Assembly: GCA_015064415.1 (NCBI GenBank)
Contig: SVSG01000023.1
Span: 1 to 35,238 of the forward strand
Direction: 5' to 3'
Origin: Oscillospiraceae bacterium
GTDB taxonomy: Bacteria > Bacillota > Clostridia > Oscillospirales > CAG-272
DNA: 35,238 nt
Shown here: positions 1-35,238 of the stretch, piece by piece
How positions within the stretch are numbered: the stretch's first letter is position 1
How the letters are laid out: every line of letters starts with the position of its first letter
Notes under the pieces: model-generated
Told to the model about the DNA's origin: nothing
The model's input: the letters and a program-made list of their open reading frames with translations, nothing else
Databases searched by the model: none
Program-made: the position numbers and the translations under genes

Positions 1-2
1 AG

Positions 3-113
3 GCGGGAGAATATCAGCTAGATCACATACATCTGAACAAACTTGGTGGGAAGAATATGGGCAAATTTGTTTGGAGCAAATTAAAGGATATTCCTTTGTG
101 GGAAACAGAATAA
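3..113 (+). CDS. C-terminal fragment of a hydrolase-like protein, cut by the window edge
   Basis: An open frame enters from the left edge and ends at TAA 111-113, giving the last 36 residues of a protein. The fragment contains LDHIHLN followed by a glycine-rich turn and a predicted amphipathic helix. A D-x-x-H motif near the C-terminus followed by G and a helix is the usual catalytic block V of SGNH/GDSL hydrolases, so this is a plausible identity. Only the tail is visible and the call rests on one short motif. The other two forward frames are less protein-like (one stops immediately; the other lacks any motif). Confidence 0.4.
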   Translation, partial: AGEYQLDHIHLNKLGGKNMGKFVWSKLKDIPLWETE

Positions 114-115
114 AA

Positions 116-182
116 TATACCTTTTGGACTTACAACCCCCGTTTTTGACCGACTTTTATACCTTTTGGTCTTATGACCCACG
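116..182 (+). repeat. Imperfect 26-bp direct repeat upstream of the first GDPD gene
   Basis: Two copies, 116-141 and 157-182, start with the same 12 bases TATACCTTTTGG and match at 22 of 26 positions by eye, with starts 41 bases apart. They lie between the stop of the preceding gene and the start at 234. A TTGACC hexamer (145-150) sits between the copies, but no convincing -10 follows it at 17 bases. The repeats could be paired regulator sites or a local duplication. Confidence 0.5.
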
Positions 183-233
183 TGGAGAGCATCGTTTGTC
201 TGACGAAAATAACACATAGAAAGAAGCAACAAC

Positions 234-953
234 ATGAAACAAAACGATTTTGTAACCTACGCCCACCGCGGGGCGTCGCACTACTGCCCCGAAAACACGA
301 TGATGGCATTCTATATGGGCATGCAGATGGGCGCCAACGGCATCGAGACCGACGTGCGCCGCACGCGTGACGGCGTGCTTGTCCTTTTTCACGATGAAGC
401 GCTCGCACGCGTGACGGGAGCCGAGGGCGCTGTCGCGGACTACACGTATGACGAGCTGCAGCAGCTCCTTGTGAAAAAAGGCGAGCTGCACGATAAGATC
501 CCCACGCTTGCGGATTTTCTCGCGCATTTTGCGTACCGCGACATCACCTTTGCCATCGAGCTCAAGGCAGACGGCATCGAGCAGGAGGTCGCAGACCTCA
601 TTTTCCGCTACGACATTGCAGAGAAAACCGTTGTCACGGCATTTGAGCTTCACCGTCTGGAAAACATCAAGCAATACGCCCCTGCTCTTCGCATCGGATA
701 TTTGACCGAGACAGTGGACGATGCGCTTGTGGACAAGCTGGTGGCAATGAACGCCGCCGAGATCTGTCCGCACGGGCGGGACTTCACCCCCGAAAACGTG
801 GCAAAATGGCACGCGCGCGGTCTCAACGTGCGCGCCTGGGGCATCTCTGACGAGGAGATCATGAAAAAAGTATACGATGCGGGCGCGGACGGCATGACCG
901 TCAACTTCCCCGACCTGCTGCTGCGCTATATCGCCGAAAAAGAAGGCAAATGA
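234..953 (+). CDS. Glycerophosphodiester phosphodiesterase (GDPD), cytosolic type
   Basis: The 239-residue protein has the complete GDPD core: HRGAS with PENT (H11, E20, N21), IETDV (E38, D40) and LFHDE (H53), the metal-binding and catalytic residues of the family, in a TIM barrel of usual bacterial length (about 240). A C-terminal NVRAWGISDEE segment matches the family's late barrel strand. There is no signal peptide or membrane segment, so it should act in the cytosol, releasing glycerol-3-phosphate and an alcohol from glycerophosphodiesters. The Shine-Dalgarno sequence is weak (AGAAAG about 10 bases upstream). It is the first gene of a same-strand run, 40 bases ahead of the nitrilase-GDPD fusion. 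The exact substrate is not predictable. Confidence 0.9.
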   Translation: MKQNDFVTYAHRGASHYCPENTMMAFYMGMQMGANGIETDVRRTRDGVLVLFHDEALARVTGAEGAVADYTYDELQQLLVKKGELHDKIPTLADFLAHFAYRDITFAIELKADGIEQEVADLIFRYDIAEKTVVTAFELHRLENIKQYAPALRIGYLTETVDDALVDKLVAMNAAEICPHGRDFTPENVAKWHARGLNVRAWGISDEEIMKKVYDAGADGMTVNFPDLLLRYIAEKEGK

Positions 954-993
954 CGCTTGCAAAGGCATCTCACACACAAAGAAAGGAACCGAA

Positions 994-2628
994 ATGAAAG
1001 TCAGAATCATTCAGCCCGCCTACACCTTTGACCCGAAGGATCTTCAAAAAAATTATGAGGGCATGGTCGCGCTGATGCGGGAATGCAACGAACCGCTTGA
1101 CATCATCGTGATGCCCGAGTATTGCGACATCCCCGCGGCGCAAAAGGGCAAGCAGGCGTATTGGAACTCTATCAAAACCTACAACAAACCGTTTATGGAG
1201 GAGGCGATCGCCATGGCGAAGCGTTGCCACGCGATCACCTTTGTCAACTGCGCGTATGAAACGGCGGATGGCAAGCTGCGCAACACCACGCACGCCATCG
1301 ACCGTGAGGGCAACGTGGTGGGCAGATACTACAAGGCGCATCCCGCCCCTAAGGAGGACAAGCCCGAGGCCGTCGGAGGGCTTGAGATGGACAGCTCCTA
1401 TTCCTTGGGTGGCAAGTCCCCCTACACGCTGGAGATTGAGGGCATCCGCTTCGCCTTTATGACCTGCTATGATTTTTATATGTACGAGGAATTCCCGCAG
1501 ATCGCCCGCCAAAACGTGGACGTCATCATCGGCTGCTCGCATCAAAGGACGGATACGCACGAGGCGCTGGAGATCATCAACCGCTTCCTTTCCTACAACA
1601 CAAACGCCTATCTCATCCGCGCCTCGGTCTCGCTTGGCGAGGGCTCGCCCATTGGCGGGTGCTCCTGCGTGATCGCCCCCAACGGCGACGTGCTTGCCGA
1701 TATGAAAAGCCGTGCAGGATACGAAACGGTGGAGATCGACGTCACGAAGAAATATTACAAGGCGGCGGGCTTTGGCGCCATCGACAAGCCCTCGAAGCCG
1801 CATTACGCCTACATCGAGGAGGGGCGCAGACCTTGGCTTTACCGCAACGGGGGCGCGAGTGTTACGCAACCCGATGTCCTGATGCCCTACCCCCGTCTTT
1901 GCGCACACCGAGGTTTCAATACCGTTGCACCCGAAAACAGTATGCCTGCCTTTGGCGCGGCGGTGGCGTTAGGCGCCGAGGAAATCGAATTTGACCTTTG
2001 GAAAACCAAGGACGGTGTGCTTGTCTCCTGCCACGACTCCACGCTGGAGCGCGTCAGCAACGGCAGCGGAAAGATCTACGATCACACCTACGCGGAGCTG
2101 CTATCGCTTGATTTCGGCGCGAAGAAGGGCGAAAAATTCAAGGGCTTGCGCATCCCGACCTTTGAGGACATCCTCAAAAAGTTCGCCGCCAGAGTCATCA
2201 TGAACGTTCACGTCAAGATCTGGGATAAGGGCAACGACGAGCAAGCGCTTCACGAGATCGTCGCGCTGATCCGTCAGTACGATTGCGAAAAATATTGCTA
2301 TTTCGTCTCCCGAAACAACGAGATGCTGCAAAAGGCGAAGGCATACGAGCCCGCCATCGGCATATGTGTTGGCGCGGGTAGCACCCCGTGGCAGATCGTG
2401 GATCGGGCGATCACCATCGGCGCGGATAAGGTACAGCTTTTCAAGCCGAACTTCGATCAACTTATGATCGACAAGGCGCACGAGCACGGCATCCGCTGCA
2501 ACGTATTCTGGGCGGACGATCCCGCCGAAGCGCGGCGCTATTTTGAAATGGGCATCGACGCCGTTCTGACCAACGATTATCTGACGGTATACAATGCGGT
2601 GAAGGACGATTTTCTTGACAAGAAATGA
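994..2628 (+). CDS. Nitrilase-superfamily amidohydrolase fused to a GDPD domain
   Basis: This 544-residue protein has two complete enzyme domains. Residues 1 to about 275 form a carbon-nitrogen hydrolase with the Glu-Lys-Cys triad: E42 in MPEY, K114 in YYKAHP and C158 in MTCYDFY. Residues about 300-540 are a GDPD barrel with H305 (AHRGF), PENS, E332/D334 (IEFDLW) and H347 (CHDS). A short linker with RPWLYRNGG joins them. No signal peptide is visible, so it is likely cytosolic. The fusion suggests one pathway cleaving both an amide (or nitrile) and a phosphodiester of the same molecule, for example an N-acyl glycerophospho-amine; that is inference. The start follows AAAGGA. There is no internal stop or start signal suggesting two separate genes. 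Confidence 0.9.
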   Translation: MKVRIIQPAYTFDPKDLQKNYEGMVALMRECNEPLDIIVMPEYCDIPAAQKGKQAYWNSIKTYNKPFMEEAIAMAKRCHAITFVNCAYETADGKLRNTTHAIDREGNVVGRYYKAHPAPKEDKPEAVGGLEMDSSYSLGGKSPYTLEIEGIRFAFMTCYDFYMYEEFPQIARQNVDVIIGCSHQRTDTHEALEIINRFLSYNTNAYLIRASVSLGEGSPIGGCSCVIAPNGDVLADMKSRAGYETVEIDVTKKYYKAAGFGAIDKPSKPHYAYIEEGRRPWLYRNGGASVTQPDVLMPYPRLCAHRGFNTVAPENSMPAFGAAVALGAEEIEFDLWKTKDGVLVSCHDSTLERVSNGSGKIYDHTYAELLSLDFGAKKGEKFKGLRIPTFEDILKKFAARVIMNVHVKIWDKGNDEQALHEIVALIRQYDCEKYCYFVSRNNEMLQKAKAYEPAIGICVGAGSTPWQIVDRAITIGADKVQLFKPNFDQLMIDKAHEHGIRCNVFWADDPAEARRYFEMGIDAVLTNDYLTVYNAVKDDFLDKK

Positions 2629-2679
2629 CCTGCACCGTGGGGCGCGAGCTTGCTCCCGCCAAAAGAAAGGAAAATAAAA

Positions 2680-3303
2680 ATGTCGAAAGAACAAAATTTT
2701 GAAAGAACCCTGCCCGAGGGCTACAAGCAGGCGCTTTATATCAACGCGAAGCAACTAAAATTCGGCATCATCTTCAATCTGATCGCGCTGGTCGTTCTGG
2801 CGCTTGTCATGGTTGCCGCGTTCCTCACCCTCAAGGCAAACGACAGCTTCCCCGCCATTCATTTCGCGTTGGAGGACCCCGCCTTTTTCATCCCCTATCT
2901 GATCTTCCTTGCGACAATGGTCGGGTATATCGTGTTGCACGAACTGGTGCACGGCGCCGCTTACAAGACGCTGACGGGTGAAAAGCTGACCTTTGGCATG
3001 AGCTGGAGCTGCGCGTTTTGCGGCGTGCCGCACATCTTTACGTATCGCAAAACGGCCATCATCGCGACCGTCGCGCCGTTTGCCGTTTTCACGTTGCTCT
3101 TTATCCCGATCCTTATACTGTTTTACTTTTTTAATCCCTTTTACTATCTGCTTGCGTGCTTTCTTTTCGGATTGCATCTTGGCGGGTGCAGCGGAGACCT
3201 GTACGTACTGCTTTTACTTACCTTCAAGTTCAAAAACAAAAAGACGCTGATCCGCGACACGGGGCCCGAGCAATTTTTCCTCGTTCCGGGCGAAGAAAAT
3301 TAA
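2680..3303 (+). CDS. DUF3267 family membrane protein, putative site-2-type zinc protease
   Basis: The start is placed at the ATG preceded by AAGAAAGGA (about 10 bases), giving 207 residues. At least four hydrophobic segments are visible (about residues 28-52, 68-88, 124-152 and 155-172). HELVH (H87, E88, H91) lies in the second, giving the HExxH zincin motif in a membrane helix, as in DUF3267 and site-2 proteases. GGCSGDL near residue 170 could supply the third metal ligand. The role in this cluster is unknown; processing a membrane-bound or lipid-linked partner is conceivable but unsupported. Spacing to the next gene is 59 bases. Confidence 0.75.
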   Translation: MSKEQNFERTLPEGYKQALYINAKQLKFGIIFNLIALVVLALVMVAAFLTLKANDSFPAIHFALEDPAFFIPYLIFLATMVGYIVLHELVHGAAYKTLTGEKLTFGMSWSCAFCGVPHIFTYRKTAIIATVAPFAVFTLLFIPILILFYFFNPFYYLLACFLFGLHLGGCSGDLYVLLLLTFKFKNKKTLIRDTGPEQFFLVPGEEN

Positions 3304-3362
3304 CCTTCCACACCACAAAATCACGGGCGCGGAAAACGCCCCATGCGAAAAAGGAGAATACT

Positions 3363-4685
3363 ATGTCACAGCTGAAATGCGGTGCCGCGGAGCGTGTGGT
3401 CACGCCTGCGCTTGGCTTGAACATTCCCCAATGTATGTCATTTAACCCCGCAACGGGTGTAAAAGACGAGCTTTACACGCACGCCATTGCGCTGGAACAG
3501 GGCAACAAGACCGTGATCCTGATCTCGATCGACACCAGTGGTCTTGGCACCGCCTTCACCCGCCGCGTGCGCGAGGCCTTGCACCGCGAGATCGGCGTGG
3601 ACCCCCGTGCCGTGATGGTGAGCGCCATCCACATCCACACGGGCGGCCCGCAGCTGATGGACGTTTACTGGGGGCAGGGCGAGGACAAGGCGGTGGAGGA
3701 GCTGTTCCTGCGCGAAACGGTGGATGCCGCCCTTGCGGCCTACCGCAGTCGCGTGCCCGTCACGGCGCGCTTTGCCATGGGCTTTGAGGATCGCATCAGC
3801 TTTTGCCGCAACTATCAGATGGCGGACGGCAGCATCAAAACCAACCCCGGGCACAAGCACGCCGCTGAGGTGCTGTGCCCCGTTTCCGAGATCGATTGCA
3901 CGCTTTCCACCCTGCGCTTTGACGGCGAGGACGGCAAGCCGGTGTGCGAGATCGTGAACTTTGCCTGCCACCCCGATACCGTCGGCGGTCACGAATATTC
4001 GGCAGATTTTCCCGGCGAAATGCGCAGAAAACTCAAGGACGTATACGGAAATTCGCACACCGTGCTCTTTTTGAACGGCTGCAGCGGCAACGTCAACCAT
4101 CTGGATGCCTTCCGCTTTTTAGACCCCGCATTCCGCTACCCCAAGGACCATTACAAGTACATGGGCGGCATCCTTGCAAAGGACGTGCTGCAGCTCCACG
4201 AGGCATTGGAGCCCACCGAGGGTGAGGTGATCGACTTCGCGCACAAGCGCTTCCGCGCGCCGCGCAGACAGCCCTGTGCCACAGATATGACGTGGGCAGA
4301 AGAGGCGCTGAGCGATCCCGCACGCAGCAAGGTGGACAAGCGCCTTGCCGAAGAGCTGTATCGCCTGCAAAAGCACCCGAAGCGCTTTGAGCTGGTGGAA
4401 ATGCAGGTCATCCGCATTGGCGACGTTTTCGTGGTCGGCTTCCCCGGCGAGCCCTATGCGGACATCGGCATGCGCCTGCGCGACCGCATGATCCCCCATC
4501 AGCTCATCCTTTCCGAGCTTGCCAACAACGAGCTTGGCTACTTCGCCACCGAGCCCGCCTTCAGCGCAAACGTGTATGAGGCGCGCCTGCCCAGCTCCCC
4601 CTTTGAGCCCCACGTACTTGACCGCATGATCGACACAGCAGAGGAGCTGATCCAAAAGCTGTTGAAAAACGGAAAGAGGCAATAA
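3363..4685 (+). CDS. Neutral/alkaline non-lysosomal ceramidase-like hydrolase
   Basis: The start is the ATG behind AAAAAGGAG; it gives 440 residues, whereas the upstream in-frame ATG lies inside the previous gene. Motifs typical of the neutral ceramidase N-terminal catalytic domain are present: SAIHIHTGG (the family's S-x-T/I-H-x-H), NFACHPDTVGG followed by SADFPGE, and FLNGCSGNVNH. The metal-binding histidines and the phosphate/amide-binding Ser-Ala-Asp-Phe-Pro-Gly block are retained. No signal peptide is seen and the C-terminal immunoglobulin-like domain of secreted ceramidases is lacking, so the substrate may be another N-acyl amide and the site intracellular. Its position after two GDPDs and a nitrilase suggests lipid or amide breakdown. 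Confidence 0.8.
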   Translation: MSQLKCGAAERVVTPALGLNIPQCMSFNPATGVKDELYTHAIALEQGNKTVILISIDTSGLGTAFTRRVREALHREIGVDPRAVMVSAIHIHTGGPQLMDVYWGQGEDKAVEELFLRETVDAALAAYRSRVPVTARFAMGFEDRISFCRNYQMADGSIKTNPGHKHAAEVLCPVSEIDCTLSTLRFDGEDGKPVCEIVNFACHPDTVGGHEYSADFPGEMRRKLKDVYGNSHTVLFLNGCSGNVNHLDAFRFLDPAFRYPKDHYKYMGGILAKDVLQLHEALEPTEGEVIDFAHKRFRAPRRQPCATDMTWAEEALSDPARSKVDKRLAEELYRLQKHPKRFELVEMQVIRIGDVFVVGFPGEPYADIGMRLRDRMIPHQLILSELANNELGYFATEPAFSANVYEARLPSSPFEPHVLDRMIDTAEELIQKLLKNGKRQ

Positions 4686-4698
4686 CGGTAGCCACGCG

Positions 4699-4795
4699 GA
4701 CAGTCGGGGACGCCTGTCCCTACAATCTTCACGGATACCCCACCGTTTGTGGGAAAACGCGCAACCCTGTAGGGGTCGACGTCCTCGACGACCCG
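4699..4795. repeat. Inverted pair of interspersed repeat arms (GTCG...CCCTACA family)
   Basis: An arm at 4699-4724 ends in CCCTACA; its approximate inverse is at 4768-4795, starting TGTAGGGG. The arms share the pattern GTCG-n-n-GACG...CCCTACA and face each other, so the RNA could fold back over about 97 bases. A third, single copy of the arm is at 9160-9186. This explains most of the unusually long 171-base gap between the ceramidase-like and TIR genes. Short palindromic intergenic repeats of this kind are common in gut Clostridia. Confidence 0.65.
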
Positions 4796-4856
4796 AAATC
4801 CGCGATACACAAAGCGGCGGAGCAAGCCGCCACCTCAAGAAAGGAGCCACAGCGCA

Positions 4857-5654
4857 ATGGACATTGAAAAATTATTAAAAGGACAAGGCGGATACGTTTT
4901 CGTTTCGCACAGCCATCTGGACATCTCAGACGTGCGCGAGATCCGCAACTTTCTGGAGCAAAAGGGCATGGAGCCGATCCTCTTTTATCTGCGCTGTATG
5001 GATGACGGCGACAAGGGAAAGCTCGGCGCGCTCAAGCAGCTGATCTTTGACGAGATCGACGCGAGAGACTTTTTCCTTTACATCAACAGCAAAAACGCCG
5101 CCGCATCAGAATGGGTGCAGGAGGAGCTTGCCCATATCCAAGCCACGCGCCCTTATTGCCTTGCCCGCATCGACCTTGACGGGGATGATGAAACGCTCAA
5201 GGAAACGCTGGAGCGCCTGGTGCGCGGCATGCGCGTCTTTCTTTGCGCCTCGCGCGCGGACCGCGAGCTGATCGAGCGCATTGGTGCCACCCTGCAAGCG
5301 CACGATTTCCGCGTATACGATGCCTCGGATGCACTTGCGGCAAACGGTGACGCGTGGGACACACAGCTCACACACACCTTCAAGAAGCTCGCAAACGAGG
5401 GCTTTGTGATCGCTTTGACCACAAAATCCAGCATACGTTCTCCTTTTTTCAAGACAGAACTCGACTTTGCCGTGTCGAAAGGCATCCCGATCCTTCCCGT
5501 CATCGTGGGGGATTCCACCTTCGCCTTTTCCCTTTGCGAGCAGGTGCCGGGGCTACGCCGTCTGCAGCTGGAGATGCTTTCCGAGACCCCGTCGGACGAG
5601 GAGATCGAGCACCTGGTGCGCTCCGCAATGGCCATGCGCGAAAGCTTGCTGTGA
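4857..5654 (+). CDS. Tandem TIR-domain protein, putative NAD-acting signalling enzyme
   Basis: The 265-residue soluble protein is almost wholly two TIR domains. The first (about residues 12-115) starts YVFVSHSHLD and carries SEWVQEEL, with E90 at the place of the catalytic glutamate of NADase TIR domains. The second (about 125-225) starts RVFLCASRAD and has SPFFKTEL with E201 at the same place. There is no membrane segment or sensor domain. TIR domains of this type cleave NAD or make cyclic ADP-ribose signals in bacterial defence, or act only as adaptors. The start follows AAGAAAGGAG. It is 71 bases upstream of a helical-repeat protein, a likely partner. It is embedded in a metabolic gene run, which argues for caution on a defence role. 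Confidence 0.75.
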   Translation: MDIEKLLKGQGGYVFVSHSHLDISDVREIRNFLEQKGMEPILFYLRCMDDGDKGKLGALKQLIFDEIDARDFFLYINSKNAAASEWVQEELAHIQATRPYCLARIDLDGDDETLKETLERLVRGMRVFLCASRADRELIERIGATLQAHDFRVYDASDALAANGDAWDTQLTHTFKKLANEGFVIALTTKSSIRSPFFKTELDFAVSKGIPILPVIVGDSTFAFSLCEQVPGLRRLQLEMLSETPSDEEIEHLVRSAMAMRESLL

Positions 5655-5725
5655 TCCCTTTTTCCGTATAGTGAAAACGCATCCGGCGGGAAAAAGCCTG
5701 CGTCTCAGAGAAGAAAGGAGCCATT

Positions 5726-6796
5726 ATGCCGGAACAAAATTTTTTTGAAATGCCGGAAGAAGCCGTGCTGCAAAACGAAAACTATCAGAAGTGGCGCGCG
5801 ATCCACACAAAGCAATTTGGCCCCCTATTTGAGGATGCCTTTGCTCAAAACAAGACGGCACAAATTTCCCTGACAGCCGCTCTCATCCATATCTCGCAAC
5901 GCGCTTTCAAGACCGCCATGCCGATACTCGATATGCTGGAGTCTATTTGCGAGTGCGAGGCAGATGAGATCGCTGTTTATTACTTCAAGGGCTTGAATCA
6001 CGAGATGCTTGGCAACGAAGCTGATATGGCGGTATATTACGAAAAGCTCAAAAGCGTCGAACGCATCCCCCCTTTCACTCTGGCACTTCACCCCTATTAT
6101 CGCACCGCAAAATTTGCGCAACGAGATTCGGAATGCCGCAAGTCGCTATACTACTACCGCAAAGCATTGGAGCTTTATGACGGCGCAAAGCCGGCTGCGC
6201 ACATCGCCACGACAGCAAGCCACATCATATATGACATTGCCACACTCTGTCTGTATATGCACGAATACGCGGAGTGCGAGCGCTTTTTACAATTCTCGCG
6301 CCAATACGACAGCTCTCAAAACCAGCACAGAGATTACGTGACCGCTCTCCTTCTTGCCATACAAGGAAAAAAAGAAGAGTGCCTTGCCATACTGGAAACG
6401 CTCAGCCCTTTTTTGAGAGAAAACTGTCTAAAAATTCTGAACGGCATATGGGAAAACAGCGATCCGCACTACTGTGTTATACCGCAGAACAGATCCCGTT
6501 ACCGATCTTTTTGGAAAGAGCTGTTGCATGAGGAAGGCGAGCTGAAGGAGCTCATCGCATCCGACCTTGAAAAAGAAGCGGAAAAGCGCATAGGCGAGAA
6601 GCTTACCAAAGCACTGCCCTTTGTGAAGCGTGCGCTGGATTGCCGCATTGAAAAAACAGACGGCAGCATTGTTGTGAAATGCAAAAATTATCGGATAAAG
6701 ACCCTGGCAGCAGAGCATGCAGCGCTGTTTGCGATGCAGCCGGAATCCTTGACGAGCTGGAGCTTTCACTCAGTAGAAGAATTTGAATCCTTTTGA
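5726..6796 (+). CDS. Unknown alpha-helical, TPR-like protein
   Basis: A 356-residue soluble protein without a signal peptide. From about residue 40 to 240 it is a series of amphipathic helices with TPR-like spacing (for example segments around DEIAVYYFKGLNHEMLG, SLYYYRKALELY and EYAECERFLQFSRQY). The last third (about 265-356) is a separate charged domain with a KVK/IEKTDGSIVVKCKNYRI beta-like stretch. No enzymatic motif was recognised. A good Shine-Dalgarno (AAGAAAGGAG) precedes ATG. Base composition is visibly less GC-rich than the flanking genes, hinting at a different origin. Immediately follows the tandem-TIR gene, so a partner or sensor role is plausible but unproven. Confidence 0.6.
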   Translation: MPEQNFFEMPEEAVLQNENYQKWRAIHTKQFGPLFEDAFAQNKTAQISLTAALIHISQRAFKTAMPILDMLESICECEADEIAVYYFKGLNHEMLGNEADMAVYYEKLKSVERIPPFTLALHPYYRTAKFAQRDSECRKSLYYYRKALELYDGAKPAAHIATTASHIIYDIATLCLYMHEYAECERFLQFSRQYDSSQNQHRDYVTALLLAIQGKKEECLAILETLSPFLRENCLKILNGIWENSDPHYCVIPQNRSRYRSFWKELLHEEGELKELIASDLEKEAEKRIGEKLTKALPFVKRALDCRIEKTDGSIVVKCKNYRIKTLAAEHAALFAMQPESLTSWSFHSVEEFESF

Positions 6797-6826
6797 ATAA
6801 ACTTTTGCAAAAAGGAGCGTTTTGCT

Positions 6827-7549
6827 ATGTATTCCGATGCAAAAAAAGCAGCCCCAACCATCGGTCTTTTGACCGCCATTGACGCCGCAGGCACCGTCAC
6901 CGCGCTGCGCGCTTATGCGGATGCCATTCTGCTGGGCGGCGGCCTGCCGCTGATCCTTCCCTACACCGCAGAGCCCGCGGTCATTGCACAATACGTGGCG
7001 CTATGCGACGGCTTTTGCTTCACGGGCGGGGCGGATATTGACCCTGCGCATTACGGTGAGCAAGCAAGCCCCGCGTGCGGCGACGTACAGCCGTTGCGCG
7101 ACGAGATGGAGCTTGCGGTGTTCCGCGCCGCCTTTCGGGCGGACAAGCCCCTTTTGGGCATTTGTCGCGGCGCACAGCTGTTCAACGTGGCGCTTGGCGG
7201 CACGCTTATTCAGGATCTGCCAAGCGAGTGCCCCTCCCCCATCCCTCACCGCCAGACCGAGGAAAAATTCGCCCCCTCACACGAGGTATACGCGCTCCCC
7301 GACACCCCGCTTCACGCGTTGATGGGAACAGAGCGCATCACGGCAAACAGCTTTCACCACCAGGCAGTCAAGGCATTGGGATGCGACCTTGCCGTGATGG
7401 CATATGCCGATGACGGCGTGATTGAGGGCTTTTATCACACCAAGACACGCTATCTGCGCGCCTATCAATGGCACCCCGAGCGTCTTTGTGACACCAACGC
7501 ACACAACCGCCTCGTCTTCGATGATTTTATCAGGCATTGCGGCAAATAA
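6827..7549 (+). CDS. PuuD-type gamma-glutamyl hydrolase (class-I glutamine amidotransferase-like, peptidase C26)
   Basis: The 240-residue protein has the nucleophile elbow GICRGAQ (C113) followed by LFNVALGGTLIQDLP and the distal YQWHPE (H216, E218), which complete the Cys-His-Glu triad. Upstream, FTGGADIDPAHYGE is typical of the gamma-glutamyl-GABA hydrolase branch. No synthetase partner is nearby, so it should act as a free hydrolase of a gamma-glutamyl amide in the cytosol. It lies 30 bases after the TPR-like gene, preceded by AAAAAGGAG, and 22 bases before the third GDPD. The substrate is unknown; a gamma-glutamylated amine released by its neighbours is one possibility. Confidence 0.85.
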   Translation: MYSDAKKAAPTIGLLTAIDAAGTVTALRAYADAILLGGGLPLILPYTAEPAVIAQYVALCDGFCFTGGADIDPAHYGEQASPACGDVQPLRDEMELAVFRAAFRADKPLLGICRGAQLFNVALGGTLIQDLPSECPSPIPHRQTEEKFAPSHEVYALPDTPLHALMGTERITANSFHHQAVKALGCDLAVMAYADDGVIEGFYHTKTRYLRAYQWHPERLCDTNAHNRLVFDDFIRHCGK

Positions 7550-7571
7550 ATGAAAAAAGGTAGGTAACGGT

Positions 7572-8594
7572 ATGAGAAATCTCAGTAAAAAGCAAAAGGC
7601 ACTCGTCATTGTGGCGGGGGTTCTTGCCGCCATTTTGGTGTTCTTCCTCGCCATCAATCTGATCCCGCCCTCCCCGAACGTAGAGCAAAATCCCTTTGTG
7701 GTGGGTGAGGGCAATCTGCCGATGGTGGCGGCACACCGCGGCGGTGGCGATTGCAACCCCGAAAACACGATGCTTGCCTTCCGCGAGGCGGTGGGGACCT
7801 ACAAGGTCGATATCATCGAAAGCGATCTGTACCTCACCAAGGACGGGTATCTCGTTTACAACCACGACAGCTACGTGGACGAGACCTGCAACGTCAACGG
7901 CGACCTCACGCTTGAGGAGGTGGAGACGCTTTGCGAGGACAAGACAAAGCGCCATTACATCAAGGATATGACGCTTGCCGAGCTGCAAAGCTACAACTTT
8001 GGGTACTATTTTGTCAGCAAAACGGGCGAACGTATCTACCAAAACGAAACAGACCCCGCCGCAAAGGGCTTGCAAATTGCCACTGTGGAGCAGCTTTTCG
8101 AGGAGTTCTACGAAAGCCACCCGAACCTGCTTTTCATCGTGGAGATCAAGGACGAGGGCGAGCGCGGCTTTGAGGCCTGCCGCATCCTTTACGAAACGCT
8201 TGCGCGCTATCCCGCATACAAGGACCGCATCGTGGTCGGCACCTTCCACGATGAGATCGAGGAGGAGCTGAAAAGCAAGTACCCCGACCTGTATCGCGGT
8301 GCGCCCACGGGCACGGCGGCAAAATTCGTCATCACACAAATGCTGAAGGTCAACCTGTTCGATAGCAGCGACTTTGCCTGCCTGCAGATCCCGACCTCCT
8401 ATGACGTGGGGCTAACTATCAATTTGGATAAAGCCACCTACATCGACCGCGCACACCGCCGCAACATTGCGGTGCAATACTGGACGATCAACGATGCCGA
8501 AACGATGCGCGAGCTGATCGAGCTTGGCTGTGACTGCATTATGACCGACGACCCCGCGCTATTACAAAGCGTATTGGATGAGTACAGAAAATGA
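7572..8594 (+). CDS. Membrane-anchored or exported glycerophosphodiester phosphodiesterase
   Basis: The 340-residue protein starts MRNLSKKQK followed by a hydrophobic segment (about residues 10-30), giving an N-terminal anchor or uncleaved signal with the enzyme outside the membrane. The GDPD core is intact: H55 (AHRGGG), PENT, E83/D85 (IESDLY) and H98 (NHDS). An insertion between the H98 region and the later VEQLFEEF segment makes the barrel longer than in the first GDPD of this cluster. Its stop overlaps the next start by four bases (ATGA), so the downstream acetyltransferase is probably translationally coupled. It could supply glycerophosphodiester hydrolysis at the cell surface while the other two enzymes work inside. 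Confidence 0.9.
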   Translation: MRNLSKKQKALVIVAGVLAAILVFFLAINLIPPSPNVEQNPFVVGEGNLPMVAAHRGGGDCNPENTMLAFREAVGTYKVDIIESDLYLTKDGYLVYNHDSYVDETCNVNGDLTLEEVETLCEDKTKRHYIKDMTLAELQSYNFGYYFVSKTGERIYQNETDPAAKGLQIATVEQLFEEFYESHPNLLFIVEIKDEGERGFEACRILYETLARYPAYKDRIVVGTFHDEIEEELKSKYPDLYRGAPTGTAAKFVITQMLKVNLFDSSDFACLQIPTSYDVGLTINLDKATYIDRAHRRNIAVQYWTINDAETMRELIELGCDCIMTDDPALLQSVLDEYRK

Positions 8595-9103
8595 AATTAA
8601 TTGAGATCGACCACGAAGAATTTGACGGCATTTTTGCCGAAATGGAAAAGAATTTTATCCCCGACGAGCGCCGCGATCACGCGGACGCCAAGCGCGTGCT
8701 GAACAACCCCGCCTACCACGTTTTTCACGTGGTAAAGGACGGCGAAAAAATGGGCTTTATCACCGTTTGGTGCCTGGACGGGGTGACTTTTGGCGAGCAT
8801 TTCGTCATTTACGAGCGCTTTCGCGGAGCTGGCGTCGGCGCGCGGGCGCTTGCGCTCCTGCAACAAAAATTTGATCACATCGTGCTGGAGGTCGAGCACC
8901 CCGAAACGCCGATGCAGGCCCGCCGCCTTGCCTTTTACAAGCGCAACGGATTTTGTGAGAACGATTACCCCTATCTGCAGCCCGCCTACCGCAAGGGCGG
9001 TCGGGAGGTGCCGCTGATCTTAATGAGCTACCCCGCCCCCTTAGAGGATCCCGCCGCCGTGGCGTCGCACATCCGCCGCGAGGTGTACGAAAGCGCAAAT
9101 TAA
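8591..9103 (+). CDS. GNAT-family N-acetyltransferase
   Basis: The 170-residue protein has the GNAT acetyl-CoA-binding loop RFRGAGVGARAL (about residues 76-87) after a beta strand, then a long helix and the typical ARRLAFYKRNGF motif near residue 115. The family transfers an acyl group from acyl-CoA to an amine. The acceptor cannot be read from sequence. The ATG overlaps the TGA of the membrane GDPD, so the two are made together. It is the last gene of the left-hand run; no terminator hairpin follows directly, but one is present at 9228-9267. Confidence 0.85.
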   Translation: MKLIEIDHEEFDGIFAEMEKNFIPDERRDHADAKRVLNNPAYHVFHVVKDGEKMGFITVWCLDGVTFGEHFVIYERFRGAGVGARALALLQQKFDHIVLEVEHPETPMQARRLAFYKRNGFCENDYPYLQPAYRKGGREVPLILMSYPAPLEDPAAVASHIRREVYESAN

Positions 9104-9159
9104 CGCTGTTTTCGCAGTTAGTGCCCAAACGGGTGGGAAATTTGCCGTTTTTCCATCTT

Positions 9160-9186
9160 GGACCGTCGAAGACGCCGGTTCCTACA
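9160..9186. repeat. Single copy of the GTCG...CCTACA interspersed repeat arm
   Basis: The stretch contains GTCGAAGACGCC and ends TTCCTACA, matching the arm at 4699-4724 (GTCGGGGACGCC...TCCCTACA) and the inverse of 4768-4795. It is isolated here, in the gap between the acetyltransferase and the rhamnosidase. Confidence 0.5.
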
Positions 9187-9227
9187 AGCTCCTGCATACT
9201 CTTTTGTTCCTGCACAAAATCTCCTGC

Positions 9228-9267
9228 AAAAATCAACCCTTTTTACGCAAAAGGGTTGATTTTTTTA
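9228..9267 (+). terminator. Rho-independent terminator after the left-hand gene run
   Basis: Perfect 16-base arms (9228-9243 and 9249-9264; core ATCAACCC/GGGTTGAT) flank a five-base loop TACGC and are followed by more Ts. The right arm also supplies the -35 of the next promoter. Confidence 0.85.
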
Positions 9268-9283
9268 TATTATTCTGTATAAT
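9256..9283 (+). promoter_or_regulatory. Sigma-A promoter for the rhamnosidase unit
   Basis: TTGATT (9256-9261), a 16-base spacer and TATAAT (9278-9283), 55 bases upstream of the GH78 start. It overlaps the terminator hairpin. Confidence 0.7.
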
Positions 9284-9338
9284 TAAGTTGTATCTGTCGC
9301 CCGCGCGCGGGCGCATCATCTGCAAAGGAGAATTTACT

Positions 9339-11588
9339 ATGAAAAAAGACGCTATCTGGATCACAGCCCCCCGCGATATGGGCGCGGCCGCCTGCACCTT
9401 CCAAAAAAGCTTCGCCCCCGCAAAGGGTAAGACCGTGAAAAAGGCCACCCTTTCGGTCTCTGCCATCGGCATTTATGCCGCGCACCTCAACGGCGCGCGC
9501 CTTGGCAAGGGCGTACTGGCGCCCGGCTGGACCTGCTACAAGGACCGCGTGCAGTACGCTACCTTCGATATTACTGCACAGCTGCAAGCGAAAAATACCC
9601 TCTCGATCGGTGTCGGTCAGGGCTGGGCTGTGGGCTACATCGGCTATAAAAACTGCAACCATTTCTTCGCCGATCACACTTCGCTGATCGCGTGGCTGGA
9701 CGTCACCTATACCGACGGCACGAAGGAGTGCGTTGCCACCGACGAGAGCTGGGAGGTCTATAACAACGAGGTCACCTTTACCGAGATCTATCACGGTGAG
9801 ACCGTGGACAAGACCCTCTCCATCAAAAAGCTCGGCCACGCGGTAAGATCCGACGTCAAGACCAAGCTTGTCGCACAGGTCGGTGAGGATATCACCGAGC
9901 AGGAGCGCCTTGCGCCCGTCTCTTATTTCGTCACCCCCGCAGGTGAGCGCGTGATCGATTTCGGCCAGAACATGGTCGGCTACGTCGAGCTTACCATCAA
10001 GGCCCCCCGCGGTGCGCGCGTGGTACTGCATCACGCTGAGGTGCTGGATCGTGACGGCAACTTCTACACCGCCAACTACCGCACCGCCCGCAACGAGATC
10101 ACCTACATCTCGGACGGTGAGGAGCACGTTTTCAAGCCCACCTACTCCTTCCAGGGCTTCCGCTATATCGAGCTTGTCGAGTATCCCTTTGACGAGGTGG
10201 ATCTTGATGCCTTCCGCGCCATTGCAGTCAACTCCGAGATGAAGCGCACGGGCCGTTACCACTGCGGCAACGAAAAGATCAATCAACTGTATCACAACAT
10301 CATCTGGGGTCAGAAGTCCAACTATCTGGACATCCCCACCGACTGCCCGCAGCGCAACGAGCGCCTTGGCTGGACGGGAGATGCGCAGGTATTCTGCCGC
10401 ACCGCCGCCATCAACTTTGACGTGGAAAAATTCTTTGAAAAGTGGATGGGTGACGTGGCGATCGAGCAGGATAAGGACAACGGTGCCGTGCGCGGTGTCA
10501 TTCCCGTAGCGCAGAACCACCCCACCCGTATCGCCGCCGCTTGGGGCGACGTGGCCTGCATCGTGCCCTGGCAGCTTTACGAGGCATACGGCAACAAAAA
10601 GCTGCTTAAAAAGCACTTCCCCATTATGAAAAAGTGGGTGGACTTCCTCCACGGATTCGGCCCCGCAGAATATCTGTGGCTCGGTGGCTATCACTACGGT
10701 GACTGGCTGGCAATGGACGCAGGCGAGGACTCCTACGTGGGTGCAACCGCCAATGACCTCATCGCCTCTGCCTTCTTTGCTTACTCCTGCGGTCTGGTCG
10801 TGCGCGCGGGAGAGGAGCTGGGCGAGGACGTTTGTGCTTACCGCGAGCTTTATACGAAGGTGCGCGCGGCCTTCCGCGAGTATTTTGTGCAGGACGGTAT
10901 GCCCAAGGATGACTTCCCCCATACCGAGGTGCCGCTGATCCCCGGTGTCAGCACCCCCGTTGACACGGTGCGCAAGGGCATCACGCAGACCGGTATCACG
11001 CTGATCCTTCACTTCGGTCTTTGCGAGGAAAGCGAGCGCGCCGCGCTTGCCGCAAAGCTGGTTGAGCTGATCCGTGAAAACGGCAACCGTATGACCACGG
11101 GCTTCGTGGGCACGCCCTACCTTTTGCACGCCCTTTCCGACAACGGCTATGCCGACGTCGCATATACGCTTCTGTTCCAGGAAAAGAACCCCTCCTGGCT
11201 CTACTCCGTTTGCCACGGTGCCACCACAATGTGGGAGCACTGGAACTCGATCAAGGAGGACGGCAGCTTCTGGAGCACGGATATGAACTCCTTCAACCAC
11301 TACGCCTACGGTGCGGTGTTTGACTGGATCTTCGGTGTTTCCAGCGGTATCAAGCCCACAGCGCCCGGCTATAAGGAGGTGCAGATCGCGCCCCATCCCG
11401 ACAAGCGCCTTGGCTTTGCGGATGCCTCGATCGACACCAGAAACGGCACCGTTCGTTCCTACTGGTACTACAAGGACGACGTGGTCTATTACGAATTTGA
11501 CGTTCCTGCGGGCGTTACGGCATACGTGACGCTTCCCTCCGGCAAAAAGTACACGTTGGGGGGCGGCAGCTACCGCTTTGCAGAATAA
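9339..11588 (+). CDS. Alpha-L-rhamnosidase, glycoside hydrolase family 78
   Basis: The start is the ATG at 9339 behind AAAGGAG; a longer in-frame reading from 9204 would cross the promoter. The 749-residue protein has an N-terminal beta-sandwich with LNGARLGKGVLAPGWTCY, the rhamnosidase concanavalin-like domain, then the (alpha/alpha)6 barrel with the GH78 signature DCPQRNERLGWTGDAQ (residues 335-350) carrying the acidic catalytic residues. CHGATTMWEHWNS contains E633, the likely base. A C-terminal beta domain ends the protein. It has no signal peptide, so it should cleave rhamnose from imported small glycosides in the cytosol. It is followed without a gap by a transporter gene. Confidence 0.92.
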   Translation: MKKDAIWITAPRDMGAAACTFQKSFAPAKGKTVKKATLSVSAIGIYAAHLNGARLGKGVLAPGWTCYKDRVQYATFDITAQLQAKNTLSIGVGQGWAVGYIGYKNCNHFFADHTSLIAWLDVTYTDGTKECVATDESWEVYNNEVTFTEIYHGETVDKTLSIKKLGHAVRSDVKTKLVAQVGEDITEQERLAPVSYFVTPAGERVIDFGQNMVGYVELTIKAPRGARVVLHHAEVLDRDGNFYTANYRTARNEITYISDGEEHVFKPTYSFQGFRYIELVEYPFDEVDLDAFRAIAVNSEMKRTGRYHCGNEKINQLYHNIIWGQKSNYLDIPTDCPQRNERLGWTGDAQVFCRTAAINFDVEKFFEKWMGDVAIEQDKDNGAVRGVIPVAQNHPTRIAAAWGDVACIVPWQLYEAYGNKKLLKKHFPIMKKWVDFLHGFGPAEYLWLGGYHYGDWLAMDAGEDSYVGATANDLIASAFFAYSCGLVVRAGEELGEDVCAYRELYTKVRAAFREYFVQDGMPKDDFPHTEVPLIPGVSTPVDTVRKGITQTGITLILHFGLCEESERAALAAKLVELIRENGNRMTTGFVGTPYLLHALSDNGYADVAYTLLFQEKNPSWLYSVCHGATTMWEHWNSIKEDGSFWSTDMNSFNHYAYGAVFDWIFGVSSGIKPTAPGYKEVQIAPHPDKRLGFADASIDTRNGTVRSYWYYKDDVVYYEFDVPAGVTAYVTLPSGKKYTLGGGSYRFAE

Positions 11589-12473
11589 ATGAAAAAGAAG
11601 GCGTTACTTTTTATCATCATCGCGGGTGTGATGTGGGGGACCTCCGGGCTTTTCTCACACGCGTTCGGTCTGTACGGCTACACCGCGCTGCAAAAGACCG
11701 CCGTGCGCGGCACGGTCGCCTTCCTTTGTATGCTTGCCTTTGTGGCGATCCGCCACCGCGCGGCATTCCGCATCAAGCTCACCGATCTTTGGCTGTACGT
11801 CGGCATCGGCGTGACGCTTTTCGGTGCGGCCGCCGCCTATTACGCCTCTATGGTCCTTACCTCAGAGGCGACGGCGGTGGTGCTGATGTATACCTCGCCC
11901 ATCTACGTGCTGATCTTTTCGGTGCTGTTTTTCGGCGAGCGCCTCACGCCCTTAAAGCTTGTAGGCGTGGGCGGCATGCTGCTTGGTTGTTGCTTTGTTT
12001 CCGGCGTTTTCGAGGGCTTTTCGGGCGACCTTGGGGGCATTCTGTTGGGGCTTTTGGCGGGTGTGTCCTACGGCGCGTATAACATCTTCACCAAGATCGC
12101 GCTGCGCCGCAGCTGCGCCCCGATGTCCACCACACTCTACGGCTTTGCGGGCATGGCCATCCTTGCCGTGTGCACCTGCACCCCCACCGAGATATTCCCC
12201 AAAATGATGCAGGATCCCGCCATTTTGATCCCCCTTTCCTTGGGGCTTGGCATCATCACCTACGTGGTGCCCTATTTCCTTTACACGCTGGCACTGCGCG
12301 AGCTACCCGCAGGCACCGCCTCCGCGCTCGGCATCATCGAGCCGATGTCCGCGACGCTCTTCGCCATCTTCCTTCTGGATGCCAAGGTCACGGTGCTTTC
12401 CGTGATCGGCATTCTGCTGATCCTTGGGTGCGTACTGCTACTCAGCCGCCCCGAGCCGGAGAAAAAGGAGTAA
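11589..12473 (+). CDS. EamA/DMT-superfamily transporter
   Basis: The 294-residue protein is strongly hydrophobic with about ten membrane segments in two halves, each an EamA repeat (GVMWGTSGLFSHAFG near the start; GLLAGVSYGAYNIFTKIAL near residue 155; a late ALGIIEPMSATLFAIFLL). DMT transporters usually export small metabolites. Its ATG directly follows the stop of the rhamnosidase (TAAATG), so the two are co-translated. The context suggests export of a sugar, aglycone or by-product of rhamnoside breakdown; that is inference. Confidence 0.85.
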   Translation: MKKKALLFIIIAGVMWGTSGLFSHAFGLYGYTALQKTAVRGTVAFLCMLAFVAIRHRAAFRIKLTDLWLYVGIGVTLFGAAAAYYASMVLTSEATAVVLMYTSPIYVLIFSVLFFGERLTPLKLVGVGGMLLGCCFVSGVFEGFSGDLGGILLGLLAGVSYGAYNIFTKIALRRSCAPMSTTLYGFAGMAILAVCTCTPTEIFPKMMQDPAILIPLSLGLGIITYVVPYFLYTLALRELPAGTASALGIIEPMSATLFAIFLLDAKVTVLSVIGILLILGCVLLLSRPEPEKKE

Positions 12474-12476
12474 CGT

Positions 12477-13772
12477 ATGCATATTCGCGTTGATTTTGAC
12501 AACATTATTACTCAGATCCGCCCCTTGCACGGGGTGGGACAGCCCCCCTTTGTCGGGGCGAATTTTGAGATGTTCCGCTATCTTTCGGATGCGGGCATTC
12601 CCTTTTCCCGTCTGCACGACGTGGGCGGTGCTTACGGCGGCTTCCGATGGGTAGATATTCCCAACCTTTTCCGCGATTTCTCGGCAGATCCCACCGATCC
12701 TGCCTCCTATGATTTCACCTTCACCGATCTTTTGATCACCGCGCTCACAGAGCACGGTGTTGAGCCGTTTTTCCGCCTTGGCGTGACGATCGAAAACCAA
12801 GCCGCCATCAAGGCATACCGCATCTATCCACCCACCGACCCGCACAAATGGGCGGTGATCTGCGAGCATATCATCCGCCATTACACGGAAGGATGGGCAG
12901 ATGGCTTTCATTACAATATCCATTACTTCGAGATCTGGAACGAGCCGGATAACTATGAGGACCCGATGGAAAACCAGATGTGGCGCGGCACGAAGGAGGA
13001 ATACTTCCACCTTTACGAGGTCGCCTCAAAGCATCTGAAGGCGTGCTTCCCGCACTTAAAGATCGGCGGCTACGCCTCCTGCGGCTTTTACGCCATCAAA
13101 AAGGAATTTGTGAAGGACGCCAACTCCTCACCGCGCAAGGAATATTTTCTGGAATTTTTTGAGGCATTTCTCGCGCACGTGAAGAAAACGGGCGCGCCGC
13201 TGGACTTCTTCTCCTGGCACTCCTATTCGGGGCTGGACTCGAACAGATATTACGTGCCTTATGCCAGACGCCGCCTTGACGAGGAGGGCTTTTCCGAGAC
13301 CGAAAGCATCTGCAACGAGTGGAACCCCATCCCGAGGAACCGCGGCACCTACAAGCACGCCGCAGAAATCTGCGCCAATATGCTGATGTTCCAAAAGGAG
13401 CGCTTGGATGCCGCGATGTTCTACGATGCCAGATGGGGCACAAGCATTTACGGCGCGCTCTTCCACCCGGAAACCAAATTGCCCTACCCCGCCTACTATG
13501 CCTTCACCGCCTTCAACGCGCTGTACCGCCTGCAAAACGAGGTATGGCTGGATGCGGATGACACACGCGCCTATGCCGTGGCGGCAAGCGACGGCAAAAA
13601 GGGCTGTATCCTGATCGCCAATCCCACCGAAGAGGCAATACCGCTCACGTTAGCATGTGGCGGCAAGATCACGCGCTGTCTGCTGACCGCCAAGGGTGAG
13701 AACGAGAAGGAGATCGCTCTCCCCGAGACGTTGCCCGCAGAGAGCATATTGACCATCCATCTGACGAGATAA
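12477..13772 (+). CDS. GH39-like glycoside hydrolase (clan GH-A)
   Basis: A 431-residue protein with clan GH-A features: FEIWNEPD places the acid/base at E156 after the fourth strand, and SICNEWNP places the likely nucleophile at E281. FSRLHDVGG near residue 44 and FSWHSY near 243 fit the GH39 beta-xylosidase/iduronidase barrel. A small beta domain (about 350-431) follows. No signal peptide, so probably intracellular, acting on the same imported glycosides as the upstream rhamnosidase. It begins 3 bases after the transporter stop. Specificity (xylose, arabinose or other) is not predictable. Confidence 0.8.
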   Translation: MHIRVDFDNIITQIRPLHGVGQPPFVGANFEMFRYLSDAGIPFSRLHDVGGAYGGFRWVDIPNLFRDFSADPTDPASYDFTFTDLLITALTEHGVEPFFRLGVTIENQAAIKAYRIYPPTDPHKWAVICEHIIRHYTEGWADGFHYNIHYFEIWNEPDNYEDPMENQMWRGTKEEYFHLYEVASKHLKACFPHLKIGGYASCGFYAIKKEFVKDANSSPRKEYFLEFFEAFLAHVKKTGAPLDFFSWHSYSGLDSNRYYVPYARRRLDEEGFSETESICNEWNPIPRNRGTYKHAAEICANMLMFQKERLDAAMFYDARWGTSIYGALFHPETKLPYPAYYAFTAFNALYRLQNEVWLDADDTRAYAVAASDGKKGCILIANPTEEAIPLTLACGGKITRCLLTAKGENEKEIALPETLPAESILTIHLTR

Positions 13773-13788
13773 TTTTACAATTTCGTGC

Positions 13789-13826
13789 TTAGTTTTCCAA
13801 ATAATAATTTTATTTTTCCAACTTTT
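13789..13826 (+). repeat. Upstream sequence shared by the two M20D genes, copy 1
   Basis: A 38-base segment just ahead of the first M20D gene. It shares GTTTTCCA near its start and TATTTTTCCAACTTTT at its end, with the same spacing, with copy 2 at 15208-15245. It suggests that the duplication of the gene included its leader. Confidence 0.6.
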
Positions 13827-13837
13827 GCGGAGGATAT

Positions 13838-15172
13838 ATGAAAAATATTGCAAAAGCGGTAGAAAAGCACCGCTCTTTGATCCTTGAGGCCGAGCGCTAT
13901 ATCTGGCAGCATCCCGAAACGGGATATAAGGAATACAAGACCTCCGCCTATATGGCAGAGCAGTTCGAGAAGCTTGGCTACACGCTTACCTACCCCGAAG
14001 ATCTGACCGGCTTCACTGCTGAGGTGGACACGGGACGCGAGGGTCCCACGCTGCTCATTATGGGCGAGCTGGATTCGATCATCTGCCCCTCCCACCCCGA
14101 AAGCGACCCCGAAACGGGTGCGGTGCACTCCTGCGGGCACAACGCGCAATGCGCGGGGCTTCTGGGCGTGGCCGCCGCCCTCACTGAGCCCGGTATTCTG
14201 GACGACCTTTCCGGCAAGATCCGTCTTTGCGCCGTTCCTGCCGAGGAGCTGCTGGAGATCAATTACCGCTTGAAGCTACGCGAGGAGGGCAAGATCAAAT
14301 ACATGGGCGGCAAGCCCGAATTCCTCTCGCGCGGAATGTTTGACGGCGTGGATATGGCTATGATGATCCACACCACCACCTCACCTTACAACTCCTATGA
14401 CGGCGGCAGCGTGGGATGTATTGCCAAGAAGATCATCTACACAGGTACCCCCTCACATGCAGCAGCCCCCTGGAACGGCCACAACGCGCTTTACGCCGCC
14501 ACCTGCGGTCTCAACGCAGTGAACGCGGTGCGCGAGACCTTCTATAATCAGGATCTGATCCGCGTGCACCCCATCGTCACGCACGGTGGCGATATGGTGA
14601 ACGCCATCCCCGCCAACGTAGTGCTGGAGTCCTACGTGCGCGGCGCCTCCTTCCCCGCCATTGCTGCCGCCAACAAGCGCGTCAACCGCGCCTTCACGGG
14701 TGCGGCGCTCTCGCTGGATACGAACGTTGAGATCATCGACATCCCCGGCTACGCGCCCTTTGTCAATGACGAAAATATGCTGAAGGTATGCAAGGAAGCG
14801 GCCGAAAGGATCCTTCCCCACGTGGAAATGAAAACCTCCAACGTGATGGGCACGGGCAGTACCGACATCGGTGACCTTTCCCGCATCATGCCCACGGTCC
14901 AGCCCTATATCTGCGGTGCCAAGGGCACCTCGCACGGCAACGATTACTATATCGTGGATCCCGACCGTGCCTGCGTGGATGCGGCCAAATGGCAGCTTGG
15001 TATGGCGAAGCTCCTTTTGGAGAACGGCGCGGCACTTGCCAAAAAGATCATCGCCGAGTTCGAGCCCGAATTCCCGTCGAAGGAAGCATATCTTGCCTAT
15101 ATGGACAGCTTGAACACCTCCGGTGAGCGCATCCGCACGCTGGATGAGGACACCCTTGCCGTCAAGATCTAA
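13838..15172 (+). CDS. M20D-family amidohydrolase, first of a tandem pair
   Basis: A 444-residue metallo-amidohydrolase of the hippurate / aminoacyl-amide hydrolase group. Metal ligands are visible as CGH (C99, H101), PAEE (E136 or E137) and H178 in MMIHT; a dimerisation domain (about 185-300) starts IAKKIIYTGTPSHAAAP, and TSHGN near residue 365 supplies the distal histidine. In most M20D enzymes CGH is followed by D-A-H; here it is N-A-Q, a change shared in part by the neighbour. It should hydrolyse an N-acyl or aryl-amino-acid amide in the cytosol. The start is behind GCGGAGG. The gene lies 65 bases after the GH39-like gene. Confidence 0.87.
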   Translation: MKNIAKAVEKHRSLILEAERYIWQHPETGYKEYKTSAYMAEQFEKLGYTLTYPEDLTGFTAEVDTGREGPTLLIMGELDSIICPSHPESDPETGAVHSCGHNAQCAGLLGVAAALTEPGILDDLSGKIRLCAVPAEELLEINYRLKLREEGKIKYMGGKPEFLSRGMFDGVDMAMMIHTTTSPYNSYDGGSVGCIAKKIIYTGTPSHAAAPWNGHNALYAATCGLNAVNAVRETFYNQDLIRVHPIVTHGGDMVNAIPANVVLESYVRGASFPAIAAANKRVNRAFTGAALSLDTNVEIIDIPGYAPFVNDENMLKVCKEAAERILPHVEMKTSNVMGTGSTDIGDLSRIMPTVQPYICGAKGTSHGNDYYIVDPDRACVDAAKWQLGMAKLLLENGAALAKKIIAEFEPEFPSKEAYLAYMDSLNTSGERIRTLDEDTLAVKI

Positions 15173-15207
15173 CAAGGCACGATCTCGCGTACTCCTTTTA
15201 AAAAACA

Positions 15208-15245
15208 ACTGTTTTCCATTTTTTAAAAGTATTTTTCCAACTTTT
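15208..15245 (+). repeat. Upstream sequence shared by the two M20D genes, copy 2
   Basis: Second copy of the 38-base leader segment, with GTTTTCCA and TATTTTTCCAACTTTT at the same spacing as 13789-13826. It overlaps an 11-base inverted repeat, CTTTTAAAAAA (15195-15205) and TTTTTTAAAAG (15219-15229), that is not present in copy 1. TATAAT at 15247-15252 could be a -10 element, but no good -35 lies 17 bases upstream. Confidence 0.6.
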
Positions 15246-15276
15246 ATATAATTCTTTCTAAATAGGAGAATTTGAA

Positions 15277-16608
15277 ATGCAAAATATTACAAAAGCGGTT
15301 GAAAAGCACCGCCAACTGATCCTGGATGCCGAGCGCTACATCTGGCAGCATCCCGAGACAGGTTATAAGGAAGTCAAGACCTCCGCCTACATGGCAGAGC
15401 AGTTCGAGAAGCTTGGTTACACCCTCACCTTTGCCGAGGGCATCACGGGCTTCACCACCGAGATCGACACGGGGCGCGAGGGTCCCACACTGCTCATCTT
15501 GGCAGAGCTGGACTCGATCATCTGCCCCTCCCATCCCGAATGTGATCCCGAAACGGGCGCGGTACACTCCTGCGGACATCACGCGCAATGCGCGGCACTG
15601 CTCGGCATCGCCGCCGCGCTCACCGAAAAGGGTATTTTGGACGAGCTTTCGGGCAAGATCCGCCTTTGCACCGTCCCCGCCGAGGAGCTCTTGGAGATCG
15701 AATACCGCACCCGCCTGCGCGAGCAAGGCATCATCAAATATATGGGAGGCAAGTCGGAATTTCTTTCCCGGGGCCTCTTTGACGGCGTAGATCTCGCGTT
15801 TTTGTTCCACACGGGCGGCAAGAGCTACGTGAACGAGGGCGCTGTGGGCTGTATCGCCAAAAAGATCATTTATAAGGGCAAGGCAGCGCACGCGGGCGGC
15901 TCCCCCTGGAAGGGCAATAACGCGCTTTATGCCGCCACCTGCGGCCTCAATGCCATCAACGCCATCCGTGAAACCTTCAAGGACGGCGACCTCATTCGTG
16001 TGCATCCCATCATCACCCACGGCGGCGATATGGTGAACGCCATCCCCGAGCGCGTGGAGCTGGAATCCTACGTGCGCGGCAAGACCTTCGCCTCGATCAC
16101 CGAGTCCAATGCACGCGTCAACCGCGCCCTTACGGGCGGTGCCATTTCGCTTGGCACCAACATCGAGATCGTGGACATTCCCGGTTACGCGCCCCTTTAC
16201 AATTCCACCGGGATGATGGAGGCCTGTGTGGACGCCGTGCACCAAATTTTGCCCGAGCACGAGCTTGCGGATCTACCCTTCGGAACGGGCAGCACGGACA
16301 TGGGAGATCTGTCCTGCATCATGCCCGTTGTGCACCCGCACGTGGCAGGCGCTTCGGGTATCGGACACGGCAATAACTATCAGATCGCCGACCCCGAAAT
16401 GGCGTGCCTCGGCTCTGCCAAATGGCAACTTGCCATGGCAAAATTGCTCTTGGAAAACGGCGCCGCACGCGCCAAAAAGATCATCGCAGAATTCAAGCCG
16501 CAATTCGCCTCGGCAAAGGAATATCTGGATTATATGGACTCTCTGAACAGCAGCGGCGACCGCATCGAATACCGCGAGGACGGCACGGTCAGCGCCAAAT
16601 TGAACTAA
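15277..16608 (+). CDS. M20D-family amidohydrolase, second of a tandem pair
   Basis: A 443-residue paralog of the preceding gene; by eye about three quarters of the N-terminal half is identical, including the KAVEKHR and YIWQHPETGYKE segments. It has CGH (C99, H101), PAEE and LFHT metal-ligand motifs, with H-A-Q after CGH where the first copy has N-A-Q. It differs most around the FHTGGKSYVNEG loop (residues about 180-190) and the late HELADLPFGTGS segment, which may change substrate. The start is behind TAGGAGA. It closes the unit and is followed at once by a strong terminator. Confidence 0.87.
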   Translation: MQNITKAVEKHRQLILDAERYIWQHPETGYKEVKTSAYMAEQFEKLGYTLTFAEGITGFTTEIDTGREGPTLLILAELDSIICPSHPECDPETGAVHSCGHHAQCAALLGIAAALTEKGILDELSGKIRLCTVPAEELLEIEYRTRLREQGIIKYMGGKSEFLSRGLFDGVDLAFLFHTGGKSYVNEGAVGCIAKKIIYKGKAAHAGGSPWKGNNALYAATCGLNAINAIRETFKDGDLIRVHPIITHGGDMVNAIPERVELESYVRGKTFASITESNARVNRALTGGAISLGTNIEIVDIPGYAPLYNSTGMMEACVDAVHQILPEHELADLPFGTGSTDMGDLSCIMPVVHPHVAGASGIGHGNNYQIADPEMACLGSAKWQLAMAKLLLENGAARAKKIIAEFKPQFASAKEYLDYMDSLNSSGDRIEYREDGTVSAKLN

Positions 16609-16648
16609 AAAAAGCGGGCGCTTCCCGACGGGAAGCGCCCGCTTTTTT
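16609..16648 (+). terminator. Rho-independent terminator after the M20D pair
   Basis: Perfect 18-base arms (16609-16626 and 16630-16647; core GCGGGCGCTTCCC) with a three-base GAC loop and a run of Ts, beginning directly at the stop codon. Confidence 0.92.
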
Positions 16649-16702
16649 GCGAACTGCGGCGTTTTTTCACTTATGCTGCAAATTCGCGCAAAACAAAACC
16701 AC

Positions 16703-16724
16703 TTCTGTTTGTTTCAAAACAGAA
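16703..16724. promoter_or_regulatory. Inverted repeat upstream of the broken XRE gene
   Basis: TTCTGTTT (16703-16710), six bases, AAACAGAA (16717-16724). Perfect 8-base arms in an AT-rich stretch; it could be an old operator of the regulator remnant that follows. Confidence 0.35.
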
Positions 16725-16844
16725 TTTTAATATTCAGAATAAATTTTAAGTCAAAAAGAGCGTTTTTCAGCGTTTTATTTGATGATTTCAAAACACATTT
16801 TTAAAGAAACGGTTTTGTCAAAGAGAGAAACGGAGAATACCCCT

Positions 16845-17088
16845 TTGAAAATTTACGACTTTAACGGCAAGAAAAACATCTGCGGCGAGCGGGTAAAGGC
16901 GGCAAGAAAGTGCCTTGCGCTGACGCAGGAGCAGCCGGCGGCAAAATACAGCTTGCAGGCATTATTTTAGAGCGCGACAGCATCAGCAGGATCGAGATCG
17001 GCCACGCTTTGTCGCGGATTTTGAGCTTGCGGCGTTGTGTGGGATCCTGGGAGTCACGCCCACGCATCTTTTGGGGCTTGAGGACTGA
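16845..17088 (+). pseudogene. XRE-family helix-turn-helix regulator broken by two one-base deletions
   Basis: Reading across three frames recovers a continuous Clostridial XRE protein: GERVKAARKCLALTQEQ in one frame, then IQLAGIILERDSISRIEIGH in the next, then RFVADFELAALCGILGVTP to LLGLED and TGA at 17086. One missing A in the A4 run near 16937-16940 and one missing C near 17005 would restore it. The start is probably TTG 16845 behind GGAGA. A proline also replaces the usual leucine in the TQEQL motif. This is a decayed regulator unless both indels are assembly errors. The surrounding DNA is much more AT-rich than the neighbouring units. Confidence 0.7.
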
Positions 17089-17380
17089 AAAACACAATAG
17101 GAAAATGCCGAAGTACATAGTTTTCTCAATTTCACCTTACATTTTGCAAAAACAAAACGAATTTTGAACGATCAAAACGCCTTTCTGCAAAAAACAGCCG
17201 TTTTAGGCTATTTGGTTGATATTTTCAAAACATTTTTTATCAGAGCAGTTCCCTCTCCGGGCTATTTCTTTTACATTTTTTTGCAGTGCGGCAGATTTGT
17301 TTTGCTTTTTTGCCAAAGGCGCCCCTTCCTCTTTTTGCAGCGCGCGATATAAAAAGTGACATTTATCGACACATTTTATA
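17089..17380. other. AT-rich stretch without recognisable gene
   Basis: No supported coding frame, RNA or terminator was seen on either strand. Short reading frames here lack ribosome binding sites and protein-like composition. Several CAAAAC-type words recur, as in 16680-16800, without clear order. Together with the XRE remnant it looks like degraded sequence. Confidence 0.5.
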
Positions 17381-17409
17381 TTGACTTTTTAGGCAACTTG
17401 TGATAAACT
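17381..17409 (+). promoter_or_regulatory. Sigma-A promoter of the lipoprotein gene
   Basis: TTGACT (17381-17386), 17 bases, TAAACT (17404-17409) with an upstream TG giving an extended -10; the start codon is 65 bases downstream. Confidence 0.65.
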
Positions 17410-17474
17410 GATAGTAGCTACCCCCTCTACAGTTAGCAAAACACGTTGCAGTTCAACTGCGGAAAGGACACACT

Positions 17475-17900
17475 ATGAAAAAAATCTTATCCCTTGCACT
17501 GATCGTTTGTATGATCGCAACCTGCGCGCTTACCTTTGCCTCTTGTAATTCCGATGACAAGATCGCCGGTACTTATGAAATGACCAGCATCTCCGGCACA
17601 GTGACCTACGGCGGCGAGACCATAGAGCTGGAGGAGGACCTCTATGATTATTACCGCATCACGCTGAAGAAAAACGGCTCTTGCATGATCGAGTCAAAAG
17701 CATCCGGCTCCACCACAAAGGTCGAGGAGGAAGGCACTTGGGAATATGATGACGGCATCCTGAAGATCAAGAGCAATCCTTCCGGCATCACCACCGTGGA
17801 GGAGATGACTTGGGAAGATGATGTCATCATCTACGAAGCCGAGCAAAACGCCTCCGGAATGAAGATCGAAATGAAGTTGCGCCTGGAAAAGGTAGACTGA
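17475..17900 (+). CDS. Small secreted lipoprotein with a lipocalin-like beta-rich body
   Basis: The 141-residue product begins with a lipoprotein signal: KK, a hydrophobic core and FASC, with C24 as the likely lipidated residue. The mature part starts NSDDKIAGTYEM and alternates beta-strand patterns with TWEYDDGILKIK, resembling lipocalin-like domains that assess the effect of a term on a fold ('GTYEM...LKKNG...GTWEYDDG'). This pattern is common in Clostridial lipoproteins of unknown function. It should sit on the outer face of the membrane. It is a single-gene unit with its own promoter and terminator; the start is behind GGAAAGGA. Confidence 0.8.
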   Translation: MKKILSLALIVCMIATCALTFASCNSDDKIAGTYEMTSISGTVTYGGETIELEEDLYDYYRITLKKNGSCMIESKASGSTTKVEEEGTWEYDDGILKIKSNPSGITTVEEMTWEDDVIIYEAEQNASGMKIEMKLRLEKVD

Positions 17901-17924
17901 TTCTTCCCTTTCCATCCACAAATC

Positions 17925-17960
17925 AAAAGCCAACACAGAAAACTCTGTGTTGGCTTTTTT
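17925..17960. terminator. Terminator, probably bidirectional, between lipoprotein and ROK-like genes
   Basis: Arms AAAAGCCAACACAGA (17925-17939) and the exact inverse (17944-17958), loop AAAC, T run on the + strand. It sits between convergent genes, and the minus-strand reading also ends in Ts. Confidence 0.85.
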
Positions 17961-18009
17961 GCTGTGCGCCTTGATCGGATCTGGGGCTGCGTTTTTGTTT
18001 TCTTTCCGA

Positions 18010-19386
18010 TTACTTGATCTCGGGCAAGCTGGCGGCGGCAACGGACTGACCGACGCGGCGGCTGCTCTCATCGGGGATGTGCAACTGAATCGTTTCATTC
18101 AGCTCGGGGAACTCTTTGGCAAGCACTTCCTTCGCGCGCTCCAACAAAATCACACCGCCCTCACCGGAGGTCACGCGACCCATGATCAGCACGTGCTTGA
18201 TATCATAGAACAGCGAGTAGTAAGCAATCGTATAGCCGAAGTACACGCCGATGGTATCATAGATCTTGGCGGCGCGCTCGTCGCCCTCTGCCATCAGCTT
18301 CTGCACGACCTTCAGCTTCTCGGCGGGGGAAAGATTTTCGTCCAGCTCGATGCCGGCGGCGGGAGCCAGCTTGATAACGGCATCCTGCGAGAAGTACTTC
18401 ACACCGCAGCCGTAATCACCCGACCACTCGTCCACCATTGCATCCTTGGAATAGTCGCAGGGCACGAATGCCAGCTCGTTGAGCCAGCCCGTGATGTTGC
18501 CTGCGCCATCCACGTAGCCGCCTGCCTCGCTGGTGCCCATCGCAATGCCGAGCACGTTGTTATCGTTCAGATCCATCGCACCGGCAAGCGCGGTCACGTC
18601 ACCGTCATTGGCAACCTCCAGCGGCACGTCGCCGAACTCCTTCGCGACGTCGATATACATATTCTTACACTTCTTCTCAAAGTCCTCCTTGCCGACCTTG
18701 AGGAACAGCGACGCCACCATGATACGGTTGTCCACGTACACACCGGCAGACGACACGCCGATGGCATCCACGCGCGGCATATGGGAGGCGGCGGACTTCA
18801 TGGCGGAGAGAATGCCGTCATAATGATATTGGGGGTCAGAATTGGTCTTGGGGAACCAGACGACCTCCTCGCTGTATACGCTCTTGCCGTCGATCACAGC
18901 GCTGACCTTGCGGTCAGATCCGCCCGCATCAAAGCCGATGCGACAGCCGTCCAAGTGTCTGCCCACGGGGGTGGCGCTCTCGCTTGTCACGGGGGCCTCC
19001 TCAATGGGGCGATACTCCACGGTCACGGTCGTTTCGTACACGCCGCCCATAAAGTCATAATCGAAGGCGCGTGCGCCGTTCGGGCTGTATGCCTTTGCCA
19101 GCTCGTCCGCCACGTACTTGGAGCCCGCAATGATGATCTTGTGACCGCCGCGTACCCACAACAGCGACTTCACCAGACGCTCGACAAATTCATAGTTCTC
19201 TGCATCGTGACCCGTGCCGTCCTTGTAGATCACGGTCTCGAATGCGCTGACGTAGCCCTTATTGCGCTCGATGCCAATGACAAGGCGCGTGCCGCCTGCT
19301 GCCTTAGCGGCCTTGGTAAACTCGCGGTAAACGAGCATCATAGGGGTAAAACCCTTATCCAGAATTGCTTCCACCTTAAGCTTCAT
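18010..19386 (-). CDS. ROK-like sugar kinase/ASKHA protein with an extra N-terminal domain
   Basis: The start is set at ATG 19384-19386, behind AGGAGAG; this gives 458 residues. The first about 145 residues form a separate alpha/beta region (MKLKVEAILDKGF to DFMGGVYE) not found in ordinary ROK kinases. The ASKHA core follows: IGFDAGGSDRK with D153 as the phosphate-1 motif, VANDGDVTALAG and NVLGIAMGTSEAGGYVDG. The core lacks the ROK zinc motif CxCGxxGCxE. It begins 11 bases inside the end of nagA on the same strand, so the two are coupled, suggesting an amino-sugar or related substrate. Whether it is an active kinase or a sensor is open. Confidence 0.75.
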   Translation of the reverse strand: MKLKVEAILDKGFTPMMLVYREFTKAAKAAGGTRLVIGIERNKGYVSAFETVIYKDGTGHDAENYEFVERLVKSLLWVRGGHKIIIAGSKYVADELAKAYSPNGARAFDYDFMGGVYETTVTVEYRPIEEAPVTSESATPVGRHLDGCRIGFDAGGSDRKVSAVIDGKSVYSEEVVWFPKTNSDPQYHYDGILSAMKSAASHMPRVDAIGVSSAGVYVDNRIMVASLFLKVGKEDFEKKCKNMYIDVAKEFGDVPLEVANDGDVTALAGAMDLNDNNVLGIAMGTSEAGGYVDGAGNITGWLNELAFVPCDYSKDAMVDEWSGDYGCGVKYFSQDAVIKLAPAAGIELDENLSPAEKLKVVQKLMAEGDERAAKIYDTIGVYFGYTIAYYSLFYDIKHVLIMGRVTSGEGGVILLERAKEVLAKEFPELNETIQLHIPDESSRRVGQSVAAASLPEIK

Positions 19387-20515
19387 ATCTGATCTCTCCT
19401 TGCATGATGGTTTTCTTGATATCAAAATTCATATCGGTGATGATGAGGTCGGCATCCTTGCCCGCCTCGATCGAGCCCTTGGTCTCGCCCAGCCCGATCG
19501 CGTTTGCGGGGTTGAGGGAGGCGGCGTTCACGATCTCGTAAAGCGGGAGGTCGGTGTACGCACGGAAATTTTTGACCGCATCATTAAGGCGCAGGACGCT
19601 GCCCGCGATGGTGCCATCCTCCAGAAGGCACTGAATGCCCTTCACAAAGGTCTTCTGTCCGCCAAGCGAATACTCACCGTCCGGCATACCGCCCGCACGC
19701 GTGCAGTCGGTGATCAGCACCAGCTTGTCACCCTTGCACTTGGCGATCAGCGGGAACAGCCCCTTGTTGACGTGGAAGGTGTCCGCGATCAGCTCGGTGT
19801 AAACGTCGGCGGAAAGCGCCGCACCCACCACACCGGGCTTGCGGTGGTGCAGACCTGTTTGCGCGTTGAACAGATGCGTCACCTGCGTGGCGCCGCAAGC
19901 AAATGCCTGCATCGCCTCCTCAAACGTGGCATCGGTATGACCCACCGACACGCGCACGTTGCTGTTTTTCGTGATCTTCTCGATCGCCTCGTACCCGCCC
20001 TCGACCTCGGGGGCGATGGTGCAAAGCTTGATGATGTCCTGATTTTTGAGGATCCAGTCCGCGTCCGGTGCCTTGATGTGCTCGGCGGCCTGCGCGCCCT
20101 TCTTGCTTTCGTTGATAAACGGGCCCTCGGCATTCACGCCCGCAAGATACGCGCCACGCCAGCTCTTGCTTTCCTCCTGCAGGGCGCGCACCGTGTCCAG
20201 CGCCTGCTCGATCTCCGCCATCGACACCGTCATGGTGGTGGGAAGGAAGGTGGTGACGCCGTTTTTCATCACGCCCTCGGCCATCTTGCGGATCCCCTCG
20301 GCCACACCGTCAGAGGCGTCCTCGTTGAGGTAGCCGTGGATGTGCACGTCCACAAGGCCGGGTGCCACAAAGCACCCCGTCGCGTCGATGACTTCAGCAG
20401 AGTCGGGAATTTCTTTCTCGGCCACAAGGCCGATGATCTTTTCGTCATACACAAGCGCCTTTCCCGTAACGATCTCACGGGGCAGGATGATGCTTGCGCC
20501 TTTGATACATTTCAT
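19376..20515 (-). CDS. nagA: N-acetylglucosamine-6-phosphate deacetylase
   Basis: The ATG at 20515 follows AGAGGAA and is preferred to an in-frame TTG six bases upstream. The 379-residue amidohydrolase has VDVHIHG (H58, H60), NAEGPF (E130), VGHTDA (H193), THLFNA (H214) and ITDCTRAGG (catalytic D270), the standard metal and catalytic set of NagA. It removes acetate from GlcNAc-6-phosphate in the cytosol, feeding glucosamine-6-phosphate to glycolysis or to the cell wall route served by glmS elsewhere in this window. It is the first gene of a leftward operon with the ROK-like gene. The usual partner nagB is not present in the window. Confidence 0.92.
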   Translation of the reverse strand: MKCIKGASIILPREIVTGKALVYDEKIIGLVAEKEIPDSAEVIDATGCFVAPGLVDVHIHGYLNEDASDGVAEGIRKMAEGVMKNGVTTFLPTTMTVSMAEIEQALDTVRALQEESKSWRGAYLAGVNAEGPFINESKKGAQAAEHIKAPDADWILKNQDIIKLCTIAPEVEGGYEAIEKITKNSNVRVSVGHTDATFEEAMQAFACGATQVTHLFNAQTGLHHRKPGVVGAALSADVYTELIADTFHVNKGLFPLIAKCKGDKLVLITDCTRAGGMPDGEYSLGGQKTFVKGIQCLLEDGTIAGSVLRLNDAVKNFRAYTDLPLYEIVNAASLNPANAIGLGETKGSIEAGKDADLIITDMNFDIKKTIMQGEIRYEA

Positions 20516-20548
20516 GGGCAATTCCTCTTTACAATAATTTATATTAAA

Positions 20549-20576
20549 ATTATATCATAACCAATCTAAAAGTAAA
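20549..20576 (-). promoter_or_regulatory. Sigma-A promoter of the nagA operon (leftward)
   Basis: On the minus strand TTTACT (20576-20571), 16 bases, TATAAT (20554-20549), with TGA directly before the -10. The start codon is about 34 bases further. Confidence 0.7.
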
Positions 20577-20595
20577 TAAAAAATCGGTCACAAAA

Positions 20596-20619
20596 AATTT
20601 GATTTTGGACAATCAAAAA
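20596..20619. promoter_or_regulatory. Candidate operator between divergent nagA and glucokinase promoters
   Basis: TTTGATT (20598-20604), TTGGAC, AATCAAA (20611-20617): perfect 7-base arms with a six-base centre, lying between and just upstream of both promoters. The regulator is not in the window. Confidence 0.5.
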
Positions 20620-20625
20620 TCAGCA

Positions 20626-20654
20626 TTTACTTTTTGCCTTTTTTGTGATATACT
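20626..20654 (+). promoter_or_regulatory. Sigma-A promoter of the glucokinase gene
   Basis: TTTACT (20626-20631), 17 bases, TATACT (20649-20654) with TGA before the -10 (extended -10). It mirrors the nagA promoter, which also has TTTACT and TGA. Confidence 0.75.
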
Positions 20655-20687
20655 AATAGCAGAAATTCGGATCGGAGGATTTTTCCT

Positions 20688-21641
20688 ATGTATTACATCG
20701 GTGTAGACCTTGGCGGCACCAACATTGCCGTCGGCATCGTGGATGAAAATATGAACATCGTGAAAAAGGGCAAGGTGCCCACGCACAAGGAGCGCCACAG
20801 CGACGAGATCATCGCGGACATGGGCGCACTCTGCGATTCGCTCGTCAAGGAGGCGGGGCTTACCTTTGCGGACATCGCCTACGTGGGCGTGGCCGCCCCC
20901 GGCAGCGTGGATCCCGCAAACGGCACGGTCAAGTATGCCAACAACATCAATATGTTCCACTACCCCTTGGCCGAGCGATTGATGTCGCACATCCCCGTGA
21001 AAAAGGTGTATCTGGAGAACGATGCCAACGCGGCGGCACTGGCTGAGGCAAAAGCGGGCGCGGGCAAGGGCTATGACGACGTCATTATGGTCACGCTCGG
21101 CACGGGCGTGGGCGGCGGCATCGTCATCGGCGGCAAGCTGTACTCCGGCTTCAACTACGCGGGCGCGGAGCTCGGGCACATCGTTATTGAGCACGGCGGC
21201 AGACCCTGCACCTGCGGCCGCAAGGGCTGTTGGGAGGCGTATAGCTCTGCGACGGCATTGATCGAGTTCACCAAGGAGAAAATGACCGAAACGCGCAACA
21301 CCGTGATGTGGGAGCTGTGCGAAAACGGCGCGAAAAAGGTGAGCGGTCGCACCGCCTTCAAGGCGGCACGTGCGGGTGACAAGGCAGGGCAAGAGGTGGT
21401 GGACACCTATATCGATTACCTTGCCTGCGGCATCACCAACATGGTCAACATCTTCCAGCCCCAGGTGCTTTGCATCGGCGGCGGCGTTTGCGGTGAGGGA
21501 GACTATCTTCTCGCCCCCCTCAAGGAGATCGTGGACCGCGACCAGTACGGCTCGGGCGCGCACGACGACAAAACGCAGATCAAAATTGCACAGCTTGGCA
21601 ATGACGCGGGCATTCTTGGCGCCGCGTTGCTCGGCATTTAA
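20688..21641 (+). CDS. ROK-family glucokinase
   Basis: The 317-residue protein has VDLGGTN (D7 to N12, phosphate-1), ENDAN with the catalytic base D112, GTGVGGGIV and ELGH followed by CTCGRKGC, in which H164, C174, C176 and C181 make the ROK zinc site. The length is typical for glucokinase or a closely related N-acetyl-hexosamine kinase. It phosphorylates hexose with ATP in the cytosol. The start is behind CGGAGG. It is divergent from nagA across a shared control region, so co-regulation with amino-sugar use is likely. GlcNAc or ManNAc kinase activity is an alternative that motifs alone do not exclude. Confidence 0.9.
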   Translation: MYYIGVDLGGTNIAVGIVDENMNIVKKGKVPTHKERHSDEIIADMGALCDSLVKEAGLTFADIAYVGVAAPGSVDPANGTVKYANNINMFHYPLAERLMSHIPVKKVYLENDANAAALAEAKAGAGKGYDDVIMVTLGTGVGGGIVIGGKLYSGFNYAGAELGHIVIEHGGRPCTCGRKGCWEAYSSATALIEFTKEKMTETRNTVMWELCENGAKKVSGRTAFKAARAGDKAGQEVVDTYIDYLACGITNMVNIFQPQVLCIGGGVCGEGDYLLAPLKEIVDRDQYGSGAHDDKTQIKIAQLGNDAGILGAALLGI

Positions 21642-21642
21642 A

Positions 21643-21666
21643 AAAAGCCCCCATATGGGGGCTTTT
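21643..21666 (+). terminator. Terminator after the glucokinase gene
   Basis: AAAAGCCCCC (21643-21652), ATAT, GGGGGCTTTT (21657-21666). A short U tract makes it moderate; read-through into the PHP gene is possible. Confidence 0.8.
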
Positions 21667-21698
21667 CCCTATTTCCAACACCCAAACGGAGGATCTTT

Positions 21699-23543
21699 AT
21701 GATGCAAATTCGTCTTTCTCAGGCAAAAATCGAATCCTTTAAGGGCAACGTCCTGCCCCTCTATCTGATCTCCGACAAGGATCTTTCCAAGGAGGATATC
21801 ACCTTCCACACCGACAACGAGGAGGTCGTGATCCTACATACCTTCAAAAGCGATGACCCGCAAAGCATAGCGCACGGTGCATTGCTCACGCTCGTTGGCG
21901 TGGGACACGCCACGGTGCGCGCCGATTACGCGGGCGAGAGCTATTGCTGCGAGGTGAGCGTACGCGAGATGCGGCGCGCAAAGCCGGGTGAGCCGTTGCA
22001 ATATTTCTTCGGTGACTTTCACGATCACACCTCCAAGATCCACAATCATCAGCAATTTGCCGATCGCGAGGAAGGGTTCGTCATCGACTACCTCAACTTC
22101 CAGAAAAATGACGGCCGGCTGGATTTTGCCGTGATCTCGGATCACGCCGTCACCACCAACGACCGCGACTTTTTCGCGGGCTTCACCGGTGTGGAGGAGA
22201 TCGCCCCCTCCCCCGTCGTGATCTTCCCCGGCGCGGAGTGCGAGGTCACCGTGGTGGAGGAGGACCGCTTCGGCCTTCCCTACAAGAACTCCGGCGAGAT
22301 CGTCACCGTGAACTCGGGTGCTTACGTCTGCACGCGCACTTGGGAGGAGTATTTTGAGGCGATGGCGCGCTCCCCCTTCGCCGTTTGCGTGCTGGCGCAC
22401 CCCTTCATTTCGGGACATTCGACCAGGGGCTGTTGGAACTTCTCGTTGGATCGCAACAACTCCCCCGCCTTCAAGCAGCTCATCAAGGGCGTGGAGATGG
22501 GGGATGGCGACATCCGCTCCTCCAACGGCATTCACGAATACATGTACTCGCTTGCGCTCGACCAGGGCTTCCGCGTTTCGGTCACCTGCGCCAGCGACGG
22601 GCACGGTCCCGACTGGGGTTATGACCGCCTTGTGGGCAAGACCGTCATCATGGCGCGCGAAAAAAGCAAGGAGGCGTTCCTTGACGCACTGCTTGCCAAC
22701 AGATTCTACGCGACGGAAACGGGCAACGTCAAGCTCTTTTACACCGTCAACGGACAGGAAGCGGCCAGCACCCTGCCGCTTGCGGACACCTACCGCTTCC
22801 ACGTGAGCGCCACCACCTTCAAGGACGATCCCACAGCAAAGCCCACCGCACTCCGCGTGATCTCGGATTACGGCAAGATCGTGGCGGAATTCGAAAACGT
22901 GGACTTCTCCGACTTTGATTTCGAGCTCAAGTCCGACACAGCGAGATACTTCTATTTGCGCTTCACGGACGAGAAGGGCCGCCGCACCTGGTCCGCGCCC
23001 GTGTGGACCTCGCGCGAGATCGACCCGCCCAAGCCCGCCCTCACGCCGATCCCCAAAAACGGCTTCACCGTGACCGAGCTGGAAAGCGGCAGAGATGCCT
23101 CCGTGCTTGTGAACGATGACCCGCGTGAGAGCTTTGAGTCCGAGCTGGAGACCGCCACCTACCTCATTGACATGCAAAAGGAATATACCGTCTCGGCGCT
23201 GGGGCATTACACCCCCTACACCGACCGCCGCCGGTTGGCGGAAAATCCCGTGATCTCGCAAAAGATCCTTGCCAACTTCGGGCGGGACAAGTTCCCCGAG
23301 GTCGCCACGGCAGTCTCCCGCTTCGCCTCCAAATATGAAATACTGACCAGCACCGACGGCGTGCACTTCGAGCTGTGCGACAAGGGGCAGATCCGCTCCT
23401 TCAGCGGCGAGGAGATCCTGCGCTTCCCCGCAAGAAAAGCGCGTTTTGTCAAATTCCGCGTGCTTTCCATCACGGGCCGCGAGTGGCGCCCCTTCTTTGA
23501 CGATCTGACGCTGCACCTGGCCGAGCTTTCCCTCTTTGCGTAA
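21699..23543 (+). CDS. PHP-domain phosphoesterase with a C-terminal discoidin-like domain
   Basis: The 614-residue protein has an N-terminal Ig-like region (1-100), then a PHP metallo-phosphoesterase: GDFHDHT (H108, H110), ISDHAV (D148, H149), FPGAECEV, VLAHPF and CASDGHG, providing the metal ligands. The order resembles CehA-type PHP proteins. Residues about 465-614 look like an F5/8-type C (discoidin) domain with YEILTSTDGVHFELC and ARFVKFRVLS. No signal peptide is present. It probably cleaves a sugar-linked phosphate ester, with the tail binding carbohydrate. It starts ATGATG behind CGGAGG, 57 bases after glucokinase, with a terminator hairpin between them. Confidence 0.82.
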   Translation: MMQIRLSQAKIESFKGNVLPLYLISDKDLSKEDITFHTDNEEVVILHTFKSDDPQSIAHGALLTLVGVGHATVRADYAGESYCCEVSVREMRRAKPGEPLQYFFGDFHDHTSKIHNHQQFADREEGFVIDYLNFQKNDGRLDFAVISDHAVTTNDRDFFAGFTGVEEIAPSPVVIFPGAECEVTVVEEDRFGLPYKNSGEIVTVNSGAYVCTRTWEEYFEAMARSPFAVCVLAHPFISGHSTRGCWNFSLDRNNSPAFKQLIKGVEMGDGDIRSSNGIHEYMYSLALDQGFRVSVTCASDGHGPDWGYDRLVGKTVIMAREKSKEAFLDALLANRFYATETGNVKLFYTVNGQEAASTLPLADTYRFHVSATTFKDDPTAKPTALRVISDYGKIVAEFENVDFSDFDFELKSDTARYFYLRFTDEKGRRTWSAPVWTSREIDPPKPALTPIPKNGFTVTELESGRDASVLVNDDPRESFESELETATYLIDMQKEYTVSALGHYTPYTDRRRLAENPVISQKILANFGRDKFPEVATAVSRFASKYEILTSTDGVHFELCDKGQIRSFSGEEILRFPARKARFVKFRVLSITGREWRPFFDDLTLHLAELSLFA

Positions 23544-23572
23544 GTATTTACCCCAAAAACGGTACGAGAAAA

Positions 23573-23610
23573 GCAACAAAAAAGCCCCCGGATCGGGGCT
23601 TTTTTGTTGC
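23573..23610. terminator. Bidirectional terminator between PHP and XRE genes
   Basis: GCAACAAAAAAGCCCC (23573-23588) and its exact inverse (23595-23610) around a six-base loop, with A and T runs on the two sides. It sits between convergent genes. Confidence 0.9.
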
Positions 23611-23823
23611 TCAATAGCGTTTGGGATTGCTTGTCTCGCCAAGCAAATAGTCAACACTGGTATTGTAAAATCTGGCAAGCTTGATCAAAACGCTTGTGGG
23701 AATATCGTTCTCTCCCGTTTCGTACTTGGAATACCCCGTTTGCGACATTCCAAGCATCCTTGCCACCTGCGTTTGTGTCAGATCGCGATCCTCCCGCAAA
23801 TCACGAATTTTCGGATAGATCAT
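23611..23823 (-). CDS. Small XRE-family helix-turn-helix regulator
   Basis: The 70-residue protein is a single HTH-XRE domain: LREDRDLTQTQVARMLGMSQTGYSKYETGE is split over the usual helices 2-3, followed by PTSVLIKLARFYNTSVDYLLGE. Nothing else is attached, so it is a plain DNA-binding repressor or activator. It is divergent from the DUF4234 gene, and inverted repeats lie over the shared promoter, so it probably controls that gene and itself. The Shine-Dalgarno is GCGGAGGA. A TATAAT-type -10 for it is at 23860-23855 on the minus strand; the -35 is poor. Confidence 0.9.
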   Translation of the reverse strand: MIYPKIRDLREDRDLTQTQVARMLGMSQTGYSKYETGENDIPTSVLIKLARFYNTSVDYLLGETSNPKRY

Positions 23824-23871
23824 ATCATCCTCCGCGACTTTTAAGTGTAATTACATTATAAATTATTCCAA

Positions 23872-23905
23872 TTCAGGCTATTGACTTTTAACCTGAAATA
23901 GGTTA
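23872..23905. promoter_or_regulatory. Overlapping inverted repeats, candidate XRE operator
   Basis: TTCAGGCTA (23872-23880) and TAACCTGAA (23889-23897) are inverse at 8 of 9 bases across eight bases that hold the -35. TAACCT (23889-23894), GAAAT, AGGTTA (23900-23905) is a second, perfect repeat filling the spacer of the same promoter. The shared half-site is TAnCCTGAA. Confidence 0.65.
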
Positions 23906-23909
23906 TAAT
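23881..23909 (+). promoter_or_regulatory. Sigma-A promoter of the DUF4234 gene
   Basis: TTGACT (23881-23886), 17 bases, TATAAT (23904-23909). Near-consensus; covered by the inverted repeats of the candidate operator. Confidence 0.88.
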
Positions 23910-23965
23910 GTGGATAAAAGGGCGCTCTCCCCTTTTATTCTTACTTTTTTAGGAGGATCTACACC

Positions 23966-24943
23966 ATGGAAACAACGAAAAAAAGAGCCGTTCTTCCGGC
24001 TATATTCTTTTGGATTCTGGCACTTTCAAAGTGCTTTGATTTGATTGACATTCTTTCCATCCACTATCTTGAAAATCGGTTTTCTCTTATTATTATCAGG
24101 TTGCTTTTTATCGCGCTCTATACCACCTTCGGCATCTTTTTGATTATGGGCAAGAAGGGGCTCCCCTTGACGATCTGTACCGGCGTTATGACGCTTTGGA
24201 GCTTGTATAACGTGTTTACCACTTACCTGAACGCTTCCATACCCGCCTTCATCGCCCTCATCTCCAATCTGGCTTTCCTTGCCGTGTGGGCCCTCATCAC
24301 GTTCGTGCTTCTTGTTGACGTGTTGCCCGCATTGGAGGGTATGAAAGCCAAAAAGCCCTTGTTCGGGAAAATTTTTCTCATCACATTCATCGTATTTGTC
24401 GTCACACGCATCGTCAAATCAGGTTTCCATTTGTCTTCGGATTTCTATAGCAAAGAGCCCTTTTATTGTCCGACGGACTTCCGTAATTTCCTCGCAAATG
24501 TTATAGCACTGATCCCGCTGTTTGTTGCCCTGTTCACCATGGCACTTTGGATCTCGCCCGCACCGAAAGCGGAGCGCACCGTCAGCGCGGAGAACGCCCC
24601 CAAGAGCGAGTTCTACATCTCTATCGCCACGCACATCTGCTTGCTTTTGTTCACCTGCGGCATCTGGCTGCTGATCTGGATCCACAAGGCGACCCGCTTC
24701 TCCAACCTCGTGACTGACGAGCAGCCCTCCAACCCCACCACCAAGCTTTTGCTTTGCATGTTCGTTCCCTTCTATCAGATCTACTGGACCTACAAAACGG
24801 CCCAGCGCATCGACAAGCTTGCTAAGCAATACGCTGTTCACTCGGAGCTTGGCACCGCCTGTCTGCTCCTTGCGATCTTTGTTCCCTTCATCCCCCCGAT
24901 CCTAATGCAGGACAAGATCAATCAAATTGCCACCAAAGAGTGA
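23966..24943 (+). CDS. Polytopic membrane protein with a C-terminal DUF4234 domain
   Basis: The 325-residue protein has about six N-terminal membrane segments (residues 10-205) followed by a DUF4234-type module (about 215-325) marked by CGIWLLIWIHKATRFSN, then FVPFYQIYWTYKTAQRIDKLA and a last hydrophobic stretch. The function of this domain is unknown. The gene starts behind AGGAGG and has its own strong promoter and terminator. The adjacent, divergent XRE gene is the probable regulator. The N-terminal half is less GC-rich than the C-terminal half, which fits its hydrophobic codons but could also reflect a fusion. Confidence 0.7.
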   Translation: METTKKRAVLPAIFFWILALSKCFDLIDILSIHYLENRFSLIIIRLLFIALYTTFGIFLIMGKKGLPLTICTGVMTLWSLYNVFTTYLNASIPAFIALISNLAFLAVWALITFVLLVDVLPALEGMKAKKPLFGKIFLITFIVFVVTRIVKSGFHLSSDFYSKEPFYCPTDFRNFLANVIALIPLFVALFTMALWISPAPKAERTVSAENAPKSEFYISIATHICLLLFTCGIWLLIWIHKATRFSNLVTDEQPSNPTTKLLLCMFVPFYQIYWTYKTAQRIDKLAKQYAVHSELGTACLLLAIFVPFIPPILMQDKINQIATKE

Positions 24944-24972
24944 AAAAAAGCCCCCGTACGGGGGCTTTTTTG
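24943..24972 (+). terminator. Terminator after the DUF4234 gene
   Basis: AAAAAAGCCCCC, GTAC, GGGGGCTTTTTT immediately after the stop codon. Confidence 0.88.
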
Positions 24973-24982
24973 TTGCAAACAC

Positions 24983-25011
24983 TTGTCAAAACGCGCACTT
25001 TGCGTTATAAT
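24983..25011 (+). promoter_or_regulatory. Sigma-A promoter of the YhcH-family gene
   Basis: TTGTCA (24983-24988), 17 bases, TATAAT (25006-25011), 26 bases upstream of the start. It begins 11 bases after the preceding terminator. Confidence 0.85.
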
Positions 25012-25036
25012 GAAGAAAAAACAAAGGAGCTTTATC

Positions 25037-25492
25037 ATGATCAAGATCACCAACTATCAGGATCTTACCAAATATTTCAACGTCCCCGCCGCGGCCATCG
25101 CTTTTATGGAGGCAATTTCCGGAAAAACCGAGAACGGTCGTTACGATTTCGGTAAGGATTGCTTCATCAACGTGATGGATTGCACCACCCGCGAGGGGTT
25201 CGCCGATATGGAGGCACACGACGTTTACGTGGACGTGCAATGCCTTCTCACGGGCGAGGAGCGCATCTATTTTGCAAACAGAGACGGGCTCACCGTAACC
25301 CAAGAGTATAATCCGCAAAAGGACATCATGTTTTTTGCCTACTCTCCTTGTGAGTACGTGGATTACAAGGCAGGTGAGGGCGTGGTGCTTTACCCCGAGG
25401 AGGCACACCTGCCCTGCCGCGCCGTGCACGCGCCCCTCACCGCCAAAAAGGCCGTGATCAAGCTCAACTGCCTCGCACTTGCCAAGCAATGA
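25037..25492 (+). CDS. YhcH/YjgK/YiaL (DUF386) family protein
   Basis: The ATG at 25037 follows AAAGGAG; the upstream in-frame ATGs would lie in the promoter. The 151-residue cupin-like protein has MEAHDVYVDVQCLLTGEE and YPEEAHLPCRAV, the family's conserved E-x-H and H metal-binding blocks. Members occur in sialic-acid and other sugar catabolic operons, and some may act on sugar anomers, but the reaction is not established. The amino-sugar genes to the left fit such a role. Its TGA overlaps the ATG of the next gene (ATGA). Confidence 0.88.
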   Translation: MIKITNYQDLTKYFNVPAAAIAFMEAISGKTENGRYDFGKDCFINVMDCTTREGFADMEAHDVYVDVQCLLTGEERIYFANRDGLTVTQEYNPQKDIMFFAYSPCEYVDYKAGEGVVLYPEEAHLPCRAVHAPLTAKKAVIKLNCLALAKQ

Positions 25493-26277
25493 AGCGCACG
25501 CAAATTTCGGTAGATCCCACCTATTTTCCCGCACCGTTTCGGCACTTATTGCAAAATGCACGCGTTTTTGACAGCAGCTGCTCACCCGAAGCACGCGTTT
25601 ATTTCATCGAAGCACGTGAAGGGCTTTTTTTGAAAAGCGCCGCCGCAGGCACGCTGAAAAAAGAGGCGTTGCAGGACGCGTATTTTCACGAAAAGGGTCT
25701 TGGTGCCCCCGTGCTTGATTACCGCACGGAAGCGGGGCGCGACTGGCTGCTTACCGCACGCGTGCCGGGCGAGGATTGCACAGACGCGGCGTATCTTGCC
25801 GATCCCGCGCGACTTTGTGACCTGATCGCCACGCGCCTGCGCGCACTGCACGAGCTGGATCCTTCGAGATGCCCCATCCGAAACCACACGCAAAATTACA
25901 TCAAAACGGTGGAAAACAACTACCGTGCGGGGGTGTTTGACCCCTCTTATCTGCCGCCTGCATACCCCGCGCTCACAGCCGATGCGGCGTATGCTTTTTT
26001 CACGGAAAACAAGCACCGTTTGGCCGAAAACACGCTTTTACACGGGGATTATTGCCTGCCGAACATCCTGCTTGACGAATGGAAATTCTCCGGCTTTATC
26101 GACCTTGGCAACGGCGGTGTGGGCGACCGCCACGTGGATCTTTTCTGGGGCGCGTGGACACTTTGCTTCAACCTTGGCACCGACCGCTACCGCGACCGCT
26201 TTTTCGACGCATACGGGCGCGACGTGATCGACACGGAGCTGATCGATCTTGTGGCTGTTGCCGAGTGTTTTGGCTGA
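25489..26277 (+). CDS. APH(3')-like aminoglycoside phosphotransferase family kinase
   Basis: The 262-residue protein has the APH signature HGDYCLPNILLDEWKFSG (H185, catalytic D187, N192) followed by FIDLGNGGVGDRHVDL with metal-binding D205. The N-terminal lobe has FLKSAAAGTLKKEA, with the ATP-binding lysine. The spacing is that of the APH(3') branch (kanamycin kinase). It lies in ordinary chromosomal context, overlapping a sugar-related gene by four bases and with no mobile element, so it may be a housekeeping small-molecule kinase and not an acquired resistance gene. The C-terminus ends ELIDLVAVAECFG, which departs from the usual LDELF ending of APH(3'). Confidence 0.8.
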   Translation: MKRTQISVDPTYFPAPFRHLLQNARVFDSSCSPEARVYFIEAREGLFLKSAAAGTLKKEALQDAYFHEKGLGAPVLDYRTEAGRDWLLTARVPGEDCTDAAYLADPARLCDLIATRLRALHELDPSRCPIRNHTQNYIKTVENNYRAGVFDPSYLPPAYPALTADAAYAFFTENKHRLAENTLLHGDYCLPNILLDEWKFSGFIDLGNGGVGDRHVDLFWGAWTLCFNLGTDRYRDRFFDAYGRDVIDTELIDLVAVAECFG

Positions 26278-26302
26278 AAACGCTCCCGCGCACGCGCAGG
26301 GG

Positions 26303-26331
26303 TTGACTTTTTGGGCAAAATGCGGTATAAT
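26303..26331 (+). promoter_or_regulatory. Sigma-A promoter of the DUF1836 gene
   Basis: TTGACT (26303-26308), 17 bases, TATAAT (26326-26331); start codon 61 bases downstream. Confidence 0.9.
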
Positions 26332-26391
26332 AAACTATATTGCCGCGTGTGCGTCACCACGTACCGCGACCGCGCAAAGGAGAAGTCAGAC

Positions 26392-27195
26392 ATGACGGAA
26401 AAAGAAATTGCAGAGCTTATCAAAACTGCCGTTGGCGACGTGGATCTTTCCGACACGGATATCCCCACGATCGACTTGTATCTGGATCAGATCCTGAGTC
26501 TTTTTGCAGAAAAAAACGCGCAATCCGCCCCGCGCTACCGCGAGCGTGCGCTGACCAAAACCATGATCAACAACTATTCCAAAAGCGGCCTCATCAGCCC
26601 CATCAGCGGCAAAAAATATTCCCGCGCACAGATCGTGGAGATGCTGCTTGTCTACACCATGAAAAATTCGCTTTCCATGGAGGAGATCAAGCGCGTGCTC
26701 ACGGGCGTGCGCGAGGATTGCGGCTTTTCCGCTGAGGATACCGTCAACACCTATCACCGCTTTCTTTCCATCAAGGACGCCAACCGTTCCCGCGCCGCCG
26801 AGGCGGTCCTCCACCTGCTTGCGGACGATCAGCTGAACGCCACCGATGACAAGGACTTTTTCCTTCTGCTGCTGGACATTCTTTCCTTCTCCGCCTATCT
26901 CAAGGCGGTGGCACAGGAGCTGCTGGAGGTCAGATACGCCGACCCCGAGGAGCGTGAGCGTGAGCGCAAAGAAAAGGAAGACAGCGAAAAACGTGAGCGC
27001 AAGGAAAAAGAAGAGAGCGAAAAGCGCGAACGCAAGGAAAAGGAAGAGGCGGAAAAGCGTGAGCGCAAAGAAAAGGAAGGCGCCGAAAAGCGCGAGCGCA
27101 AAGAAAAGGAAGAAGCCGAAAAGCGTGAACGCAAGGAAAAGGAAGAGGCGGAAAAGCGCGATACCAAGCTCAAGTCGGGCGACGCCCAATCCTAA
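26392..27195 (+). CDS. DUF1836 regulator with a charged 11-residue repeat tail
   Basis: The start is the ATG behind AAAGGAG, after the promoter. The 267-residue protein has a DUF1836 domain (about residues 15-110; a MerR/HTH-like fold) with ALTKTMINNYSKSGLI and KKYSRAQIVEMLLVYTMKN, the family's core. A helical segment follows, then residues 189-254 are six 11-residue units of the type KRERKEKEEAE, before a short end. Such units make long single helices or coiled coils, so the tail may be a spacer or oligomerisation arm. DUF1836 proteins are mostly cytosolic Firmicutes proteins of unknown function; a DNA-binding role is inferred from the fold. The product is probably not membrane-bound. Confidence 0.8.
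   Translation: MTEKEIAELIKTAVGDVDLSDTDIPTIDLYLDQILSLFAEKNAQSAPRYRERALTKTMINNYSKSGLISPISGKKYSRAQIVEMLLVYTMKNSLSMEEIKRVLTGVREDCGFSAEDTVNTYHRFLSIKDANRSRAAEAVLHLLADDQLNATDDKDFFLLLLDILSFSAYLKAVAQELLEVRYADPEERERERKEKEDSEKRERKEKEESEKRERKEKEEAEKRERKEKEGAEKRERKEKEEAEKRERKEKEEAEKRDTKLKSGDAQS
26956..27153 (+). repeat. Six-copy 33-bp minisatellite inside the DUF1836 gene
   Basis: Units start at 26956, 26989, 27022, 27055, 27088 and 27121, encoding ERERKEKEDSE, KRERKEKEESE, KRERKEKEEAE, KRERKEKEGAE and two more KRERKEKEEAE. Copies differ mostly by synonymous bases, so the peptide is conserved more strictly than the DNA. Confidence 0.92.
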
Positions 27196-27213
27196 GAAAA
27201 GAGGAATGCCGCC

Positions 27214-28020
27214 ATGATTCTGACCGTGCTTGCGGATAACCGCACCGTTTCCTTTGCTTTTTTTGACGAAGGTCAAGAAAAAGCCACACCGTTATCGACT
27301 TTTTGCATCGCGGCCCTCCCCGCCAGAACCGCTGACGAGTATGCCGCACTCCTTGATATGATGGCCGCAAGAGGCCATTTTCACGGCGTAAATACCGTCA
27401 TCATCGCCTCGGTAGTGCCGCCCCTTACAAGCGCGCTTTGCCGCGCGGTGCATCTGCTTTACGGCGAGATCCCCACTCTTACCGTGGGCGCGGGGTTGCG
27501 CTCCGGACTGACGTTGCGCACCGACACACCTGCCGATCTTGGCGCCGATCTTGTCGCCATGGCCGTGGGTGCCGCCACACTGCAAAAGCCCCCTTTTCTC
27601 GTCCTGCATTGCGGTGACGTGACCACGCTTTCCGCCGTGGATGCGGGAAAGGACGCGCCCGTCTATCTGGGGTGTGCCATTTTGCCCGGTGCCGCACTTT
27701 GCGCAAAGACCCTCAAGGAGGAGGCCGCACTGCTTTCCACCGTGGCGCTTGCCAAGCCCCCGCATGCCATCGGCAAAAACACGGGTGACAGCGTCCGCGC
27801 AGGCGTGCTTGTCGGGCATGCCGCCGCCATTGACCGCTTGATTGCCGATTTTGAGGCGGAAATGGGCAAAAAGAACCTCCCCGTGATCGCCACAGGTGAG
27901 GAAGCAGAACTTGTGCTGCCGCTGCTTGCCCATCACACCCAGAAGGAGGAGGCCCTTGCCCACAAGGGGCTGTATCATCTGGCGCTTCTGAACGCCAAAA
28001 AGGGCAAAAAAGCCCCCTGA
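27214..28020 (+). CDS. Type III pantothenate kinase (CoaX) homologue with altered active-site motifs
   Basis: The 268-residue protein aligns along CoaX: VIIASVVPPL, a GLRSGLTLRTDTPADLGADLVA block with the base D112, GCAILPGAALCAKTL and a GKNTGDSVRAGVLVG end. Two conserved motifs are changed. The N-terminal DIGNT (phosphate-1) reads LADNR at residues 6-10, so the usual Asp is L6. The later DFGTATT reads HCGDVTT (H132 in place of Asp). In characterised CoaX these acidic residues are needed, so this copy may be inactive, altered or a regulatory paralog. It lies 18 bases after the DUF1836 gene and 123 bases ahead of an ECF S component. Confidence 0.75.
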   Translation: MILTVLADNRTVSFAFFDEGQEKATPLSTFCIAALPARTADEYAALLDMMAARGHFHGVNTVIIASVVPPLTSALCRAVHLLYGEIPTLTVGAGLRSGLTLRTDTPADLGADLVAMAVGAATLQKPPFLVLHCGDVTTLSAVDAGKDAPVYLGCAILPGAALCAKTLKEEAALLSTVALAKPPHAIGKNTGDSVRAGVLVGHAAAIDRLIADFEAEMGKKNLPVIATGEEAELVLPLLAHHTQKEEALAHKGLYHLALLNAKKGKKAP

Positions 28021-28113
28021 CGGTGTGAGAAAACCTGTTTTGTATCTGTTCGGCCTTTGCCGTTTCGGATAAATTTTGAACTGCGTTGCACCCGCATGGG
28101 CGGGGCGACAGCA

Positions 28114-28129
28114 CGGGGTCACGTCCCCG
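28114..28129 (+). promoter_or_regulatory. Short hairpin next to the ribosome binding site of the ECF gene
   Basis: CGGGG, TCACGT, CCCCG immediately ahead of GAAAGGAG, so it could limit access to the Shine-Dalgarno site. The 122-base leader shows no riboswitch I can recognise. Confidence 0.4.
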
Positions 28130-28143
28130 AAAGGAGTTTCCCT

Positions 28144-28824
28144 ATGGAACACAAGGAAGAAAAGGTATTGCAGGAAGAAAACGTCAATACCGAAACCGCA
28201 AAACAAAGCTCGGGAAAGCTTTGGCGCCAATCGCGCAACGATAAAACCTATAAAATGGTGTTGCTTGGCGTGCTTTCCGCGCTGGTGATCGTGCTTCAGC
28301 TCTGGGGCAGTGCCATTCCCTTCTTCGGCGGCACCTCGCTTTGCCTTGTGCTGATCCCCATCGTGGTGGGCGGCCTGCTTCTTGGTGTCAAGGGCGGTAC
28401 GTTCCTCGGCCTTTTGTTCGGCGTTTTCGTGTACGTATGGTGTGGCGTGCTGGGCTATGATCCCTTCACCGCATTCCTCTTCCACACCAATCCCGTTATC
28501 ACCGCGCTGATCTGTATTGTCAAGGGTGGCCTTGCGGGCTTTGTTCCCCCGCTTGTGCATCGCGCCCTTTCCCGCAAAACAAAGCTCGGCTCGGTTTTCG
28601 CGGCCGCGGCACTTGCCCCCATTTGCAACACGGGCATCTTCATTGCGGGCATGTTTACCATTCTCGGCACGCTGGAAAGCTATCTTGCCGGCGCCATGAC
28701 GATCGGCTATTTCTTCGGTGCCATCATCCTCGTCAACTTCTCTGTCGAGCTGGCCGTCAATCTGATCGCCGCACCCGCCATTTACCGTGTGGCACAGGTC
28801 GTCAACCGCAAAAAATTACATTAA
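28144..28824 (+). CDS. ECF transporter S component
   Basis: The start is the ATG behind GAAAGGAG. The 226-residue protein has a 40-residue charged N-terminus followed by six membrane segments in the usual S-component arrangement (MVLLGVLSALVIVLQL onward; two amphipathic loops). S components bind a vitamin or similar compound and use a shared EcfAAT module, which is not in the window. The neighbouring coaX homologue makes pantothenate a natural guess, but the family's substrate cannot be read from sequence. The unusually long charged N-terminus is notable. A terminator follows. Confidence 0.85.
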   Translation: MEHKEEKVLQEENVNTETAKQSSGKLWRQSRNDKTYKMVLLGVLSALVIVLQLWGSAIPFFGGTSLCLVLIPIVVGGLLLGVKGGTFLGLLFGVFVYVWCGVLGYDPFTAFLFHTNPVITALICIVKGGLAGFVPPLVHRALSRKTKLGSVFAAAALAPICNTGIFIAGMFTILGTLESYLAGAMTIGYFFGAIILVNFSVELAVNLIAAPAIYRVAQVVNRKKLH

Positions 28825-28831
28825 GCTTTTC

Positions 28832-28863
28832 CAAGATCCTCGCCGTTGGCGGGGATCTTTTTT
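28832..28863 (+). terminator. Terminator after the ECF S gene
   Basis: AAGATCC-T-CGCC, GTT, GGCG-G-GGATCTT (28833-28857) followed by six Ts. Confidence 0.85.
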
Positions 28864-28871
28864 CTTTTTGC

Positions 28872-28900
28872 TTGAACAACTCCTTTTTCGGGCATATTAT
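28872..28900 (+). promoter_or_regulatory. Sigma-A promoter of glmS
   Basis: TTGAAC (28872-28877), 17 bases, TATTAT (28895-28900), 32 bases upstream of the start. The gap after the terminator is too short for a glmS ribozyme. Confidence 0.65.
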
Positions 28901-28932
28901 AAAAAAGAGCATATTTGAAAAAGGAGAAGCTT

Positions 28933-30762
28933 ATGTGCGGAATTATCGGATATACGGGAGTAAAAAAGGCGGTGCCGATCCTGCTTGCGGGGCTTGCCGC
29001 GTTGGAGTACAGAGGGTACGATTCGGCGGGCATTGCGGTACAGGAAAACGGGTTGAAGGTCGTGAAAACAAAGGGACGTCTCTCACTTTTGCGTGAAAAG
29101 CTGGAGCACGCCACACATTTGCAACACGCCACGTGCGGCATCGGCCACACGCGTTGGGCCACACACGGCGAGCCCTCCGACGTCAACTCCCACCCCCACG
29201 CCACCGCGCACCTTGCGCTGGTGCACAACGGCATCATCGAAAACTATGCGCAGATCGCGGCATTTCTCACTGAGCGCGGCTACACGTTTCTCTCGCAAAC
29301 AGACACGGAGACCGCCGCTTTGCTGATTGACCATTATTACAAAGAGGAAAAGGAGCCGCAAAAGGCGATCTTTCGCGCCTTGCAAATGCTGCGCGGCGCC
29401 TTCGCCTTCGGCATTTGCTTTGCCGACTATCCCGACCGCATTTACGCGATCCGCAAGGATAGCCCCTTGATCGTGGCAAGCACCGAAGCGGGAGCGCTGA
29501 TTGCCTCCGACGTGCCTGCGATCCTCCCGCACACCAACGTCTATTACCGCCCCGAGGAGGGCGTGCTTGCCGTACTGGAAAAGGCACAAGTCAGCTTTTA
29601 CAGTGCCGCCGGCAAGCAAGTACAGCAAAAAACGGAGCGCTTGGATTGGAACGTGGAACAAGCGCAAAAGGGCGGCTTTCCGCACTTCATGCTAAAAGAG
29701 ATCCACGAGGAGCCGCAAGCGATTTCCCGTACCGTTTCGGCACATTTGAAGGATGGATTGCCCTATTTTGGCGAAAATTTTCCGACCGAAGTGCTGAAAA
29801 GCTGTCGCGCCATACACGTGGTGGCCTGCGGCACCGCCATGCACGCGGGGCTGATCGGCAAGCGCATCATCGAGCGCTTGTGCCGCATCCCCGTCCGCGT
29901 AGAGATTGCCAGCGAATTCCGCTACCGCAACCCCATTCTGGAGGAAAACGATCCGGTGATCCTGCTCTCGCAATCAGGGGAGACCGCCGACACGCTGGCG
30001 GCGTTGCGCCACGCGCGGGAAAAGGGCGTGCCCACGCTTGCCATCGTCAACGTGAACGGCTCCACCCTCTCGCGCGAGGCAGACCACGTGCTATACACCC
30101 CCGCGGGGCCTGAGATCGCGGTCGCCAGCACCAAGGCGTACAGCGTGCAATGTGCACTGCTTTACCTGCTTGCCCTGCACGCGGGATTGGCACGCGGGCA
30201 AATAAGTGCCGAAACGGTACGAGAAATCTGCCAAAAAATGCAACACGAGGTGCCCGAAAGCGTCGAAAAAGTGCTGGAAATGAATGATGAGATCTGCGGC
30301 TGTGCCAAAGAGCTTACGGATGCCGAGCACGTTTTTTATATCGGGCGTGACGTGGATTTTGACCTTTGCACCGAAAGCTCGCTGAAGCTCAAGGAGATCT
30401 CCTATATCCACTCCGAGGCCTACGCCGCGGGGGAGTTGAAGCACGGCACCATTTCGCTGATCACGCACGGCACCCCCGTGGTGGCACTTTCCACGGTTCC
30501 CGCGCTGGCCGGGAAAATGCTTTCCGCCATGCGGGAGGTCGCGGCGCGCGGCGCCATGCTCCTGACCGTCACCACCAAGCAGATCGCCGCAAAAGAAGAG
30601 CTCCCCGCCGACCGTCTCCTTCTTTTGCCCGATATTGACGAGCTGCTTGCCCCCTTCCCCGCCATCTGCGCCATGCAGCTGCTTGCCTATCACGTCTCGG
30701 CGCTCAAGGGGCTTGACGTGGATAAGCCGCGCCACCTTGCCAAATCCGTCACGGTGGAATAA
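28933..30762 (+). CDS. glmS: Glutamine--fructose-6-phosphate aminotransferase (isomerizing)
   Basis: The 609-residue protein (start ATG behind AAAAGGAGAAGC) begins MCGIIGYTG, with the catalytic Cys exposed after Met removal, then EYRGYDSAGIA, a class-II glutamine amidotransferase domain (1-235), and two SIS domains (about 285-600) with VACGTAMHAGLIGKR, LSQSGETADTLA, SSLKLKEISYIHSEAYAAGELKHG and the conserved end DKPRHLAKSVTVE. The length equals the E. coli enzyme. It makes glucosamine-6-phosphate from fructose-6-phosphate and glutamine, the first step toward UDP-GlcNAc. It is monocistronic and convergent with spoVT. Confidence 0.98.
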   Translation: MCGIIGYTGVKKAVPILLAGLAALEYRGYDSAGIAVQENGLKVVKTKGRLSLLREKLEHATHLQHATCGIGHTRWATHGEPSDVNSHPHATAHLALVHNGIIENYAQIAAFLTERGYTFLSQTDTETAALLIDHYYKEEKEPQKAIFRALQMLRGAFAFGICFADYPDRIYAIRKDSPLIVASTEAGALIASDVPAILPHTNVYYRPEEGVLAVLEKAQVSFYSAAGKQVQQKTERLDWNVEQAQKGGFPHFMLKEIHEEPQAISRTVSAHLKDGLPYFGENFPTEVLKSCRAIHVVACGTAMHAGLIGKRIIERLCRIPVRVEIASEFRYRNPILEENDPVILLSQSGETADTLAALRHAREKGVPTLAIVNVNGSTLSREADHVLYTPAGPEIAVASTKAYSVQCALLYLLALHAGLARGQISAETVREICQKMQHEVPESVEKVLEMNDEICGCAKELTDAEHVFYIGRDVDFDLCTESSLKLKEISYIHSEAYAAGELKHGTISLITHGTPVVALSTVPALAGKMLSAMREVAARGAMLLTVTTKQIAAKEELPADRLLLLPDIDELLAPFPAICAMQLLAYHVSALKGLDVDKPRHLAKSVTVE

Positions 30763-30788
30763 AAAAGGTGGCGTACGCCTCCTTTTAT
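30761..30788 (+). terminator. First terminator after glmS
   Basis: AAAAGG-T-GGCG, TA, CGCC-T-CCTTTT, beginning at the stop codon of glmS. Confidence 0.6.
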
Positions 30789-30791
30789 AAG

Positions 30792-30838
30792 AAAAACAGC
30801 GATTTACCCCCGAAACGGGTGGCAAATCGCTGTTTTTT
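30792..30838. terminator. Bidirectional terminator between glmS and spoVT
   Basis: Arms AAAAACAGCGATTT and AAATCGCTGTTTTT enclose an inner CCC/GGG pair; A and T runs lie on both sides of the hairpin, between convergent genes. Confidence 0.85.
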
Positions 30839-30847
30839 CAGTTGTTT

Positions 30848-31399
30848 TCAGCTTTCAAGTTGACGGCCGAGGAAGCCCGCGGCAGTTTGGATCAGCTTGG
30901 TCTCCACGTCAATGGCGGGCAGCTTTTTCTCCCCCTCCATGCCGCCAAGCGACACCACACAGCCCACGATATCCCCCTCCGCAAAGATCGGCATCGCGCA
31001 ACGCACAAAGAAGCTGCCGCCCTCTGCGATCGCGGGTACGTTTTCCTCCCCATCGCGGTGCACGAATAAGCTGCGCGCCTCGATGATGCGCTCCATCTCC
31101 TCGGAAAGAGATTTGTCGGCGTATTCCTTGCGCGGCACGCCCGCGGTGGCGATCACGGCATCGCGATCGCAGATCACGACGGACAGCCCGCAGGTCTTAT
31201 ACAGCGTCTCGGCATATTCTGCCGCAAACGCCGCCAGCTCCCCGATGGGCGAGTATTTCTTAAAGATCACTTCGCCCTCTCGGTCGGTGTAGATCTCCAG
31301 CGGGTCGCCCTCGCGGATGCGCATGGTTCTTCTGATCTCTTTGGGAATGACGACGCGTCCGAGGTCGTCGATTCTTCTGACAATTCCTGTGGCTTTCAT
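30848..31399 (-). CDS. spoVT: Stage V sporulation protein T-like transcription regulator
   Basis: The 183-residue protein has an AbrB/SpoVT swapped-hairpin DNA-binding domain at residues 1-50 (MKATGIVRRIDDLGRVVIPKEIRRTMRIREGD) and a GAF domain from about residue 55 to 180 (LYKTCGLSVVICDRDAVIATAG, GGSFFVRCAMPIFAEGD, IVGCVVSLGG). This two-domain layout and length are those of SpoVT, a forespore regulator in endospore-formers. It indicates a sporulating or formerly sporulating lineage. The Shine-Dalgarno AAGGAGA lies 9 bases from ATG. The upstream region is AT-rich; a sigma-G-like promoter could not be assigned with confidence. Confidence 0.9.
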   Translation of the reverse strand: MKATGIVRRIDDLGRVVIPKEIRRTMRIREGDPLEIYTDREGEVIFKKYSPIGELAAFAAEYAETLYKTCGLSVVICDRDAVIATAGVPRKEYADKSLSEEMERIIEARSLFVHRDGEENVPAIAEGGSFFVRCAMPIFAEGDIVGCVVSLGGMEGEKKLPAIDVETKLIQTAAGFLGRQLES

Positions 31400-31480
31400 C
31401 TATATAAAATCTCCTTATTTTACAGATTTGTACTGTTAGTATCTGCAAATGGGGGAGATTTATACTTTGCGCAGAATGAT

Positions 31481-32184
31481 TTATACAAATTGTGCGGCCA
31501 ATTTCATGACCTCCGAAAAATTGCCGTCGTGCACATTGTACGTATAGGTTTGATTAAAAGGAGCTTGCCCGTTAAAACAGGAGATCTGTAAAGCGGTGTC
31601 CACGAGGTAAAAATTGAGGATTTTCCCTCTTATTGACAAACTACACTCATGAATTTTTGAAGCAGTAACGCCGTTTTTTCACAACGCACTTTCATCTGCA
31701 TCGACGCTTTTTCAACGTAGTGATTCTCTTGCTGCATCACAAGCACGCCAACGTTTTCCAAAAAATACTGCATCAGCAGCCAATCCTTATTGGTGGGAAA
31801 GTAATTCGGCTCTTTTACCTCCTGCATCCCTTCCTCCGAGCGCACGGTAAACATCACCGAATATTTTATAACGTCCTTCAGATGATACAAGATCAAGGCG
31901 AGTGCCGCGCCCCATGCGGCCGTGTCATCACGCCGATCGTCGCTTTGAAAAAGGATGCACGCCTCATCCGTGCCCGCAAGCTCCCTGATCTGCTCCACCA
32001 CGCGGTAGATCGGTCGTCTTTTGGAGGAACGGCATTCCTTTCTGACGGGATTTGAATAAAAGCAGGAGCTTAGCCAAACCTCGATAAACACACAGCCGTC
32101 CACCGTAACGGCTGATTTTTTCACCTCTCCCACCGATACGTAACAGTCAAACAAGCTCATGCAAGAACGATCGATCACATCCAT
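31481..32184 (-). pseudogene. Unknown gene interrupted by a one-base frameshift
   Basis: The intact frame from ATG 32184 (behind GAGGTGA; an in-frame GTG lies at 32193) gives about 184 residues and stops at 31630. The adjacent frame, entered near the A5 run around 31653-31658, continues as a protein-like sequence (for example RGKILNFYLVDTALQISCF and NVHDGNFSEVMKLAAQFV) to TAA at 31481, about 55 residues longer. One extra A would join the two parts into a protein of about 235 residues. I do not recognise the family: the body is soluble, cysteine-rich and mixed alpha/beta. The frameshift may be real decay, slippage-based switching or a sequencing error. It lies upstream of spoVT in the same direction. 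Confidence 0.6.
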
Positions 32185-32364
32185 GCCACTCACCTCAAAA
32201 ACATAGTATTTTATCCTATTGTATCATTTTTGTGCCGCAAAGTCAAGGCAAGCACTTTTTCCTCCCAAGCAAGAGATCTTCCCTCACTTTTTGTTTTTAC
32301 ACAAACCGCGCGACCATGCTGTCTGCGCGGCATTTGAAAAAACTTTCGATTTTCGGAAAAAGTT
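32185..32364. other. Gap between two divergent transcription units, no gene seen
   Basis: About 180 bases, moderately AT-rich, no credible coding frame. An imperfect inverted repeat (AAAACTTT near 32338 and AAAGTTTT near 32359) around CGATTTTCG lies just ahead of the promoter at 32365. It could be a regulator site or a weak hairpin. Confidence 0.4.
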
Positions 32365-32393
32365 TTGGAAGTGATGAGAAAATGCGGTATAAT
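32365..32393 (+). promoter_or_regulatory. Sigma-A promoter of the adenylyltransferase-PARG gene
   Basis: TTGGAA (32365-32370), 17 bases, TATAAT (32388-32393). The roughly 100-base leader contains GGGGAC/GTCCCG around 32433-32450, a possible hairpin. Confidence 0.75.
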
Positions 32394-32494
32394 GGTACTA
32401 TCAAAAAAAGCTTTCCGCGCGCCGCGTCAGGGGACGAAATTGTCCCGCTCGATCTGATATCATAATAACAACATCGAGGAGAAAGGAAGAAATT

Positions 32495-34063
32495 ATGAAG
32501 ATCGCAGTACTGTTCGGTAGCTTTAACCCCATGACGAATGCACACCTTGCCGCCATGAAGGAGGCGGTTGCGCACCTTGGTGCCGACCGCGGGCTTTTCG
32601 TTGCCACCAACGGAAAGTACCTGAAGAAAAAAACGGTCAAGCATGACGATGCCTTTTACCTGAGCGAGGAGGAGCGCAAGGAGATCATCGAAAAGGCCTG
32701 CGAGGGCGAGGAGAAGCTCGCCTTCTGGGGCTTCGAGATGGGCGGCATCAGCCCCAAGCGCTACAAGACCCTTTCGAAGATCCAAAAGGAATACCCCGAC
32801 GCCGAGCTCTACGAGATCCAGGGCGCGGACAAGGTGCGCAGCATCCCGAGATTCGGGGACGGGGAGGAATACGTCAGCCACGTCCGCTTTGCCGTGTTTG
32901 CAAGGGGCGGGATCGACCTTGCGGCACTGCTGAATACCGATCCCCTGCTCTGCCGCTACAAGGACAGATTCCACCTCCTGCCTGCGCTGAGCGGCTCGGC
33001 CGAGATCAGCTCCACCGAGGTGCGCCGCCGCTTTTACGCGGGTGAGAGCTACACCGACGTCGTGCCGCAGGCCACCGCCACGGTGATGGCAAGATATTCC
33101 CCTGCGGACTTCACCCCCACCTTTGCGGAGCGCATGGCCGTGATGATGAAGGACGGGCGCTTTGGCCCGCACAACGCGCGCAAGGAGGTCTACGCTCTCA
33201 ACACCAAGCTGTTCAACGCCTGGAAGACGGGAAACGCCGAGATCGAGCTTGGCGACTATCACGCCTTTCTTGACGGCACAAAGCTGTACGAGCGCAGCTT
33301 CGACATAAGCGACAAGGGCACGGTGTACCCCGACGTACAGACGGGATGCCTCAATATCGACTGCATTGAGCTTGCCGAAAAGCTGCTTGCGAAGGGCTAT
33401 GATCCCGCCATTCTCAATCTGGCCTCGGCCAAAAAGCCGGGCGGCGGGTACCGTGACGGCATGGGCGCACAGGAGGAGTCGCTTTGCTACGCCTCCACGC
33501 TCAGTCTGTCGCTGTATCAGTACAGCGACCCCAAATACATCAACATCCGCGAAAGCGGCGTGCCCGTCAAAAAGACCGGCTATCCGCTGGACATCAATTT
33601 CGGCGGGGTCTACACGCCGAACGTCACCTTCTTCCGCAACAACGCGGCAAGCTTCTACACCCTGCGGGAGCGCAGCTTTTGCTGTGACGTCATCACCGTG
33701 GCGGCCCTCTCTTTCAACGGGAGATCACATTACGCCGAGCTGGACGAGCTCTCCTTTCGCTCCGAGACGGGTGGCTTTACCCCTGCGGGCGAGGAGATCA
33801 TGAAGAACAAGATCCGCACCATCTTCCGCATGGGCGTGGAGCACGGCAAGGACGCGCTTGTTCTGGGGGCCTTCGGTTGCGGCGCATACCGTCTGCCCGC
33901 GCCCGAGGTGGCCAAGCTTTTCCGCGTGGTGATGGAGGAGCCCGAGTTTAAAAACAAATTCCGCCTTATCGTATTTGCCATTCTGGAAAAAGCGGGCGGG
34001 CCCCAAGGCCCCGAAGGCAAGTTTGTCGCCTTTTACCGCGAGTTTGGCACGTATCAGGCCTGA
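32495..34063 (+). CDS. NadD-like adenylyltransferase fused to a PARG-type macrodomain
   Basis: The 522-residue protein combines two modules. Residues 1 to about 205 are a nucleotidylyltransferase: GSFNPMTNAHLAAM (T/HxxH motif) and SAEISSTEVRRRF (ISSTxxR), as in nicotinate/nicotinamide mononucleotide adenylyltransferases. Residues about 215-522 are a TIGR02452-type poly(ADP-ribose) glycohydrolase domain: NLASAKKPGGGYRDGMG followed by AQEESL, i.e. GGG at 316-318 and catalytic E327/E328 in the GGG-X7-QEE signature, and later GAFGCGAYR. The fusion ties making NAD-like dinucleotides to removing ADP-ribose, suggesting NAD salvage or ADP-ribose recycling. The start is behind GAGGAGAAAGGA. Confidence 0.88.
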   Translation: MKIAVLFGSFNPMTNAHLAAMKEAVAHLGADRGLFVATNGKYLKKKTVKHDDAFYLSEEERKEIIEKACEGEEKLAFWGFEMGGISPKRYKTLSKIQKEYPDAELYEIQGADKVRSIPRFGDGEEYVSHVRFAVFARGGIDLAALLNTDPLLCRYKDRFHLLPALSGSAEISSTEVRRRFYAGESYTDVVPQATATVMARYSPADFTPTFAERMAVMMKDGRFGPHNARKEVYALNTKLFNAWKTGNAEIELGDYHAFLDGTKLYERSFDISDKGTVYPDVQTGCLNIDCIELAEKLLAKGYDPAILNLASAKKPGGGYRDGMGAQEESLCYASTLSLSLYQYSDPKYINIRESGVPVKKTGYPLDINFGGVYTPNVTFFRNNAASFYTLRERSFCCDVITVAALSFNGRSHYAELDELSFRSETGGFTPAGEEIMKNKIRTIFRMGVEHGKDALVLGAFGCGAYRLPAPEVAKLFRVVMEEPEFKNKFRLIVFAILEKAGGPQGPEGKFVAFYREFGTYQA

Positions 34064-34096
34064 CCGTCCCCCGATTTTGGACACCGTCAAAGAGCT

Positions 34097-34594
34097 ATGA
34101 AGGAAAGCTTATTTCATACTTTGGACCAACTTCTCGCCGTCAACAAGGGCGGCGAGAAGAAAAATTTGCTGATCGCAGGTAAGGATTTTGCAACCCTGGA
34201 CGGCGCGCTGTATTTTCTGCGCAGGTGGATCGTGGAAAAGCACTTTCACCTGCTGGAGCTTGACGAGGCATGCTATGACTGGCACCCCGAGGTATCCTCC
34301 CGCGACTTGTTCGAGCGTCTGAGCGTGCCGAACACCGTCCTGCTGGTAAAAAACTACGCCACGCTGCAATGGAGCGCACTCACAGAGGACACGCCGCACA
34401 ACTTTTTACGCGACGCGGCACTGCACCGCCACTACGGGTGCGGCAACGATTGGTGCCCCACCGACGAGCTGCCGCATCTGCTTTTCGTGGTGGCGTTGAA
34501 CGATTATCAGACCATGTACTGGGATGCGCGCGAGGCTTCCGCCTTCGCCACCTATCGCGTGCCGCGCGATCCCGCACGCTTCGACAAAAAATAA
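34097..34594 (+). CDS. Unknown protein, possible degenerate AAA-like domain
   Basis: The 165-residue soluble protein starts MKESLFHTLDQLL and contains LLIAGKDFATLDGALYFLRRW, a hydrophobic strand with LLELDEA (Walker-B-like) and LLFVVALNDYQ (sensor-1-like), but no Walker A motif. This weakly recalls an ATPase lacking its P-loop, though I cannot assign a family. Only a poor Shine-Dalgarno (AAAGAG) precedes the ATG, 33 bases after the PARG fusion, so it may depend on translation of that gene. It ends directly at a truncated DUF1810 remnant, so its own 3' end may also be rearranged. Confidence 0.5.
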   Translation: MKESLFHTLDQLLAVNKGGEKKNLLIAGKDFATLDGALYFLRRWIVEKHFHLLELDEACYDWHPEVSSRDLFERLSVPNTVLLVKNYATLQWSALTEDTPHNFLRDAALHRHYGCGNDWCPTDELPHLLFVVALNDYQTMYWDAREASAFATYRVPRDPARFDKK

Positions 34595-34787
34595 AAAGGA
34601 GGCACTGCTTTTACACAAGGACAAAAGCGCGCGGCAGATCTTCGGCGATATCGACGGGCTCAAGCTGAGATCCTCCATGACGCTTTTTGCCCTGCAAAGC
34701 CCGCCGAACTCGGTCTTTCACCAAGTACTTGACGCCTTTTTCGACGGCGAAAAGGACGCGGTGACGCTAAGCATGCTGCAGCTGTAA
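34593..34787 (+). pseudogene. 5'-truncated DUF1810-family gene
   Basis: In one frame the sequence reads KEALLLHKDKSARQIFGD then GLKLRSSMTLFA, PPNSVFHQVLDAFFDG and a final SMLQL before TAA at 34785. This is the C-terminal half of a DUF1810 protein; the N-terminal half (with its usual RFxxAQ and HWMWYIFPQ segments) is missing. No ATG, GTG or TTG lies behind the AGGAGG at 34597-34602, so it is not translated as a full protein. The upstream breakpoint falls at the stop codon of the preceding gene, which implies a deletion joined the two. Confidence 0.75.
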
Positions 34788-34858
34788 TTCAGCAAACGAA
34801 AAAACCGATACGGGATTGGCGTGATACTCTTAACGGAGAATTCGTAAGCACAAAATTT

Positions 34859-34890
34859 CGGCAGAGAACTTGTTTTCTCTGCCGATTTTT
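34859..34890 (+). terminator. Terminator after the PARG/DUF1810 region
   Basis: CGGCAGAGAA (34859-34868), CTTGTT, TTCTCTGCCG (34875-34884), then ATTTTT. It is followed within a few bases by a -10 element. Confidence 0.85.
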
Positions 34891-34898
34891 GGTATAAT
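34870..34898 (+). promoter_or_regulatory. Candidate sigma-A promoter overlapping a terminator
   Basis: TTGTTT (34870-34875), 17 bases, TATAAT (34893-34898). The -35 is in the loop and arm of the terminator hairpin. It points into the palindromic repeat, and no gene starts for another 239 bases. Confidence 0.5.
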
Positions 34899-34910
34899 GA
34901 GGCTAACGAA

Positions 34911-35046
34911 AAGCCTCCCTCCGAGAGGGAGGGGGACCGCGTTAGCGGTGGAAGGAGCCTGCGTGACTTTAGGTTTGTACTAACTTCATTGTAACGCACT
35001 CTCCCTCAGTCAGCTTCGCTGACAGCTCCCTCCCGGAGGGAGCCTT
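34911..35046. repeat. MITE-like palindromic element (CTCCCTCC family)
   Basis: Each end carries a hairpin CCTCCCTCC-n-n-GAGGGAGG (34914-34932) or the inverse CTCCCTCCCGGAGGGAG (35026-35042), and next to it a second hairpin CCGCGTTAGCGG (34937-34948) or GTCAGCTTCGCTGAC (35009-35023). The ends are inverse of each other, giving terminal inverted repeats around a 50-base centre without coding capacity. Such elements are widespread in gut Clostridia. No target-site duplication could be fixed by eye. Confidence 0.7.
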
Positions 35047-35086
35047 AGGATATGTGCAACCATAGGGGTATGGGTTTTGCCCTGTG

Positions 35087-35103
35087 CCTTTGTAATACAA
35101 AGG
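35087..35103. promoter_or_regulatory. 17-base palindrome upstream of the last gene
   Basis: CCTTTGT, AAT, ACAAAGG: perfect 7-base arms, about 34 bases upstream of the start codon at 35137. It could be an operator. A -10-like GATAAAAT follows at 35113. Confidence 0.5.
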
Positions 35104-35136
35104 CGAAACTTGCGATAAAATGAAGGGAGGATATTT

Positions 35137-35238
35137 ATGAAAGAGGACACAAAACATCAGCTGTTGATATCTATTTTATTTTTTGCTTTTTCCTTGGCAT
35201 TTATATTCTTATTCATTATTAGCATCAATGACTATAAT
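35137..35238 (+). CDS. N-terminal part of a membrane protein, cut by the window edge
   Basis: The first 34 codons are open to the edge: MKEDTKHQLL followed by a long hydrophobic run of about 20 residues (ISILFFAFSLAFIFLFII), i.e. a signal anchor or first membrane segment. GGGAGG lies 7 bases from ATG. Composition is much more AT-rich than the rest of the window. The family cannot be told from this part. Confidence 0.7.
   Translation, partial: MKEDTKHQLLISILFFAFSLAFIFLFIISINDYN

Follow-up and report, generated by a model that had tools for sequence, protein, structure and literature searches.

The window analysed here, the whole stretch of 35,238 nt of contig SVSG01000023.1 (assembly GCA_015064415.1) from the gut bacterium Oscillospiraceae bacterium (CAG-272), carries a gene that joins an N-terminal domain of NMN/NaMN-adenylyltransferase type to a C-terminal microbial PARG macrodomain (Table 1). 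The first-pass annotation had described a single frame with NadD-like and PARG domains, and the frame itself, Pfam, the motifs at their residues and the predicted structure all bear this out. In Pfam, residues 6–179 matched CTP_transf_like with 45.8 bits (cut-off 21) and residues 247–382 matched PARG_cat_microb (PF10021) with 81.8 bits (cut-off 23.5). The NCBIfam cut-off for microbial PARG (TIGR02452) was passed with 106.5 bits (cut-off 50), and the NadD model TIGR00482 gave 89.9 bits, below its cut-off of 112.45. No Nudix domain was matched in the C-terminal half with Pfam or NCBIfam, and one PRK05379 model (NadM) touched residues 4–28 of the transferase only (E 0.046). The predicted structure has an NMNAT/NadD-superfamily fold across the whole N-terminal domain and a PARG fold in the C-terminal half; it is unreliable (pLDDT < 50) at residues 44–51, where the PPHK loop of NadD would align, and at residues 312–332, the region of the PARG catalytic loop. 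A GGG-X6–8-QEE loop with the catalytic Glu is the hallmark of microbial PARGs, and the window protein carries it.

Table 1. Features at the fusion locus (positions in the window).
Feature	Position	Strand	Remarks
187-aa flanking frame	31630–32193	-	no family match over cut-off
Sigma-70-like promoter candidate TTGGAA-17-TATAAT	32365–32393	+	upstream of the fusion gene; weak
Fusion gene	32495–34063	+	ATG to stop, one frame, 522 aa
N-terminal NMN/NaMN-adenylyltransferase-like domain	32495–33112	+	residues 1–206; Pfam and predicted structure
Nucleotidyltransferase motif GSFNPMTNAH	32516–32545	+	residues 8–17; GSFNPxTxAH in 12/12 clade members
Motif ISSTEVR	33005–33025	+	residues 171–177; SSTxxR/SSSxxR in 11/12 clade members, absent in L111
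C-terminal microbial PARG macrodomain	33170–34045	+	residues 226–517; Pfam and predicted structure
PARG catalytic loop GGG-X7-QEE	33440–33478	+	residues 316–328 (GGG 316–318, QEE 326–328)
GAFGCG loop of the PARG fold	33866–33883	+	residues 458–463; in 6/7 PARG-fused genes (all six intact ones), the seventh being cut before the loop
165-aa frame	34097–34594	+	starts 33 bp downstream, possibly co-transcribed with the fusion gene; no family match over cut-off

The promoter candidate is graded weak because its pattern was matched twice on the two strands, against 1.0 ± 0.9 matches in shuffled sequences. Beyond the fusion gene and the frame downstream of it, the window holds an inverted repeat (34911–34931 and 35026–35046) with 21-nt arms that are 90% complementary and lie 94 nt apart.

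Distribution of the fusion gene

The fusion recurs: six further genes of this kind, one of them truncated, are present in five other genomes. When a genome collection (84,980 species) was scanned for short peptide patterns, seven loci matched. They include three full-length fusions (L012, L013 and L014, all in ruminant-gut Clostridia assemblies) with 64–69% identity to the window protein. Two more copies, 46–47% identical to the window protein, are present in G348, a genome from another family, of which eight other searched genomes had no fusion. In these five intact relatives both halves are conserved over their full length (46–69% identity). A chance frame or an assembly fault was rejected on the strength of these independent assemblies: as full-length relatives are found in three other Clostridia assemblies and two paralogues elsewhere, the fusion is real and no accident of assembly. 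In addition, an order-level search of 245 genomes brought a fusion in G1082 (L127, 1501–2493 (+)), cut inside the PARG after GAQEESLCYR and followed by a frame with a WYL domain.

The fusion gene is rare and patchy. Of 291 genomes of the class, 14 contain PF10021, and in two of these, the source genome and G348, the same frame also holds the transferase (frames of the remaining ones were judged by length or by eye). A profile built from six fusions matched 113 of 391 class genomes, mostly through NadD or PARG alone, and a full fusion was again present in these two genomes only, the source genome included. When 398 genomes of the phylum were searched with a transferase-half profile, the source genome scored 325.6 bits and the best other among the matches listed 98.3 bits. 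Twenty genomes of the same genus (52–97% complete) gave no match to the fusion, which is therefore not required for basic NAD metabolism.

A phage or plasmid origin was considered and rejected. Two scans of viral contigs yielded no relative of the fusion and a further scan only a stretch of NADAR (see below), and none of the phage and plasmid records covered 80% of the query (phage, 0/24). The 24 phage records that matched include stand-alone PARG, and one among the 20 listed matched via the transferase half; stand-alone NADAR genes also occur in phage records. The match in MT838584 (‘Bacteriophage sp.’) was discarded, being a NadD that groups with ordinary NadDs.

In the PARG half, QEE is present in all seven fused genes. 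The position of GGG reads GGG, TGG, CGG, GGG, CGG, GGA and GGG in the window protein, L012, L013, L014, L032, L034 and L127, respectively, with the first and third glycine varying among relatives; the GGG-X7-QEE reported in the first-pass annotation thus stands for the window protein, but its GGG is not conserved as such. In a PARG tree of 28 rows, from which the cut L127 was left out, the six intact fused PARGs formed one group (support 100/99) beside four stand-alone PARGs of Bacteroidota, the nearest sampled relatives of the fusion in this domain.

A transferase clade with PARG and NADAR partners

The transferase half belongs to a clade of 12 genes in 11 genomes. Seven of these genes are PARG fusions and three are NADAR fusions; of the other two, one overlaps the gene of a NADAR and one is solo. 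NADAR is an ADP-ribosyl hydrolase unrelated to PARG and of another fold, and its roles are only partly known. In a transferase-domain tree (204 columns) of 42 hand-chosen rows, 12 from the clade and 30 from outside it, the clade genes formed one group with support 100/97; within it the seven PARG-fused genes came together (100/98), as did the four NADAR-partnered genes with the solo one (99/94). All 30 other rows, including the housekeeping NadDs of carrier genomes (L003, L158, L159 and L160), fell outside. An earlier tree of 64 rows, made from domain matches to A3 (E up to 1e-5, at least 140 columns, 16 duplicates removed, L003 not included) and holding 10 of the clade genes, gave the same grouping with 100/99.

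A weaker match came from G032, a genome of the same bacterial family as the source, which encodes a transferase-NADAR fusion of 357 aa with an adenylyltransferase of the same kind. Searched against 156 genomes of the family, this protein had matches in six: the NADAR fusions of G032 and G929, an overlapping pair in G919, the PARG fusions of the source genome and G927 (the latter a 519-aa frame, identical with the one in L014) and, in G964, a protein made of NADAR and Macro. The G929 protein (L111, 1105–2553 (-)) has 482 aa and a C-terminal PcrA/UvrD tudor domain, and its transferase half is without SSTxxR. In G919 the stop of the transferase and the start of NADAR, which are separate genes, overlap as ATGA. 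The G964 match was rejected as a NADAR-NMNAT protein, as it has no transferase; NADAR and Macro lie there in one frame of 346 aa (L113, 940–1980 (-)), with a metallophosphatase-like frame nearby (by eye).

A further transferase-NADAR fusion, of 404 aa, is encoded in G1167 (L154, 892–2106 (-); CTP_transf_like 41.1 bits, NADAR 180 bits). This is the genome of the Bacteroidia metagenome assembly behind L015, found among the seven genomes of L012–L018, and the fusion lies on another contig. The housekeeping NadD of G1167 groups with NadDs of other Bacteroidota genomes, and no clade member was found in 58 other genomes of its family; since a stray contig is possible in this assembly, the occurrence of the clade in two phyla rests on one binned contig. 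Across the class, NADAR was detected in 12 of 291 sampled genomes and none of its 13 matches lay in a frame longer than 307 aa, so transferase-NADAR fusions are rare in this sample.

The solo clade member, in G104, shares a 7.9-kb contig with a separate PARG on the same strand, the two being separated by an LRR-like gene (by eye) and a gene of 91 aa; this PARG (L022) was placed away from the fused group in the PARG tree. Separate genes for the two halves in close relatives had been put forward in the first-pass annotation as an argument against its proposal. This argument applies in part: all seven genes with this PARG lineage are fused, one of them cut, and the partners are separate in G919 and G104, where we read the gene arrangement as linkage rather than as refutation.

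In a NADAR tree of 22 rows (L105, with no NADAR stretch long enough, was left out), which has long branches and many open forks, the four transferase-associated NADARs did not form one group, and their monophyly was rejected (p-AU 3.15e-10, difference of 113 log units). The NADAR of G1167 was placed with the YbiA-type proteins and the other three in a group that holds phage NADARs; by this tree, the NADARs joined with the transferase clade come from at least two lineages. As two unrelated hydrolase families are also involved, we infer that joining took place three times or more, with PARG in one case and with NADAR in two.

NadD-HD fusions were considered as the same phenomenon and rejected: the five long-frame ordinary NadDs that were scanned all carry HD, together with RsfS in one case. 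L146 (1498–2964 (+)) encodes a NadD-HD-RsfS triple fusion of 488 aa. A NadD fused to NadE (L117, 6001–7320 (+)) lies on the Alkaliphilus plasmid pB6464 amid Nudix, isochorismatase and nicotinate phosphoribosyltransferase genes.

Active site and gene context

The TxxH, GxD and SSTxxR motifs of NadD are present in the window protein as T14-x-x-H17 (with A for G), G110/D112 and S172-S173-T174/R177. In all 12 clade members TxxH retains its His and GxD its Asp (GxD residues of the window protein, L013, L127 and L111 were read from the alignment or the sequence). Loss of nucleotide-binding residues, which the first-pass annotation had named as evidence against its proposal, was not seen; by motif comparison and predicted structure, nucleotide-binding and catalytic motifs are kept in both halves. 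In E. coli NadD, residues H19, R46 and D109 matter for activity (PMC1249556), and docking places H45 and W117 in stacking contact with the pyridine ring and Y118 in contact with its carboxyl or amide (PMC8035330).

The pyridine-stacking Trp (E. coli W117) is replaced by Phe at residue 120 of the window protein. It is present in all 54 other rows of the alignment, L117 (a NadE fusion) and L107 (a NadD from a phage record) being counted among them and the housekeeping NadD of the source genome (L003) not. Within the clade, five members (L032, L034, L007, L111 and L112) retain the W, and in the remaining seven of the 12 its place is taken by F (window protein, L012), S (L013, L014), N (L127), A (L125) or L (L154). 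The PPHK loop of NadD is also replaced, with no clear counterpart in the clade, the alignment of this loop being uncertain. With the motifs kept, the Trp replaced and the PPHK loop without a clear counterpart, AMP transfer by clade members looks possible and it is less certain which acceptor the transferase half uses, above all for the PARG branch; since the stacking Trp is gone in seven members, an acceptor other than NMN or NaMN may be used. The earlier suggestion of an unusual acceptor for the N-terminal half has therefore gained some footing from these replacements and from the PARG-fused N-termini scoring below the NadD cut-off, but five of the 12 members kept the Trp.

Two clade members passed TIGR00482, those of G919 (132.0 bits) and G032 (123.1 bits), and the other ten scored 88.3 to 98.5 bits, under the cut-off. 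The source genome has an ordinary housekeeping NadD over the same cut-off (G000:C2); the fusion was thus rejected as its sole NadD and is considered accessory. Another NadD over the cut-off was found in 10 of the 11 carrier genomes, the exception being G032 (91% complete), where the NADAR fusion was the only one found.

Gene context of the clade members varies and is not conserved. Integrase genes were found near L012 and L014, the latter also having LRR_5 and Sel1 genes nearby. Both G348 copies have metallophosphatase and Sel1 genes close to them (one Sel1 match under the cut-off), and a WYL gene lies by L013, approximately 3 kb downstream of the intact fusion, as well as by L127; LRR matches there were under the cut-off. 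The clearest context link is in G1167, where the transferase-NADAR gene is followed on its own strand, at a distance of 60 bp, by a gene with NUDIX and NrtR_WHD domains (L154, 121–831 (-)). Its closest NCBIfam model is an ADPR-responsive repressor (137.4 bits, under the cut-off of 400). ADP-ribose, used at 50 mM, releases MsNrtR from DNA (PMC6800001), and the G1167 pair offers a ready test case for ADP-ribose-responsive control.

Among the neighbours of clade genes scanned with Pfam, no ART, TIR or RNA-repair family was detected. PADLOC gave no match for the window protein (P0001); its scan of two relatives with NADAR brought a single candidate model, PDC-M42C, which covered the NADAR part. 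On the same two proteins the NCBIfam NADAR anti-phage model scored 41.9 and 50.9 of the 240 bits needed. Assignment to a known defence system was rejected on these grounds.

Possible roles of the fused enzyme

Our tentative preference, held at slightly under an even chance, is for an accessory two-headed ‘repair and refill’ enzyme. Its PARG half would hydrolyse ADP-ribose bound to macromolecules, most likely at RNA 2′-OH or phosphate ends or on protein, the marks coming from an ADP-ribosyltransferase toxin or from a phage or cellular ART. Its N-terminal half would adenylylate NMN and/or NaMN and restore the NAD consumed by the modification. Each ADP-ribosylation costs one NAD, and stripping together with adenylylation would undo both harms, which would make the role of the fusion a protective one. 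The halves would share a situation, ADP-ribosylation with loss of NAD, and not a channelled substrate. To our knowledge ADP-ribose is not a substrate of any NMNAT, so channelling is unsupported, and the two halves could be coupled without passing a metabolite from one to the other; direct recycling of ADP-ribose to NAD in one protein, as the first-pass annotation had proposed, finds no support as written, PARG freeing ADP-ribose and no NMNAT being known to us that would use it.

A repair-and-refill role draws on the existence of one clade (100/97) with seven PARG-fused, four NADAR-partnered and one solo member. The ATGA overlap in G919, the NrtR-type gene behind the G1167 fusion and the second NadD over the cut-off in 10 of 11 carrier genomes speak for it too. 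Since the same transferase clade is joined to a second, unrelated remover of ADP-ribose, ADP-ribose removal and NAD-type synthesis are suggested to serve one job, and the exchange of PARG and NADAR fits a fixed refill function with changeable mark specificity. According to PMC11833690, bacterial PARGs remove 2′-OH ADP-ribose from RNA and ADP-ribose from phosphate ends and shield E. coli against RhsP2, an ART toxin, and NADARs reverse guanosine ADP-ribosylation; this protection was seen with enzymes of Deinococcus and Streptomyces, not with the subfamily of the fusion. Against this role stand the Phe in place of Trp in the window protein, its score under TIGR00482, the lack of SSTxxR in L111, the gene context that is not conserved, with no ART family among the neighbours scanned, and the absence of the gene from the 20 genomes of the genus.

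The same active site could be read otherwise. It is unlikely, in our estimate, that the transferase clade, specialised and paired with unrelated ADP-ribosyl hydrolases, had its acceptor re-tooled in the PARG branch from NMN to ADP-ribose, ribose-5-phosphate or another phosphoribosyl compound; if it had, the clade would be a coherent enzyme class not described before and the protein a self-contained machine for removal and salvage of ADP-ribose, and any changed acceptor pocket would mean a new reaction of the NMNAT fold. Somewhat less probable is a two-step clearance path, in which the N-terminal half would take the ADP-ribose released by the hydrolase to ATP and ribose-5-phosphate by pyrophosphorolysis, or would use another 5′-phosphoribosyl acceptor. 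Such clearance would agree with TxxH, GxD and SSTxxR being kept while the stacking Trp was exchanged in seven of 12 members (twice each for F and S, once each for N, A and L), and with replacement of the PPHK loop, but the Trp is kept in five, G032 and G919 each have a NADAR-type member that scores over the NadD cut-off, and the loop alignment is uncertain in a region where the model is weak (residues 44–51, pLDDT < 50). Moreover, we know of no reverse adenylylation of ADP-ribose in the NMNAT/NadD family. The NMNAT-Nudix fusion NadM may count as a precedent (PMC9503650, where the title of reference 123 names ADP-ribose pyrophosphatase). Just as improbable as clearance is a sensor or scaffold, with the N-terminal half binding NAD, NMN or ATP and controlling the hydrolase without meaningful catalysis. 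A sensor would be suited by the loss of the Trp in seven members, the absence of SSTxxR in L111 and the TIGR00482 scores of 10 of 12 clade genes, which stay below the threshold for NadD. It would nevertheless have no need for the His of TxxH and Asp of GxD in 12/12 and SSTxxR/SSSxxR in 11/12, and in G032 (91% complete) no NadD other than the NADAR fusion was found to exceed that threshold.

Another possible explanation, to which we give a low probability, is that PARG or NADAR acts on cyclic ADP-ribose signals, Appr-1″-P or NAD- or ADP-ribose-capped RNA and that the N-terminal half restores the dinucleotide. PMC9503650 argues that soluble derivatives of ADP-ribose may be the preferred substrates of viral Macro and NADAR domains, and in phages it places NADAR next to NadM and NadV. 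NAD synthesis is also fed by RyDEP, a phage glycosidase that cleaves cADPR signals (PMC13232231). However, no TIR or RNA-repair family was among the Pfam-scanned neighbours, and the fusion was found in no viral contig or phage record, though stand-alone PARG and NADAR were. Lower still we place a neutral fusion, two neighbouring genes of a mobile accessory region joined and kept by drift. Rarity and patchiness (2/391 class genomes including the source, 0/20 of the genus, 0/13 NADAR matches in frames over 307 aa), integrase genes near L012 and L014 and the cut in L127 would all be expected of drift; conservation of both halves at 46–69% identity in five intact relatives would not, and neither would the occurrence of one transferase clade with PARG, phage-type NADAR and YbiA-type NADAR.

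Compared with the NadD/NMNAT family (TIGR00482, PF01467), the fusion stands in a separate clade, under the NadD cut-off, with Phe for Trp and a hydrolase attached; compared with microbial PARGs (PF10021, TIGR02452; the D. radiodurans and T. curvata enzymes), it adds an N-terminal adenylyltransferase. Like the NMNAT/Nudix enzyme NadM (PRK05379 models; PMC9503650), it joins an NMNAT to an enzyme of ADP-ribose metabolism, but the window protein has no Nudix domain and its partner family cleaves a glycosidic bond, not a pyrophosphate. The phage neighbourhoods of NADAR with NadM or NadV (same source) and NAD reconstitution by phages (NARP) likewise place NADAR genes with NAD-making genes, whereas here we find bacterial single polypeptides, a NadD-type transferase and PARG as well, and no phage-encoded relative was found in the viral contigs and phage records searched. 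The two hydrolase families are those of the PARG and NADAR immunity or antitoxin enzymes (PMC11833690; DarT-NADAR, PMC11125620), which differ in having no NAD-making half, and no ART toxin gene was among the scanned neighbours of the clade.

According to PMC9503650, the link of NADAR with NadM and NadV in phage neighbourhoods and NMNAT-Nudix fusions are already in print. New here is a transferase clade that exchanges PARG and NADAR partners, and no description of an NMNAT-PARG or NMNAT-NADAR fusion was found in the literature searched, as far as its texts were accessible and with subscription journals outside its scope. The cellular role of bacterial PARGs is largely open (PMC11833690). One transferase clade with both hydrolases by separate joinings gives a guilt-by-fusion argument that ADP-ribose removal and the remaking of adenine dinucleotide form one response, and supplies concrete proteins with which such a response can be tested.

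Other arrangements of the two hydrolase families were seen in the loci. A microbial PARG follows directly after a sirtuin-like gene (by eye) in L030 (362–2171 (+)) and L028 (1135–2806 (-)), possibly as a writer-eraser pair. N-terminal microbial PARGs with unexplained C-terminal parts are found in a 665-aa protein running off its locus (L027, 599–2596 (+)) and in a 493-aa protein (L029, 517–1998 (-)). On a Deinococcus ficus plasmid, a 407-aa NADAR protein (L192, 721–1944 (+)) has a weak N-terminal match to SLOG (YpsA) under the cut-off.
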